Assembly: GCF_004322395.1 (NCBI RefSeq)
Contig: NZ_SCTW01000102.1
Span: 1-64,000, forward strand
Direction: 5' to 3'
Length of the DNA stretch: 64,000 nucleotides
Origin: Methylobacter sp.
GTDB lineage: Bacteria > Pseudomonadota > Gammaproteobacteria > Methylococcales > Methylomonadaceae
This document shows positions 1-64,000 of the stretch, in pieces. Made by a program: the position numbers and the translations under genes. How positions within the stretch are numbered: the first letter of the stretch is position 1; each line of letters starts with the position of its first letter. The notes beneath the pieces are model-generated. The model was not told the origin of the DNA, made no database searches, and was given only the letters and a program-made list of their open reading frames with translations.

Positions 1-953
1 ATTTTCTGTAACCTGACTCGCCATTCTATTTCCGGTTCGCATGGCGAAATTTTTCAGCCTCCTCATTTGCAAATTCTTGCAAATGCTATTCGTACTTACA
101 TAAAAACCAAATAAGTTCAGCTTCATTGAATATTTCAATCCTCAAATATCTGTCAGCGTGCCGCAGCATTTTGTTGATAAGAACCTCAGATCGGGCCGAT
201 AGACACTCTGGAATATATTTTTACAATCTTTGTCGTACGCCGAAGACTTAAGATGTTCAGATGGACTGGAGAGTGTAATTCAATTTCTTGGCTGCCGGTT
301 TACCTCTCATTTCTCTCTTAGAAGACTGTCGGACTTATCAGCTTCTATGTCTCATCTATGTGTAAAATAGCACTGAATTCAACCATTTCACCGGCATGAA
401 TTTATGCGTCACTTTATCCAAATTTGATCGAAACCAACAGTATTTGCTTCCTTTAATTACACCCGAGGCTAGATCATCCCTACCTTGCAGCCGTGCGCGG
501 GTTAGATCTAAAGAACGCTCTATATGAGTAAGCCATTCCTTCCGTCAAGGGGTTAGATGTCAAGAATTATTACAACTTCTAAAGAGACAAATAAAACAGG
601 AAGTTAATACCATAAAAATTAATTTCTCATTAGCCACAGATAAATTATAAATCAGGAACCGTATATACAAATGAAGCACGCACCGTAGTAAAAGCAACAC
701 GGATCGTTAATACGGGCGTTAATCTTCAAGTTATTCCATTTCCAAAATTCGGATGAATCACATTTTAGCTCTCGCGAAAAATCCTGGCGCGCTTACTGAG
801 TAGCGTTAAAAACAACTGAGTTTCCAATAAAGCGAAAAAGTGTCATGTTTTTTTACAACTACGCTTGCGTCCATAGTACATAGAATGAAACCCATGCAAT
901 CATATTCATAATAACTCCTTATATATCAATATATTGTTATTTTAATCACCTTG

Positions 954-970
954 TTGGCACAAGACCTGCA
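954..970 (+). promoter_or_regulatory. sigma-54 (RpoN) promoter of the PEP-CTERM gene
   Basis: TTGGCACAAGACCTGCA has GG-N10-GC spacing and matches YTGGCACG-N4-TTGCW; ~80 bp upstream of the ATG at 1050. Confidence 0.75.
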
Positions 971-1049
971 TATGTTATTGCAGGTGGACTGAACCACTCT
1001 GAAATAATTAACTTTCACTTAATTAAAAACACAAATAGGAATAGAAACC

Positions 1050-1922
1050 ATGAAAACTAAAAAATTGACAGCAAGCGCTGCCGCACTCGCAGCGGTAATG
1101 GGATTGGCAGCAGCAAGTAGCGCAAATGCTTTTACAATTTATCCTGGCCAAAATTTATTGGAGGACGATGATTTTGAATCTCAAGTCGTCGATACTAACG
1201 GCAATAACCAACTTGACGTGGGCGATACGTTAGAAGGTATAGTCAATATTACAAAAATCGTAGGACAAAGCATACCCGGCCTTCCTTTTAATAACGTTCT
1301 AGGCAGTGGAACCCAATTAGCCGCAATCTTCAAGACCGAGGTTACCTCCAGAACCGATATAGTGCCTGGTTTTGCAAATTACAGTTTCGGCACGAAAACG
1401 GGCGAAACATCAATATTCAAGTTTTTCGCACTGAATGCTGAGACATTTCCTTCAAGTGGTGGATGTACATCATTTGCCGCGTGTGAAACTCTTTTAACCG
1501 CAGGCGCATCTGCATGGTGGGAATTTGGCTTTACTGGGGATGCCGATGAAGAATGGAATTCTACAAACACACCAGTGAATCCTGATATCTTCACGGGCGT
1601 TTCAACAAGCTTGGCTTTGGGCAACTTCAAATTTGCACTTGGCCTTATCGACAAGCACAATGCTCCCGATCTTAAATTGGTAGATTTGGATTGCCTACCC
1701 GGAATTCTTTATAACTGCGCAGGCGACGGCAAAGTTCAGCTTGCTGCTAGCGGTTCCGTTTTAGGCACAAAAGAAATTTTGGCCCAAAACCCCAACTTCC
1801 CCTACACCGTATCCAGCGATACCGATTTTCATATCAACGTAGTACCCGAGCCAACCAGTCTAGCTCTACTCGGCGCAGGTCTATTTGGTTTTGGATTCAG
1901 ACAGCGTAAAAACCAAGCTTAA
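1050..1922 (+). CDS. PEP-CTERM sorting domain-containing secreted protein
   Basis: N-terminal signal peptide; C-terminal VVPEPTSLALLGAGLFGFGFRQRKNQA (PEP motif, hydrophobic stretch, basic tail). Confidence 0.92.
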   Translation: MKTKKLTASAAALAAVMGLAAASSANAFTIYPGQNLLEDDDFESQVVDTNGNNQLDVGDTLEGIVNITKIVGQSIPGLPFNNVLGSGTQLAAIFKTEVTSRTDIVPGFANYSFGTKTGETSIFKFFALNAETFPSSGGCTSFAACETLLTAGASAWWEFGFTGDADEEWNSTNTPVNPDIFTGVSTSLALGNFKFALGLIDKHNAPDLKLVDLDCLPGILYNCAGDGKVQLAASGSVLGTKEILAQNPNFPYTVSSDTDFHINVVPEPTSLALLGAGLFGFGFRQRKNQA

Positions 1923-2288
1923 TCCGGCATTAGTTATCTGGAAGCACCATCCGTGGAGCTTCCAGATACAATACCACCTCTTACCTATTTAAGAATGCCG
2001 TTTTTCGTTACTGCTTACGAGCAATAATCCCCGCAATACATGGGCTGTAGCCCTCCCGATTTAAAAAATGTGTTCCACCCGGATCAATTTTGACAGTGTA
2101 AAAACCCACATACCAAACTAATCTTTATTCCCAAAGCTGGACGGGGCATATTGCGTAAATATCTATCGTCAATACAACAAACACGGTGCTAGAAATCCCC
2201 CTGGCTAATTTGAAAAAAATTAATCCATTTTCCACGCTCCATGTAAAAATGCTCCTCCACAACAATTATTAAATCAGGAGAGAACACC

Positions 2289-3347
2289 ATGCCCACATCC
2301 GGCGCTTTAAACCTCATTTTACAAGCCGCGCACCAAGCACCGTCCGCCGACAATTCCCAGCCGTGGCGATTGGGCTGGTTTAATCAAACTTTAAGCGTTG
2401 CTTATGACACCGCTCGGGTAAGCCATAAAACTTTCCCGGCCGATAGCCCGGCGACCCTATTAACAATAGGTGCGGCTCAGGAAAACATTACCCAGGCCGC
2501 GAATGCAATCGGACACCCACTTACATGGCAAGTTCCTACCAGCCTGGATCCTAATCAGCCTGTTTACTGTCAGGCTCTGCTTGAACAAGCCACTGAAAGC
2601 ACTCAAGTTTCCGCTGATGCGCTGCCTTTATTCAAGCGGCACACCAACCGCTTACCTTATCGAGCACAAAGGCTACCCGAAACCTTGCTCAATACGTTAA
2701 AAAAACAAACAGAAGCATCGGCCCACGTGGTGGTTATCGATCAGCCGTCGACAATCAGTCAGGTTGCCGGTTTGGTTAAACAGGCTTCTGAAATTCGATT
2801 TCAAACCCGTGAAATCCACGAATGGCTTGCTAAAAGTTTACGCTTTGGCAAATCCTCTGGTTCGTACGATGACGGTTTAGATGTGAATACTTTGGATTTA
2901 CCTCCAGGCGGCATTGCCTTTCTGAAGCTAATCAGTGCTTGGCCGCGCATGAAAATCCTTAATTTATTAGGCGCTTATAAAGCTTTGTCATTTATTGATT
3001 CCAGGCCGGTTAAAGATGCTCCTGCGCTGGTGGCCATTGTCGGACCTTCGGGCTTTCAGGATATTTTAGCTGCAGGCCAGTTGATGGACCGTATCTGGAT
3101 TGATTTAAACGCTCAAGGTATCGCAGTTCATCCCTATTATGTGATTGCCGATCAGTTACACAGGCGGCAAGCAGGGGCAATTCCTGCCGGTTTAGAAAAA
3201 CAGGCCGATGCAGTCTTTACCAAGGCTAGGGAAATATTCCAATTCGGCGAAGGAGAAACATTACAGATGCTGCTACGGGTTGGCTATCCTAAAAAAACTC
3301 CGGTATTGTCGAAGCGGCTACCACTTGAAGTTGTTTGTTCCATATAG
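2289..3347 (+). CDS. Acg-family nitroreductase-like protein
   Basis: APSADNSQPWRLGW motif and overall Acg-type nitroreductase pattern; RBS aggag upstream. Confidence 0.8.
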   Translation: MPTSGALNLILQAAHQAPSADNSQPWRLGWFNQTLSVAYDTARVSHKTFPADSPATLLTIGAAQENITQAANAIGHPLTWQVPTSLDPNQPVYCQALLEQATESTQVSADALPLFKRHTNRLPYRAQRLPETLLNTLKKQTEASAHVVVIDQPSTISQVAGLVKQASEIRFQTREIHEWLAKSLRFGKSSGSYDDGLDVNTLDLPPGGIAFLKLISAWPRMKILNLLGAYKALSFIDSRPVKDAPALVAIVGPSGFQDILAAGQLMDRIWIDLNAQGIAVHPYYVIADQLHRRQAGAIPAGLEKQADAVFTKAREIFQFGEGETLQMLLRVGYPKKTPVLSKRLPLEVVCSI

Positions 3348-3353
3348 CCGTTA

Positions 3354-3389
3354 GGTTATTGGGTTGCTGTTTTTTGCAACTCAATAACC
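3354..3389. terminator. long hairpin at the end of the nitroreductase gene
   Basis: GGTTATTGGGTTGC / GCAACTCAATAACC arms (one mismatch); no clear downstream T-tract. Confidence 0.45.
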
Positions 3390-3444
3390 TCTAATTATCC
3401 TGGCAATGCAAGCAGCGCCTATTTTGTATGAAAAATTAAGCTAT

Positions 3445-3462
3445 TAATGATAGCTATCATTA
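3445..3462. promoter_or_regulatory. perfect 18-bp palindrome resembling a Fur box
   Basis: TAATGATAGCTATCATTA, self-complementary, similar to GATAATGATAATCATTATC. Confidence 0.4.
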
Positions 3463-3510
3463 TCTCGAAATAGATAGCCACATAAATACTATACAGCGAT
3501 ACAACCTAAA

Positions 3511-4395
3511 TCAAGCTACTGTTTTCTCAGCTATTTTTTTAAATTGCCGTTTTGCCAGCATTAACCTAAGGCGTTGTAAAGGATTGCTGTTTCCTCCGGG
3601 ACGCCAAGTTTTGACCAGCTTGTTTTGATAAGCGTCAAAATGCAGACCCCATGGCGCCGCGACTATATTGCCCCGTTTCAACAAGATTTTTAACGCCTGG
3701 GAAGCTGCAACACCTGCGCAGAGCTCGCAGCCCATCGGTGTGGAGGGACCTTTGTGATTTAGTAGATCAAAGGTTGTCGGGTCAACCAGATAGCCGCCAT
3801 GCAACATGGCGGGCGATAATCCGATTAAAAAATGCAGAGCTTTGTCCATGTCCGACTTTCCTTGCATTTGAAAGTATTGTTCAAAAGTCATTTGCCCGGG
3901 CAGGAAATTTAAGAATGCTGAACCCATACCTAGCGGCGCGGCAGTGACCGCTGGAATACCACGTTCGGCGCAAGCGGCAAAAATTGATTCACGGGCGGCA
4001 AAAGCAAAAAAATCGATGCCATCCACATATACATCCACATCTGTTAAAAATTCTGCCAGATTATCCGGGGTTACACCGTCTGGAAATTTTTTTATTTCCA
4101 ACGTAGGATTGACATCAAGTGCCATTTCTTCAAGGACTTCGGATTTGTGGCGATTAAGATGAGACATGCTGGCACCAGCCTGGCGATTAAAGTTAGGCAG
4201 TTCAAAACGGTCAAAATCGGAAATGTTAAATTTTCCGACACCTAATCGCGTCAGGGTTATTAAATGGCTTCCACCTACACCACCTAAACCGGCAATAGCG
4301 ACGCGTTTGTTTTTTAGTATATTTTGTTCTTCGCGGGTCATCCAGCCGATGTTTCTTGAAAAAGCAGTATGGTAATCAAAGAGTGTGTTGGTCAT
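3511..4395 (-). CDS. ThiF/MoeB/HesA-family E1-like adenylyltransferase
   Basis: GLGGVGGSH nucleotide-binding motif, DFDRFELPNFNRQ, VDGID, single GCELCAG CxxC pair. Confidence 0.88.
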   Translation of the reverse strand: MTNTLFDYHTAFSRNIGWMTREEQNILKNKRVAIAGLGGVGGSHLITLTRLGVGKFNISDFDRFELPNFNRQAGASMSHLNRHKSEVLEEMALDVNPTLEIKKFPDGVTPDNLAEFLTDVDVYVDGIDFFAFAARESIFAACAERGIPAVTAAPLGMGSAFLNFLPGQMTFEQYFQMQGKSDMDKALHFLIGLSPAMLHGGYLVDPTTFDLLNHKGPSTPMGCELCAGVAASQALKILLKRGNIVAAPWGLHFDAYQNKLVKTWRPGGNSNPLQRLRLMLAKRQFKKIAEKTVA

Positions 4396-4657
4396 GGTAA
4401 TGGTCCTGATAATTTAAATTGCGGGACGAGCTTAATCGTTTCTAACCATATATCATCTTTAACAATTCGACAATCCATTTATTTAACCGATTATTAATTG
4501 AATATATTGAGAATAAATTCTTCTCTCCTTATTTATGTGATCAACAAAAACTGGTTTTCGATGTTTATTTTTTCAGATTGTTAAGAACCATTTTTATTAT
4601 TCCGCTATAATTTTCCAAACAATTAATTACCTATATTAAAATTAAAACGGTATTCCT

Positions 4658-5389
4658 ATGACTAAAAGCATTATTGATACCTTTAACGAATATTTCGATA
4701 TAGTACCTGCAATTTCGGACGAGCTTAAAAACGAGGTTTATAAATTGCGTTATCAGGTATATTGCCTTGAAACCGGATTTGAAGACCCCGCTTTACACCC
4801 TGACGGTATGGAATACGACGAGTTTGACAGTCATTCTGTCCATTATCTGATTCGTCATCGAAAACTTGGTGTTTATATGGCAACGACTCGTCTTATCCTG
4901 CCCTGCCCGGAGAACATTGAAAAACTATATCCAATCGAAATATATACAAAAATAGACGATTTTGGAGCGCTAAAACATATATCAAGAAATTGTCTAGCGG
5001 AAGCGTCGAGATTTTGCGTATCAAAGGAGTTTAGACGAAGAAAACATGAGATAAATACCGTATCGGGTATTAGTGAAGAAGTAGAAAAAGTTTTTGCTCA
5101 AGATGAGCGGCGTATTTTTCCTCATCTTACCCTTGCGTTGTTCACCTGTTTAATTAAAATGAGTCGCGAAAACAACGTCCTTGATTGGTATGCAGTTATG
5201 GAACCGGCATTGATACGGGTTTTTTCAAGCATAGGGATGAATTTTATCGGCATCGGTCCATTAACGGATTATCATGGCATGCGGCGTCCTTGTACCATTA
5301 GGGTAGATGATTTGTTGAATGGAGTGGCAAGAAAAAACACAGAATATTGGGATGTGCTAACTAATAAAGGACAGTTCTGGGCCATATAG
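4658..5389 (+). CDS. PEP-CTERM/exosortase system-associated N-acyltransferase (N-acyl amino acid synthase-like)
   Basis: MTKSIIDTFNEYFDIVPAISDELKNEVYKLRYQVYCLETGFED; GNAT/autoinducer-synthase-like N-terminus typical of this family. Confidence 0.85.
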   Translation: MTKSIIDTFNEYFDIVPAISDELKNEVYKLRYQVYCLETGFEDPALHPDGMEYDEFDSHSVHYLIRHRKLGVYMATTRLILPCPENIEKLYPIEIYTKIDDFGALKHISRNCLAEASRFCVSKEFRRRKHEINTVSGISEEVEKVFAQDERRIFPHLTLALFTCLIKMSRENNVLDWYAVMEPALIRVFSSIGMNFIGIGPLTDYHGMRRPCTIRVDDLLNGVARKNTEYWDVLTNKGQFWAI

Positions 5390-5536
5390 CCTAAAATTAA
5401 CTATGCCCATACGCATCATTGTCGGTTTACTTCCTGCGGACAAGTAACACTACAAACATGACAAAGTCAAAGATAACGTTTACCTTGTTTAAGGCATGCA
5501 GCGTCGTAGTATATGAAATTCATACCAGTAATCAAT

Positions 5537-6826
5537 TTACAAGATGCCTATTGCACGGCGTAAGTGCAGCACAGCCAATGCCGCATCATAATTGGCATCG
5601 TTAAAATTGCCGTGCGTAGTAGTACGTAAATCTTCCGCCTTAAGCACGTCTGTATTGGTGGACAAACCCTGCTGATAGCGGTCGGCAGTCACTTTTAAGT
5701 TTTCATCGGCTTGCGCTATGGCTTGCTGAGTCACCGTTATGCGTTTTTGTGTTTCTTGAAAATCCAACCAAGCCTGTCTTACTTCTAATCCGATCATGGT
5801 GGTTAAATCATCCCGCTGCTCTTTTAAGGAAATAGCTTGCCGAGTAATCGTATCGCTTCGATGACGGGAACTGCCGTCAAATATTTTCCACTCCACTCCG
5901 ACATTAGCCATCCACATACCCTGAAACGCCTGATAGCGGTTTTCCTGATATTGATAGCCGCCATTAACGGCAACCTGTGGCAGCAGATCGGCTTTTGCAC
6001 TCTCCGCCTGCTGTTCCAATGATTCTGTCTGTTGTGCAAGTGCTGCCAATTCCGGACGCATTTTTAACGCGTTGCTGCTCAGGTCGCTTAATGTTTCTTT
6101 TGGAACATTCGGGAACTGGTGGACCAGTTTAACGGCATTGGCAAGATTTCGATCCAACAACCGGTTATAGTGCGCCCTAGCAACATCCAGCTGATTATTC
6201 GCCTGCACAACCAGCTGCTGGGCATTGACTAATTCGACATTGGCCGCCAATACGTCATTGCGCGCGACTACGCCTTGATCGAACAGATTGTTCACATCCT
6301 TCATGTGCTGCCCTAACATATCGACATGACTTTGCGCGACCTGTAAGGCGCTTTCCTTGCGCAATACCGTGACATAGGCTTCCGCCACCTGCATTTTGAT
6401 GTTTAATACCGAGGTGATCTCGTTGGATTGAACTGCTTGCAATGAAGCTTCGGCGGCATCAATGCTATGACTGATGCGGCCGCTGGTAAAAATAGGCACC
6501 GAGGCGATCGCCTGAGCTTTTACGCTTCCGGCCTGGCTGGTATTAAACTGAGCTGTTTGGCCGTCTATTTGGGTTTTTGCTGTGGGTGTTTCACTAAACT
6601 GAGTATAACCACTGCTCACATTAAGGCTTGGCAATCGTTGCCCTTTAACCGAATTCAACTGCTGTTCTGATGCGCTGGTATCGGCTTTTGCTGATTTGAT
6701 CTGATGGTTATTTTCGATAGCAATGCTCCAGGCATCTTCCAACGTTTCCGCCGAAGCTTCTGTAGCAGTCAATATTATTAAAACGCTCATCAAGCCGGCA
6801 ATCAGACAATTGTTATTCATTAGCAT
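5537..6826 (-). CDS. TolC-family outer membrane efflux protein
   Basis: Signal peptide; TolC-like repeats (LEDAWSIAIENNHQIKSAKAD..., VRQAWLDFQETQKRI). Confidence 0.92.
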   Translation of the reverse strand: MLMNNNCLIAGLMSVLIILTATEASAETLEDAWSIAIENNHQIKSAKADTSASEQQLNSVKGQRLPSLNVSSGYTQFSETPTAKTQIDGQTAQFNTSQAGSVKAQAIASVPIFTSGRISHSIDAAEASLQAVQSNEITSVLNIKMQVAEAYVTVLRKESALQVAQSHVDMLGQHMKDVNNLFDQGVVARNDVLAANVELVNAQQLVVQANNQLDVARAHYNRLLDRNLANAVKLVHQFPNVPKETLSDLSSNALKMRPELAALAQQTESLEQQAESAKADLLPQVAVNGGYQYQENRYQAFQGMWMANVGVEWKIFDGSSRHRSDTITRQAISLKEQRDDLTTMIGLEVRQAWLDFQETQKRITVTQQAIAQADENLKVTADRYQQGLSTNTDVLKAEDLRTTTHGNFNDANYDAALAVLHLRRAIGIL

Positions 6827-6934
6827 AGAGCATACCCATATATAAAAATTTAGAACTCTCTATAATTATAGTTGGGATTTTTCTTAGAAACTATCTTAAA
6901 TACTGCAGCTAAGTTATTTAATTTTTTTAGTTTC

Positions 6935-7600
6935 TCAGTTTTTAATAATACCGTCTTCGAGTTCCACTATCCGATCAGCGATATCAAGAATTCGATAGTC
7001 ATGAGTCACCAGCAATATGGTCGTGCCTGATTCTCTGGCAAGTTTTTTAAGTATGCCAACTGCGTCGTGACCGCTTTGCTTATCCAGCGATGCAGTAGGT
7101 TCATCGGCAAGTATGATTTTTGGATTACCGACCAAAGCCCGCGCAATTGATACGCGTTGGCGCTGGCCGCCTGAAAGTTGGTCCGGCTTGTAATGAAGAC
7201 GGCTGGATAAGCCTACGGCAGACAACAACTCTGCGGAACGTTTAAGTCGTTCTCGCTCATTCAAGTCACTGTGCATTTCAAGAGCCATGCTGACGTTTTG
7301 CACAGCAGTCAATGATTTAAGCAAGTTGTGTTGCTGGAAGATATAGCCTATTTGCTGGCGTATTTGCACTTTGATGTGCTCTATACTGTTTACAAGCTGC
7401 TTGTTCAATACTGAAACACTACCTTCTTCCGCTTGGCGTAATCCACCAATAATAGTCAATAAGGTGGTTTTCCCCGATCCCGACGGCCCGGTCATGATAA
7501 CAATCTCACCGGCATCTATAGAGAGGTTGACCTGTTTTAACACCTGTCTTTGCAATTCACCGTTGCCATAGCTAAAACTCAAATCTTGTACATTAATCAT
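6935..7600 (-). CDS. ABC transporter ATP-binding protein, DevA/LolD-like
   Basis: Walker A GPSGSGKTT, signature LSGGQRQRVSIARAL, Walker B ILADEPTASLD; adjacent to DevC- and DevB-like genes. Confidence 0.92.
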   Translation of the reverse strand: MINVQDLSFSYGNGELQRQVLKQVNLSIDAGEIVIMTGPSGSGKTTLLTIIGGLRQAEEGSVSVLNKQLVNSIEHIKVQIRQQIGYIFQQHNLLKSLTAVQNVSMALEMHSDLNERERLKRSAELLSAVGLSSRLHYKPDQLSGGQRQRVSIARALVGNPKIILADEPTASLDKQSGHDAVGILKKLARESGTTILLVTHDYRILDIADRIVELEDGIIKN

Positions 7601-7612
7601 GTCTGTCGGCCA

Positions 7613-8782
7613 TCAGAACATATCCGCAGGATTAGCCGATTTAAGTTTACGCATGGCGAGCATACCGGCCGTTGCACACATGGTTAAAATAAATAGGAAG
7701 ATGGTAATAGTTTTATTCAATGTCATAGGCATGGGCATATAAATTTGTCCCTCAGCCAAGTGATAAAGACCAATTGACAATATATAGCCCGGCATAAACC
7801 CTAAAATAGCCAAAAAAAATGCCGATGCAAAAACAACTCTTATAAAATAATTGTTCTTGTATCCCATCGCTTTTAAAGTGGCAAACTCATTCAGATGGTT
7901 AGCTATATCAGTAAAGAGAATTTGGTAAACGATTACCATGCCTACTACCAACCCCATAACTGCCCCAAAACCAAAGATAAAACCGATAGGGGTCCTAATT
8001 TGCCAATAAAGCTTCTCAGATGCGACTAATTGATCAAGCGTGAAAAAATTGATATTTTTATTAAGCATGGCCGTAAGTTCTGACCTTACTTTCTCTACAT
8101 TAGCACCTGGCGCCAGTTTGATAATTCCAAGGTCGATCTTTTCAAGAGTCCGGTTGGGAAAAATCCGTGAAAAATTCAAGTCACTGGTGACCACATTAGC
8201 GTCGGCCGAAAACGAGATTCCCAACCGAAAAAGCCCTACCGTTTTAACTTTATGGTCATTTATTTCATTAAGATCCTTTCCCTCGGAAATTAATTTACGC
8301 ATGAGGCCAAATTCAGGCCGGGAGGATTCATCAAAGAGTATCGTATCTTGTTGGCGAAGCTGTTCATGGTTAGCCTGGATTTCCTTGATATCCATAAGAT
8401 TAACGTCTGTGTCATATCCATAGACTACCAATGTTCTTTTAATTCGTGTTTCTGTATCCTTGAATTGAGCTAACCCCATATACATAGGATAGGCGGAAGC
8501 TACTTCAGGATGGCCAAGGGCGCGCATTAGTTCGCTGCGTTCAAATTGTACCGAACGCCACATTGCTTCGGTTTGTTTGTGCATAAGAAATAAATCGCCA
8601 TTCATTTTGGTTGGCGAAGAAGAAGCGCCGGCAAAAAGTGAGTCTTTAAAGCCAATCTGCATAAAAACCAACACCGTAGCAAACAATACGCCGAATATAG
8701 CGGCTATGAGCTTGGTGCGGTCATGAAACAATTGCCGCCAAGCCAGACGCGCAGGAAACCAAAATGATGTAATCAGACTCAT
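7613..8782 (-). CDS. DevC-like ABC transporter permease (FtsX/MacB-type)
   Basis: N-terminal TM plus three C-terminal TMs; DevC-like sequence (PARLAWRQLFHDRTKLIAAIFGVLFATVLVFMQIGFKDSLF). Confidence 0.88.
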   Translation of the reverse strand: MSLITSFWFPARLAWRQLFHDRTKLIAAIFGVLFATVLVFMQIGFKDSLFAGASSSPTKMNGDLFLMHKQTEAMWRSVQFERSELMRALGHPEVASAYPMYMGLAQFKDTETRIKRTLVVYGYDTDVNLMDIKEIQANHEQLRQQDTILFDESSRPEFGLMRKLISEGKDLNEINDHKVKTVGLFRLGISFSADANVVTSDLNFSRIFPNRTLEKIDLGIIKLAPGANVEKVRSELTAMLNKNINFFTLDQLVASEKLYWQIRTPIGFIFGFGAVMGLVVGMVIVYQILFTDIANHLNEFATLKAMGYKNNYFIRVVFASAFFLAILGFMPGYILSIGLYHLAEGQIYMPMPMTLNKTITIFLFILTMCATAGMLAMRKLKSANPADMF

Positions 8783-9756
8783 GGCCGTATCCGTGTTTGA
8801 ACCTGCCGATAAATCTGGTGTTGTAAATCGGTAACCGCTTTATCTTCCAAAGTCAGGCGTACCTCGATAACCCTGTTGTCTTTGTCGGCCAGCGGATCGG
8901 TATCGTTTAAGTCATTTTTTCTGACCTGAAAGCCAAGCTCTCGCACCTGAGCTTTATAAGGGGTTGGATAGCCTATTAATTGGATTTCCGCTGTTTGTCC
9001 GACATGGACTTTGGTCAAATCGGCTTCATAAACTTCCGCCACAACATCAAGCTGAGTCAAATCAGCTATTTCCAATAAACCCTTGTCTGTAATTCTTTCA
9101 CCAGGCCGGGCCTGTACTTTGATAATAGTGCCGGCAATAGGCGATTTGATGACGGTTTTAGCCAGATTTTCTTCCGCTACCTGTTGATCGGCCTTGGCGC
9201 TTGCGATTTCCGCTTGCAATTGAGTTATTATTGCTTGCGATTGCTGGAAAGACAGACGCTTTTGATCGGCTGTTGAAACGCTGGCTGTAGCTGTTTTAAT
9301 AAGCGATTGATAACGCGCATGTTCTTTCTCATTATAGGCATGGGCGATTTTTTCAACGGCTAGTTTTGCCTCAAGAACCTTCACATTAGCTTTTGCGACT
9401 TCAATATCCGCTTGCCTTTTACTATGATCAGCCAATAAACCTAATATGTCTTCACTTTTGACCAGATCACCTTCCTGAAAAAAAAGTTTCTGTAAATTAG
9501 CGCCTTCAACACCAGCATTATGAGAGACGCGAATTACCCGGCTACGAGGTTCGATCCGTCCTAGAGCACCAACACCCATAAGCTGATCACTGGGTATTTT
9601 TGAACCATCTAGCTTCGTCTCCGTAATTTGTTCTGCCGAGGCAAAGCCAGTCAAATCGATAACAGCATTTAAACTAAGAAAAATAATTAACTGAAGAGTG
9701 CTAAGTTTACGAAAGTACATTAATACAATCCTGTTTGTGATAAACCTGTCAATCAA
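8779..9756 (-). CDS. DevB/HlyD-family periplasmic adaptor
   Basis: Lipoyl/barrel-sandwich plus coiled coil; VIKSPIAGTIIKVQARPGERI; overlaps devC-like gene by 4 bp. Confidence 0.9.
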   Translation of the reverse strand: MIDRFITNRIVLMYFRKLSTLQLIIFLSLNAVIDLTGFASAEQITETKLDGSKIPSDQLMGVGALGRIEPRSRVIRVSHNAGVEGANLQKLFFQEGDLVKSEDILGLLADHSKRQADIEVAKANVKVLEAKLAVEKIAHAYNEKEHARYQSLIKTATASVSTADQKRLSFQQSQAIITQLQAEIASAKADQQVAEENLAKTVIKSPIAGTIIKVQARPGERITDKGLLEIADLTQLDVVAEVYEADLTKVHVGQTAEIQLIGYPTPYKAQVRELGFQVRKNDLNDTDPLADKDNRVIEVRLTLEDKAVTDLQHQIYRQVQTRIRP

Positions 9757-10384
9757 ACTTTAATTGCAGTATCAACTGGAAAATTGAAGCTATTTAAATT
9801 GTATAGCATAGCTCAACATGAAAAATAATCTGTTAGAAAAAATTAATTATAGATTTCCTTTCAGACACCACGTAATTTCTTGAGCTCAATACAGAGATAT
9901 TTTAAAGAGGGGAAAGTATTTCATAAGATTACAGCTCATTTGGTTCTTATCAAATATCTAAATATAGCAGCAATTAATGCTCTGATTCTAAATGCCGTTT
10001 TTAATTTGTTTGCCCTGGTGAAGCAGCTTGCTAATCAAAAAGAATTTTGATCACCTACTTATCCAAGGTGAAAATTGCGCGAATTGTGCTCGACCGGATT
10101 TTTGCGAAGAAAAATCTCAATAACGAGAGGCGTCCAAAATGACTAATATAAACATTACATCCGTACAAATTGTCAGTTTTTTTTACACAATTAAAAATTT
10201 TTAGCCATCAAATATATGCCATATAATCACAATACATTGTAATTTAATATAAATTATTTTTTGGTTCAAATAATGCTTTAATTTAAGAACTAATAACGCT
10301 ATTAGCATTTAGCCTTTTAAAATTTGCATTTCAAACTATTATAAATATGTCCCACACAAACGGTAAAAACTAAGGGGAATAAAA

Positions 10385-10459
10385 ATGAATAATAAGAATA
10401 ATAAAAAGGTTGCTGGCTTTCAAAAATTTGACCTCCTTTCTATTAGAGAAAGTAACTAA
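10385..10459 (+). CDS. putative 24-aa small ORF MNNKNNKKVAGFQKFDLLSIRESN
   Basis: ATG preceded by AAGGGGAATAAAA RBS-like sequence in an otherwise empty 750-bp intergenic region. Confidence 0.3.
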   Translation: MNNKNNKKVAGFQKFDLLSIRESN

Positions 10460-10510
10460 AGAACCATCATTTTAAATACATGGCGCATCTTTTATTTTAA
10501 GGTTTGATAT

Positions 10511-10912
10511 ATGCTTGTCTTTTTTAAAAATATTCCACCGACTACCCAAAAATCAGATTTGATTGAGGTCATCAAACCTGCTATTAAGCGCAATCTTTTT
10601 TATCGACTTTTTAGTCTTCCAGGAACTATTGTTGATATAACGCTGCTCAATTTATTAGACAATGAACAAAACATACTTAATGCTCATGGCGTAGTCACAA
10701 TAATGCCCGATGATGTTGCATCTCTGGTCATTAAACAGCTTGATAGAAAAGTTGTAAATGGTAGACGTATAACTGTTAGAGAATATCACATTAGATCTGA
10801 ACAAAACGATCCAAGAAGAGCTTCCAACGATATCCCTCAAGACATTATTGATCAACGTGTTGGAGATCGGCGACAATATAAGCTTGTTCCTTGTTTAGGA
10901 ATGCCCGCTTGA
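10511..10912 (+). CDS. RRM-like RNA-binding domain protein
   Basis: MLVFFKNIPPTTQKSDLIEVI...HGVVTIMPDDVASLVIKQLDRKVVNGRRITVREY, an RRM-like alternation, with a basic tail. Confidence 0.55.
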   Translation: MLVFFKNIPPTTQKSDLIEVIKPAIKRNLFYRLFSLPGTIVDITLLNLLDNEQNILNAHGVVTIMPDDVASLVIKQLDRKVVNGRRITVREYHIRSEQNDPRRASNDIPQDIIDQRVGDRRQYKLVPCLGMPA

Positions 10913-11050
10913 TGTTTTGGCTGATATCGAAAGTAGAGATTAGCCAAAACCAAAATCTATCTGAAAATGTTAAATAGCTTTTGAACGCCCAGTATCACTT
11001 AATAAAATAGCACGGGCTTTTATTTAGGACTCACAAAATATAATGCATAC

Positions 11051-12571
11051 TTAGTTAACAGTAAGCCAGCTTTGTGCAATATTTTTTAAAAAGAACTGCG
11101 CTTGTTGATAGTCATCACGTGGGGCTTCAGTCAATAAGACAACTTGTAATTCAGATGATGAATCTTTCGATAAGCGTTTAATTAATTGTAGCCACTTAGC
11201 TCGATAAGGGTCAGCTGTATTGTGGGCACCAATTTGATACCAACGCAAAACAACTAAATTTCTTTCGCTTCCGCCAAGTACAGCCTGATCAACCACCAGC
11301 GGTTTATCATCATACTCCTTCAACTGAACAGTGCCGGTTTGAACCGTTTTCCATGCGATATGCTGCGCCGATGTCACCAACACATTCTGTGAATTAACAA
11401 GTTCCGACCCTCCTTGGGATTCTCGTCCAAAGCTTGCCCGATAGACACCGAAAATATCTTGACCATTAGAAAAATACATCATCGAATCCGAACTAACTCC
11501 ATTAAAACGAGGCGTCCATCCCCATTGTGGATCTTGTACAGACTCCCAACCCTTTCCACTGAAAGCAATCTTCTGATCCAGCCCATTATTCTCAGGCATT
11601 TGTTGCACCTTGGATAACCAAACAGAACTTACAGGCCAGATTAAATTTAAAAAACCGACTAAAAATAAAGCCGAAAAAAACGCTTGATTAGCAAAAGTTG
11701 TTACCGTTCCTTGATGAGATATTGATAAATCTTGTGTTTGGGATATTGGCGGATCTTTCCAAAAAGAGCCGAGATAAAACAATAGCATCATTACCAAACC
11801 AAAAAATAATGCGCCGTAAATAATATGATCGACACCCACAGCCAATGTCATATTACTGAAATGTCCTAGCATTACAATTAAAAAGGCACGAATACCGTTA
11901 GCAAAGATAGGCACAATAATAGTAAGCAGCATAAACAATACTCTTTTCCAATAACTGGAAAAAGTAATGTAAGCGTATACAAATCCGAGCGATATCGATG
12001 CAATTAAATAATTGATACCGCTACAAGCTTCAGCAACTGTCCAGTTGCCGGAAGTTAAGGTAAGATTAAGTCCTTCCCGAAAAACTGGAATTCCTGTGAG
12101 GCGGATTAAATACACTGAAAATGTAGCGGTAAATTCCATCAACGGAGCGATAAGATCACTCCCGACAGGAACCATAAAAAAAAGATAACCCAACGGAAAT
12201 AATATTTTTGAGGTGATACGGTCGCCTAGTATTACCCAAAACCCGCTTATTAACATCCCAACAACAGCAAATTGTTTAACAACCTGAATATTAACCAAGT
12301 CCGCAACAAGCCAAAGAAAACCGTTTGCAATTACGGCAATTAACGCTATCCAACTGATTGTCGGACATAAAGCCAGATAAGTACTTCTTCGCGACCAGCA
12401 TAACCATAAACTGATTGGAGCAATGACAAAGCCGTGATTATATGAACTGGAACGATACCAAGTCTCAACAATAGAGCGCCATGTATCAAAGAAGATGGAT
12501 ATTGATAAGAGTGCAATTAAAAACACCCCCCACGCTGCTTTTACCCAGTAATCAGATGACTTCATTAACAA
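11051..12571 (-). CDS. xrtA: exosortase (XrtA-like) with C-terminal EpsI-like domain
   Basis: Multi-TM; EACSGINYLIASISLGFVYAY (catalytic Cys), NGIRAFLIVMLGH (Arg), and His region; C-terminal DUF3485/EpsI-like portion. Confidence 0.88.
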   Translation of the reverse strand: MLMKSSDYWVKAAWGVFLIALLSISIFFDTWRSIVETWYRSSSYNHGFVIAPISLWLCWSRRSTYLALCPTISWIALIAVIANGFLWLVADLVNIQVVKQFAVVGMLISGFWVILGDRITSKILFPLGYLFFMVPVGSDLIAPLMEFTATFSVYLIRLTGIPVFREGLNLTLTSGNWTVAEACSGINYLIASISLGFVYAYITFSSYWKRVLFMLLTIIVPIFANGIRAFLIVMLGHFSNMTLAVGVDHIIYGALFFGLVMMLLFYLGSFWKDPPISQTQDLSISHQGTVTTFANQAFFSALFLVGFLNLIWPVSSVWLSKVQQMPENNGLDQKIAFSGKGWESVQDPQWGWTPRFNGVSSDSMMYFSNGQDIFGVYRASFGRESQGGSELVNSQNVLVTSAQHIAWKTVQTGTVQLKEYDDKPLVVDQAVLGGSERNLVVLRWYQIGAHNTADPYRAKWLQLIKRLSKDSSSELQVVLLTEAPRDDYQQAQFFLKNIAQSWLTVN

Positions 12572-12900
12572 TTCTCTAGCTATAGTTACATCAATGTGGA
12601 AAGGCTAAGTAAAATATCAATTAAATTCTAACATAACATAGTTCAATCGGGCATTTGGCGAGAAGAATAACCGCTAAAAATTTGCTTTAGCTTGCACGAT
12701 ATTTAAGTCGTATATTTCGAGATCGGCTTACACTCCTCAATCAAAAAAATTATGGTATTTACCGGCCTTTTTCTATTAAAAATAATCTCTTGTTTAAACT
12801 CATTTTGCATTACAATGAGACTGAGAACCGAAGTAGACAAAAAAAAGAGTTTTTGTTAACCTTAATAACGTTGGCCAACTTACTTAAAGGTATTACAACA

Positions 12901-13689
12901 ATGAATGCAAAAAGTAATAAAATTGTTAAACCAGACGAAAGCCAAAATGTAAATCAAACAGTTGATAAATCGCGGCGATCGTTTGCCAAAGTAGGGGCGG
13001 TTGCGCCGGTTATCATGACCTTGACCAGTAAGTCGGCGTTGGGCAGCGCCTATCACTGCACAATTTCCGGCACACAATCGGGCAATCATTCCAGTCCCCA
13101 TGATAACACTACAAATTGCGGCGTCGGCTTTTCACCTGGCGGCTGGTGGCAAAATGCCAGTAAATCAGGCAATCAGGATGGAAATATTAACCAATGGTGC
13201 AAAGCAGGGATAAATCCTTTTTCTATTAAATATGCCGCTATCCCCCCGAGCTCGAGCAAAGTTAAGCAGATACAGGTACAGGGCACTTGGATAACTGCAA
13301 CTGCTGCTAACAATTGGCTTTCTATTTTTACGGCTATTAAAAGTAAATTTGGCCAACCGGCAACCGCGACAGCTTTTGCACCGATTTTTGGCGGTAATCT
13401 TCAAGGATCTCTATGGGATGTATTGGATCAACATCAAGGCACCCTGGAATGGCATGCCGTTGCCGATTATCTTAACGCCCTTCTTTATGCAGCCGATCCG
13501 GTGAATTATGCAGGTTTCGGAGTTGTATATAGCGGAGTAAGCGCTTTCGATATCGTCAACCTCTATAAATTGGCAACCGGACAAATCTCTTCTTTTACTT
13601 CGCAAGACGGGGTGTTGATTAATGGCACCTTTAACGGCGGCACCAACGGAAGCGGCGTCAAAAGTTATTTAGAATCGCTTCATCATTAA
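12901..13689 (+). CDS. Tat-signal secreted protein with SPGxW motif, putative cargo of the HPr-rel-A cassette
   Basis: Start taken at internal ATG 12901 (RBS aaagg) rather than 12790; KSRRSFAKVGAVAPVIMTLTSKSALG twin-arginine leader; GVGFSPGGWWQN and EWHAVADYLNALLYA. Confidence 0.7.
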   Translation: MNAKSNKIVKPDESQNVNQTVDKSRRSFAKVGAVAPVIMTLTSKSALGSAYHCTISGTQSGNHSSPHDNTTNCGVGFSPGGWWQNASKSGNQDGNINQWCKAGINPFSIKYAAIPPSSSKVKQIQVQGTWITATAANNWLSIFTAIKSKFGQPATATAFAPIFGGNLQGSLWDVLDQHQGTLEWHAVADYLNALLYAADPVNYAGFGVVYSGVSAFDIVNLYKLATGQISSFTSQDGVLINGTFNGGTNGSGVKSYLESLHH

Positions 13690-13698
13690 TCTTCATAA

Positions 13699-13980
13699 AT
13701 GGAAAGCCCGAGGTCTTGGGAGATTTGTCAAGATTTTGCGATTATTATCCGGATGATTGATGATCAGCGCTTGGTTTATCACACTGGCAGTGGCGACACT
13801 CACTGGCTTGGTGCGGAGTCCGGCTTTGTGTTTGATTTGCTTTGGAAATGCAAAGCGCCAATGAACCATGAATTTTTAATCGCCCAAGCCCGGCAGAATG
13901 GATTTAACCAACTAGATTCGCTATTGCTAGAAGAAATTTTGAAGGGGCTGTGTGCTCTACATTTAGTCAAAATCAGTTGA
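13699..13980 (+). CDS. HPr-rel-A system PqqD-like protein
   Basis: ~93 aa PqqD-like pattern (LGAESGFVFDLLWKCKAPMNHEFLIAQA); sits between the Tat-signal protein and an HprK-like kinase. Confidence 0.75.
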   Translation: MESPRSWEICQDFAIIIRMIDDQRLVYHTGSGDTHWLGAESGFVFDLLWKCKAPMNHEFLIAQARQNGFNQLDSLLLEEILKGLCALHLVKIS

Positions 13981-13986
13981 GTTATT

Positions 13987-14898
13987 TTGAGCACCCTAAA
14001 TTCGCCAACACAATTGATGAATAATGGGCGCTTTATAATAAAGGTTGGCCCTTTTGCGGTACGGATACAATCAGAGATTGAGTCTGTTCAACAAAGCATT
14101 ATTCGTTTGTACTGTGACTATCCTCAGCTGCCTAAAGATAGTTTCTGCGACTTTTATGTCAGAGTGTTCCGTCCTTCCGGGCTTAGACGTTTTTTCCGCA
14201 AACAAGCCCTGTTCGCGTTCGATCAGTTTGTCCCTTTTAAGCCTTTACCCTATTCGCAAGCCTTTCCGTTCTTTGAGTGGGGACTGAACTGGTGTATATC
14301 CGGTTATTCGCACCAGTATTTAATCATTCATGCGGCTGTTGTCGAAAAAAATTCCAAAGCTTTGATCCTGCCTGGCTCGCCGGGTTCGGGTAAAAGCACC
14401 CTATGCGCCTCACTCATTAACAAAGGTTGGCGGCTGCTTTCAGACGAGTTGACTTTAATAGATTGTCTTACCGGCAATATCGTCCCGGTACCTCGCCCGG
14501 TCAGCCTGAAAAATGAATCAATACAACTGATTGCCGACACTTATCCGAACAATGAATTCAGCCCCGTTGTGAACGATACCTTGAAAGGTTCGGTGAGTCT
14601 GATGAAACCGCCGACAGAAGCAGTATCAAGAGCTAATGAAATCGCCTTACCGTGCCTGGTGGTCTTTCCCAAATTCCAACAGCATATTGATATGCAATTA
14701 ACACCGCTGCCTAAAGCGGAAGCTTTTATGAAACTAGCCGACTTGTCTTTCAACTACAGTGTGTTGGGCGCTGAAGGTTTTGAAGTTTTGGCTAAACTGG
14801 TTGAACGAAGCCGCGCTTATGATTTTATCTATGATGGCGACTTTGATCAGGCATCGGCTTGTTTTGAACAGTTGTTGGACGATGTGGAGCATGGATAA
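13987..14898 (+). CDS. HprK-related kinase A
   Basis: LPGSPGSGKSTLCASLINKGWRLLSDELTLID: P-loop and HprK-like DELT motif; TTG start. Confidence 0.82.
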   Translation: MSTLNSPTQLMNNGRFIIKVGPFAVRIQSEIESVQQSIIRLYCDYPQLPKDSFCDFYVRVFRPSGLRRFFRKQALFAFDQFVPFKPLPYSQAFPFFEWGLNWCISGYSHQYLIIHAAVVEKNSKALILPGSPGSGKSTLCASLINKGWRLLSDELTLIDCLTGNIVPVPRPVSLKNESIQLIADTYPNNEFSPVVNDTLKGSVSLMKPPTEAVSRANEIALPCLVVFPKFQQHIDMQLTPLPKAEAFMKLADLSFNYSVLGAEGFEVLAKLVERSRAYDFIYDGDFDQASACFEQLLDDVEHG

Positions 14899-15979
14899 AA
14901 ACATAGCAAATTTGCTCATCAAACAATTGGTTTTTGCGCGCACCGAAGACTGCCATACTAATACCAATTGGGAATTGTTGCTGCGACAGGCAAGAGCTGC
15001 TGGCGTCATGTCCAGATTGGCTTTTTTTTGGAAGAAGTTCGGGATGTTTGAACCGCCCGGATTTGCCGCCACACATCTTAATTCTGCTTATAAATACTGG
15101 CTATCGCAAAAACGTATCGTAAATTGGGAGCTCCATAATCTGCAACAGGTTTTTGAGCAATTGAAGTTGCCGTTAATCTTACTTAAAGGCACTGCTTATT
15201 CGGCTGCGAATTTAAATGCGGATTTGGGGCGGGTTTTTAGCGATATCGACATTCTTGTCCCCAAGCAGCGTTTACAAGAAGTCAAGGAAGCACTAAAGTG
15301 GAACGGGTGGTTCCCAGAGCCGTTAGACAGCTACGATCAAAACTATTATGAGCGCTGGATGCATGAATTACCCCCTATGCGGCATATTCAGCGAGGTACG
15401 ACCTTAGATATTCATCACAATATTCTTCCTGAGACTTGCGCTTTATATCCAGATGCCAATTTGCTGTTAAACTCGGCAGTTAATATTCCCAACAGCAATT
15501 ATTGGATATTGGCTCCTGAGGACATGATTTTACATACAGCAAGCCATTTGTTTTGGGGCGGCGAATTTGAAAACGGCTTGCGCGATTTGAGCGATATTGA
15601 TTTATTACTGCGCGAGTTCAGCGATAAAAATTCGCGGTTTTGGCAAAACTTGCTTGATCGTGCAGACACCTTGGGTTTGGGCAAACCACTATTTTATGCA
15701 TTACGTTATAGCAACAAAATACTGAAAACACCGACCCCTGAATCTATCATTACCGCTTCGATGATTTATTCTCCCGGATCTTCAAAAATCAAGATAATGG
15801 ACTTCCTTTTTCTGCGGGCGCTTAATCCTCCGCATCCGACCTGCAACGATAAGTGGACCGGTTTCGCACGCTGGCTTTTATATATCCGTTCCCACTGGTT
15901 GAAGATGCCTTTGCATTTGCTGATCCCGCATCTATCCAGAAAATCGTGGTTGCGGCTGACTAACCAAGGACACCATTAA
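14891..15979 (+). CDS. nucleotidyltransferase-family protein of the HPr-rel-A cassette
   Basis: Start at ATG 14891 (ATGGATAA overlap with the kinase stop); LLKGTAY...GRVFSDIDILVP matches the NTase5-like family. Confidence 0.82.
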   Translation: MDKNIANLLIKQLVFARTEDCHTNTNWELLLRQARAAGVMSRLAFFWKKFGMFEPPGFAATHLNSAYKYWLSQKRIVNWELHNLQQVFEQLKLPLILLKGTAYSAANLNADLGRVFSDIDILVPKQRLQEVKEALKWNGWFPEPLDSYDQNYYERWMHELPPMRHIQRGTTLDIHHNILPETCALYPDANLLLNSAVNIPNSNYWILAPEDMILHTASHLFWGGEFENGLRDLSDIDLLLREFSDKNSRFWQNLLDRADTLGLGKPLFYALRYSNKILKTPTPESIITASMIYSPGSSKIKIMDFLFLRALNPPHPTCNDKWTGFARWLLYIRSHWLKMPLHLLIPHLSRKSWLRLTNQGHH

Positions 15980-16551
15980 TTCAGTTATCCGTTCAGGAAT
16001 CTGTCGAACAAGGCTCGGCATGCTTCATTGCTTGGCCAAAACGGATTTTTGGCAGTATTGATTCTTCGGTTCGTTAACCGGTTAATTGAAGGCCATCGTC
16101 ACCAACTTCCACTCACCAGCCACTGCGGACGCGATCTCTGAACGAGAATTGACGAAAACCCAGTACCAGTTTTTAGCGGACCGAAGATCTTTACTGTAAA
16201 TCGATTCAGGGTGATTACCGGTTTTTTGAAAATGAGCTTGAAAAAATCATGGACACATTGAAAACTAATAATAGTGGATATAGATATTCATTTCGAGAAA
16301 ACTAGAACCAGCACTTATACGAAGAATGACCTTGACCTTAATCCGCCGCGATCGAACAGGCAAACGTAATATTCGTCGCCATCTAAACAAGGCAATGACT
16401 CATATCGCCAGCAGTTACTGAGCGTGACAACATAATACTATTGCCCTGTAATAACCTTTCCTATCCTTATACAATATTTATATATAAAGATGAACGCTCC
16501 AGTATCGGAACGATAAAAATTAATGTGCTATTAGTATATTGAGAAGTCCAA

Positions 16552-18564
16552 GTGAAAAAGAAGTTTAAAATCCACAGTCGGTTTCAGCCTGCCGGTGATC
16601 AGCCTACCGCGATACAAGCGTTGGTTGAAGGCTTGAGCGATGGCGAAGTGCATCAGACTTTGCTGGGCGTGACCGGTTCCGGCAAAACCTTCACGATTGC
16701 CAATGTGATTAATCAGGTTCAGCGTCCGGCCATGATTATGGCGCCGAATAAAACCCTGGCCGCACAGTTATACGGCGAAATGAAAGAATTCTTCCCGGAA
16801 AACAGCGTCGAGTATTTCGTCTCTTATTACGACTATTACCAGCCGGAAGCTTACGTTCCGGCCTCCGATACTTTTATCGATAAAGATGCTGCGATCAACG
16901 AGCACATCGAACAAATGCGCTTATCCGCAACCAAAGCCTTAATCGAACGGGAAGATACGATAGTCGTCGCAACGGTGTCGGCGATTTACGGTTTGGGCGA
17001 ACCGGAATCGTATTTCAAAATGGTGTTGCATCTGGTCAAGGGTGACATGATCAACCAGCGCGATATCCTGCGACGGCTGGCGGAAATGCAATACACCCGC
17101 AACGACATCGATTTGCGCCGTGCGACCTACCGGGTGCGCGGCGAAGTGATTGATGTGTTCCCGGCCGAGTCGGACAGCGAAGCGTTACGGATAGAACTGT
17201 TCGATGACGAGGTGGAACGCTTGTCATTGTTCGACCCGCTGACCGGCGAAGTCGTCCGGCGGCTGGCACGCTATACAATTTACCCGAAGAGCCATTACGT
17301 CACGCCAAGAGAGCAGTTATTGGAGGCGGTTGAAAAGATCAAGATAGAACTCAAGGAGCGCCTGGAGCAATTGCGTTCCTTGGATAAACTGGTCGAAGCA
17401 CAGCGGCTTGAACAACGGACGATGTTCGATATTGAGATGATTTTGGAGATCGGCTATTGCTCTGGCATCGAAAACTATTCCCGCCACTTGTCCGGAAGAA
17501 GCGCGGGCGAATCGCCGCCGACGATGTTCGATTACTTGCGCGACAATGCACTGATAATTATCGACGAAAGCCATGTCGCCGTGCCGCAGATCGGCGCGAT
17601 GTATAAAGGCGACCGGTCGCGCAAGGAAACCCTGGTTGAATACGGCTTCAGGTTGCCGTCCGCACTGGATAACCGCCCATTGATGTTTGATGAATTTGAG
17701 GAGAGAGCGCCGCAACGGATTTACGTATCGGCAACGCCAGGGCCATACGAAAGAGAGCATTCCGGAGTCTTTGCCGAGCAGGTGGTCAGGCCGACCGGCT
17801 TGCTCGATCCGATTGTGGAAGTGCGCCCGGCAACAACCCAAGTCGATGATTTGTTATCGGAAATCAACAAGCGCGTTGCGGTAAAAGAGCGGGTGCTGGT
17901 TACAACGTTGACCAAGAGAATGTCCGAAGACTTAACCGAATATTTGATGGAGCATGATGTGAAGGTGCGCTATCTGCATTCCGATATCGATACCGTGGAA
18001 CGCGTCGAAATCATCCGCGACTTGCGCTTGGGGCAGTTCGATGTGTTGGTAGGCATCAACCTGTTGCGCGAAGGATTGGACATACCGGAAGTGTCATTGG
18101 TTGCGATACTCGATGCCGACAAGGAAGGTTTTTTACGTTCGACCGTGTCGCTGGTGCAAACCATCGGCCGGGCGGCACGTAACGTCAACGGCAAGGCGAT
18201 TTTATACGGCGATAAAATCACCAAATCGATGCAGCAGGCGATCGATGAAACTGACCGTCGCCGCGAAAAACAACATAAATTTAATATCGAGCATCATATC
18301 GAACCGAAGACCATTTTTAAGTCGGTCACCGATATTTTACAGGTATCGATCCCCGGTGCAGGCATGGCTAACGCCAACACGGTGCTAAGCAAAGTGGCGG
18401 AATTTCCGGCCGACTATAAAGCGACCATGTCACCCAAACAGGCGGGCAAGAAATTGAAGCAGTTGGAAGACGCGATGTATCAGCATGCGAAAAATCTTGA
18501 ATTCGAGCAGGCGGCTAAGATCAGGGACGAGATTAAGGTGTTGCAGGGGTTGATGTTGGGGTAG
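16552..18564 (+). CDS. uvrB: excinuclease ABC subunit B
   Basis: [27 protein letters not shown]-terminal UVR motif; full-length 670 aa. Confidence 0.98.
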
Positions 18565-18816
18565 GACGCATTCATTGCGTATTGGGCCGAATGATGTCCA
18601 TGCGGCGCATAGGCTACTCTATTGATACCCTACAAATTGCGCTTTATCGTGTATGGATTAATAAAAGATATTAACTATGATCCAATGCATCTGTGCAATA
18701 AATACCGGGTTACGAAAATCTACAATTTAACGAAGTTAATGTAAAAAATATGCAGTTAATATGAAAATGGACTATATTGATAATCAAATTAACCCATATA
18801 ACTACGAGATTTCTGC

Positions 18817-20073
18817 ATGTTAATCGAGTTCTCTGTCAGCAACTTTCGTTCTTTCCGAGAAAAACAAACCTTTTCCATGGTGGCAGCACCTCACTTAAAA
18901 AAAGGCGACAAGGTATTCAAGCCGGTTGTTAAAGGCGAAAAACTCCCTGATTTATTAAAGGTTGCAGCGATTTATGGGCCAAATGCATCAGGTAAAAGCA
19001 ATTTAATTAAAGCATTTGATATTGTTAGAGATGTTGCTGGACGTCAGCCTAGTGCACAAGCTACACCGCTTCCAGTTTCTCCATTTCGTTTTGACCCTCT
19101 GTTAGCTAGTCAGCCTAGCTGCATTGAGCTGCACTTTGTTCATGCTGAGCAACGTTATCAATTTGAGTTGGCTTTGACTCAGCAACGTATCGTCGAGGAA
19201 TGTTTGATTGCTTTTCCTGCGGGAAAAGAAACTCTGTTGTATAAGCGCCGTCACTTGCCTTCTGGCGACGAATATAGCTTCGGTCCAAAGTTGGAAGGCG
19301 GAACGGCTTTGCATGAGCTTTGGAGAAAATCTACAGGGCCTCAGGTGTTGTTTCTTGCGCAGGCCGTGGCAAATAGTAGTGAAGACTTAAATCAATTACG
19401 GGATCCATTAAAATGGTTGCAGACAGGGATCATGACTGTTTCTGGAAAAATGGGCAAATGGGCAGTTGGCAGTCAACAGCTTGCAAAAAGGTTTCCTTCT
19501 ATTGCAAAAGAAATTTCATCATTTCTGCAAGAAGTCGATGTTCCTGTTAGTACTATTCGCTTTGATCAGGTAGACTCAGACGCATTGGAACAAGCTCAGG
19601 AAGATTTATTACCATTACCTGATGAAAACCCCAAAAGCCGAACTATCCTAACTCATAAAACTGCGTTAGGTGAAGCCGATTTTGATTTCAAAGAAGAATC
19701 TGAGGGTACTAAAAATCTGATCGGATTTTGGTTTCCTTGGAGTGTTCACAGTCGCTCAAAGCTTACCAATGAAAGTCGTACTCTAGTGGTTGATGAGCTG
19801 GACAGCAGTCTTCACCCTGAGATTGTCGTCTCTTTGGTAAAAAAACACCTTCAATCCGATTTGCCTGGACAACTTATTTTTACCACACACGACACTCATT
19901 TGATGGATGCCAAGTTGTTGCGTCGCGATCAATTCTGGCTTACCGAGCGCGATGTTAACGGTGCTACGCAATTACGTTCCATCCATGATTTTGAAGGGCG
20001 CGAAGGTGAAGACCTGGAAAAACGCTATTACGAAGGACGCTACCGAGGACTTCCTATTTTGCGAAAAGGCTGA
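18817..20073 (+). CDS. AAA-family ATPase, RloA/AbiLi-like
   Basis: GPNASGKSN Walker A, EESEGTKNL, LVVDELDSSLHP Walker B, FTTHDTHLMD; followed 2 bp later by RloB. Confidence 0.85.
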   Translation: MLIEFSVSNFRSFREKQTFSMVAAPHLKKGDKVFKPVVKGEKLPDLLKVAAIYGPNASGKSNLIKAFDIVRDVAGRQPSAQATPLPVSPFRFDPLLASQPSCIELHFVHAEQRYQFELALTQQRIVEECLIAFPAGKETLLYKRRHLPSGDEYSFGPKLEGGTALHELWRKSTGPQVLFLAQAVANSSEDLNQLRDPLKWLQTGIMTVSGKMGKWAVGSQQLAKRFPSIAKEISSFLQEVDVPVSTIRFDQVDSDALEQAQEDLLPLPDENPKSRTILTHKTALGEADFDFKEESEGTKNLIGFWFPWSVHSRSKLTNESRTLVVDELDSSLHPEIVVSLVKKHLQSDLPGQLIFTTHDTHLMDAKLLRRDQFWLTERDVNGATQLRSIHDFEGREGEDLEKRYYEGRYRGLPILRKG

Positions 20074-20075
20074 AT

Positions 20076-20705
20076 ATGGCGCGTAAAGCTGATTCCTTCG
20101 GTCGCTCAAAACCTCGTTTTAAACCGCAACCTACGGTATTGGTCATTTGCGAAGATAGTAAGTCTGGAAAACGCTATCTGGAAGATGCGAGCCTGTATTT
20201 TCGGGTCAATGTATTGGTGGAAATTACCCATTGCGGGAATACCGATCCGAAAGGAATTGTTGCTGAGGCAATTAGTCGCCAAAGAAAATTCGATCACGTT
20301 TTTTGTGCGGTAGATAGAGACACTCACGAAACTTTTGACGAGGCGCTGAACTTAGTCAAGAGCTCCCAAAAAATTAAAGTCATTGCTTCTTATCCATGCT
20401 TCGAATTCTGGCTATTGCTGCACTTTCGTTACAACCGCAAGCCCTATGCTGTGGCTGGAAAACACTCGGCAGCAGATTTGCTTATCAAAGACTTGCGTAG
20501 TCATCCGGGTATGGAAAGCTACGAAAAGGGCAAAGATTTAAGTATCTTTAGCTTGCTACTAAATAATGGATTTTCCGAAGCACGTAAAATAGCTCCTAAA
20601 ATTCTTGCTGAAGCCATAGCGAGTGGAGAAATGAATCCCAGCACCAGACTGCATGAATTGCTCAATTTCTTTGAAGGACTTTCTTTGCCCCAACAAGTCG
20701 AGTAG
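20076..20705 (+). CDS. RloB/AbiLii-family protein (Toprim-like)
   Basis: VICEDSKSGKRYLEDA, HVFCAVDRDTHETFDEA, IASYPCFEFWLLLHF are RloB hallmarks. Confidence 0.88.
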   Translation: MARKADSFGRSKPRFKPQPTVLVICEDSKSGKRYLEDASLYFRVNVLVEITHCGNTDPKGIVAEAISRQRKFDHVFCAVDRDTHETFDEALNLVKSSQKIKVIASYPCFEFWLLLHFRYNRKPYAVAGKHSAADLLIKDLRSHPGMESYEKGKDLSIFSLLLNNGFSEARKIAPKILAEAIASGEMNPSTRLHELLNFFEGLSLPQQVE

Positions 20706-20803
20706 TGTGGTGCGCATCTCGCCCCTTTTTAACACTGTTGGTATTCAGTGGAGCTCTTAAATAGTGCATGGTGCGAACCTACAGGACTAAATAGCAAAAT
20801 TAC

Positions 20804-21226
20804 TTACTCAAAACCAAGCCCCGCTTTTCTCCAAGCCTTGGCTCCGCCTTCGAGATTGGTTAAGTTACTGTAGCCTAACTCATGCAAAGACCTTGCCGCA
20901 GAATTCCCCATCGGGCCGCTTTCGCAGTACACATAAATAGGCGTATTTTTGTCTTTGGGAAGTTTGTCTTGGAATTTCTCGATTTCGTTGTAGGGAATAA
21001 AAAGATCGGTGCCTTTTATATGTTTCTGTTCGGGCGTATGAACGTCGACAAGGAATATATCCTCGCGTTGCGTAAGTTGGCTTAATTCGGCCGGAGTTAT
21101 AACTTTCAGGTAATCCGGCTTTTGAAACGTGCAGCCATTCAGGATGAAGATGAATATTAAAACGGCAAATTGCTTTTTCATAGCTAAGACCTCAGTGCTT
21201 AAAATGTTTTCAGCTAATCTACGCAA
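20804..21226 (-). CDS. rhodanese-like domain lipoprotein/periplasmic protein
   Basis: Signal/lipobox-like FILNGCTF; VYCESGPMGNSAARSLHELGYSNLTNLEGGAKAWRKAG. Confidence 0.85.
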   Translation of the reverse strand: MRRLAENILSTEVLAMKKQFAVLIFIFILNGCTFQKPDYLKVITPAELSQLTQREDIFLVDVHTPEQKHIKGTDLFIPYNEIEKFQDKLPKDKNTPIYVYCESGPMGNSAARSLHELGYSNLTNLEGGAKAWRKAGLGFE

Positions 21227-21244
21227 GCGGGGCCAGGGTTTGCA

Positions 21245-21398
21245 ACTAATGCCGTTAATTTAAGCGAAACGCCCCCTCTCCTGCTGGAGAGGGTCGGGGT
21301 GAGGAGAATAAAAAGGCAAAAAAGCTTTATTTAATCCCCTCATCCTAACCTTCTCCCTGAGGGAGAAGGGACTGCCCATCCTTAACTTAACGGTAGTG
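21245..21398. mobile_element. MITE-like element with terminal inverted repeats and an internal inverted pair of CCCTCTCC palindromes
   Basis: TIRs ACTAATGCCGTTAATTTAAG (21245-21264) and CTTAACTTAACGGTAGTG (21381-21398); internal arms 21272-21307 and 21336-21370. Confidence 0.6.
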
Positions 21399-21554
21399 GG
21401 TTTGTAACTTCGGTTCTAATGTTTCCGCAATACCGGGAACAAGGTGGTTATACTGAAGCAATGCAAAATGTTTCGGATGGGGCAGAACCGACGCATGTAC
21501 ACAACATAACGTTTTATCGGTGTTTATCCGTGCAAATCTGCGGCGAACTAAGCT

Positions 21555-22634
21555 TTATATCGGCAACGCAGAAAAAGCATCCAATTCCTCTACAGCCGTA
21601 GCCGTCCGGCGTATCAGCTCCAGGTTGCAATTCAAATTCATCATGCCGCCCACGGCAAGCGTGACTATCATGGCCTCGAAACCATAAACAAGATGAGCGC
21701 GGTAGCGTTGCTCTAACGAGGTGTTTTCAACATCGGTCACGCCATTCTCTTCCAGCGTTTGAGCGTATTTGACCAGCAGTTCCCCTTCGTAAAGTCTGCG
21801 CGTTTCTGCACTCAGTGCGGTCGACAGAAAATAAGCCACATCGCTGACGCCTTCGCCGATGCGGACCAGTTGCCAGTCAAGAAAACCAACCATTGATCTG
21901 TTCTTGTTCCAGAATAAATTGCCGGGATGACAATCGTGATGAACCAACGTTTTGGAAGCTTCGGAAAGGAAGCGCATCGCTGCCCGACGATGCCGCGCAT
22001 AATGAATGGCAGGAGCATGCAGAACGGAAGGTATGTGGTCTCCGGCCAGCCGTAAACCGCGTTTCATCAACGGTACCGCCAAAGCCGTTCCCAGCGCATC
22101 TTCCAAAAGCCGGATCGGTCCCGCCAACCAGCGGTATTCGGGATCGAGATGCACGTTATTCCAAAACCGCGCATGACTACAGGCAAGTTGTTCGATAACC
22201 AAAGTTGCCTGCTCAAGCGTCAACGTATCGCTGGCGGCACTGGGAATACCGGCGAATTCCGCAATGTCGGCAAGCACCAATGTCGAACCACGGCCAAACC
22301 GGCTTTGCGCCGCCAGACAAACCGGTTTGCTAAGGGGGACAGCCTCCGCCAACTCGTTATAGAAACGCACTTCGGTCTGTAGCAGTCGCGGTAAAGTCGT
22401 AATCATCCTCGCCCGCCATTTCAATGACGGAAGTTTTACAAACCACCGGCTCGGCAAGGTGGCCGGACCATTATGTTCGACAGCGACACAAACCCGCGTT
22501 GTCGTCCCTACGTCAACGGCAACAACATCCACTTTGGCAACCACAGCGTTGATATCATGTTTATCAACGACTTGCTGAGCCCAAGCAACTGTTAAATCGC
22601 CAGGTTGGCGTGCGAGAATAGTTTGCTTCATCAT
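21555..22634 (-). CDS. phosphotransferase family protein (APH/ecdysteroid kinase-like)
   Basis: LVHHDCHPGNLFWNKNRSMVGFLDWQLVRIGEGVSDVAYFL catalytic and metal-binding motifs. Confidence 0.85.
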   Translation of the reverse strand: MMKQTILARQPGDLTVAWAQQVVDKHDINAVVAKVDVVAVDVGTTTRVCVAVEHNGPATLPSRWFVKLPSLKWRARMITTLPRLLQTEVRFYNELAEAVPLSKPVCLAAQSRFGRGSTLVLADIAEFAGIPSAASDTLTLEQATLVIEQLACSHARFWNNVHLDPEYRWLAGPIRLLEDALGTALAVPLMKRGLRLAGDHIPSVLHAPAIHYARHRRAAMRFLSEASKTLVHHDCHPGNLFWNKNRSMVGFLDWQLVRIGEGVSDVAYFLSTALSAETRRLYEGELLVKYAQTLEENGVTDVENTSLEQRYRAHLVYGFEAMIVTLAVGGMMNLNCNLELIRRTATAVEELDAFSALPI

Positions 22635-22718
22635 TATTTATGTCTGATTTTTTGACACTATCTGGAATTGATTTGAATTCTGGAATTGATTTGAATTATA
22701 GCTGTGTTATTGCAAAGG

Positions 22719-22925
22719 CTAATAATGCGGCGGCACTTCATCAACATTTTCGCCGATCCCGCCTTCAACAGACAAGCTTTTAATACGCTCGTTGAGCATT
22801 TGGCAGGTGGCTTCCAAACGGTCTATCTGTTGCTGCTGGCCAGAGACTATTTTGTTCAATTCTTGCAGCAAATCTTCCTGATAAGCGGCTTTTATTTCCA
22901 ATTCGATGATGCGTTCGTCATTCAT
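22719..22925 (-). CDS. slyX: SlyX family protein
   Basis: 68-aa coiled coil ending in PPHY, typical SlyX. Confidence 0.85.
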   Translation of the reverse strand: MNDERIIELEIKAAYQEDLLQELNKIVSGQQQQIDRLEATCQMLNERIKSLSVEGGIGENVDEVPPHY

Positions 22926-22932
22926 AGGGAGC

Positions 22933-24315
22933 TTAAATAACTTTTGAGAACTGTTGTTGCTTTTGCGCCAGATACTTGTCGAAGACCATGCAGATGTTGC
23001 GGATCAACAAACGGCCTGCGGATAAAACCTTAATGCCTTGTGCCGACAGCATCAGCAAACCGTCGGCTTGCATCGGGGCTAATGCCTCAAGTTCCTTGGC
23101 AAAGTAATCGCTAAAGTTAATGCCGAATTGCTGTTCGATAGCGGTATAAGTCAAATCGAAATGGCAAATCAGTTGGGTAATTACAGCGCGGCACAGTTTG
23201 TCGTCGTCATCCAGTTCGACGCCTTTAAATACCGGCAATTGTCCTTGGCCGATCAGCTGGTCGTATTCGTCCAGCTCTTTGACATTCTGGATATAGGCAT
23301 CGCCTACCCGGCCGATGGAGGTAATGCCCAAGCCCACTAGATCGCAATCCGAATGCGTGGAATAGCCCTGGAAATTGCGGTACAAATGTCCCTCGCGCTG
23401 GGCGACGGCGAGTTCGTCATCGGGTTTGGCGAAATGATCCATGCCGATATAAACGTAACCGGCTTCGGTAAGCCGTTGTCCCACCATTTGCAAAATAGCC
23501 AGTTTGACGTCGGGCGTCGGCATATCGGAATCGTTAATTTGGCGTTGGGTTTTAAACCGTGCGGGCATGTGCGCGTAATTAAAAATCGAGAAACGATCCG
23601 GTTCTACAGCGAGAATTTTGTCCAAGGTCTTGGCAAAGGTATCTACCGTTTGCAGCGGCAAACCGTAGATCAAATCGATATTGGTCGAACGAAAACCTTC
23701 GGCTCTAGCTGCTTCTAAAACGCTGAATGTCTGTTCTTCGCTTTGCAGGCGATTGACGGCTTTTTGCACAGCCGGATCGAAATCCTGCAAGCCCAAACTG
23801 ACCCGGTTAAAGCCCAGTTCGCGCAATTGTTTGATGGTCTGGTCGTTGGTTTCGCGAGGATCGACTTCGATTGAATATTCGCCCTTGTCGTCATCCCTCA
23901 AGTGGAAATGCTGACGGGTTACCGACATCAGCGTTTTCATTTGCTCGTAGCTTAAAAAAGTCGGCGTGCCCCCGCCCCAGTGCAATTGATTGACGACCCG
24001 GCTGGAGTCGAACAAATCGCCCTGCATCGCGATTTCTTTGCACAGATTCGCCAAGTACGGTTCTGCATGTTTGCGATTTTTGGTGACGATTTTATTGCAG
24101 GCGCAATAAAAACAGACGGTATCGCAAAACGGGATATGAAAATACAGCGATAGCGGTCCACCAGCGGCATTGGATTTTGCGATGTGTTGGCGATATTCCC
24201 GGTCGCCGAAGCCCTCATGGAGTTCCAGCGCGGTTGGGTAAGAGGTATAACGCGGACCGGCCTTATCGTAACGGTTGATCAGGCCCAAATCGAATTTTAT
24301 AGATTGATCCATCAT
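22933..24315 (-). CDS. hemN: oxygen-independent coproporphyrinogen III oxidase
   Basis: YFHIPFCDTVCFYCACNK radical-SAM motif; GPRYTSYPTA. Confidence 0.96.
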   Translation of the reverse strand: MMDQSIKFDLGLINRYDKAGPRYTSYPTALELHEGFGDREYRQHIAKSNAAGGPLSLYFHIPFCDTVCFYCACNKIVTKNRKHAEPYLANLCKEIAMQGDLFDSSRVVNQLHWGGGTPTFLSYEQMKTLMSVTRQHFHLRDDDKGEYSIEVDPRETNDQTIKQLRELGFNRVSLGLQDFDPAVQKAVNRLQSEEQTFSVLEAARAEGFRSTNIDLIYGLPLQTVDTFAKTLDKILAVEPDRFSIFNYAHMPARFKTQRQINDSDMPTPDVKLAILQMVGQRLTEAGYVYIGMDHFAKPDDELAVAQREGHLYRNFQGYSTHSDCDLVGLGITSIGRVGDAYIQNVKELDEYDQLIGQGQLPVFKGVELDDDDKLCRAVITQLICHFDLTYTAIEQQFGINFSDYFAKELEALAPMQADGLLMLSAQGIKVLSAGRLLIRNICMVFDKYLAQKQQQFSKVI

Positions 24316-25640
24316 TTTATTTGGCTATTGATGACTATTTTATGTGGCTCTTTATCGGTCAAGGCAACCTGCTCGATAACGCCGATCAAATCGCCGGGCT
24401 GTTGCATTGCATCGCCGGATTTGGAAACGCGGGCCAGCAGTTTGACTTGCTCGAAATTCGATAATTTCATGGTCGGCATCATCGCCATCGCATCAGTCAA
24501 ACTGACGGTTAACGGCAATTCGGAAACCTGTTTTTTTACGATAGCCAGCGGCATTTTGGGGCCGGATAAGGCTTGGGCATAAATAAAAACAGTGTCGTTA
24601 GGATTGGCTGAGTTTTGCAACTCGGGCGCTAAACTTACCTGAACATCGATGCTTGCTGCTTTAACCGGCTGTGCTGGTTTTGATTCTGCTTGCGCAGTAG
24701 CACCTTCCGGTATTTGGGTGGCAAGTTTAGCCAGCAAGCCTTGTATTTCCTGCTGAGCTTCCGAGCCCGGCGGCAATTGCGCTTCAAGTTTTTTCCATAA
24801 ACCCATCGCTCCGACAAAATCGCCTGTTTGCGCTTTTGCCATGCCGCCCAGCCACAGGCCGGTCACGTTATTGGGTTCCATCGCCAAAGCTTTAAACACC
24901 AGTTCTGCGGGTTTTCCGGCCAACTGTTCATTACTGGCAAAAGCTAAAGCATCGGCATAAAGCAGCATGATTTCCGGCTTATCGCCTATTAGCTTATAAG
25001 CGTGTTCAAAAGCTTCGACGGCTTTAGGGTATTGCTGCAAGTATTTGTAGGAGCGGCCTAGCATAGTCCAGCCCAACGCATCGTCCGGCTGTTTTTGCAG
25101 GCGCTCGGCAAGCCCGGCAACCATATTGTTAATTTGTTCCATTTCGGGCATTGCTTGATTTGCCGCCGCAGGTTGATCAACTTGGCTTATTAACTGATAG
25201 TTGCCTAATGACCAATACAGTGAACCGGCAACCAAAGGGATTGCCAGAACCAATACTGTTGCCATCCACCGGCCTGATGATTGCGATGTTTTTACTTGGC
25301 TTTGTATATCGAGGTCATCGCTTAAAGCCAGTTCAAGCTCGGCTAGCTGTTCATTATAAAGTTCCTGGCTTAATGCGCCGGCTTGCAGTTGTTCTTTCAA
25401 CTCGGCCAGCCGCTGCCGGGCAATGGCGATATTGCGCTGGTCCTGGTCTGCAAATCCCCCCCTGCCCCCCTTTTCCAAAGGGGGGGGTAAGGAATCCGTA
25501 GTTTCCTCTTGACTAGTGGTAGAACCTTCTCCCCCCTTTAGCAAAGGGGGGCCGGGGGGGATTCTCCACAACGGCGGCAGCACAATCAGGAAAGCGATCA
25601 AGATCATCACGCTGGCAATCAGCAAAAATAGCATATTCAA
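24312..25640 (-). CDS. ccmI: c-type cytochrome biogenesis protein CcmI, with an in-frame repeat insertion
   Basis: TM helices plus TPR region; last gene of the ccm operon; contains IPPGPPLLKGGEG...PPPLEKGGRGGF. Confidence 0.9.
   Translation of the reverse strand: MNMLFLLIASVMILIAFLIVLPPLWRIPPGPPLLKGGEGSTTSQEETTDSLPPPLEKGGRGGFADQDQRNIAIARQRLAELKEQLQAGALSQELYNEQLAELELALSDDLDIQSQVKTSQSSGRWMATVLVLAIPLVAGSLYWSLGNYQLISQVDQPAAANQAMPEMEQINNMVAGLAERLQKQPDDALGWTMLGRSYKYLQQYPKAVEAFEHAYKLIGDKPEIMLLYADALAFASNEQLAGKPAELVFKALAMEPNNVTGLWLGGMAKAQTGDFVGAMGLWKKLEAQLPPGSEAQQEIQGLLAKLATQIPEGATAQAESKPAQPVKAASIDVQVSLAPELQNSANPNDTVFIYAQALSGPKMPLAIVKKQVSELPLTVSLTDAMAMMPTMKLSNFEQVKLLARVSKSGDAMQQPGDLIGVIEQVALTDKEPHKIVINSQIK
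25453..25563. repeat. inverted pair of C/G-rich palindromic repeats inside ccmI
   Basis: AATCCCCCCCTGCCCCCCTTTTCCAAAGGGGGGG (25453-25487) and its inverted partner (25531-25563). Confidence 0.85.
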
Positions 25641-26143
25641 AACTGATCACCTTTTTCCAGTAAGCTGCGGATTTTTTGCTGCTTTTCAGCGCTGATTTCA
25701 ACGGTTTCAGCGGTCTTTTTTCGCCGCGTGAACAAGAACACTGCGATCAAGCCGATTAACAGGAACAGCACCGGCCCTATCCACAGCAGGCCGGTTTTGA
25801 GTTTAAACGGCGGGTTGTACAAAACGAAATCGCCGTATCGGTCGGTCATAAACTGGGCGATGTCTTGTTTAGATTTGCCTTGTTGCAGCATTTCGTAGAC
25901 TTGTCTACGTAAGTCCGCAGCCAGCTCTGCATTGGAGTCGGCGATGGTCTGGTTTTGGCAAACCAGGCAGCGCAATTCCGAAGTCAGGTTTTCGTAAGCT
26001 TCTTGTTGCTCAGGATTGGCAAACTCGCGGTATTCGACACCGGCGCAAGCTATGCCGGACAGTACCAGCAGGAAAACGACTGCATGGATGCAGGAGGTAG
26101 AGCAACGCAGGGAGCAGTTGCCGATAATAGATAAACGTTTCAT
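25637..26143 (-). CDS. ccmH: cytochrome c-type biogenesis protein CcmH
   Basis: LRCLVCQNQTIADSNAELAADLRRQVYEML; RCxVCQ motif. Confidence 0.96.
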   Translation of the reverse strand: MKRLSIIGNCSLRCSTSCIHAVVFLLVLSGIACAGVEYREFANPEQQEAYENLTSELRCLVCQNQTIADSNAELAADLRRQVYEMLQQGKSKQDIAQFMTDRYGDFVLYNPPFKLKTGLLWIGPVLFLLIGLIAVFLFTRRKKTAETVEISAEKQQKIRSLLEKGDQF

Positions 26144-26673
26144 TAATTTTCAGCCTGTAACTTGGCGATCAAAGGCAGGAAAATTTGCTGCACATCTTCA
26201 GGCGTAACCGGGCCGGTATGCTTGTACCGGATCACGCCCTGTTTATCGACGACGAAGGTTTCCGGCACGCCGTAAACGCCCCAGTCGATGCCGATGCGTC
26301 CGTCCTGATCCATGATGCTGACATCGTAAGGATTGCCCAATTGCGCGAGCCAACCTAAGGCGGCTTCGGGCTCATCCTTGTAATTCAGGCCGACGATAAT
26401 GGCGGCTTTTTGCTGGGCCAATTGGTTCAGTATCGGATGCTCGGAGCGGCACGAAGCGCACCAGGAAGCCCAGACGTTAAACAGCCAGACTTTGCCTTTT
26501 AAATCGGTCTGGGATAATTTTTCAGTAGGTGCCTGAAGCTTGGGTGCAGAAAATGCCGGAGCCGGCTTATCGATCAACGGCGATGGAATCTCATTGGGAT
26601 GAAGGTTTAAGCCCAAAGCCAGGAATACCGCAAGGACGATAAATAATATTAATGGAAGGATATACTTAAGCAT
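26143..26673 (-). CDS. ccmG: thiol:disulfide interchange protein CcmG/DsbE
   Basis: Thioredoxin-like WASWCASCRSEHP; YGVPETFVVD. Confidence 0.95.
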   Translation of the reverse strand: MLKYILPLILFIVLAVFLALGLNLHPNEIPSPLIDKPAPAFSAPKLQAPTEKLSQTDLKGKVWLFNVWASWCASCRSEHPILNQLAQQKAAIIVGLNYKDEPEAALGWLAQLGNPYDVSIMDQDGRIGIDWGVYGVPETFVVDKQGVIRYKHTGPVTPEDVQQIFLPLIAKLQAEN

Positions 26674-28618
26674 TAACCGGCACCTTTGCAGATGTTATTT
26701 TATATCGTCTGTCGCAAGCGGCAATTAAACCGCCCGCCGCCATGAACAACGCGCCGAGCCAAATCCAGCGGATGAATGACTTATAATAAATTCTAAGGCT
26801 CCATGCGCCTTTATCACCCAGCGGTTCTCCTATAGCAACAAACAAATCCCGAAACAAGCCGGCATCGATAGCAGCTTCGGTCATCGGCATTTTTTGCACC
26901 CGATACACCCGTTTTTGCGGTTCCAGTTTGGCAACTTGTTTGCCGTCGTAACTCACAGTCACAAACGCCTGTTCGGCAACATAGTTAGGCCCTTGGGTTT
27001 GTTTGACGCCGTGGAATTCAAAAATATAACCGGACATGTCCAGTTTGTCGCTGGGCGCCATACGCACATCTTTTTCGACGCTGTAAACGGAGGTCAGGGT
27101 AATACCGACCACAAATACCGCAATGCCCAGATGCGCTACGGTCATGCCGTAAAAACCGGCCGGCACGGTTTGCAGCCGTTGCCATGAGAATCTTTGCGGC
27201 CCCATGCGATCGACAAAAGACAGCGCAGTTATCGCAACCGTCCATAATGCCAAGGTTAAGCCCAGTACCGCGCCCCAAGAATAAAACGGCATCAGCAACG
27301 GCATCAGCAAACCGCCTGCAACGCAAGCTAAAACAATCCAGCGCACCCGTAACGCAATTGCGTTGATATTATCTCTCTTCCAGCGCAGCAATATGCCCAA
27401 GCCCACGGCAATTGCCAGAGGAGCGGTTAACGGAATGAACACGGCATTGAAATACGGAGGGCCGACTGAGATTTTGCCCAGTCCCAACGCATCTATTACC
27501 AACGGATACAATGTTCCCAGCAAGATACTGGAAGCGGTTACCACCAGCAGCACGTTGTTCAGCAGGATGACCGATTCTTTGGACACCAGTTCAAAGGTCG
27601 CGCTGCTTTTGACGTAAGGCGCTCTTATCGCGTATAGCAATAATGAACCGCCAACCACGACGGCTAGAAATACCAGGATGAATAAGCCACGTGCCGGGTC
27701 GCTGGCAAATGCATGTACCGAAGTCAGCACGCCGGAACGTACCAGGAAGGTGCCGAGCAGACTTAACGAAAACGCAAAAATCGCCAGCAATACCGTCCAG
27801 GTTTTAAATACACCGCGTTTTTCAGTAGCTGCCAACGAATGAATCAATGCGGTACCAACCAGCCAGGGCATGAATGAGGCGTTTTCGACCGGATCCCAAA
27901 ACCACCAGCCGCCCCAGCCCAGTTCGTAATAAGCCCACCAGCTGCCCAGAGCAATACCGATGGTTAAAAACATCCATGCGATGTTGGTCCAGGGTCTTGA
28001 CCAGCGCGCCCAAGCCGCATCCAAACGGCCTTCAAGCAACGCGGCAATCGCAAAAGCAAAGGCTACCGAAAAGCCGACATAACCCATGTAAAGCATCGGA
28101 GGATGTATCGCCAAGCCCGGATCTTGTAACAAGGGGTTCAAGTCGCGTCCTTCGATTGGCGCAGGGAACAACCGATCAAACGGATTGGATGTCAGTAATA
28201 AAAACAGGATAAAGCCGATAGCGACCAAGCCCATCACACCTAAAACCCGAGCAACGGTAGTGTCTGGAATATTTCGGCTGAACAACGCAACCAAGCCTGT
28301 CCAGCAGGATAAAATCAGCGCCCAAAGCAGTAACGAGCCTTCATGCGCGCCCCATACGCCGGAGATCAAATACAAAACCGGCAATGCGGTATTGGAGTTG
28401 CTGGCGACATAAGCCACGGAAAAATCATGAGTTAAAAACGCATAAGTCAGGCAAGCGTATGAGATCGCCATGAATAACAGTTGCCCAAACGCGGCGGGTC
28501 TTGCTACAGCAATCCAGCCGGATATGGATCGGGAAGCGCCGATAATAGGTAATATCCCTAAAATAACGGCCATGCATAAGGCCAGAATCAGCGAAAAATG
28601 TCCGAGTTCTGCAATCAT
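26666..28618 (-). CDS. ccmF: heme lyase CcmF/NrfE
   Basis: WGGWWFWDPVENASFMPWL heme-handling WWD domain; multi-TM 650 aa. Confidence 0.98.
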   Translation of the reverse strand: MIAELGHFSLILALCMAVILGILPIIGASRSISGWIAVARPAAFGQLLFMAISYACLTYAFLTHDFSVAYVASNSNTALPVLYLISGVWGAHEGSLLLWALILSCWTGLVALFSRNIPDTTVARVLGVMGLVAIGFILFLLLTSNPFDRLFPAPIEGRDLNPLLQDPGLAIHPPMLYMGYVGFSVAFAFAIAALLEGRLDAAWARWSRPWTNIAWMFLTIGIALGSWWAYYELGWGGWWFWDPVENASFMPWLVGTALIHSLAATEKRGVFKTWTVLLAIFAFSLSLLGTFLVRSGVLTSVHAFASDPARGLFILVFLAVVVGGSLLLYAIRAPYVKSSATFELVSKESVILLNNVLLVVTASSILLGTLYPLVIDALGLGKISVGPPYFNAVFIPLTAPLAIAVGLGILLRWKRDNINAIALRVRWIVLACVAGGLLMPLLMPFYSWGAVLGLTLALWTVAITALSFVDRMGPQRFSWQRLQTVPAGFYGMTVAHLGIAVFVVGITLTSVYSVEKDVRMAPSDKLDMSGYIFEFHGVKQTQGPNYVAEQAFVTVSYDGKQVAKLEPQKRVYRVQKMPMTEAAIDAGLFRDLFVAIGEPLGDKGAWSLRIYYKSFIRWIWLGALFMAAGGLIAACDRRYKITSAKVPVNA

Positions 28619-29064
28619 TATTTTTGGCCTTCAACTGGCGCTGGTTGGTTTTTCAAACTGCCTTTCACTTCCGGCGGCATGTAGTTTTCATCATGCTTGG
28701 CCAGCACTTCTTCGGCGATAAACACGCCTTGTTCGTTTAACTTGCCGTGCGCAACGATACCTTGGCCTTCCCTGAACAAGTCCGGCAGGATGCCCGTATA
28801 CTCAACCGTTACATCTTTGCTGAAATCAGTTAGCTTGAAGCGCACCATCAGGCCGTCATTCGGCCGTTCTACAGAACCTTTAATGACCATGCCGCCTAGT
28901 CGGAATAAAGTATCTTTCGGCGCTTTGCCTTCCACGACATCAGTAGTGGAGAAAAAGTACATCAAATTTTCATTAAACGACTTTAGTGCAAACCCTGTTG
29001 CCAAGGCTGCGCCGAGCACCATCAGGCCGATCAGTATTAAACGCTGTTTTCTGGCTGGTTTCAT
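28618..29064 (-). CDS. ccmE: cytochrome c maturation protein CcmE
   Basis: LAKHDENYMPPEV heme-chaperone HxxxY motif; FRLGGMVIKGSV. Confidence 0.97.
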   Translation of the reverse strand: MKPARKQRLILIGLMVLGAALATGFALKSFNENLMYFFSTTDVVEGKAPKDTLFRLGGMVIKGSVERPNDGLMVRFKLTDFSKDVTVEYTGILPDLFREGQGIVAHGKLNEQGVFIAEEVLAKHDENYMPPEVKGSLKNQPAPVEGQK

Positions 29065-29067
29065 AAT

Positions 29068-29226
29068 TTACTGCCGTTTTTGTTTGAGCGCCAAAGAACG
29101 TAAAAACTGTCTGCGCTGCACAACGGGAATAATAATATTTGCGAGCAGCACGATTAAGGTCAGGCCGTAAGAGGTCCAGACATAAAAGGCGTAGCCGCCC
29201 ATTGCGAAAAATTCCTGCATAGTCAT
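29068..29226 (-). CDS. ccmD: heme exporter protein CcmD (52 aa), absent from ORF track
   Basis: MTMQEFFAMGGYAFYVWTSYGLTLIVLLANIIIPVVQRRQFLRSLALKQKRQ; lies between ccmC and ccmE with TAATG overlap at 29226. Confidence 0.93.
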   Translation of the reverse strand: MTMQEFFAMGGYAFYVWTSYGLTLIVLLANIIIPVVQRRQFLRSLALKQKRQ

Positions 29227-29987
29227 TATTTAGACTCCGAAATCATGTTCTTAACCCACTGCGCATTACGTTCGCGCAGCAACAATTCGGTACGGGCCCG
29301 CTGCAACATCGCGATCAGGTAATAAAACTTGAACGATATAGCCATCAGCAATAACGGGATCAGCATGCTGACATGGATCGACGGCTTATCCATTTTCGTT
29401 ACCGTCGGCCCTTGATGCAGCGTATTCCACCACTCGACCGAGTAATGAATAATCGGGATATTGACTACGCCGACCAGAGCTAAAATAGCCACGGCCCTGG
29501 ACGCGGTGCGCTTGTCGTCTATCGCGCCGTATAGCCCGATGACGCCGAGATACAAAAACAACAATATCAACTCCGACGTTAACCGCGCATCCCACACCCA
29601 CCAGGTTCCCCACATCGGTTTGCCCCATAGCGAACCAGTCACCAACGCAATAAAGGTAAAGCTTGCGCCGACCGGCGCGCTGCTGATCGCCACAATCTCC
29701 GCCAGTTTGATGCGCCAAACGAGGCCTATTCCGCCTGCAACAGCCATGACCATATAAATAAATAGCGACATCCAGGCGCTAGGCACATGAATATAGATAA
29801 TGCGGTAGCTGTCGCCCTGCTGATAATCCGCAGGCGCTAAATACAAGCCGCCGTAAAGGCCGGCGGCTGTTAGCAACAGAAAAATAACCACCAGCCATGG
29901 CATCAGCCGCTCGGTGAACGAGTAAAAATGCGGCGGAGACGCCATGCGGTGAAAAAACCGAACTACGGGATCAGGAATTAAAAACAT
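29226..29987 (-). CDS. ccmC: heme exporter permease CcmC
   Basis: WGTWWVWDARLTSELILLFLYLG WWD domain. Confidence 0.97.
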   Translation of the reverse strand: MFLIPDPVVRFFHRMASPPHFYSFTERLMPWLVVIFLLLTAAGLYGGLYLAPADYQQGDSYRIIYIHVPSAWMSLFIYMVMAVAGGIGLVWRIKLAEIVAISSAPVGASFTFIALVTGSLWGKPMWGTWWVWDARLTSELILLFLYLGVIGLYGAIDDKRTASRAVAILALVGVVNIPIIHYSVEWWNTLHQGPTVTKMDKPSIHVSMLIPLLLMAISFKFYYLIAMLQRARTELLLRERNAQWVKNMISESK

Positions 29988-30114
29988 AGAAAATCAGGCG
30001 AAAGGTTCAAAACTAAAGATATATGGGCAGTCTGTTTTTAAGCAAGTATTTAGTCGACACCGTCAGCATTTATTCCAGGTCGATAATATTGATCGATTAT
30101 TCTACGAGATATTA

Positions 30115-30789
30115 TCAATTAATACTCATTTTTAATGCTGCGGCTACCGGCAAAGGCGCTAAAACCAAAGCCATCAATAAAATAGAAATCAGAATATTAA
30201 TTTGCGCATCGACAGGCAACCCACCGCTTGCCATTTGCACTGCATTACCGGCAAAAATCAGTACCGGAACATATAACGGTAAAACCAGCAGCGACAAAAT
30301 CATGCCGCCCCGGCGCAGACCTACGGTTAGCGCGACGCCAATGGCGCCTATCAGGCTTAATACCGGCGTTCCAAGCAACAAGGTCAGCAACAAAATTCCC
30401 AGCGAATGATTGGGCATACCTAAAAAAACCGCCAGCAGCGGCGCCACAATCAGCAATGGCAAACCTGTCACCAACCAGTGAGCGATAATTTTAGCCAACA
30501 CCAACACCGAGGCCGGATGCGGGCTTAATAGCATCTGTTCCAGTGAACCGTCGTCAAAATCCGAACGGAACAGGCTATCCAAAGACAACATCGCCGCCAG
30601 TAATGCGGAAACCCAAATAATACCCGGCGCAATGGCTTGCAATAAATGCGGCTGCGCACCGATCCCCAAAGGGAACAGAGTTATCACCAGGATAAAAAAC
30701 AACAATGGATTAGCTATTTCCGAACGACGCCGTAAAGCCAAAACCAAGTCGCGCCGAATAACGGCAAAAAATGCGTGAGATAAAGACAT
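30115..30789 (-). CDS. ccmB: heme exporter protein CcmB
   Basis: Six-TM CcmB-like sequence (DLVLALRRRSEIANPLLFF). Confidence 0.96.
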   Translation of the reverse strand: MSLSHAFFAVIRRDLVLALRRRSEIANPLLFFILVITLFPLGIGAQPHLLQAIAPGIIWVSALLAAMLSLDSLFRSDFDDGSLEQMLLSPHPASVLVLAKIIAHWLVTGLPLLIVAPLLAVFLGMPNHSLGILLLTLLLGTPVLSLIGAIGVALTVGLRRGGMILSLLVLPLYVPVLIFAGNAVQMASGGLPVDAQINILISILLMALVLAPLPVAAALKMSIN

Positions 30790-31412
30790 CAGGATAAATT
30801 AATACGCTGGACATCGACATCATGCAAGGCTATGTCATGATGTGACGTAAGAACAATCATTCCGCCATTAGCGCAATGTTCGGTCATTAAAGTTTCGATA
30901 AGGGCAATGCCCTGTTTATCTAATGAAGTAAACGGCTCATCCAGAACCCATAACACATTTTCGGTAATCAACAATCTGGCTAAAGACAGCCGTCTTTTTT
31001 GGCCCGCCGATAAAGCCTGAACGAGGACATCGTCATAGCCTGCCAAATGAACTTTGGCTAAAGCCTCATGAATGGAATATTGTCCGGGGCTACTCAAAGC
31101 CAAGGACATTTTTAAATTTTCCAGCACCGTCAGTTCTTTTTTAATGCCATCCAAGTGGCCGACATAAGCCATTTGCGCATAAAACTGACTGTCTTTTACC
31201 GCGTCGCCGCACCAGAGAATATCTCCGGCGTCCGGTTCCCGGAACCCGCACAAAATGCGCAACAACGAAGTTTTGCCGCTGCCGTTTTTGCCTTCCAGTA
31301 ATAAAATTTGCCCTGAGACCAATTCAAAAGCCAGCTTTTCAAACAGCACCCGGTCATCGCGAATACAGCTTAAACTCTTGCCTTCAAGAGAATGTGTCGA
31401 TTTTGTTTGCAT
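30789..31412 (-). CDS. ccmA: heme ABC exporter ATP-binding protein CcmA
   Basis: GKNGSGKTSLLRILCG, LSAGQKRRLSLARLL, WVLDEPFTSLD. Confidence 0.96.
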   Translation of the reverse strand: MQTKSTHSLEGKSLSCIRDDRVLFEKLAFELVSGQILLLEGKNGSGKTSLLRILCGFREPDAGDILWCGDAVKDSQFYAQMAYVGHLDGIKKELTVLENLKMSLALSSPGQYSIHEALAKVHLAGYDDVLVQALSAGQKRRLSLARLLITENVLWVLDEPFTSLDKQGIALIETLMTEHCANGGMIVLTSHHDIALHDVDVQRINLS

Positions 31413-31427
31413 TATTTATAAGGTAAA

Positions 31428-32174
31428 TCAACCGGCAAGCGATCGCTGCCGCACGGTTTCATAAAGCAGTACACCGGTTGCAACCGACAGATTAAGGCTT
31501 TCTACCCGGCCCAGCATCGGCAGCTTAACCAATATATCGCATTGTTCCTTGGTCAACCGTCTTAAGCCTTTACCCTCAGCGCCCACGACCAAAGCCAACG
31601 GCACCGTAAAGTCGGTTTGATAGGCGCTCTGCGTGGTTTCGCCGGCAGCGCCCATGACCCAGATGCCTTGCTCTTTAAGCCAACGCAAGGTTCTGGACAA
31701 GTTAGTCACCTGATAAACCGGTACCGTTTCAGCGGCGCCGCTAGCCACTTTACAGACTGTCGGGGTAATTCCGGTGGCGTTATCCTTGGTGATAATCACG
31801 CCGTGCACGCCGGTAGCGTCGGCGGTTCTAAGACAAGCGCCGAAATTATGCGGGTCCTGGACATTATCCAATACCAAAAATAAAGGCGTTCCCGACAGCG
31901 TTAAGACCGCGTCCTTTAAGTTGCTTTCCGATAATTCGCCGGGCATTTCAACTTCAACAACAATACCTTGATGGTTGTTGCCTTCCGCAAAACGATCCAG
32001 CTTTTTCCGGTCGGTTTTTTCCGGCTCTATGCCCAGATCCAATAAATCCTCGACCAACTGAGCTAAGCGTTTGTCTTGTCTTTGGCCGTCAATCCAGGCC
32101 TTATTGATCTTTTTAGGGGAATAATCTAAAGCCGACTGTACCGAATGTATGCCGTATATTTTGCTTAAATTCAT
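31428..32174 (-). CDS. rlmB: 23S rRNA (guanosine(2251)-2'-O)-methyltransferase
   Basis: SpoU motifs LVLDNVQDPHNFGACLRTADATG and VGAEGKGLRRLT; start taken at MNLSKIYGIHSV (32174) rather than the ORF start 32282. Confidence 0.93.
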   Translation of the reverse strand: MNLSKIYGIHSVQSALDYSPKKINKAWIDGQRQDKRLAQLVEDLLDLGIEPEKTDRKKLDRFAEGNNHQGIVVEVEMPGELSESNLKDAVLTLSGTPLFLVLDNVQDPHNFGACLRTADATGVHGVIITKDNATGITPTVCKVASGAAETVPVYQVTNLSRTLRWLKEQGIWVMGAAGETTQSAYQTDFTVPLALVVGAEGKGLRRLTKEQCDILVKLPMLGRVESLNLSVATGVLLYETVRQRSLAG

Positions 32175-32328
32175 TGATTGTGGAATATAAGAAGCTCTTG
32201 TTTTGAATGTAGAGTTTTTGTTAAGTATTAATGGCGCCGAGTCAGAAACATCACAGGCTAATGCCTGCAACGATGCACCCATCCAACTCTGCCGTAAGTC
32301 GGATAACGATAGCCTTAAGATAATTATA

Positions 32329-35300
32329 TCAAAGATTTATTAAACTAGCGGCTTCTTGAAGATCGTGGCTATCGAAGCCCTCGGTGAACGTATTATAAAT
32401 TTCCTCCAGCATATTCCGTGCATCTTCGCGCTTGTCTTGATGCCACCATAACCGCGCCATACTGATCGCCGCTCGCAGTTCAAGGAATTTTGCGCTTTGC
32501 CGGCGGCTGATGGCGATTGCCTGGCTGAAACACGCTTCGGCTTCTTTCGTGTTTGACTCGGAAGTTCCCAGCAGGCACACGCCTTTGAGCCGATGAAGCT
32601 CGGCTGTGAAATGACTGTCGCCAGTGGTTATCTCGTCTGCCTGTGCTTCCGCGAGTAGGCTGAGTGCTTTATCGTACAGTTCCAGATGTATGTAGGATTC
32701 GATCAGCGCGGACAGAAAAATCACCGAAATTCCCCCTATTGATGCTTTCATCCTGGTTATGCTCGACTGAAGTTTAGCGATACCGATCTCACTGTGCCCA
32801 TGCAAGACAAGCGCCCAACCGTGAGCCATTTCACCGGCAGCCAGCCAAACGGAAAAGTCGTGCTGTTGTGAAATTGCGATAGTCTCTAAGGACAAGGACA
32901 AGGTTTCCGTGGACTTGTTTGACCAACGATGCAGCAAGGTAGCAAAGCAAAGCGCTAATGCAAGGGTATGAGGGTGGGCTAACTCTCGGGCATGACTTAA
33001 CATCTGTTCGCAAACATCTTTTGCCTGATCCGGGAAGCCACGAAAATAGAGGGCCCAGGACAAATATGCCGAGCAAGATACGGACAAGTTTTCGCCGAAC
33101 TGCTCCTGCAACATCTGATGCTGTTCCGGATGATAAAGCGTAATAGCTTGTTCGGTGTGGGCATGCGTGGTTTCGAACTCACCTACCCAGAAAGCTGAGT
33201 CAGCGATGATATAGTGGGCCGCCTGTTTTTTCAGCGGGTCGTCATGCGCCATGGGCAGCAAATGCATTGCCGCCTCAGTCACACCATAAGAGCCGACGCT
33301 CGCAATGGTGTTTATCAGCAGCGCCCAACGCGCCAAGAACAGTTCGGAACTATTGTCTACCCGCTCACTCAAAGCGGAAATGCGCGCATTAGTCTGCGTG
33401 GCTTCTTCTGAACCGTAGCCTTTTGTGGCATACAACACTGGACAGAGACTGACCAGTATTTGGAATTCCGTACAGTCCCTGTCCGGATCCGAAGGCAAAC
33501 TCATCAGGAGTTGCAAGCCGGAATTGAAATGATCTATCGCCTCCAGGTTGGCTGAGTTCCGAGCGGCTCGTTGCCCGGCTTTGATCCAGTATTCGATGGA
33601 CTGCCGTATTTCCCCGCCATAGAAAAAATGCTGGGCCAAAAGTTCCGGTTGGGTTGTGACGACATCGGGGAAGTCGGTTTGCAGTACTTGTGCGATACGT
33701 TGATGTACTGTCTGCCGGACAGATTTGGTTTGAGATTGATACGCAGCTTCCTGAATCAAAGCGTGTTTGAATTGTTTGGTTGTTTCATTGATATTCAATA
33801 TCAACCCGGTATCTTGTAATGTACTTAAATGAAGTTCTAAGGTGTGATAATTGCAAAGCGATATTTTGCGTAACAAATCCAAATTGAACTCACGCCCGAT
33901 AATGCTGGCAAGCTGCACAATAACTTTTGAGCTACCCAAGTTATCTATACGCGCTGCCAGAAGATCGTGCAATGTTGTTGGAAGGTTTGCCTGATTGTCG
34001 AGTGTTGTAATTTTTACTATCTCTTCAATAAACAGCGGTATGCCGTCGGCACGTTTCACAATACGGCGGAGCGTCTCTGTCGTAATATCCCCAGATAATG
34101 AAAAAGTCATTTGGGCCGCTTCATCCATGGAAAGCGGAGCAAGCGGAAGCGTTGAGATACGGGCACTCTGCCAAGGCGGATCAAATTCTGGTCTGGCAGT
34201 GAATATCGCTAAAATACTCCCGGTTGTTTGTTGCTCAACGAACTGGGTTAGAAATTCGAGCGTAGAGGGATCGACCCAATGTAAGTCTTCGACGATAAAC
34301 AACATAGGCTGTTGCTGTGAAAGCGCACGCAACATAGTAAGCAGGATGGTTATAGTCTTTTCTTTCAGAGTTTGCTGCGATAAAGCGGGGATACGGTGAT
34401 GTTCGGGCGGAGTCAGGGAAAGCAGATTGCAGAGTATGGAGACGGCCTCTTGCGTCCATGAAGGATAATAAACCTCACCATAATTCAACATTTTGCCGAA
34501 CTTTATATCAAGCGCATCATCGGGCTCGAAGCCCATATTAGCTTCGAGCATCGCGATCAACGGATGAAAAGGCGACTTGCTAAATTCCGGAAAACAGCGG
34601 AATTCCCGTATAACGTGCGGCTTGTCGGCCAGCTGTTTTTTTATGCGGTGTAGCGGCGAGACTTGCCTATGCCCGCCTCGCCTTGAACCAGCACAACATT
34701 ATGTTCGCCTTGCACGGCTTCTTCCCATAACCGCATAAGTTTGGCGACTTCGGCTTTGCGCCCGACCAATGGAGTTAACTGCGTCACCGCTTCAAAGCGG
34801 GGGCGCGCGCTGCTTTCCTGCATCACCTTGAATATTTCCAAATTTTGTCCAAAGTCAGGTAAATATTGGACGCCAAGACTGAGGCAATCGAAATACCCGG
34901 CCACCATATCATAGGTATCCTTACTAATAATCACCTTGTTGTATCTGACAAGACGGCGTAGCTGGATAGCTAGCTTTGAGGTTCTACCGGTAATGTCGGG
35001 TATAGACGAGTAACCCTCGGTGATAATCAATCCGGTGTGGATGGATGTACGAATATCAATATTCAGGGTAGCTTCGCGTGTAATTGCCAAAGCTGCCCGC
35101 ACGGCGCGATGGGCAGCATGTTCATTGGCTTTTGGATAACCGAAATAAGCCAGCAATCCGCCGCCATGGGTTTGTACGATATGCCCTGAAAACTGCTGGA
35201 TTATTTCCGCACAGTAGGCCTGAGATGGTCCTAGTAGCTCCATCGCTTCATCGGGGTCGCCAATCGCCGAGATTATCAGTTCGCAGTACAGCACGCTCAC

Positions 35301-36188
35301 TTGGCGTCGCTCTTTTGCTATGATATTTTGTTGTTTCGGACTGCGACGATCTGTTCTACGTCGTTCTTCATTAGAGATTGGAATAGTTCGCGGCTGCGGT
35401 ATTTCCACCGGAATATCCGGCGATCTGTGCCTTAAGACGCCATTTCGGATTTGTTCGGCAAGCTGCTGGGTCTTCTTGTCGGGTAATACGCCCAACTCAT
35501 TTTTCAGCACACGGCAGCAGATTTCATACTGCTTCATCGCCGCACGGTTCTGCCCACTCAACGAGTATAGAGACATCGCCATGCGATGGGCATCTTCGTC
35601 CCAAGGTTCAAATACTGTACGGCGCAAGACGTAGTTCAGTGCGGTGCTGTAATCGCCCAATGCTTCGTAGTAGTTAGATACTTGTTCAAGTAGAGCTAGA
35701 GCTCGAAGATGCAGCGATTCACGCTGTACCTGAACCCAGTCTTCGAAATCGGGGCAATCAGGCAATGAAAGGCCTTTCAGGAATTCACCTTGGTACAGGG
35801 CAATGAGCTGTTGCTTGTTATATAAATCAGTGTCGCAATTATTCTGTGGAGTTGGAATCAGTTCGGTAAATTTTATCGCATCGACATAGATACCAGGCAT
35901 AAAGCGGATGGTGTGCCTAGTGGATGAGAATATGGTTTGACCGGTGGGCGCTTCCAAGATATTGCGTAACTTTGACAAAGCACGACGTAAATTATCCCGA
36001 GCGGTTTCAGGGAGATTATCCGTCCAAAATAGCTCGGACAAAAACTCCCGGCTGTGATCCTTTCCTTGTTCGACTGCAAGATAGGCGAGTAATGCCCGCA
36101 TCTTCTTGTAAGAGAAACCATCGATTGTTTTACCATCAAACTGAACATTAAATCCGCCCAACAACAATATTTTTAAGTCTTTGGGCAT
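32329..36188 (-). pseudogene. frameshifted BTAD / class III cyclase-like / AAA ATPase / TPR transcriptional regulator (ORFs 34641..36188 and 32329..34560)
   Basis: ORF 1 ends GEAGIGKSRRYTA*; the other frame continues LHRIKKQLADKPHVIREFRCFPEFSKSPFHPLIAMLEA directly into ORF 2; the two halves form one family architecture. Confidence 0.8.
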
Positions 36189-36432
36189 AGGTAAAAAATA
36201 TCTGGGGGTAATTAGACGGTAAGTGGACGGTATTAGTTTAAGTTTAGATCTAAACCGGTAAGTAAGAAATTAATTACTTCTCATATTAGAGATTAGAAAC
36301 CGAATTAAAACAAATTTTGATACGCCTTTGTAAGTTACGACTTGCGCCAATATTTACTCATCTAGTTGTTTTATAAAACTAATACAAAATCCACAGCATT
36401 TATCCCATATATTAATCTTTAGGTTAACCGAT

Positions 36433-39120
36433 ATGTATTCAGTTGAAATTTTTCCATGGAATAAAAATTTCGAGGTTGGAGTGCCACTGATCGATGAGCA
36501 GCACCAAAGGTTGGTTGAGTTATTAAACGTGTTAGCCGGTCATCTGATTCATCAATCGGATATGCCAACTTTAGCTAATGTTTTCAATGAACTATTCGAG
36601 TATACCGTTTACCACTTTCAGGCAGAAGAAACAATTTGGCATAAAATTTTTCCTGAAGATATTTGGGAAACAAACCATAAAAGCGATCACAGTAAATTTC
36701 TGGCTAAAGTAAACTCAATAATGAGTGAGCAAAATATTATCCCGTCGGAGCAAGTGATTGAGGAAATCCTTAGGTTTTTGACCCAATGGTTGGCTTTTCA
36801 CATTCTGGATACCGATATGCGGATGGCTAAGGTACTGCTGGCAGTGCAATCGGGCGTACCGTTAAACCAGGCAAAAGTGCAAGCCGATAAGGAGATGCGT
36901 GGCGCAATGAGAGTGTTGATTGAAACCATGCTCTCCATGTTCGATGCGCTTTCTTCACGCACCGTACAGCTGGCTAGAGAGGTGGTCGAACGTAAGAAGG
37001 CCGAGCAGACTAATCAAGATATCTTGAATCGCCTCCAGAAAATTGCCGGCCAAGTGCCGGGACTGGTTTTTCAATTTCAGTTATTTCCCGATGGCCGTTC
37101 TTGTATTCCTTATGCCAATGAGGCTATTCGCACTATTTACCGGGTTAGTCCGGAAGATGTCAGCGAAGATGCGAACATAATATTTACGTTTTTGCATCCG
37201 GATGATCTAGAGAACTTCAAGACTTCCATTAGGGTATCGGCACGAGACTTAACGCCATGGAATTTGGAATACCGTTTGAAATTTAACGACGAGTCCGTCT
37301 GCTGGTTATTCGGCAATGCATTACCCCAGCAGCAGACGGATGGCTCCGTACTGTGGCACGGTTTTGTTACCGACATCACCCAGCAAAAGCAGAATGAGAT
37401 AGACCTTCGCATCGCCGCCACCGCTTTTGAATTACAGGATGCGATGTTGGTCACCGACGCGGACAAGGTCATCCTCAAGGTCAATCAGGCATTTACCCGA
37501 ATCACCGGTTACAGCGCCGAGGAAGCCATTGGTAAAACGCCTCATATGCTCAGTTCCGGACAGCATGACAAGGCATTTTTTGCCAACATGTGGGAGACCA
37601 TCAATCGTACGGGCGCATGGCAGGGCGAAATATGGAATCGGCGCAAAAACGGTGAAATATACCCCGAATGGCTTATTATCACGGCAAGTAAGGAGCCTTA
37701 TGATCTGAATCGGCGAGTCAATAATTACGTTGCCTCGTTTTCCGACATTTCCTCACGCAAGGCTGTCGAAGATGAGATCAAACAACTGGCTTTTTATGAT
37801 CCGCTGACCCAGCTTCCTAATCGCCGGCTGCTGCAGGAGCGGCTCAAACACGGCATCGAAATAGACAGACGCGACGGCAAGCAATTAGCATTACTGATGC
37901 TTGACCTGGATCGCTTTAAGGTAGTCAACGACAGCTTTGGGCATTTGGCTGGCGACGAGTTGCTGCAACAGGTTGCTGTACGCATCTTGGCAAGGCTACG
38001 TGAAGTAGACACGGTGGCGCGTCTGGGCGGTGATGAATTTGTCGTATTGCTGGAGGACATTTCTCATCCGGAAGATGCGGCCCGGGTGGCTAATGAAATC
38101 ATCTCTTTTTTAAGCAAACCTTTCCAATTAAATCAAAACAACGAAGTAAGTATTGGCGTCAGCATCGGCATCAGTCTGCACCCGGAACACGGCGGCGACT
38201 ATGGAGTGCTTATGAGCTGCGCCGATTCCGCGTTATATAAAGCTAAGAAACACGGTCGTGGCTGCTATGCCTATTTTTCTGAAGACTTGACGCTAGCCGC
38301 TCGTGAACGTATTTCATTGGAAACCCGATTACGGCGGGCGTTCGAACAAGGAGAACTGTGCGTTTTCTACCAGCCGCAAATAGACATAGTCAGTGGGCGC
38401 ATCATTGGCGCCGAAGCCTTGGTGCGTTGGTTGGACCCGGTAGAAGGGCTGATTTCACCGCTACGCTTTATCCCCATTGCTGAAGAAACAGGGCTGATTT
38501 TTGAAATTGGCGCATGGGTATTGCGCGAGACCTGCCGACAAGGCCGTCAGTGGTTGGATGCTGGTTTTCCGCCGCTAACCTTGGCTGTCAATGTTTCTTC
38601 TCAGCAGTTCTGTCGCGGCGATATAAGTACTCTGATTGCTGAGGCACTGCGTGAAACAGGATTTCCGGCCGAGTACCTGGAATTGGAAATGACGGAAAGC
38701 GGGCTGATGGAAAACCTGGATAATGTTACCGAGCTTTTGCATAAGCTACGCTCTCAGGGTGTTCGTCTCGCCATTGACGACTTTGGCACAGGCTTTTCGT
38801 CGCTGGCTTACCTTAAGCACTTTCCGCTGGATATACTAAAAATCGATAAACGCTTTATCGATGACATTCCTCATCTGCAAGATGATATGGAAATTGCCGC
38901 CACCATTATCGCCATGGGCCATATTCTGGGCTTTAAAGTCTTAGCGGAAGGCGTGGAAACTATGGCGCAACTGAAGTTCTTGCAGGAAAAAGACTGCGAT
39001 ATCTACCAAGGTTATCTCACAAGCCCTCCGTTAAGTGCGGAAGCGTTTGTTGAGCTATTACATGATCAAGCGCTTAGTTATGAAACTATTTATCCAAGTT
39101 TGATTGAGGAAACTTCATAG
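36433..39120 (+). CDS. bacteriohemerythrin-PAS-GGDEF-EAL protein
   Basis: Hemerythrin ligands (DEQHQ, HFQAEE, HKSDH, HILDTD); RLGGDEF with upstream REVD I-site; EALVRW. Confidence 0.94.
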   Translation: MYSVEIFPWNKNFEVGVPLIDEQHQRLVELLNVLAGHLIHQSDMPTLANVFNELFEYTVYHFQAEETIWHKIFPEDIWETNHKSDHSKFLAKVNSIMSEQNIIPSEQVIEEILRFLTQWLAFHILDTDMRMAKVLLAVQSGVPLNQAKVQADKEMRGAMRVLIETMLSMFDALSSRTVQLAREVVERKKAEQTNQDILNRLQKIAGQVPGLVFQFQLFPDGRSCIPYANEAIRTIYRVSPEDVSEDANIIFTFLHPDDLENFKTSIRVSARDLTPWNLEYRLKFNDESVCWLFGNALPQQQTDGSVLWHGFVTDITQQKQNEIDLRIAATAFELQDAMLVTDADKVILKVNQAFTRITGYSAEEAIGKTPHMLSSGQHDKAFFANMWETINRTGAWQGEIWNRRKNGEIYPEWLIITASKEPYDLNRRVNNYVASFSDISSRKAVEDEIKQLAFYDPLTQLPNRRLLQERLKHGIEIDRRDGKQLALLMLDLDRFKVVNDSFGHLAGDELLQQVAVRILARLREVDTVARLGGDEFVVLLEDISHPEDAARVANEIISFLSKPFQLNQNNEVSIGVSIGISLHPEHGGDYGVLMSCADSALYKAKKHGRGCYAYFSEDLTLAARERISLETRLRRAFEQGELCVFYQPQIDIVSGRIIGAEALVRWLDPVEGLISPLRFIPIAEETGLIFEIGAWVLRETCRQGRQWLDAGFPPLTLAVNVSSQQFCRGDISTLIAEALRETGFPAEYLELEMTESGLMENLDNVTELLHKLRSQGVRLAIDDFGTGFSSLAYLKHFPLDILKIDKRFIDDIPHLQDDMEIAATIIAMGHILGFKVLAEGVETMAQLKFLQEKDCDIYQGYLTSPPLSAEAFVELLHDQALSYETIYPSLIEETS

Positions 39121-39190
39121 TTACATGTGAGATCTTGACCCTGAACTTGTTCATCAATATTTAATTAACAAATTTAGCTGAAACTAAAGT

Positions 39191-39418
39191 ATGACCCTGA
39201 TTATTAACGAAGATAAGTGCGCGCGATGCGGTGTTTGCGATGCCGAATGCCCGTATGGAGCTATTGCTCAGACTGAAGACGCTTATGTCATTGATCCGGC
39301 ATTGTGTACTGGCTGCGTATGTTATGGGGCTCCCCTCTGTGAAGCAGCTTGTCCAAATGACGCTATCCACAAAACCAAAGACAGTTTGTATAAAAAGTGT
39401 TTGGGATTATTTGGTTGA
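39191..39418 (+). CDS. YfhL-type 4Fe-4S dicluster ferredoxin
   Basis: CARCGVCDAECP and CTGCVCYGAPLCEAACP cysteine motifs. Confidence 0.93.
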   Translation: MTLIINEDKCARCGVCDAECPYGAIAQTEDAYVIDPALCTGCVCYGAPLCEAACPNDAIHKTKDSLYKKCLGLFG

Positions 39419-39434
39419 GCAGATTTATTGTTCA

Positions 39435-39576
39435 CTAGGTAAGCGCTGATTAAATCCTTCGACAGGCTCAGGACGAACGATAAGTTGTTGATTCCGTTCG
39501 TGGTGAGTCCTTCGACTGTACTCAGGAGAGCCTTGTCGAACCATGAATGGAATCAATTTGTTCAGCGCTTCCCTAG
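39435..39576. mobile_element. MITE-like element enclosing RPEPVEG-type palindromic repeats
   Basis: TIRs CTAGGTAAGCGCTGATTAAATCC and AATCAATTTGTTCAGCGCTTCCCTAG; inside are TTCGACAGGCTCAGGACGAACG and its inverted relatives. Confidence 0.65.
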
Positions 39577-39718
39577 CACTCTTAAGCTCAACGGATAAAT
39601 ACAAAAAAAGAAGACAGCTCATGCAAATCAAACAGAAATAAATCCGGTAGCAGATAAAATCCGTATTTTGCATTCTCTTGTGATTTGTCATAAAGAAATG
39701 ATCTGCCCCAACTGCGAA

Positions 39719-41956
39719 TCATTTTTTACGGCGTCTTTTTTTAGGTTTATTCATCGCGGCTTGTTTTTTCGCCAGCTCAAAATCAATCTTCTTCTCGTCC
39801 AGATCGACACGAACAACGCTGACTGTGACGCTATCGCCCAAGCGATAATTAATGCCGGTACGCTCACCCCTTAACTGGTGACTGGTTGCATCGAAATGAA
39901 AATAATCCTGCCCCAGATTGCTGATATGGACCAAGCCTTCAACATAGATTTCGTTTAGCTCGACAAAAAAGCCAAACGAGGTGACCGCTGAAATAATACC
40001 GGGAAATTCTTCGCCGACCTTATCCATCATATATTCGCATTTGAGCCAGCTCACGACATCGCGCGTGGCGTCATCGGCGCGCCGTTCATTGGCGGAGCAT
40101 TGCTCGCCCAGCACAACCATATCGGGGATTCCATAGTAGAAGCTTTCCACCGATTTGCCTTGCAAACAATGCCTGATAGCACGATGCACCAATAAATCAG
40201 GATAACGACGGATGGGCGACGTGAAATGCGCGTAAGCTTCCAATGCCAAGCCGAAATGGCCTTTTAACTCGGGACTATAGACAGCCTGCGACATCGAGCG
40301 TAACAATACAGTCTGGATCAAATGCGCATCGGGCCTGTTTTTGATGGAATCGATCAGGTGCATATAATCCAGCGGCGTCGGTTTAGCGCCTCCGCCTAAG
40401 CTCAAGCCCAGTTCGCCAAGAAAGGTTTTCAGGTTAAGCAGCTTGTCGGCGCTAGGGCCGTCGTGTATCCGCAGCAGCTTGGGCATTTTTTTATGATTTA
40501 AAAAACGTGCGGCCGCCATGTTCGCGGTGATCATAAACTCTTCAATCAATTTGTGCGCATCGTTACGCACCACCGGAACTATTTTTTCAATTTTACGATC
40601 TGCGCTGAAAATAATCCGGGTTTCCTGCGTGTCGAAATCCATCGCGCCGCGTTGCTCGCGGCTCACCCGCATAACTTTGTAAAGCGCGTAGAGTTCCTGT
40701 AAATGCGGCATCAATAGTTTGTATTTCTTAGCGAGTGTCTTGTCGCCTTCGACAAGCATAAGTGCAACTTCGGTGTAAGTCAGTCTGGCATGAGAACTCA
40801 TCACCGCGTCAAAAAAGCGTGATCGCGTCACTTGGCCTTGCTCGTTGATAAGCAGCTCACTGACCATGCATAACCGATCTACATTAGGGTTAAGCGAACA
40901 CAGGCCATTGGATAAAATTTCCGGCAACATCGGTATAACCCGCTCCGGAAAATATACCGAGGTACTGCGCTTTTGAGCTTCTTTATCTAATTCCGAATTA
41001 ATCTGCACATAATGCGATACATCGGCAATCGCGACTAGCAGCTTCCAGCCTTTAGGTGTCTTCTGGCAATAAACGGCATCGTCAAAATCACGGGCATCTT
41101 CGCCATCAATGGTAACCAATGGCGTTTTCCGCAAATCGGCTCGATCTTGTTTTGCCGCTTCCGGCACCTCGTTTTTAAGCGGTTTAATTTCTTTCAGCAG
41201 CTCATCAGGCCATTGATTAGGCAGTTCGTAGGAACGGATCGCCATTTCGATTTCCATTCCCGGCGCCATATGTTCGCCCATGACCTCGATGATTCGGCCA
41301 ATAGGCTGGTGAAGCTTGGTCGGTTGCTCGACAATCTCAGCGACGACAATCTGTCCTTGTTTTGCTTTGCCCGCGCCGCCTTTTTGAACCAGAATAGTTT
41401 GCGCGATGTTCTTGTTGTCAGGCACCACGTAAATAAAGCCGTCCTCCTTATAAAGTCGTCCTACAACCTGGTGGGTGTTTCTCTGTAGAATTTCAACGAC
41501 CGCTCCTTCCCGTCGGCCTTTTTTATCGACTCCGGCAATACGCACCAGCGCCCGGTCATTGTGCAACAGAGGATTCATTTCTCGGGGCGATAAGAACAGG
41601 TCATCCGAACCGTCATCCGGCTTAAGAAAACCGAAACCGTCTGCATGACCAATAATGCGGCCGGCAATTAAATCCTCATTATTAACCAGGCAATATTTTT
41701 TTCCTCGGTTAAATAATAATTGCCCATCCCTTTCCATAGCCCGTATACGGCGGCGTAAGGCTTCTAACTGATCTTCGGTTTCAAGGGAAAACGCTTCGGC
41801 TATTTCTTCGCGGCGCAAAGGTTTTCCAGCGTGTTCGATTAATTGAAGAATTAATTCGCGGCTGGGAATGGGGTTCTCATATTTCTCGGCTTCGCGCTGA
41901 GCATATGGATCTTTTATTGAATTAAAATCAACGTTTTTTTTAGACTTCAATGTCAT
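39719..41956 (-). CDS. rnr: ribonuclease R
   Basis: RNB catalytic motifs TIDGEDARDFDDAVYC, HFTSPIRRYPDLLVHRAI; S1 domain; basic tail. Confidence 0.97.
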   Translation of the reverse strand: MTLKSKKNVDFNSIKDPYAQREAEKYENPIPSRELILQLIEHAGKPLRREEIAEAFSLETEDQLEALRRRIRAMERDGQLLFNRGKKYCLVNNEDLIAGRIIGHADGFGFLKPDDGSDDLFLSPREMNPLLHNDRALVRIAGVDKKGRREGAVVEILQRNTHQVVGRLYKEDGFIYVVPDNKNIAQTILVQKGGAGKAKQGQIVVAEIVEQPTKLHQPIGRIIEVMGEHMAPGMEIEMAIRSYELPNQWPDELLKEIKPLKNEVPEAAKQDRADLRKTPLVTIDGEDARDFDDAVYCQKTPKGWKLLVAIADVSHYVQINSELDKEAQKRSTSVYFPERVIPMLPEILSNGLCSLNPNVDRLCMVSELLINEQGQVTRSRFFDAVMSSHARLTYTEVALMLVEGDKTLAKKYKLLMPHLQELYALYKVMRVSREQRGAMDFDTQETRIIFSADRKIEKIVPVVRNDAHKLIEEFMITANMAAARFLNHKKMPKLLRIHDGPSADKLLNLKTFLGELGLSLGGGAKPTPLDYMHLIDSIKNRPDAHLIQTVLLRSMSQAVYSPELKGHFGLALEAYAHFTSPIRRYPDLLVHRAIRHCLQGKSVESFYYGIPDMVVLGEQCSANERRADDATRDVVSWLKCEYMMDKVGEEFPGIISAVTSFGFFVELNEIYVEGLVHISNLGQDYFHFDATSHQLRGERTGINYRLGDSVTVSVVRVDLDEKKIDFELAKKQAAMNKPKKRRRKK

Positions 41957-42150
41957 TTAAATAATTAAAATTGAAAAGAATGGATACAATAAACATATCT
42001 TAGTATATAGGTTTAGTATATCGATTTAGAATTGAAAGAAAAAAGCTTTTGGTCGTATACAAAAAACCGCATTCTTCACTGTAGACACTGTGGAAACTAG
42101 CGCCACCATGCCTAACCCGATCATTTAAGTTTAGATAAACTTACGCTTAA

Positions 42151-42179
42151 TTGACAAAATTAAAGAGGATGGGTATAGT
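42151..42179 (+). promoter_or_regulatory. sigma-70 promoter of tRNA-Leu
   Basis: TTGACA (42151-42156), 17-bp spacer, TATAGT (42174-42179), then a GC-rich GCGCGC discriminator typical of stable RNA. Confidence 0.8.
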
Positions 42180-42212
42180 GCGCGCTCACTTTAGCTTTTA
42201 CGGCTATCCTCT

Positions 42213-42299
42213 GCCGAGGTGGTGAAATTGGTAGACACGCCAGCTTCAGGTGCTGGTGGGGGCAACCCCGTGGAGGTTCAAGTCCTCTCCTCGGCACCA
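42213..42299 (+). tRNA. tRNA-Leu(CAG)
   Basis: Acceptor GCCGAGG/CCTCGGC, anticodon stem CCAGC-TTCAGGT-GCTGG, long variable arm, GGTTCAAGTCC, encoded CCA. Confidence 0.96.
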
Positions 42300-42864
42300 T
42301 TCAATTATATCCTCTTCTTATTGATTTGACCCGTTTTTTAAAAAACGAGAAGAACAAATTTCTCTGTGTTACATATAACATATCGCCCCTTCTCCCTCAA
42401 TATCTTAATAACACCATCAAGTCTATTACTACAGACCATATTTCCATCATGCTGAGGCCTTTATAAAGCTTTGTGCTGTTTGATCTCCTTGATCTCCGAA
42501 AAATGTAATCCACGTAAGCCCAAACCGAGGACTATTTTGCGATTACGCTTTCTCTGACTGACAAATGCAAATTACGGATAAATTATGTTTTTTTTCATGA
42601 GCTTACTTTGCTCGACAAAGACTGGATAGCATAATTTTCAAGCATATATTCAAAAGTTTACGGGTTCGCCTGAATTTTCAATTTTCGCAGCTAAACAAAT
42701 TGATTTTTATGAGAAAGTCGTGACTAAAGCGTCTAAGTATTCGGCGATATACCAATGTTCAATTATTTGCCCTAACGTATATTCATGGCAAAAGACCTCA
42801 GTAAGCAGAACGCACTACGCATATGAGGGTCAACATGGGATTTTACGAGATTGGAGAATTGACT

Positions 42865-43041
42865 ATGACCTCTAAAGAATTAACCATGCAAGCATATGAA
42901 CTCTACTACATAATTAGAGTACAAAAACATTGGGCTCCAGAGCGTTCAGTTCATAAGAAGCGTTTACATTTTGTAGGACTTCGAGCCTTTAACAGATATA
43001 TACGACGTCAAAAAGCTGAACAAGCCCAAAACGACATTTAA
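42865..43041 (+). CDS. small hypothetical protein
   Basis: Internal ATG at 42865 preceded by ggagaat; MTSKELTMQAYELYYIIRVQKHWAPERSVHKKRLHFVGLRAFNRYIRRQKAEQAQNDI. Confidence 0.4.
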   Translation: MTSKELTMQAYELYYIIRVQKHWAPERSVHKKRLHFVGLRAFNRYIRRQKAEQAQNDI

Positions 43042-43400
43042 TTATATTCCCACACTGGGATCACACTCTTTTCACAATATTTTAATTGTGCGCCCTTAGT
43101 ATAGCTACATCAGCTTACCGGTATTAGAGCCGGAAGCCCTGCCTACCCATCCTAACTTTTGCATCAATCTCTGAACCAGCTTGCGATCACTTTCATATCC
43201 TTGGTTACTTCCAGTACTGCCTTGTTTTTTTCATCCCTGTAGAAATCTTCCTTAGTTTTCGTTTATTTCCCATCTCTTATTTTCCGGCAGGCCGTAGCTT
43301 AAACTACTGTCCGGATTTTTTTGGGCCACTTTACTTAAATTTAAGGCCGCCAAATTCTTTCAATTTCGCAACTAAGTTAACGAAGGGCTTTAAGCGCAAT

Positions 43401-43513
43401 GGAAGCGCTGATCAAATCGATTTCGTTCATCGCTCGAAAAGATCAATATCAATAAAATCAATTACTTATAATTCAACCTAAGCCTATAAATGGATTTAAT
43501 CAGCGTTTCCCTA
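43401..43513. mobile_element. second MITE-like element with related terminal inverted repeats
   Basis: GGAAGCGCTGATCAAATC (43401) and GGATTTAATCAGCGTTTCCCTA (43492-43513); TIRs related to the 39435 element. Confidence 0.5.
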
Positions 43514-43610
43514 TAATGATGAGTTAGAGTACACTTATTGTTCGTTATTGATGGCACCGACAATATGCTAAGCAAAAGATTGGGGGTCATTCTTAGTCGC
43601 TAACACCGCC

Positions 43611-45497
43611 TTGTCAGCGACTGATATTTTAAAATTGTATGCCACAGCTGAGCTGTTGATTTTTCAAAGAAGCCAAAAATATTTGAGATTTGTACTGATG
43701 AAACAAAAGCTACACTGCAACAGCACGAACATTATCTTTGACGACAATAGGTATAGAACGTACGGCTTGTGTACGTTCTTTGACTTTGATTTAAGACATT
43801 ACACCGGCAGACCAAATATATATGGCTGCTTTACGGCTGAAAATAAAATCCGAAACTTTAGAGTGTTAATTTTAAATCTGGTAATTTGTGGGTCTTTATC
43901 AGTTAATACCAGTAGCACTTTAGCTGCTTCGGTGACAAACAAAGAACAAAATCAGTATCGTGCGAACACATACATTAGGGAAAAAGTTCCAAACAATTCT
44001 GGCGACGTATGGGAACGCATTCGTTTAGGTATGAAAATTACTTGGCCAAGTTCAACACAAACCCTCTCAAAGCAAGATCTGATTCCAGTAAAAAATAGCC
44101 GCACCAATATATACTCCCTGCATTCTGCATCGCCATCAGCCTTAGCCACCGAGAATAGGCGCGAATCTATAGCCGCAGAAAACACTAGCTCGGAACAACC
44201 GATTAAATCAAAATATATTATTCAACCGCATACCGCAATTGCCCCATTGCATAATTACACTCCTTTAGGCCACCGCCTCAGATTCGCAAACCCTCCCTCA
44301 TCAACCTCTGACGGCTGTGCATCTTCCTCGACTCAAACTCAGCAAGCACAAACACTTAGATCTGAAAACAATTACACTGTCAGTACCGAGAACTCCATAC
44401 CCCAAGGTTTTCATGCCCAATTGCGTAAGCATACCGTTCCAACTTCCACCAATAATATATTGCCAACTAAAGCGGAATTGACTGATTCTTCGGCCCAAAC
44501 AGCAAATAATCATACACCATGCATTAACCGTACCGCTCAACACTTGGTTAACGTAAACAAACCAAGGAAGCAAGGTGACATAGCGGAGCAAAACAACTCC
44601 AAAAAAGCGATGATTAATGAACGAATCAATAAATATATTGCTGTATTCAGTCAAAATCCCGGCTACCTGAATCAAGTTGCTGAACGCGCACGTCCCTACC
44701 TGTACCACATCGTAGAAGGGCTCAGTAAAAACCAATTACCTTTAGAACTTGCTCTGTTACCCATGGTGGAAAGCGCCTATCAACCTACAGCGCTATCACC
44801 TAAAGGTGCCGCCGGACTCTGGCAATTCATCCCCAGCACCGGCAAAGATTACAACTTAAAGCAAAGCAACCAGTATGATGAGAGGCTTGATATATTGGCC
44901 TCCACTCAAGCGGCAATTCGCTTTCTAACAGACTTAAAAGAACATTTCAACGGAGACTGGCTGCTCGCATTGGCCGCGTATAATTGTGGGCAAGGTGCAA
45001 TTGATAATGCCATTAGTCGTAATCTCTCCGATGGATTGGATACCGACTACTGGTCTTTACGCTTACCCGAAGAGACACAAGAATATGTTCCACGCTTATT
45101 AGCCTTATCCAACATTTTTGCTAACCCTGCAATTTATGGGTTGAAATTTGCCCCAATAAAAAACGAACCTTATTTCGTCAAAGTAAAAATTGATCGAGAG
45201 ACCGGCATAAAATATCTAGCCGACAAGAAGTTTGCCGTACTCGCACGGCTTGTTAATCTGAGTCACGAGCAGTTCAAACTTCTTAATCCAGGCTATCTAA
45301 ACCCAACCTTGCCGACTAGGGGGGAATACACCTTTCTTTTACCCCTTGCTAATGCTAGCCAATTACATCAGCTCTTGACTAGCATTGCACAGTTTATGGG
45401 AGAACCCGTTTCAAAGGAAATGGGCAAAACCTTAAAAGCAAATTCACCAACCATAGTTAATTCAAACGAACCAATACTGACATCAATTAGATTATGA
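43611..45497 (+). CDS. MltD-like lytic transglycosylase (SLT domain) with long low-complexity N-terminal region
   Basis: LALLPMVESAYQPTALSPKGAAGLWQFIPSTGKDYNL...LALAAYNCGQGAIDNAI. Start codon uncertain. Confidence 0.85.
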   Translation: MSATDILKLYATAELLIFQRSQKYLRFVLMKQKLHCNSTNIIFDDNRYRTYGLCTFFDFDLRHYTGRPNIYGCFTAENKIRNFRVLILNLVICGSLSVNTSSTLAASVTNKEQNQYRANTYIREKVPNNSGDVWERIRLGMKITWPSSTQTLSKQDLIPVKNSRTNIYSLHSASPSALATENRRESIAAENTSSEQPIKSKYIIQPHTAIAPLHNYTPLGHRLRFANPPSSTSDGCASSSTQTQQAQTLRSENNYTVSTENSIPQGFHAQLRKHTVPTSTNNILPTKAELTDSSAQTANNHTPCINRTAQHLVNVNKPRKQGDIAEQNNSKKAMINERINKYIAVFSQNPGYLNQVAERARPYLYHIVEGLSKNQLPLELALLPMVESAYQPTALSPKGAAGLWQFIPSTGKDYNLKQSNQYDERLDILASTQAAIRFLTDLKEHFNGDWLLALAAYNCGQGAIDNAISRNLSDGLDTDYWSLRLPEETQEYVPRLLALSNIFANPAIYGLKFAPIKNEPYFVKVKIDRETGIKYLADKKFAVLARLVNLSHEQFKLLNPGYLNPTLPTRGEYTFLLPLANASQLHQLLTSIAQFMGEPVSKEMGKTLKANSPTIVNSNEPILTSIRL

Positions 45498-45905
45498 TAG
45501 TGTTGCAATCTGCAAAAATAGTGGACATTTAAGTTTAATTTAAGAAGAAGATTTTATAACATTACCAGAAGATAAATCCGCTCTTGCATGAAACGGATAT
45601 ATTGCTTTTTCCTTACGAACAAAATACTCATTTTGTTCGCTACCTATGCTTAGATTTAATGTAAGACAAGTTTTTGTCTGATTCGTCAAAATTACCCGCG
45701 CAAGCGTTTGTTCGATAATATGAAAGCATTTGACGTGTTTCTGCTTTTATAGTTGGGAGCACCTAAATCGATTTCATGCCGGAGAGCTGATTTTGTACTC
45801 CGGAAAGCCAAATCTTTCGTCCCAGCAAACCTGAAACCGGACAGGTTTTTGCTATAATTACAATTACTGTGAGTATTTACTTTTTCATATTTTATTTTTT
45901 TATCT

Positions 45906-48131
45906 ATGCCCAAAAATATAATTAATCATCCTGAATGGGTTAGCATTATTAATAATAATGTTTTATTTACCGGGATTGACACTAATATTTTGCTCAAAAT
46001 AACAACAAAATTGCACGAGGTAACCGTTAAACAAGATGGTATGATTTATCAACAAGGCGATGAAGCCAAAGGACTTTATTTAGTTGTTTCAGGCAAGGTG
46101 CAAATATTTACCTGTAGCAATAAGAAAACCTATATTCTCTCGCATGCTTCAAATAATCACTTATTCGGAGAATTTTTACTGCTAGGCAACAGTATTCGTA
46201 CAACCAGTGCAGTTGCACTCGAAGATTCCCAGTTATTTTATTTATCTATTACCGATTTTAACAATTTACTTAAGGCCTTCCCCCAGCAATTTTCGATAAT
46301 AGCCAACCGCGTCACCAATCGCTTATGTTGGAATCAAATTACCAGCGCTTTACGTTTAAGCCCATTATTTTGGGATTTAAGTGAAGATATAGTCCGGGCT
46401 CTAACAAAAGAACTGAAAATCGAATCAATTCCGGCCAATACCCTACTTTACCAAAAAGGGGTAACTTCAACTGAGCTTTGTATTGTTATTGATGGTCAAT
46501 TCCAAGTTATAAAAGCTACGGCGGATAGTCAAAACATTGTCCTGGATGTTGTCGGGCGAGGTGAAACCATCGGTGAAGTGGGTGTGCTGTGCGATACCAC
46601 CAGAACCGTAGACATTTTAGCGACTCGGGATTCGATGGTCGCCAAGCTCAGTCGCGCATCATTTGAACAATTACTTCTGTCATTTCCGTTACAAATAAAT
46701 CGGGCTTTTTCAAAAAGCATTGCGAATCGCTTGTCCATGCATAAAAAGCATAAAATGCCTGCTGCTGAAACCTTTGCCATGGTTGTTTTGTCGCCTTCAA
46801 TTAAAACTCAAGATATTGCTCAATATCTGTCCGACGCATTCGCTAACCAGGGCTCAACCTCTATTGTCGGTAGCGAGATTATTGATCAAGCATTCAGTCG
46901 CAAGGGTACAGCGCAAACAGATTTTAACCACCCGAAAAATGATGATTTATTACATTGGTTATCGGAATGGGAAATTGCTCACAGGAACGTCATTTACATT
47001 GTTGATGCAGAGCTAAACAATTGGACCCTGCGTTGCTTACGCGAAGCGGACCATATTATTTTTATTGTTGATGCCACAGATAATCCTGCAATAGGCCGGT
47101 TTGAAACTCAGATTCTCAATGAAATCGAATCGACCAGCAAAAAACAAACATTGCTGATCATGCACGACAATCTGCAACTTGTTCCATTTGGTACTTCGCA
47201 CTGGTTGAGTCCACGCAATGTAGATATGCACCATCATGTACGTTATTCCAATCAATCCGATTTTGATCGAGTAGCTCGATTTCTAACAGGGAAAGCAGTT
47301 GGCTTGGTGTTGGGAGGCGGAGGCGCGCGGGGCTTTGCGCATATCGGAATTCTTCGTGCTTTACAGCAATTAAATATTCCTATTGACCTCATCGGCGGTA
47401 ATAGCATGGGCGCTCTTATCGCCGCGCAGAGTGCCATGCAATGGCATCATAAGGATATGATTGAACGGACTATGCAACTCTGCCTTGCCGGCGACGAATT
47501 TACTTTACCTATTATCTCGATATTTTCCGGAAAGAGAATGTCACGAGGTTTGCATGCTATGTTTGGGGATATACATATTGATGATCTCTGGCACCATTTT
47601 TATACTGTCTCGTGCAATATAAGCCGGGCAACTCTTATGACACATGATAAAGGCTCTTTACTTTCTGCTGTTTTAAACAGTAATACGCCCCCCGGGTTGT
47701 TCCCACCTCAAGTCAGTCATGGGGATTTATTAGTAGATGGCGCATTGCTTAATAATGTCCCGGTTGACATTATGAGGAACTACAATGAAGAAGGCACCAT
47801 CATTGCTGTCGATGTTAATGCTCGCGAGGACTTATTAAATAACACCGAGCACAGTGGCGGAATCAGCGGCTGGAAGGTTTTGCTCAATAAATTAAACCCG
47901 ATAGCGTCAACGATTAAAATCCCAAATATGATTGAGACACTTACTCGTGCAAGTATTATTGGGGGGCTTGCTCAACGAAAAAAAATGCTGGATGGCTATG
48001 CGGATCTTTATTTGCAACCGCCGGTCACTAATTTCTCATTGAGGGATTATAAGCATGGAGAGCAAATTGCTGAAATCGGTTATCAATATGCTTTAGAAGA
48101 ATTTCAAACATGGTTAAAAACACAGGCATAA
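45906..48131 (+). CDS. cyclic nucleotide-binding (x2) and patatin-like phospholipase (NTE-like) protein
   Basis: Two cNMP-binding-like domains; GLVLGGGGARGFAHIGIL, GNSMGAL, DGALLNNVP. Confidence 0.93.
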   Translation: MPKNIINHPEWVSIINNNVLFTGIDTNILLKITTKLHEVTVKQDGMIYQQGDEAKGLYLVVSGKVQIFTCSNKKTYILSHASNNHLFGEFLLLGNSIRTTSAVALEDSQLFYLSITDFNNLLKAFPQQFSIIANRVTNRLCWNQITSALRLSPLFWDLSEDIVRALTKELKIESIPANTLLYQKGVTSTELCIVIDGQFQVIKATADSQNIVLDVVGRGETIGEVGVLCDTTRTVDILATRDSMVAKLSRASFEQLLLSFPLQINRAFSKSIANRLSMHKKHKMPAAETFAMVVLSPSIKTQDIAQYLSDAFANQGSTSIVGSEIIDQAFSRKGTAQTDFNHPKNDDLLHWLSEWEIAHRNVIYIVDAELNNWTLRCLREADHIIFIVDATDNPAIGRFETQILNEIESTSKKQTLLIMHDNLQLVPFGTSHWLSPRNVDMHHHVRYSNQSDFDRVARFLTGKAVGLVLGGGGARGFAHIGILRALQQLNIPIDLIGGNSMGALIAAQSAMQWHHKDMIERTMQLCLAGDEFTLPIISIFSGKRMSRGLHAMFGDIHIDDLWHHFYTVSCNISRATLMTHDKGSLLSAVLNSNTPPGLFPPQVSHGDLLVDGALLNNVPVDIMRNYNEEGTIIAVDVNAREDLLNNTEHSGGISGWKVLLNKLNPIASTIKIPNMIETLTRASIIGGLAQRKKMLDGYADLYLQPPVTNFSLRDYKHGEQIAEIGYQYALEEFQTWLKTQA

Positions 48132-48306
48132 TTGGAAAGGAAACCGCTAAAAGAAACAACCCATCCACATAAAGCGCAGATGGCTTGGCTCGAACTCTTT
48201 CCGTGAGTAATACTGCAAGATTTCATCCGGATAGAAAACGAATAAGGTCCGGATTTTGCAAAAACAGTTTGATTTTAAACACAGTTGTTGCATAGACAGA
48301 TATTTG

Positions 48307-48336
48307 CTCTTCGGTAATCGCTAAGTTACCGAAGAG
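48307..48336. terminator. hairpin between convergent genes
   Basis: CTCTTCGGTAA-tcgctaag-TTACCGAAGAG perfect 11-bp stem; no strong T-tract on either strand. Confidence 0.45.
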
Positions 48337-48357
48337 TAAATTCGATGCCTGGCGAAT

Positions 48358-48765
48358 TTAGTCCGGCTCCCCGTCTATGTAACTTAATTCACCTACTTTA
48401 TGCTCGTATTCATCCCATACGATAAGTAATCCATTTCTCTTCCCCTCTTTGTAATTTGTTTCAACAAATTTCTTTCCATTTGAATGATATTGTTCATGCT
48501 TACCTGTAAAGGGTTTATCTTCATTAGGTAAATAAGCAAGATCATTTTTAATATCCAGGTCTTTTTTAGTAATTATTGGTTTTGGCGTTGTCTTTTTTAA
48601 GACACGGTTTACATGCCTGACATTTTTCTTCGACTTCTTGGTTTTTGAAACCACGCTTTTAGCCTTAGCGCTCGATTTCGCCCTTAATTGCGCCAAGACT
48701 CTAGCGTCAGCGCTACAATCCGAGATAAAAAAGAATAGCGCTAATATACATATTATATTTTTCAT
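48358..48765 (-). CDS. hypothetical secreted protein with YwqK/MORN-like repeats
   Basis: Signal peptide; GKHEQYHSNGKKFVETNYKEGKRNGLLIVWDE. Confidence 0.6.
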   Translation of the reverse strand: MKNIICILALFFFISDCSADARVLAQLRAKSSAKAKSVVSKTKKSKKNVRHVNRVLKKTTPKPIITKKDLDIKNDLAYLPNEDKPFTGKHEQYHSNGKKFVETNYKEGKRNGLLIVWDEYEHKVGELSYIDGEPD

Positions 48766-48856
48766 TCAAGACCTTCAGAGAAATACGGCTTGCGACATCT
48801 TTTATTAGCGGCCGTATTTCCAGATTATTCAGCTTAACAATAACATAAATAAAAAT

Positions 48857-49501
48857 TCACCAAGCCATCCGCTTAACTTCAATTGCATTAAAAACGTCGG
48901 CAAACATTTCTTTCGTCAATCGCTTGGTTTGCACGTTGTATCGGCTGGTATGGTAAGAATCAATCAGCGTACAACCGTCCGGCAAAATATGCTGGGCGTT
49001 ATGGGCAAACTTTGCGCTACTCTGTTTCAGCCCGTAAGCTTTTAATACCGCCTGATGAGCGACCAGCCCTAAAACCAGTATGACCGCCTGCTGCGGCAGG
49101 TTTTTTAACTCGACGGCTAAATAGTCATTGCACTGATTGATCTCGGCATTGGTTGGCTTGTTTTGCGGCGGCAGGCATTTAACGGCATTGGTGATACGAC
49201 AGTTCTTAAGCATCAAACCATCGGCCAAGGACTCGGATTTTACTTGGTTGCTGTAGCCGAACTCGTAAAGCGTCTCATAAAGCAGCAAGCCCGCATAATC
49301 GCCGGTAAACGGCCTGCCTGTGGCATTGGCTCCATGCATACCGGGAGCCAAGCCGACTATCAGCAATTGGGCCGAGCTATCGCCAAACGGTGCGACCGGA
49401 CGCGCATGATAGTCAGGGTGTTTTTGTTTTACTTCGCACAGGAAATCATCCAGCCGCTTACACTGTCTGCAGTCTTGATCGAATATTTGTTTGGGATACA
49501 T
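48857..49501 (-). CDS. uracil-DNA glycosylase family protein (UdgB/type 5-like)
   Basis: LLIVGLAPGMHGANATGRPFTGDYAG; DSYHTSRYN. Confidence 0.88.
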   Translation of the reverse strand: MYPKQIFDQDCRQCKRLDDFLCEVKQKHPDYHARPVAPFGDSSAQLLIVGLAPGMHGANATGRPFTGDYAGLLLYETLYEFGYSNQVKSESLADGLMLKNCRITNAVKCLPPQNKPTNAEINQCNDYLAVELKNLPQQAVILVLGLVAHQAVLKAYGLKQSSAKFAHNAQHILPDGCTLIDSYHTSRYNVQTKRLTKEMFADVFNAIEVKRMAW

Positions 49502-49568
49502 GTTTTGTTAAAGTCGGTTTAGGTGGCTGCTTTGTATCAATATAAGAGAAAAAAATTTTAATTAATTC

Positions 49569-49629
49569 ACCATGAAGGACACGAAGCACATGAAGAAAGA
49601 AGCTTCGTGTTCTTCGTGTCCTTCATGGT
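49569..49629. repeat. intergenic inverted repeat
   Basis: ACCATGAAGGACACGAAG / CTTCGTGTCCTTCATGGT, 18-bp perfect arms. Confidence 0.8.
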
Positions 49630-49641
49630 AAAAAATCCCTA

Positions 49642-49920
49642 CTAAATTAATAACGGAAAATCACCAACCTTGTTATTATCAGAAGCCAACAACTGCAACT
49701 TCTCAAGTCTAGACAGCTTTTTTATGACGCTTTCCCGTTTACTGGCCGAGCTGCGGTCGTGACCGGTTTCGACATAAACCAGTTCTCTGGGTTGCCTGCC
49801 GCGAAAATATTTAGCGCCTTGTTTATCTTGATGCTGATTAAAGCGCCGGATAACGTCATTGGTAATGCCGGTATAAAGCGAGTCATCGGTGCAAAGGATG
49901 ATATAAACCTGCCAATTCAC
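49642..49920 (-). CDS. GIY-YIG nuclease family protein
   Basis: VYIILCTDDSLYTGITNDVIRRFNQH; likely GTG start at 49920. Confidence 0.92.
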   Translation of the reverse strand: MNWQVYIILCTDDSLYTGITNDVIRRFNQHQDKQGAKYFRGRQPRELVYVETGHDRSSASKRESVIKKLSRLEKLQLLASDNNKVGDFPLLI

Positions 49921-49924
49921 AGCG

Positions 49925-50617
49925 TTACACAACCGTCCCAAAAACGGAACCGACGGCTGCGGTCAGTCCCATAGCCAGCGCTCCCCAAAAAGTAACGCGA
50001 ACAGCGCCTTTAATGATCCCCGCTCCGCCGCTATAGGCTGCCAACATACCCAGCAACATCAAAAACAGCAATGATGCGGACGATACCAGCACGACTAAAT
50101 CGGTATAGGGAGCCAATACAACGACCAATAACGGCAACACCGCACCAACAGCAAAAGTGGCCGCAGACGCCAGCGCCGCCTGAATGGGTCTTGCGGTGCC
50201 TGTTTCAGAGATACCCAGCTCGTCGCGGGCATGTGCGCCCAATGCGTCATACTTCATCAATTGCTCTGCAACCTGTCCGGCCAGTAACGGGTCGAGCCCG
50301 CGCAATACATAGATGGCTGCCAGCTCTTTTCGTTCATGATCGCCATCTTCAGCCAGTTCTTTCCGCTCACGCTTTAAGTCAGCCCGTTCGGTATCCGCTT
50401 GGGAACTGACCGATACATATTCGCCCGCCGCCATCGACATCGCTCCGGCAACCAAACCTGCTACACCGGCCAAAACTATGTCGTTATGCGAAGCATGGGA
50501 GGCGGCAATGCCCACAATCAAACTGGCCGTGGACACGATGCCGTCGTTTGCGCCCAGCACCGCCGCGCGCAGCCAGCCGATGCGATGGGTCCGATGTGTT
50601 TCTCGATGATGTGGCAT
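49925..50617 (-). CDS. VIT1/CCC1 family Fe/Mn transporter
   Basis: WLRAAVLGANDGIVSTASLIVGIAAS; AGAMSMAAGEYVSVSSQ. Confidence 0.93.
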   Translation of the reverse strand: MPHHRETHRTHRIGWLRAAVLGANDGIVSTASLIVGIAASHASHNDIVLAGVAGLVAGAMSMAAGEYVSVSSQADTERADLKRERKELAEDGDHERKELAAIYVLRGLDPLLAGQVAEQLMKYDALGAHARDELGISETGTARPIQAALASAATFAVGAVLPLLVVVLAPYTDLVVLVSSASLLFLMLLGMLAAYSGGAGIIKGAVRVTFWGALAMGLTAAVGSVFGTVV

Positions 50618-50628
50618 TGGGTTCCTTT

Positions 50629-52575
50629 TTAAAAATCCGAAAGCGTTTTTGGCGGAATAGCCGCCCTCAATGCATTCAATACGGCAAGTACATCAATGAT
50701 TTCCTGGGTTATGGCTCCGGCTACCGGAGTCAAATAACCCAATCCGGCAAAGACCATGCCTATCAAACTCAGCGCCATGCCGCCTATCGCGCTTTGCAGG
50801 GCAATTCTACGCATCCTCTGACCGATATGAAACAGCTCATCGACTTTTAGCAGCGAACTGTTCATGATCACCGCATCCGCCGATTCGCCGGTAATGTCGC
50901 TGTTCTGTCCAAAAGCTATTCCGATAGTTGCGGCAGTCAGTGCCGGCGCGTCGTTAATACCGTCGCCCAGATACACGGTTTTTGCCGCGTTGGTTTCATT
51001 GCGCACCAACTCCAGCTTCTGCTCGGGGCTTTGACTAAAATAAACATGTTCAATGCCGACCTGGTCGGCCAGAAAACGTACTTCCGACTCCCTGTCTCCG
51101 GATACCAGCATCACCTTGTCAAACAGATGACTGGGTTGCAGGTGGTTGATAAATGATGAGCTGTCGGTGCGCACCTCATCCCGAAATTGCAAGGTCGCCG
51201 CGTAAGCATCGTCAATCAGCACCACGCATTCCAGGCCGCCGGTGATTGCCGGCAACTCTTTGGCAACATCCGGGTGTTGTTCGACAAACTTTTTGCGACT
51301 GGTAATCCGGATCTGTTTTTCCGCGACATTGCCTTTAAGGCCCTCCCCCGGCAATTCGGTGATATTAGTCACGCTTAATAAAGATAATGCCGATTTTTCC
51401 GCTGCTGTAACAATCGCTCGGGATAGCGGATGCTTGGAGTAGCGCTCCAGACTGGCGACTAGCAGCAACACCTGCTGCTCATTATGCCCTTCGCCGGGGA
51501 TCAACGCAGTCAGAGAAGGCCGCCCATAAGTCAGGGTTCCGGTTTTATCGAAAATCGCCGTTCGACAAGTACCGATGGTTTCCAGAATGGCCGGATTTTT
51601 AATGATGATTTCCCGCCGCGCGGCCAGCGAAATCGAGCTAATAACGGTAACCGGAATGCCGATCAGCAATGGGCAAGGCGTAGCGATGACCAGCACGGCC
51701 AAAAAACGAATCACATCGCCGCTAAATGCCCAGGCAGCCAGCGCAATAATTACGGCCAGCGGCGTATATAACGCCCCGAGTTGATCGCCCAAACGCCTGA
51801 TGTTCGGGCGGTACTGTTCGGACGATTGCATCACTTCCATGATCTTGGCGTAGCGGGAATCGACAGCCAGCTTGTCAGCGCGGATCGTTAACGCCGAATC
51901 GCCGTTCACCGCGCCGGAAAGCACTTGCGAACCGCTGACTTTCGACATCATGTACGGTTCGCCGGTCAGGTAGGATTCATCCATGGTGCCGGAACCTTCC
52001 AATACCGTGCCGTCAACAGGGCAGATTTCATGCGGCAATATTAACAGCGTATCGCCGACATTAACTTGCCCGGTGGTAATGTCGGCAAGTTGATCGCCCG
52101 ATTTTCTATGGGCGACTGACGGCATCCGCTTAGCCAATGCCTGAAGCACTGAAGAGGCTTTGCGTACTGCGTAGGATTCCAGCACAACACCGCCGGACAG
52201 CATCAATACCACTAAACTTCCGGCTAGATACTCACCCAGCAAAACTGCCGTCACTATGGAAAGACCCGCCAGCAAATCGGCGCCCCAATCGCCCCGCCCC
52301 AATTTCACGATAAGTTGATAAACCAGCGGAATGCCGCCCAACGCCAGCACGGCAAGTAACGGCACAGACGCCAGTTCAACAGGGAAAACGAGTTGCCCGT
52401 GGTAAATTTCAGCCGCCGCCGAGCTTAAAGCCGTATTAAGCGATAGGATGTAGACTTCATGCCCAATATCGAGCGCATAGTGCAATATCAGATAGCTGCT
52501 AATACCAAGCAGACTTAAAATCGCAATGATGTTTTCGGATGTTGCGTGGGGAATAGATGCTTGCTTGTCGGTCAT
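50629..52575 (-). CDS. P1B-type heavy-metal ATPase with TPCP motif
   Basis: VIATPCPLLIGIPV, DKTGTLT, GDGINDAPAL; start taken at MTDKQASIPHATSEN, since the upstream ORF portion runs into the repeat at 52627. Confidence 0.92.
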   Translation of the reverse strand: MTDKQASIPHATSENIIAILSLLGISSYLILHYALDIGHEVYILSLNTALSSAAAEIYHGQLVFPVELASVPLLAVLALGGIPLVYQLIVKLGRGDWGADLLAGLSIVTAVLLGEYLAGSLVVLMLSGGVVLESYAVRKASSVLQALAKRMPSVAHRKSGDQLADITTGQVNVGDTLLILPHEICPVDGTVLEGSGTMDESYLTGEPYMMSKVSGSQVLSGAVNGDSALTIRADKLAVDSRYAKIMEVMQSSEQYRPNIRRLGDQLGALYTPLAVIIALAAWAFSGDVIRFLAVLVIATPCPLLIGIPVTVISSISLAARREIIIKNPAILETIGTCRTAIFDKTGTLTYGRPSLTALIPGEGHNEQQVLLLVASLERYSKHPLSRAIVTAAEKSALSLLSVTNITELPGEGLKGNVAEKQIRITSRKKFVEQHPDVAKELPAITGGLECVVLIDDAYAATLQFRDEVRTDSSSFINHLQPSHLFDKVMLVSGDRESEVRFLADQVGIEHVYFSQSPEQKLELVRNETNAAKTVYLGDGINDAPALTAATIGIAFGQNSDITGESADAVIMNSSLLKVDELFHIGQRMRRIALQSAIGGMALSLIGMVFAGLGYLTPVAGAITQEIIDVLAVLNALRAAIPPKTLSDF

Positions 52576-52626
52576 CGTTTCAGCCTCGCAAAATGGAGTC
52601 GCTAGTTTACTATAAATCTGCTGAAA

Positions 52627-52679
52627 CGTAGGGCGTGCCGTGCGCGCCCATAAAGAAGGCGCGCACGGCACGCCCTACG
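52627..52679. repeat. 22-bp perfect inverted repeat overlapping the nif3-like stop codon
   Basis: CGTAGGGCGTGCCGTGCGCGCC / GGCGCGCACGGCACGCCCTACG. Confidence 0.9.
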
Positions 52680-53439
52680 CCGGATTTTCGCTATCGATAA
52701 AAAAGCACTCCACTGCAAATTGCTGCCGGGTTTTTTCCATTAACGCCTGGATGCCGAATTGCTCAGTCGCATTATGACCGCCCGCAAACATGTGTATGCC
52801 GGCCTCTTGGCTTTCATGCCAGTCGTGCTTGCTGATTTCACCGGTAATATAAGCATCCAGCTGTTCTTTTTCGGCCAAACGCCATTCACTGTTTGCGCCG
52901 CCGGTAATAATGCCGACCGATCTGATCAACGCGTTGTTATCGGGCGTTGCCAAAATGACATTGTGCTTGAGTACGGTTTCCAGTTTTTGTTGTAGTCCGG
53001 CGGCAGTTAGGGGATGATCAAGTATGCCTTTAACGCCAGTCGCGGAGCCTTTGTAATCGCCGAAAGGTTGCTGTTGATTGCAACCGATCATCTGTCCCAA
53101 AGCCGCAGCATTGCCTATGTCGGGATGACCGTCCAGCGGCAGATGATACGCGATCAGGTTGATATCGTTTTTTACCAAAGGGAAAACCCGCTGAGCGAAA
53201 GCGCCGGTTAACGGCTTGGCTCCATGAAAGGTCCAGAAAAGACCGTGATGAACGACCAACGCATCGGCCTTGTTTTCAACCGCCTGATTAACGGAATCGC
53301 GGGTTGCGGATACGGCAAAAGCGATACGCCCGATCTGCTCGGTCCCTTCAATTTGCAAACCGTTCGGGCAATAGTCGGCATAGGTTTCAGGGCGAAGTAA
53401 AGCTTGGTAGTAATCGTTAAGTTGCGAGCAGGTGATCAT
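52675..53439 (-). CDS. Nif3-like dinuclear metal center hexameric protein
   Basis: DALVVHHGLFW, HLPLDGHPDIGNAA, FAGGHNATEQFG. Confidence 0.95.
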   Translation of the reverse strand: MITCSQLNDYYQALLRPETYADYCPNGLQIEGTEQIGRIAFAVSATRDSVNQAVENKADALVVHHGLFWTFHGAKPLTGAFAQRVFPLVKNDINLIAYHLPLDGHPDIGNAAALGQMIGCNQQQPFGDYKGSATGVKGILDHPLTAAGLQQKLETVLKHNVILATPDNNALIRSVGIITGGANSEWRLAEKEQLDAYITGEISKHDWHESQEAGIHMFAGGHNATEQFGIQALMEKTRQQFAVECFFIDSENPA

Positions 53440-53975
53440 GCGGCTAAAACCTCAAATTGTCGCCAAATGGCTTTAAAAGTCTCGGTCAAAAGTTGATCGT
53501 CCGACGCAATGCGCTCGGCTATTTCAGCAACGCTAAACCAGCCGCCCTCGTCAATTTCGTCGGCTGCCAGATTGAACGGGCCGTTATGAATGCAGCGATA
53601 AACTTGGATAAATTCCATGCCGATAGCCGCTGTAGCCGGTAATTTAAACAGCGGTTGCAGAGGGTGCATAGCGCTAATGCCCAGCTCTTCTTCGATTTCC
53701 CTTCCGGCGCTGACGTCATAGTCCTCACCGGCGTCAACATGACCGGCCGCCGAAGTATCCCAAAGACCGCCATTGAGATCTTTTTTCAAGGAGCGTTTTT
53801 GCAGGAATAACTGCCCCTGCTCGTTAAAAACCAGGATGTGTACGGCGCGATGCCTAAGCCCTGTCGCATGGATAATATGGCGTGCGCAGGTGTCGATCAC
53901 ACAGTCGTTTTCATCAACGACAGAGAGTAGTTCGTTATTCATGTCTGTGGATGGGTAGAGCATCGCGAAACCCAT
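53436..53975 (-). CDS. NUDIX hydrolase (IDI/YfcD-like)
   Basis: SAAGHVDAGEDYDVSAGREIEEELGI NUDIX box; HRAVHILVFNEQGQLFLQKRS. Confidence 0.92.
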   Translation of the reverse strand: MGFAMLYPSTDMNNELLSVVDENDCVIDTCARHIIHATGLRHRAVHILVFNEQGQLFLQKRSLKKDLNGGLWDTSAAGHVDAGEDYDVSAGREIEEELGISAMHPLQPLFKLPATAAIGMEFIQVYRCIHNGPFNLAADEIDEGGWFSVAEIAERIASDDQLLTETFKAIWRQFEVLAA

Positions 53976-53995
53976 CGCTTCGGCTACGCGTTGTG

Positions 53996-54035
53996 AAAAA
54001 TTAAAACCATGTTCACATCTAGGAATGTGAACATG
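53996..54035 (-). terminator. rho-independent terminator of the carbonic anhydrase gene
   Basis: Minus strand: CATGTTCACAT-tcctag-ATGTGAACATG stem followed by GTTTTAATTTTT. Confidence 0.65.
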
Positions 54036-54047
54036 TCTGAACGATAG

Positions 54048-54638
54048 TTAACCGGCTCTGCCTGCTTCTGTTGCAGCAGGAACTTCAATTAACCGGCCTG
54101 ATTTACAGTCGTAAATATAACCGTAAACAGGGATGTCGGAAGGAACCAGAGGATGGCTCTTAATGCGGGTGACATCTTCCAAAACGCTAGCTTCCTGATC
54201 TCTAATGGTCAGCCAGCTTATATGCTTAGCTTCATGCGAACCAGGCCCTGCACCGGTGTCATACCATAAACCTTTATCGTCCAGAGACGCTGTTGTTAAA
54301 CTGCTGCCCAACAAATCACGCATGATTTCATCGGTAAACAGTTCCATACCGCAATTGGTATGATGAATAACAAACCATTCCCGCGTTCCCAGTAACTTAT
54401 AGGAGATAACCAAAGAACGGATCGCATCGTCACTAGCGCGGCCACCGGCATTACGAATGACATGAGCGTCGCCTTCGGATAAGCCTGCATATTTGGCCGG
54501 ATCCAAACGGGCATCCATGCAGGTCAAGATCGCAAAATGCCTTCCGGGAGGCAAAGGTAAATCGCCTTTGTCGCCGAAATCATTCACATAATCCCTGTTT
54601 GCCGATAAAACCTCATTAAGAATTTTGCTCATAAACAC
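54048..54638 (-). CDS. beta-carbonic anhydrase
   Basis: [36 protein letters not shown] zinc-ligand motifs. Confidence 0.93.
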
Positions 54639-54662
54639 CTCTTATTATTTTTGTTTGGCCAT

Positions 54663-54713
54663 AAAAAAACCGCTTGTTCCAGATCACTAAGGGGAATGAT
54701 AAAGACCAAGCGG
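54663..54713 (-). terminator. intrinsic-terminator-like hairpin in the carbonic anhydrase leader
   Basis: Minus strand: CCGCTTG...CAAGCGG with inner ATCATT/AGTGAT stem, then seven Ts; ~25 nt upstream of the CA start. Confidence 0.55.
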
Positions 54714-54814
54714 CAGTAAAACTATCTCCAATTAAAAGTCTACTCCAATAAAGCAGGGTTTCAAATAGCGATATAGGTTATACAATATAAACTTAAAGTT
54801 TATAAAAAACATAT

Positions 54815-55753
54815 ATGGCTAAATTAACCAACATACAAGTATTTTGCCGGATTGTTGAACTGGGCACTTTTGCAGCGGTTGCCCGCGAGATGAATCTTTC
54901 GGCGATGATGATCAGCAAATACATGGCTCAGCTGGAAGAATCTTTAGGAGTCACCTTATTAAACCGGACAACCAGACAGTTGAGCATGACCGAAGCGGGA
55001 AAAATCTACTATTACCGCAGCAAACAGCTGCTGGATGATTTTTCGGAACTGGAAGAATATACGTCCCAGATGGGAAGGCGGGTAAAAGGTACATTAAAGA
55101 TCAGTGCGCCGATCGATTTTGGCGGAATCTATATGGTACCTGCCATTGACGCCTATCAACGCGCCTATCCCGATGTCAATATCTTGATGACCTTGCATAA
55201 CAGCCGGGTTAATTTAAGCGAAGGCAGTTTCGATTTGTCTATCCTGGTGACGGATACGCTTGATCAAGGCGTGGTTGCCAGAAAAATCGCCCAAACACGA
55301 TTATGCACGTATGCTTCTCCCGGCTATATTGCCGAATACGGCGAGCCGCAAACCATTGATGAGCTAAATTCGCATCGCTGTCTACATTATACGGATACTC
55401 CGCATAAAGATTATTGGGTGTTTAATGACGGTGGCGAAGAGGTTAGAATCAAAGCAAACTGGCACTTTGCCTCAAACAATGGCCGGGCTCTGTGCCAGGC
55501 GGCCGCTTTGGGCATGGGTATAACCCAAGCGCCTGAACTGTCGGTTATGAATTATTTGGAAGAAGGAAAATTGATAGAAATTTTGACGGATTTTCGTATT
55601 CCATCGCTGGAAATTTATGCGATCTATCTGCAAAGACGGTTTCTGCCGGCCAAATTGGCGACATTTGTGCATTTTTTAGTTAAGTATTTTGCCGAAAATA
55701 ACAAACTTACCGACACTCGCAAAATGAGCTTAGGTTCATCTAAAGGCGTATAA
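54815..55753 (+). CDS. LysR family transcriptional regulator
   Basis: N-terminal wHTH TNIQVFCRIVELGTFAAVAREMNLSAMMISKYMAQLEESLGVTLLNRTTR. Confidence 0.95.
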   Translation: MAKLTNIQVFCRIVELGTFAAVAREMNLSAMMISKYMAQLEESLGVTLLNRTTRQLSMTEAGKIYYYRSKQLLDDFSELEEYTSQMGRRVKGTLKISAPIDFGGIYMVPAIDAYQRAYPDVNILMTLHNSRVNLSEGSFDLSILVTDTLDQGVVARKIAQTRLCTYASPGYIAEYGEPQTIDELNSHRCLHYTDTPHKDYWVFNDGGEEVRIKANWHFASNNGRALCQAAALGMGITQAPELSVMNYLEEGKLIEILTDFRIPSLEIYAIYLQRRFLPAKLATFVHFLVKYFAENNKLTDTRKMSLGSSKGV

Positions 55754-55755
55754 AT

Positions 55756-56364
55756 ATGGCAAGACGGAACAAACACAGCCTGGAAGAAATAAGGGAAATG
55801 GTGCTGGACGCTGCGGAAACCATAGTCATTAATGAAGGCTATTCGGAGTTGACGGTACGAAAGATTGCGATGGAAATCGGTTATACCGTTGCCAGTATCT
55901 ACATGGTATTTACCAATATGGCGGATTTGGCTATGCATATTAAAGCGAACACGATGGATGAGCTTACCGAGCAGTTGCAACAACTACCTCGTTGCGCTCC
56001 TGAACGCCAAATAGTCGAGCTGGCCAGGGCTTACTTAAAATTTGCCGTCAAAAATCTTAATCGCTGGAATATGATTTTTGTGCAGGATACCGAGCTTCCC
56101 GAATGGTATCGGCAGAAAATCAATCTGATTTTTGGTCTCTTAGAAGCGCAGTTTGCGCTACTTGCGCCGGGCTGTTCAACGCAGCAAAGTAAGCTGGCGG
56201 CACGTGCGCTCTGGAGCGGAGTCCATGGTATTTGTACCTTATCTCTGACCGATAAACTGGATATAGCCGGCATTGACGAGGTGGAAAATACTATTGTATT
56301 GCTGGCGGAAAATTTTATTAACGGCTGGGTGAGTTCAATACTTTCAGTCTATCAACAACAATAA
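55756..56364 (+). CDS. TetR/AcrR family regulator
   Basis: MVLDAAETIVINEGYSELTVRKIAMEIGYTVASIYMVFTN. Confidence 0.93.
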   Translation: MARRNKHSLEEIREMVLDAAETIVINEGYSELTVRKIAMEIGYTVASIYMVFTNMADLAMHIKANTMDELTEQLQQLPRCAPERQIVELARAYLKFAVKNLNRWNMIFVQDTELPEWYRQKINLIFGLLEAQFALLAPGCSTQQSKLAARALWSGVHGICTLSLTDKLDIAGIDEVENTIVLLAENFINGWVSSILSVYQQQ

Positions 56365-56627
56365 AAAGCAAGGCGTTGCTGCTGAACGTAGGCGGCGTAT
56401 TTTATAATGCTACTTCTTTACGTTAGTCTTGGCCTTAATTTTAAGAGGCTAAACCCACCACTTAGCGAAAAAACAAAACCATACTCTGTCGATTTTCAGA
56501 TCAAATGAAAAATTATTTTTAGTAATTCTTGTTATTTCCAATAAACTCATAGCTGGTAATGAAGCTAAATGTAAGTGTTAGTTTATGGGTGACGATTTGA
56601 TACAATTATTATTTTTGGGGTTATAAA

Positions 56628-57068
56628 GTGCTTGAGAGTCAGTTTGTAACAATCATCATAGAAGATGATCCCGGCCACCTGAAATTAATTGAGAAGAATT
56701 TACGGCGCGGCGGTCTCGAAAACCACTCCATCAAGGCCTTTGAAAATGGTCAGCAAGCCCTGGAATTTCTCAGAAAATCCGGCGATTTTGAAAATAATCC
56801 TATTGATCGATGTATTTTGCTGCTGGATATAAACATGCCGGTCATGAACGGTGTGGAATTATTGCGGATTCTTAAACACGACAATAGATTGCGCGATATC
56901 CCTGTCATCATTTTAACGTCCACCGACGATCAACGTGAAATAGACGAATGTTACAGCCTGGGCTGTAACCTCTATGTGCCCAAGCCTGTCGAATTTAACC
57001 AGTTCTCTGAAGTTGTACGCGAATTGGGGCTGATGATTGGACTTATTGCCGTCCCTTCATTTAAATAA
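56628..57068 (+). CDS. stand-alone response regulator (Rcp1-like)
   Basis: IIEDDPGHLKLIEKNLRR, LLLDINMPVMNG, LTSTDDQREI; GTG start. Confidence 0.93.
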   Translation: MLESQFVTIIIEDDPGHLKLIEKNLRRGGLENHSIKAFENGQQALEFLRKSGDFENNPIDRCILLLDINMPVMNGVELLRILKHDNRLRDIPVIILTSTDDQREIDECYSLGCNLYVPKPVEFNQFSEVVRELGLMIGLIAVPSFK

Positions 57069-57098
57069 CCCAAGTTCTTTTTTCTACACTATTTAGAT

Positions 57099-59564
57099 AT
57101 GCCCTCTACCAACATTTTATATATAGAAGACGACCTGGGTCTTGCAGAGTTGGTACGCATAAAACTCAAGCGCGAAAACTATCATGTGGCGCATGCGGAG
57201 TACGGTAGTCAAGGTTTGATGGTATTGCGCGACCAGGATTTCGATGTAGTGTTGATCGACTTTTATTTGCCCGATATGGATGGACTTCAGGTATTAAAGT
57301 CTATTCTGGCATTGAAGCCTAAAACCACGTGCATCATGATTTCGGGCATTAATGATATGCAATTAATGGTCAATGCCATTAAGCAAGGCGCGGAAGATTT
57401 TGTACTCAAGGACTTTGAAGGCGCTTATTTAGAGTTACTACCGAGAACACTGGGCAAGGCGTTGCTTAAACAGCGCTTAATTGCTGAAAAAGAAGCGGCT
57501 GAACTGGAAAAAAGTAAAAGTGAAGAGTTTTACCGGTCATTAATCGAACATACTCACGTTGTTGCATGGGAATATCTGCCAAGTTTAAGGCGGTTCAGCT
57601 ATGTTTCCGCACAAGCGGAAAAACTGACTGGGCATAGCCTGGAAGAATGGACTTCAGAAGGTTTTTGGGAAACCAGTTTACATCAGGAAGATTATACAAA
57701 GGTTATCGCATTTTGTTCTCCTCTGACGCATAGTCAGGAAGAGCAAGGTCTTGAATTCCGGCTGTTAAAAAAAGACGGCAGTGAAATTTGGCTTAGGCAA
57801 ATTATTTCTGTGGTAGAAAGGGATCCTGAGCTCTGTTGTGTATTGCGCGGATTCCTGATCGATATTACCGAACCCAAACAAGCCATAGAAAAGCAACGTC
57901 TGGCGGAACTGGTATTCGATACTATCCATGAAGGAATTATGATTACCGATGCCGATAATTGTATCGAAGTTGTGAATCCGGCCTTTACAGAAATTACCGG
58001 CTATAGCTTCGATGAAGTTAGAGGTCAAAATCCACGTATATTCAGTTCAGGGCTCCAGAACGCAAGTTTTTATGCCGCATTCTGGCAGTCTCTAAATGAA
58101 TATGGGCATTGGGAAGGCGAACTTAGAAATCGGCATAAAAATGGAGAAATATACACCGAAGCGGCATCGATTTCCTGCGTTTATGATGAATTCGGCAAAC
58201 TTAAACAACACATAGCTATTTTTTACGACGTAACCGAAAAAAAGCAAGAGCAAGAAAAAATCCATTATCAGGCCAATTACGACTCGCTAACTGACCTGCC
58301 CAATCGTCAATTATTTCAGGACCGATTATATTCAGCAGTAACTTCGGCCAAGCGCAACAACACTCAACTGACGTTATTGTTTATAGACTTGGATCGTTTT
58401 AAAGAAGTTAATGACAGCTCCGGGCATGCTGCGGGCGACAGATTGCTTATCCAGGTAGCCCGTAGACTTAATGAATGTATCCGTGAAAGCGATACGCTGG
58501 CGCGCTTGGGCGGAGATGAGTTTGTCGTTATTCTTAATAATTCGGGCAATAACCATGACGCAGAGAATGTGGCCAGGACGATGCTGGAATTGTTGGAACA
58601 ACCGTTTTCTTTGGGCGACGGTATTAATGCCTCTATTTCGGCCAGTATCGGTATAGCGTTGTATCCTGCTGACGGAGAGGATGATATAACACTTATCCGG
58701 AATGCAGATGCGGCCATGTATCGGGTTAAGGAAACCGGCAGAAACGGGTTTGAATTTTTCACCGCTGAAATGAATCGTGAAGCGGGTATGCGTCAACAGT
58801 TCAAAAACGCTTTTAAAGACAGCTTGGAAAAGGGCGAATTTAAAGTATTCTTTCAGCCGGTTTGGCGGTTGAGTGACGGACGAATCATGGAAGTAGAAGC
58901 TTTGTTGCGTTGGCAGCATCCTGCATGGGGCATGGTCATGCCGGATGAGTTTATTCCGGTTGCCGAAGAAAACGGCTTTATACATAATTTGAGCCTTTTT
59001 GTTGTAGAAACGGTCGCCAAGCAAATTAAATCCTGGGATGAGCAAGGGCTTAATGAGATTTCAGCAGCCGTCAATCTGTCGCCGACCCAGTTTCGCCGAT
59101 TGGATGATTGGTTGGCTCAAATGCATCGGATTTTATCCGGCTACGATATTGCGGCACACCGGATTAAGCTGGAAATCACCGAGACAACGCTGATGGGCGA
59201 TACCTTTAAACTGATGGAAACTTTAAATCTTGTGCAGGCATCGGGCATCGAGATTTCTCTGGATGATTTCGGAACCGGCTTTTCTTCGCTATCCAGAATA
59301 AGCGGCATGCCGCTAAATTCTATTAAAATCGATCGGAGTTTTATCAATCAAATAGGCCAGGAAGGGCAATGCAATGTGATTGAAGCCATTATTGCCATGT
59401 CCCATAGCATGAATTACCGGGTTATTGCCGAAGGCATAGAAACTAAAGAACAGCTGGAATATCTGAAACGGTTGGGTTGCGACTTTGGTCAGGGGCTTCT
59501 GTGTAGCCGGCCTGTACCGGCAGCAGATCTTTTAATACTTTTACAAAAAGATATTTTTGTTTAA
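57099..59564 (+). CDS. REC-PAS-PAS-GGDEF-EAL protein
   Basis: REC (IEDDLGLAEL, VLIDFYLPDMDG), RLGGDEF with upstream RESD I-site, EVEALLRW EAL. Confidence 0.95.
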   Translation: MPSTNILYIEDDLGLAELVRIKLKRENYHVAHAEYGSQGLMVLRDQDFDVVLIDFYLPDMDGLQVLKSILALKPKTTCIMISGINDMQLMVNAIKQGAEDFVLKDFEGAYLELLPRTLGKALLKQRLIAEKEAAELEKSKSEEFYRSLIEHTHVVAWEYLPSLRRFSYVSAQAEKLTGHSLEEWTSEGFWETSLHQEDYTKVIAFCSPLTHSQEEQGLEFRLLKKDGSEIWLRQIISVVERDPELCCVLRGFLIDITEPKQAIEKQRLAELVFDTIHEGIMITDADNCIEVVNPAFTEITGYSFDEVRGQNPRIFSSGLQNASFYAAFWQSLNEYGHWEGELRNRHKNGEIYTEAASISCVYDEFGKLKQHIAIFYDVTEKKQEQEKIHYQANYDSLTDLPNRQLFQDRLYSAVTSAKRNNTQLTLLFIDLDRFKEVNDSSGHAAGDRLLIQVARRLNECIRESDTLARLGGDEFVVILNNSGNNHDAENVARTMLELLEQPFSLGDGINASISASIGIALYPADGEDDITLIRNADAAMYRVKETGRNGFEFFTAEMNREAGMRQQFKNAFKDSLEKGEFKVFFQPVWRLSDGRIMEVEALLRWQHPAWGMVMPDEFIPVAEENGFIHNLSLFVVETVAKQIKSWDEQGLNEISAAVNLSPTQFRRLDDWLAQMHRILSGYDIAAHRIKLEITETTLMGDTFKLMETLNLVQASGIEISLDDFGTGFSSLSRISGMPLNSIKIDRSFINQIGQEGQCNVIEAIIAMSHSMNYRVIAEGIETKEQLEYLKRLGCDFGQGLLCSRPVPAADLLILLQKDIFV

Positions 59565-59641
59565 CTGTGACTGTTCATTAACCGGCTCCGAAGTGCAATC
59601 CGGCTAACATTAAAAATCTTATTTAATCTTACAACACCTTC

Positions 59642-61681
59642 ATGCCCGACAGCCCCATCATACCCGGATCCAATCACCGTCTCAAAAGCCGCCTAAAACT
59701 ATCAATAGCCGCGCTACTGTTTGGCTCATGCATCAGGGTCTTTGCCACCGAAGTGGATGATATCGGTAAGATGGATTTGGAACAGCTCATGAATGTAGAG
59801 CTGGAAACCGTCACAGCATCGAAATACAGCCAAAAATTATCGGAAACCGCCAGCCAAGTCACAATAGTCGGTAAGGATCAAATCCAGCAATTCGGCTATC
59901 GCACTTTGAGCGACATCTTGCGTACAGTGCCCGGTTTTTTTATCACCAATGACCGTATGTACGATTATGTCGGTGTTCGCGGCTTCGATCAATCCACTGC
60001 GCTCAACGGGCGTATGCTGTTGATGATCGACGGCAACCGCATAAACGAATCCATCTTCGATTCGGGTTTACTCGGCAGCGAGTTTCCGCTGGATGTCGAC
60101 TTAATAGATCATGTCGAAATCGTAAGGGGCCCAGGCTCCTCGTTATACGGTAACAACGCGTTTTTTGCGGTAGTCAATGTCGTGACCAAGGATGGGGGCT
60201 CTTTCCATGGCGGGGAACTTGCCGGGAGTTACGGTAGCTTTGATTCATATAAAGGCCGTTTCAGCTATGGACGCAAACAAAATAACGGTCTGGAGTATTT
60301 AATATCCGCCACCGGCCTGAATGCCGATGGACCGACGTTACGCTACCCTGAACATGCCAGCCCCGATAACCCGGCAGGCATAACAAGCCACACTAACGAC
60401 GAACATAACAAGCAATTTTTCGCCAAAGCGGGTTGGGGCAATTTTAGTTTCGAAGGCGGCTATGGGCGGCGCTACAAAGGGTTGCCGGGCGGCGCATACG
60501 GCACTAACTTCGACGATCCTTCCAACAGTTATCAGGACAGCGAAGCGTTTGTCAATCTGAAGTATCAAAAAATCTTGTCTCCCTCTCTGGCCTTTTCCGC
60601 CCGTGCTTTCTACGGCGATTACGATTTCAGGGGGTTTTATCACTACGGCGATACAATAAGTGCCGCCCCCGTTCACACTTGGTGGAGCGGGTTTGAGGCG
60701 AATTTTGTTTCCAGACATTTTGATAATCACACGCTGATCGGTGGAATCGAAGCCCAAGAAAACTGGCTGCAACAGCAAGGTATTTTTTTCGATAATCCTT
60801 ATACGGTTTTTTCGTTCGATGAACGGGATAGCCATCGTATAGGTGTTTATCTGCAAGACGATGTCGTCTTGACAAATCAACTTAAACTATCGGTCGGCGC
60901 GCGCTTGGACGACCATTCCTTGCTTTCAAATGTGTTGGTTAGTCCCCGGTTTGGGATCGTATACAATCCTTTAACGGACAGCACCGTCAAATTGCAATAT
61001 GCACAGGCCTTTCGTGCTCCCAATGTAGTTCACCAATATCAAGCTTATCCGATTACTTTTAACGAAGACGGAACCTTCCGCGGACCAGGACGCTTACCGA
61101 ATACCGGTTTACACGCAGAGCAAATTGAAACGTGGGAATTGAGCTGGCAACAAATTTTTGACCATAACTGGCAATTTACCGTTACCGGTTACTATATGGA
61201 CATGAGCAAGCGACTGGAAGAGATACAGCAATCTCCAGAGTTCCGGCAAGTCGCCAATCTGGATGCGGAAATCGGCTATGGCGCCGAATTCGAATTGCAG
61301 CGGCGCTGGAACAATGGTGCGTTACTACGCAGCAGCTACAGCTTGATATTTGCCGAAGACATGGATCGGGGAAGTGACGGCTACATACTGAGCAACGTGC
61401 CTGGACACCTCTACCAGTTGAATCTTATGGCGCCGCTGTTCAACCCTCAGTGGCACGGCGGTTTCGACATGCAAATGCTGTCGTCAAGAAATTCTCCGCA
61501 AAGCAAAACACCCGGATATGCCAGGATCGGCCTGAATTTACTCTACCAACCCATCACCAACCTTAACCTGTCCGCAGGCGTGTATGACCTGTTCGACGAC
61601 AACCGCCTGGAACCCGGTGGGATTTACGGCATTCCACAGGAGGGGCGTACTTTTCGCCTGAAATTCCAGTGCCGGTTTTAA
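59642..61681 (+). CDS. TonB-dependent receptor
   Basis: Plug domain (VTIVGKDQIQQFGYRTLSDILRTVPG, VEIVRGPGSSLYGNNAFFAVVNVVTK); C-terminal aromatic F. Confidence 0.95.
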   Translation: MPDSPIIPGSNHRLKSRLKLSIAALLFGSCIRVFATEVDDIGKMDLEQLMNVELETVTASKYSQKLSETASQVTIVGKDQIQQFGYRTLSDILRTVPGFFITNDRMYDYVGVRGFDQSTALNGRMLLMIDGNRINESIFDSGLLGSEFPLDVDLIDHVEIVRGPGSSLYGNNAFFAVVNVVTKDGGSFHGGELAGSYGSFDSYKGRFSYGRKQNNGLEYLISATGLNADGPTLRYPEHASPDNPAGITSHTNDEHNKQFFAKAGWGNFSFEGGYGRRYKGLPGGAYGTNFDDPSNSYQDSEAFVNLKYQKILSPSLAFSARAFYGDYDFRGFYHYGDTISAAPVHTWWSGFEANFVSRHFDNHTLIGGIEAQENWLQQQGIFFDNPYTVFSFDERDSHRIGVYLQDDVVLTNQLKLSVGARLDDHSLLSNVLVSPRFGIVYNPLTDSTVKLQYAQAFRAPNVVHQYQAYPITFNEDGTFRGPGRLPNTGLHAEQIETWELSWQQIFDHNWQFTVTGYYMDMSKRLEEIQQSPEFRQVANLDAEIGYGAEFELQRRWNNGALLRSSYSLIFAEDMDRGSDGYILSNVPGHLYQLNLMAPLFNPQWHGGFDMQMLSSRNSPQSKTPGYARIGLNLLYQPITNLNLSAGVYDLFDDNRLEPGGIYGIPQEGRTFRLKFQCRF

Positions 61682-61685
61682 TCCC

Positions 61686-62213
61686 ATGACGTGCGTATCG
61701 GCGATAAAGAAAATCACTGTCTGGCTGTTGCTGTTGGTCCTCACTGCAGGCGCTGTATTGGCCGATGCAGTCACGGAGTACGATCTTAAAGCGGCCTATC
61801 TGCTCAATTTCGCCAGCTATGTCGAGTGGCCTGGCCCGCCTAAGCCGTTAGCAATCTGTATTTACGGCGATAATCCGTTCAAGGCGGCAACCATTGCCAG
61901 TTTGCTGAAAGCAAAAGCGGGGCAAATTGACGCCGGCTTTAAATATCCGAGCCAATTGGAGCATTTGGCGGATTGTAATATTCTTTATTTGGCTCAATCC
62001 GAACAAGAGAATTTCGGCAAGGCTATCACTCTGCTACATAACGCTCCCGTATTGATTGTCACCGATGTTCAAGACGGCTTGCCTCAGGGCGCTATGATCA
62101 ATTTGATCACCGAATCCAACCGGCTGAGGTTCGAAATCAACATCAATACAGCTTTGGCGTCGAAGCTAAAAATCAGTTCAAAATTGCTGAAATTAGCCAA
62201 AATCGTTCAATGA
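61686..62213 (+). CDS. YfiR family protein (DUF4154)
   Basis: EYDLKAAYLLNFASYVEWPG...ICIYGDNPF; MINLITESNRLRFEININTA. Confidence 0.92.
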   Translation: MTCVSAIKKITVWLLLLVLTAGAVLADAVTEYDLKAAYLLNFASYVEWPGPPKPLAICIYGDNPFKAATIASLLKAKAGQIDAGFKYPSQLEHLADCNILYLAQSEQENFGKAITLLHNAPVLIVTDVQDGLPQGAMINLITESNRLRFEININTALASKLKISSKLLKLAKIVQ

Positions 62214-62390
62214 CGGTAACTATTCAGCAGTTTAGAAAATGGAACGCTGATGCCAAAAGTAGGCGCCTCCAGGCGACGCTGATAATTATGTGTAAGATTT
62301 TTATTGAATTATCCGTGTTCATCATATTCATCCGCGTCATCTGCGTTCCATTGTATTTGATGAGGTACTCTTTCTCGGGAATCACCTAAG

Positions 62391-63977
62391 ATGTCTATCG
62401 TAAAGCTTATCGTTTCAAAAATGCTCAAGTTGACGGACAAGGGTAAAAAGGCTTCATCAGTAGAGACCGCCTCCCCTTCTATCTCCAGGCACCTGAACTC
62501 AATCCTCTGGGTATCTACCGGGATCATGCTGATTTCTTTCATCTTATTCGCCGGGTATACGGCAATCAGCAAGTACCGGGACACGATCCAACGTATGCAC
62601 ACGCTTGCGTCCATCCTGGCCATCAATAGCGAAGCGCCGCTGGTTTTCTCCGACAGGCCGTCCGCGGAAGAAAACCTGCATTCTTTATCCGCCATTGCCG
62701 AAGTGTCCGGCGCCGGCATAATCAAGTCGAATGGCGAGACCTTGGCCGTCTACGCTCCTCTTCCGAACTTAACGCAAAATTTACCCGGTACCGCGAAGAA
62801 TTTACTGCATCAAGTTTTTACCGATAAATTACATCTGGAACGGCCCGTATTGGCACCAAACCAGCCTGTATCCGAGCCTAGCCGACCAATCATCGGCCGG
62901 GTTTGGATCGAAGCCGACCTGACCGAAGATTGGCTGGAACTTGCCACTGTTTTGAGTATTTTTATGCTGGTAATGTTCGGTATCTACTGGTTAGGCCGAG
63001 CGCTTAATAACCGGTTGGCTTCTAGTGTCGTCAAGCCCTTGGAAGAATTGGCGAAAACGGCACTCGAGATCGGGCAAAACCGCAACTACGATAGGCGGGT
63101 GCTATTCTGGCCGGACATCACAGAACTGAATGCCGTGGTGAACGGTTTCAACCAAATGCTTGAGCATATCCAGTCCCGCGACGAAGAGCTGCAAAATCGC
63201 CGCGACCTGCTGGAGCAATACAATGAGGAACTCAAGGATTTCTCTTATATCGTTTCGCATGATTTACGCGCGCCAATCATTAATATTCAGGGTTTTGTTA
63301 ACGAATTAGGCATTAGCCTGGAGGATTTACGCAAAATTCTGGATGTTGAGATGGAGCATATGGCTGAACATAAAAAAGCCGCATTACTGGAAATATTAAA
63401 CGAGGATATTCCGACATCGACACGGTTTATTACCGGCGGTGTAACCAAAATGAATCAGTTGTTGGCCGGAATTTTAAAAATTTCCCGTTTGGGGCGGCAG
63501 GAGTTGAATATCGGCATAGTCGACACGCAACATCTGGTAAACGATAACATCGAGGCAATAAAATATCAGAGTGATCAGGCTGGGGCCGAGTTTATGGTTA
63601 GCCTGTTGCCGCAAGTTGAGGCAGATCCTTATTTACTAGCTCAGATATTTGCCAACTTATTGTCGAATGCAGTCAAATATTTAGACCCCGCCCGCCCCGG
63701 AAAAATTGAGCTATGGGCTGACCAACAGGACGACTGCGTTCAATTTTTTATTAGAGATAACGGTTTGGGTATTCCGGAAAAAGATCAAAAGAAAATTTTT
63801 GAGATGTTCCGTCGCGGTAGCAACCATAACGTGGAAGGCGAAGGCGTGGGACTGAATTACGTTAAATCAGCGGTTAAACTGCTGGGCGGAACTATTTCAG
63901 TGGCAAGTACTGCCGGTCAGGGAAGTATTTTCAGTTTTACACTGCCTAAGGACGTAGGCCGAAATAAGCCTGTTTGA
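62391..63977 (+). CDS. sensor histidine kinase with CHASE8-like periplasmic domain and HAMP
   Basis: LASILAINSEAPLVFSDRPSAEENLHSLSAIAEVSGAGI, HAMP, DFSYIVSHDLRAPI H-box, NLLSNAVKYLDP, DNGLGIPEKD. Confidence 0.9.
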   Translation: MSIVKLIVSKMLKLTDKGKKASSVETASPSISRHLNSILWVSTGIMLISFILFAGYTAISKYRDTIQRMHTLASILAINSEAPLVFSDRPSAEENLHSLSAIAEVSGAGIIKSNGETLAVYAPLPNLTQNLPGTAKNLLHQVFTDKLHLERPVLAPNQPVSEPSRPIIGRVWIEADLTEDWLELATVLSIFMLVMFGIYWLGRALNNRLASSVVKPLEELAKTALEIGQNRNYDRRVLFWPDITELNAVVNGFNQMLEHIQSRDEELQNRRDLLEQYNEELKDFSYIVSHDLRAPIINIQGFVNELGISLEDLRKILDVEMEHMAEHKKAALLEILNEDIPTSTRFITGGVTKMNQLLAGILKISRLGRQELNIGIVDTQHLVNDNIEAIKYQSDQAGAEFMVSLLPQVEADPYLLAQIFANLLSNAVKYLDPARPGKIELWADQQDDCVQFFIRDNGLGIPEKDQKKIFEMFRRGSNHNVEGEGVGLNYVKSAVKLLGGTISVASTAGQGSIFSFTLPKDVGRNKPV

Positions 63978-64000
63978 GCGGAAGCTTTTCCGGCACACCA

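Follow-up and report, generated by a model that had tools for sequence, protein, structure and literature searches.

The window analysed in this study is a 64,000-nucleotide stretch of DNA from Methylobacter sp. It contains a cassette of genes for a PqqD-like protein, an HprK-related kinase and a nucleotidyltransferase. The cassette is preceded by the gene of a leader-bearing protein, referred to here as the cargo, and is flanked by an exosortase gene on one side and, judged by its sequence, a UvrB-like gene on the other. The features of the locus are as follows.

1050..1922, plus strand: PEP-CTERM protein, context (PF07589, 32.6 bits)
4658..5389, plus strand: PEP-CTERM/exosortase-associated acyltransferase, exosortase context outside the cassette (TIGR03694, 258 bits)
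11051..12571, minus strand: exosortase A (XrtA) with a C-terminal EpsI-type domain, divergent neighbour (TIGR03109, PF09721, PF11984)
12901..13689, plus strand: cargo, a twin-arginine-leader payload protein of class 1, 262 aa, proposed substrate (leader, linkage to kinase)
12973..12978, plus strand: codons for R25-R26, the twin arginine in the cargo leader, SRRSFAKVGAVAPVIMTLTSKSALG (leader logo, alignment)
13057..13092, plus strand: cargo motif C53-x2-S56-x3-S60-G-N62-x-S64, proposed modification site (alignment, column counts)
13699..13980, plus strand: PqqD-like protein, RRE (lasso B1) fold by model (TIGR04353 below cut-off, structure model)
13987..14898, plus strand: HprK-related kinase A, HprK_rel_A (TIGR04352)
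14891..15979, plus strand: NTP_transf_5 nucleotidyltransferase, KG...D118-x-D120 (PF14907)

All genes named in an earlier note on this DNA, from the minus-strand xrtA to the plus-strand leader protein, PqqD-like, kinase and nucleotidyltransferase genes, were found where it had placed them. The close packing that it described was also found, with the nucleotidyltransferase gene overlapping the kinase gene by ATGGATAA. Its identification of the trio as the HPr-rel-A system (TIGR04352, the TIGR04353 PqqD family peptide chaperone and a nucleotidyltransferase) agrees with the kinase model, the gene order and the nucleotidyltransferase. In profile searches, XrtA scored 321 bits against TIGR03109 (cut-off 208) and also matched the EpsI domain, the kinase scored 372 bits against TIGR04352, whose curated cut-off is 200, and the nucleotidyltransferase scored 164 bits against PF14907. 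The kinase start is TTG as listed, with an alternative ATG at 14017.

The catalytic residues of both enzymes are intact. H115, the P-loop K136, D153 and E154 of the kinase were invariant in 121/121 sequences, and K99, G100, D118 and D120 of the nucleotidyltransferase in 102/102. At one locus, the two enzymes were fused in a single ORF of 706 aa. The PqqD-like protein scored 25.5 bits against TIGR04353, below the cut-off of 35. Its AlphaFold model was confident (pLDDT 91), and the best fold matches in PDB were lasso RRE proteins in TbiB1-leader complexes (5v1v, 5v1u and 6jx3; E 2e-4, TM 0.68/0.72). By this model, the PqqD-like protein shares the fold of leader-binding RREs; the PqqD-family protein is named a peptide chaperone by NCBI. 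Sequence searches of PDB with the cargo, kinase and nucleotidyltransferase yielded no convincing relative.

The cargo of the window contains SRRSFAK, GFSPGGWWQN and HAVADYLNALL. Neither Pfam nor NCBIfam gave a match to it up to E=1, and this includes PF07589, the PEP-CTERM tail. Similarly, no known payload family was found in NCBIfam for either payload class described below, or in Pfam for class 1. The leader logo of 106 non-redundant cargos comprises a twin-arginine motif, a moderately hydrophobic stretch and an AxA-like site, and R26 was invariant in the 36 aligned class-1 cargos. With the generic Tat model TIGR01409, matches at E<0.1 were obtained for 3 of 70 cargos. These leader features are consistent with a predicted export by Tat. 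The conserved leader is paired with a hypervariable payload, and the payload proteins are mostly 130-300 aa in length. The SPG-W/LNA body, by which the earlier note described the cargo, is not its hallmark but only one payload type, as nearly half of the cassettes hold unrelated payloads behind the same leader. What the cassettes have in common is thus the leader, and a ribosomal precursor of this build, encoded beside candidate modifying enzymes, is one of the features of RiPPs in the broad sense. The structure model of the cargo, built from 7 sequences, had a pLDDT of 45 and was unusable.

The earlier note would have been refuted by a leader protein that occurs without the cassette; this check was made, and the link held. 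Among 274 genomes of the class, the leader profile was matched at E<=1e-6 in 25 of the 27 kinase-positive genomes versus 3 of the 247 kinase-negative ones. A leader-bearing ORF adjoined the cassette in 113 of 120 usable kinase loci, which far exceeds chance; the other seven loci had a kinase and no recognised cargo. All the flanks together contained just two more leader matches, and both were cargos. With the cargo as query, no copy of the 12901 protein was found apart from the cassette. One cassette-free candidate (genome G017, E 7e-4) had an internal stop, did not possess a proper leader ORF and was rejected as spurious. At two loci outside the alignments, on plasmids of Vibrio alfacsensis and Sphingomonas, the leader was present together with an SGNxS or CxxS motif, and SGNxS was retained in the held-out Vibrio plasmid cargo. 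The substrate link between cargo and cassette is well supported, and the leader-bearing cargo is probably the substrate of the cassette.

The payloads fell into two classes, each with invariant serines that the earlier note had missed as candidate acceptor sites. Class 1 possesses an N-proximal C-x2-S-x3-SGNxS motif, in which S60 and S64 were invariant in 36/36 cargos, while C53 and N62, by column counts, were not strictly so; some class-1 loci departed from the strict SGNxS spacing. In class 2, the serine is part of a CxxS[FIL]-like motif at the C-terminus and usually lies three residues after a cysteine; G137 and S174 were invariant in 34/34 cargos. The C-terminal motif was found in 47 of 48 class-2 cargos, a class partly defined by this very motif, versus 27% of shuffled tails and 8 of 57 class-1 tails. 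The serine content of the payloads is about 9%. From their conservation and their position outside the leader, these serines are likely acceptor sites. In addition, kinase lineage matched payload class: on a tree of 104 kinases, the class switched once, versus a shuffled mean of 34.6. Families f1 and f2 each contained both payload classes.

The clearest pair was that of M. fluvii and Methylomonas sp. LW13, a strain in which genes can be disrupted by established means (PMC11072679). Their leaders are nearly identical, and the payload and PqqD gene diverge together, with DNA identities of 32-54% and 54-72%, respectively, versus 89-100% for the flanks. As a general rule, such co-divergence was weaker than this pair suggested. 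Among 45 closer pairs, PqqD identity was correlated with that of the kinase no less closely than with that of the payload (Spearman 0.57 and 0.43, respectively), so fast drift accounts for much of the PqqD-payload divergence. Given that the PqqD-like sequences vary with the payload and not with the leader in the Methylomonas pair, capture of the leader by the PqqD-like protein is regarded as a candidate step only.

The association with XrtA described in the earlier note holds for genomes and not for loci. XrtA was present in 22 of 27 kinase-positive genomes versus 29 of 247 others. Its adjacency to the cassette is peculiar to the genome of the window, as XrtA was found within about 7-8 kb at 0 of 120 other loci; XrtA was thus rejected as a fixed physical partner. 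Many kinase loci sit among exopolysaccharide genes (stp1, stp2, XrtA amidotransferase and FemAB), and many others fall outside exopolysaccharide clusters. At 9 loci, a TPR-sulfotransferase gene is directly 3' of the kinase gene; most loci are without one.

Taken as a whole, the four plus-strand genes are somewhat more readily explained as a RiPP-style protein-modification pathway acting on a Tat-exported protein than otherwise. From the comparisons above, we infer the following route. The cargo would be synthesised with its conserved twin-arginine leader, and the PqqD-like RRE protein may capture this precursor in the cytoplasm, via the leader or an adjoining region, and pass it on to the enzymes. 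Phosphorylation by the HprK-type kinase would follow at an invariant serine (S60 and/or S64 for class 1, the one within the C-terminal CxxS[FIL] motif for class 2), a step to which we give slightly better than even chances. The NTP_transf_5 enzyme might then add a nucleotide or a sugar to the phosphate, much as PsmN acts on pseudomycoidin; its action on phosphoserine is proposed more tentatively. The folded product would be exported by Tat, its leader cut at the AxA-like site, and the modified product would have its role on the cell surface, probably together with exopolysaccharide from XrtA-type organisms. Against this pathway, the invariant serines could instead be structural, given the cysteine that usually precedes the class-2 serine by three residues, and shared operon history alone could yield the match between kinase tree and payload class. 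The looser SGNxS spacing at some class-1 loci, the divergence of PqqD-like sequences with the payload in the Methylomonas pair, the seven loci with no recognised cargo and the Glu of the kinase at the second Asp of lasso kinases also weigh against it.

The PqqD-like protein might instead be a Tat-specific chaperone of the cargo, like redox-enzyme maturation proteins, with the kinase and nucleotidyltransferase sharing only the operon and serving another target, such as an exopolysaccharide precursor or a regulatory phosphate. The Tat-like leader, the NCBI name and the many loci among exopolysaccharide genes are in line with such an arrangement. We consider it unlikely, however, given that kinase lineage agrees with the payload motif class, that the cargo has invariant serines, that lasso systems apply an RRE, a kinase and a nucleotidyltransferase jointly to one precursor and that many loci lie outside exopolysaccharide clusters.

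Somewhat less likely still is modification of the cargo at another residue or by other chemistry, in which the nucleotidyltransferase nucleotidylates the cargo or the accessory TPR-sulfotransferase sulfates it, while the kinase regulates. The 9 loci with the sulfotransferase gene right after the kinase gene, and the conserved C53 and N62 close to the serines, of which N62 belongs to an N-x-S sequon, would fit this; yet only the serines are strictly invariant, and the sulfotransferase is missing at most loci. The low identities of payload and PqqD gene between well-conserved flanks in the Methylomonas pair could also indicate a cognate exchangeable pair, an effector with its guard or chaperone, whose variability reflects kin or phage recognition and whose payload is merely armed by the enzymes. 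The correlations in the 45 closer pairs, in which PqqD follows the kinase at least as well as the payload, argue against this last explanation, which we hold to be improbable.

If the RiPP-style pathway is correct, tailoring by a lasso-type kinase and nucleotidyltransferase would be a general way of modifying proteins, coupled to their export by Tat, and may provide modified surface proteins to exosortase/exopolysaccharide systems. More broadly, and speculatively, the cargos may represent Tat-exported phosphoglycoproteins or nucleotidyl-proteins that are widespread in Pseudomonadota and linked to exosortase and exopolysaccharide biology; their payloads would be exchangeable, and lasso-type enzymes (RRE, HprK kinase and NTP_transf_5) would modify an invariant serine within the whole protein. 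We regard this as possible, though doubtful.

Among known systems, PEP-CTERM/exosortase A shows strong genome co-occurrence with the cassette, and the window contains both the XrtA neighbour and PEP-CTERM genes. PEP-CTERM proteins possess a C-terminal tail, whereas the cargo has an N-terminal Tat-like leader. The kinase is weakly related to the SynChlorMet cassette (kinase-like ScmC and PqqD-like ScmD), scoring 31.8 bits against TIGR04249, far under the cut-off of 125 bits, and the cassette described here is without a radical SAM gene.

In lasso peptide tailoring, the precedent for the proposed pathway, kinases use a His-Lys-Asp-Asp motif to phosphorylate the C-terminal serine of a leader-bearing precursor, and hexoses are added to the phosphoserine by PsmN (PMC9266682). 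The RRE fold, an HprK-type kinase with the H-K-D motif, a nucleotidyltransferase and a leader-bearing precursor are common to the cassette and these systems (PadeK, ThcoK, SyanK, PsmN and B1 RRE; PMC9266682), and class-2 cargos likewise carry a serine at or near the C-terminus. Different from lasso kinases, the cassette kinase has Glu at the position of the second Asp, and the serines of class-1 cargos are near the mature N-terminus. Moreover, lasso clusters encode a short precursor with a macrolactam-forming core, whereas the cargo of the window is a 262-aa protein with a Tat-like leader. No match to the B2 leader peptidase or lasso cyclase was found among the cassette genes, whose neighbours are XrtA and the UvrB-like gene.

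Within the literature searched, no paper was found on HPr-rel-A or TIGR04352, on HprK alongside PqqD, on an exosortase together with PqqD and a kinase, or on Tat in combination with RiPPs and PqqD. The HPr-rel-A annotation in NCBI records names only the PqqD protein and the kinase, and the neighbouring cargo is labelled there as a hypothetical protein. To this system, our results add the leader-bearing cargo, two cargo classes and their invariant serines. Naming the cargo gene, its leader and a candidate acceptor serine gives this orphan cassette of many Pseudomonadota genomes a likely and testable substrate.

All five genes described in the earlier note were found where it had placed them, with the cargo, PqqD-like, kinase and nucleotidyltransferase (NTase) genes forming a tight plus-strand group:

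11051-12571, minus strand: exosortase A (XrtA) gene, divergent from the four plus-strand genes
12901-13689, plus strand: cargo, 262 aa, with a twin-arginine leader
13699-13980, plus strand: PqqD-like protein, 93 aa
13987-14898, plus strand: HprK-related kinase A
14891-15979, plus strand: NTP_transf_5 nucleotidyltransferase

The cargo had no Pfam or NCBIfam family match up to E=1, and the PqqD-like protein scored under the TIGR04353 cut-off. The closest relative of the kinase, 93% identical, was in a Methylobacter MAG, in line with a Methylobacter-like gammaproteobacterial host. Elsewhere in the window, positions 1050-1922 encode a PEP-CTERM protein with distant likeness to floc-associated PepA, 4658-5389 a PEP-CTERM/exosortase-associated acyltransferase close to XrtA, and 10511-10912 a 133-aa ORF between efflux genes and XrtA with weak matches only (RRM_1, 14 bits).

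The earlier note had also tied the cargo to the cassette of PqqD-like, kinase and NTase genes, and this link was upheld when it was checked. Among 274 genomes of the window's class, the window's cargo sequence, used alone as query, matched in 18 other genomes, and in 17 of them the match adjoined a kinase gene; the eighteenth match was spurious. A leader-only profile (48 sequences, 43 positions; E<=1e-6) matched in 25 of 27 genomes with a kinase above the cut-off vs 3 of 247 without. The kinase-positive genomes without a leader match were G259, whose kinase is at a contig end, and G107, whose cargo is divergent, and in two of the three leader-positive genomes without an above-cut-off kinase (G101 and G184) more distant HprK-like genes adjoin the leader. 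Moreover, 121 kinase loci with long flanks were identified from order, class and phylum samples, of which one was truncated. A leader-bearing ORF adjoined the cassette in 113 of the 120 usable loci, in most cases immediately 5' of the PqqD-like gene, and elsewhere in all flanks the leader model exceeded 14 bits at two places only, both cargos. Linkage of the cargo to the cassette is strongly supported. A second leader-bearing cargo gene lies further upstream in locus L120, ~2.6 kb upstream of the kinase. Two cassettes are decaying: in L143 the kinase frame is broken up beside transposase-like ORFs, and in L215 a premature stop cuts the cargo.

The leader consensus, approximately RRx[LF]xKxGxxxxPVI[LM]TLxSxxAxA, reads as a good Tat signal. 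In our judgement, formed from these leaders alone, their uniformity is beyond the need of Tat function alone. Two classes of payload, the part behind the leader, were found. Those of class 1, the window type, have C-x2-S-x3-S-G-N-x-S directly behind the leader and often SP-G-x-W and HxVAAxLNA downstream. In an alignment of 36 sequences (19% mean column identity), the only invariant columns were Met1, the twin-arginine residue R26 and two serines, S60 and S64. Class 2 contains mostly shorter proteins with a tail of [ST]-C-W-x-S-[FIL] or a variant, and the invariant residues among 34 sequences (18% mean identity) were a glycine, the tail serine and the arginine of the leader. The SPG-W/LNA body pointed out in the earlier note is one of the payload types that share this leader. 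The tail motif, set as [CASTV]xxS[FILVA] with 1-14 residues after the serine, was found in 47 of 48 class-2 cargos, the lone exception being a truncated reading frame, vs 27% of shuffled tails and 8 of 57 class-1 cargos. Because the motif itself partly defined class 2, the held-out cargos carry weight. These are from two plasmids, of Vibrio alfacsensis and Sphingomonas parapaucimobilis, unused in defining leader or motifs; labelled 'hypothetical protein' in the database, they possess the leader and CMSGNAS or TCFLSV.

The kinase residues H115, P-loop K136, D153 and E154 were invariant in 121 of 121 sequences, and the KG and DxD of the NTase in 102 of 102. By their residues, the cassette enzymes look active, and they also look matched to the payload. 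On a tree of 104 kinases, whose branch dividing the classes had low support, payload class (set from motifs, some by eye, before the tree was built) needed one change vs 34.6 on average in shuffles, even though both classes occur within f1 as well as within f2, two families of the window's order. Kinase lineage therefore follows where the invariant serine sits and what surrounds it, and not species. This match is support and not proof, because shared operon history could give the same picture. In one genome (L231), kinase and NTase are joined as a single 706-aa ORF starting at the kinase. In L149 (3128-4828) and eight other loci, a TPR-sulfotransferase gene is inserted directly behind the kinase gene, possibly encoding an extra tailoring enzyme.

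The best solved matches to the model of the PqqD-like protein (pLDDT 91) were complexes of the lasso-peptide RRE TbiB1 with leader peptide, followed by other RRE domains, a predicted fold that speaks for leader binding. Between Methylomonas LW13 and M. fluvii, DNA identity was 89-100% for the leader and mostly 93-99% for kinase and NTase vs 32-54% for the payload and 54-72% for the PqqD gene. In these loci (L022:7150-7980 vs L023), payload and PqqD diverge sharply within near-identical flanks, as if block-exchanged. Across 45 closer pairs, PqqD just evolves fast: its identity correlates with that of kinase (0.57), payload (0.43) and leader (0.40). Co-divergence of PqqD and payload is therefore suggestive in one pair, not a rule.

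XrtA above the cut-off was found in 22 of 27 kinase-positive genomes and in 29 of the 247 without the kinase (odds ratio 33, p 4e-14, taking genomes as independent), and was a direct neighbour of the cassette in the window genome only. Exosortase-type exopolysaccharide genes were near about 40 of the 121 loci, including TIGR03088 glycosyltransferase (41), XrtA amidotransferase TIGR03108 (39), TIGR03087 (29) and FemAB TIGR03019 (19), counted by BLAST cluster membership with one representative identified per cluster. In Methylomonas LW13, which has the cassette, disruption of the exosortase gene epsH lowered exopolysaccharide and that of an exosortase-associated acyltransferase abolished the polysaccharide band (PMC11072679). 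Thus, a putative surface or exopolysaccharide role is plausible. Trypsin-like protease genes occur in 19 loci (L212:10107-10859 and 18 others), mostly outside exopolysaccharide clusters. They lie upstream of cargos of both classes, and the protease could process the cargo.

The leader profile also matched short peptides of 56-149 aa, such as SRRSFIKKAAYIAPVVLTLKASPSMAYNYGS..., for which there is no NCBIfam model:

L238, 4576-4746: short Tat-leader peptide
L240, 5986-6267: short Tat-leader peptide, orphan
L241, 4923-5369: short Tat-leader peptide
L242, 6673-6840: short Tat-leader peptide

Their consensus is SRRxFIKKAAYxAPxxLTLxAxPSxA, then GS. The three other than L240 lie next to one or more of a sub-cut-off HprK-like kinase, a PqqD-like protein and an NTase-like ORF. 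More distant HprK-like kinases, scoring far under the TIGR04352 cut-off, and PqqD-like proteins are found beside the peptides of L238, L241 and L242 and also in L237, with NTase-like ORFs nearby in two cases. This looks like a RiPP-like sister system with peptide-sized substrates, which strengthens the RiPP reading of the cassette.

The roles that the earlier note had proposed, namely leader binding, modification and Tat export, are partly supported as candidate roles: the RRE fold speaks for leader binding, the kinase keeps its catalytic residues, and the leader fits Tat export. The SPG-W body is no hallmark. The most useful addition is the two invariant serine motifs, which make a test of these roles simple. 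In lasso-peptide clusters, one leader-bearing precursor is served by an RRE of the B1 type, a kinase of the HPr type and sometimes a nucleotidyltransferase. The kinase uses a His-Lys-Asp-Asp motif to phosphorylate, and even polyphosphorylate, the C-terminal serine of the precursor; PsmN attaches hexoses to the phosphoserine (PMC9266682; similar clusters, PMC7533575, PMC10368454). From the lasso-like three parts and a Tat-leader protein as precursor, we propose that the kinase would phosphorylate the invariant serine of the cargo, the NTase would elaborate it, and the folded product would be exported through Tat. Similar to lasso tailoring, the cassette comprises RRE, kinase and NTase. Different from lasso clusters, however, it lacks a lasso cyclase and a B2 peptidase, and as precursor it has a protein that bears a Tat-like leader. 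The system is best read as tailoring parts of the lasso kind put to use on proteins with a Tat leader.
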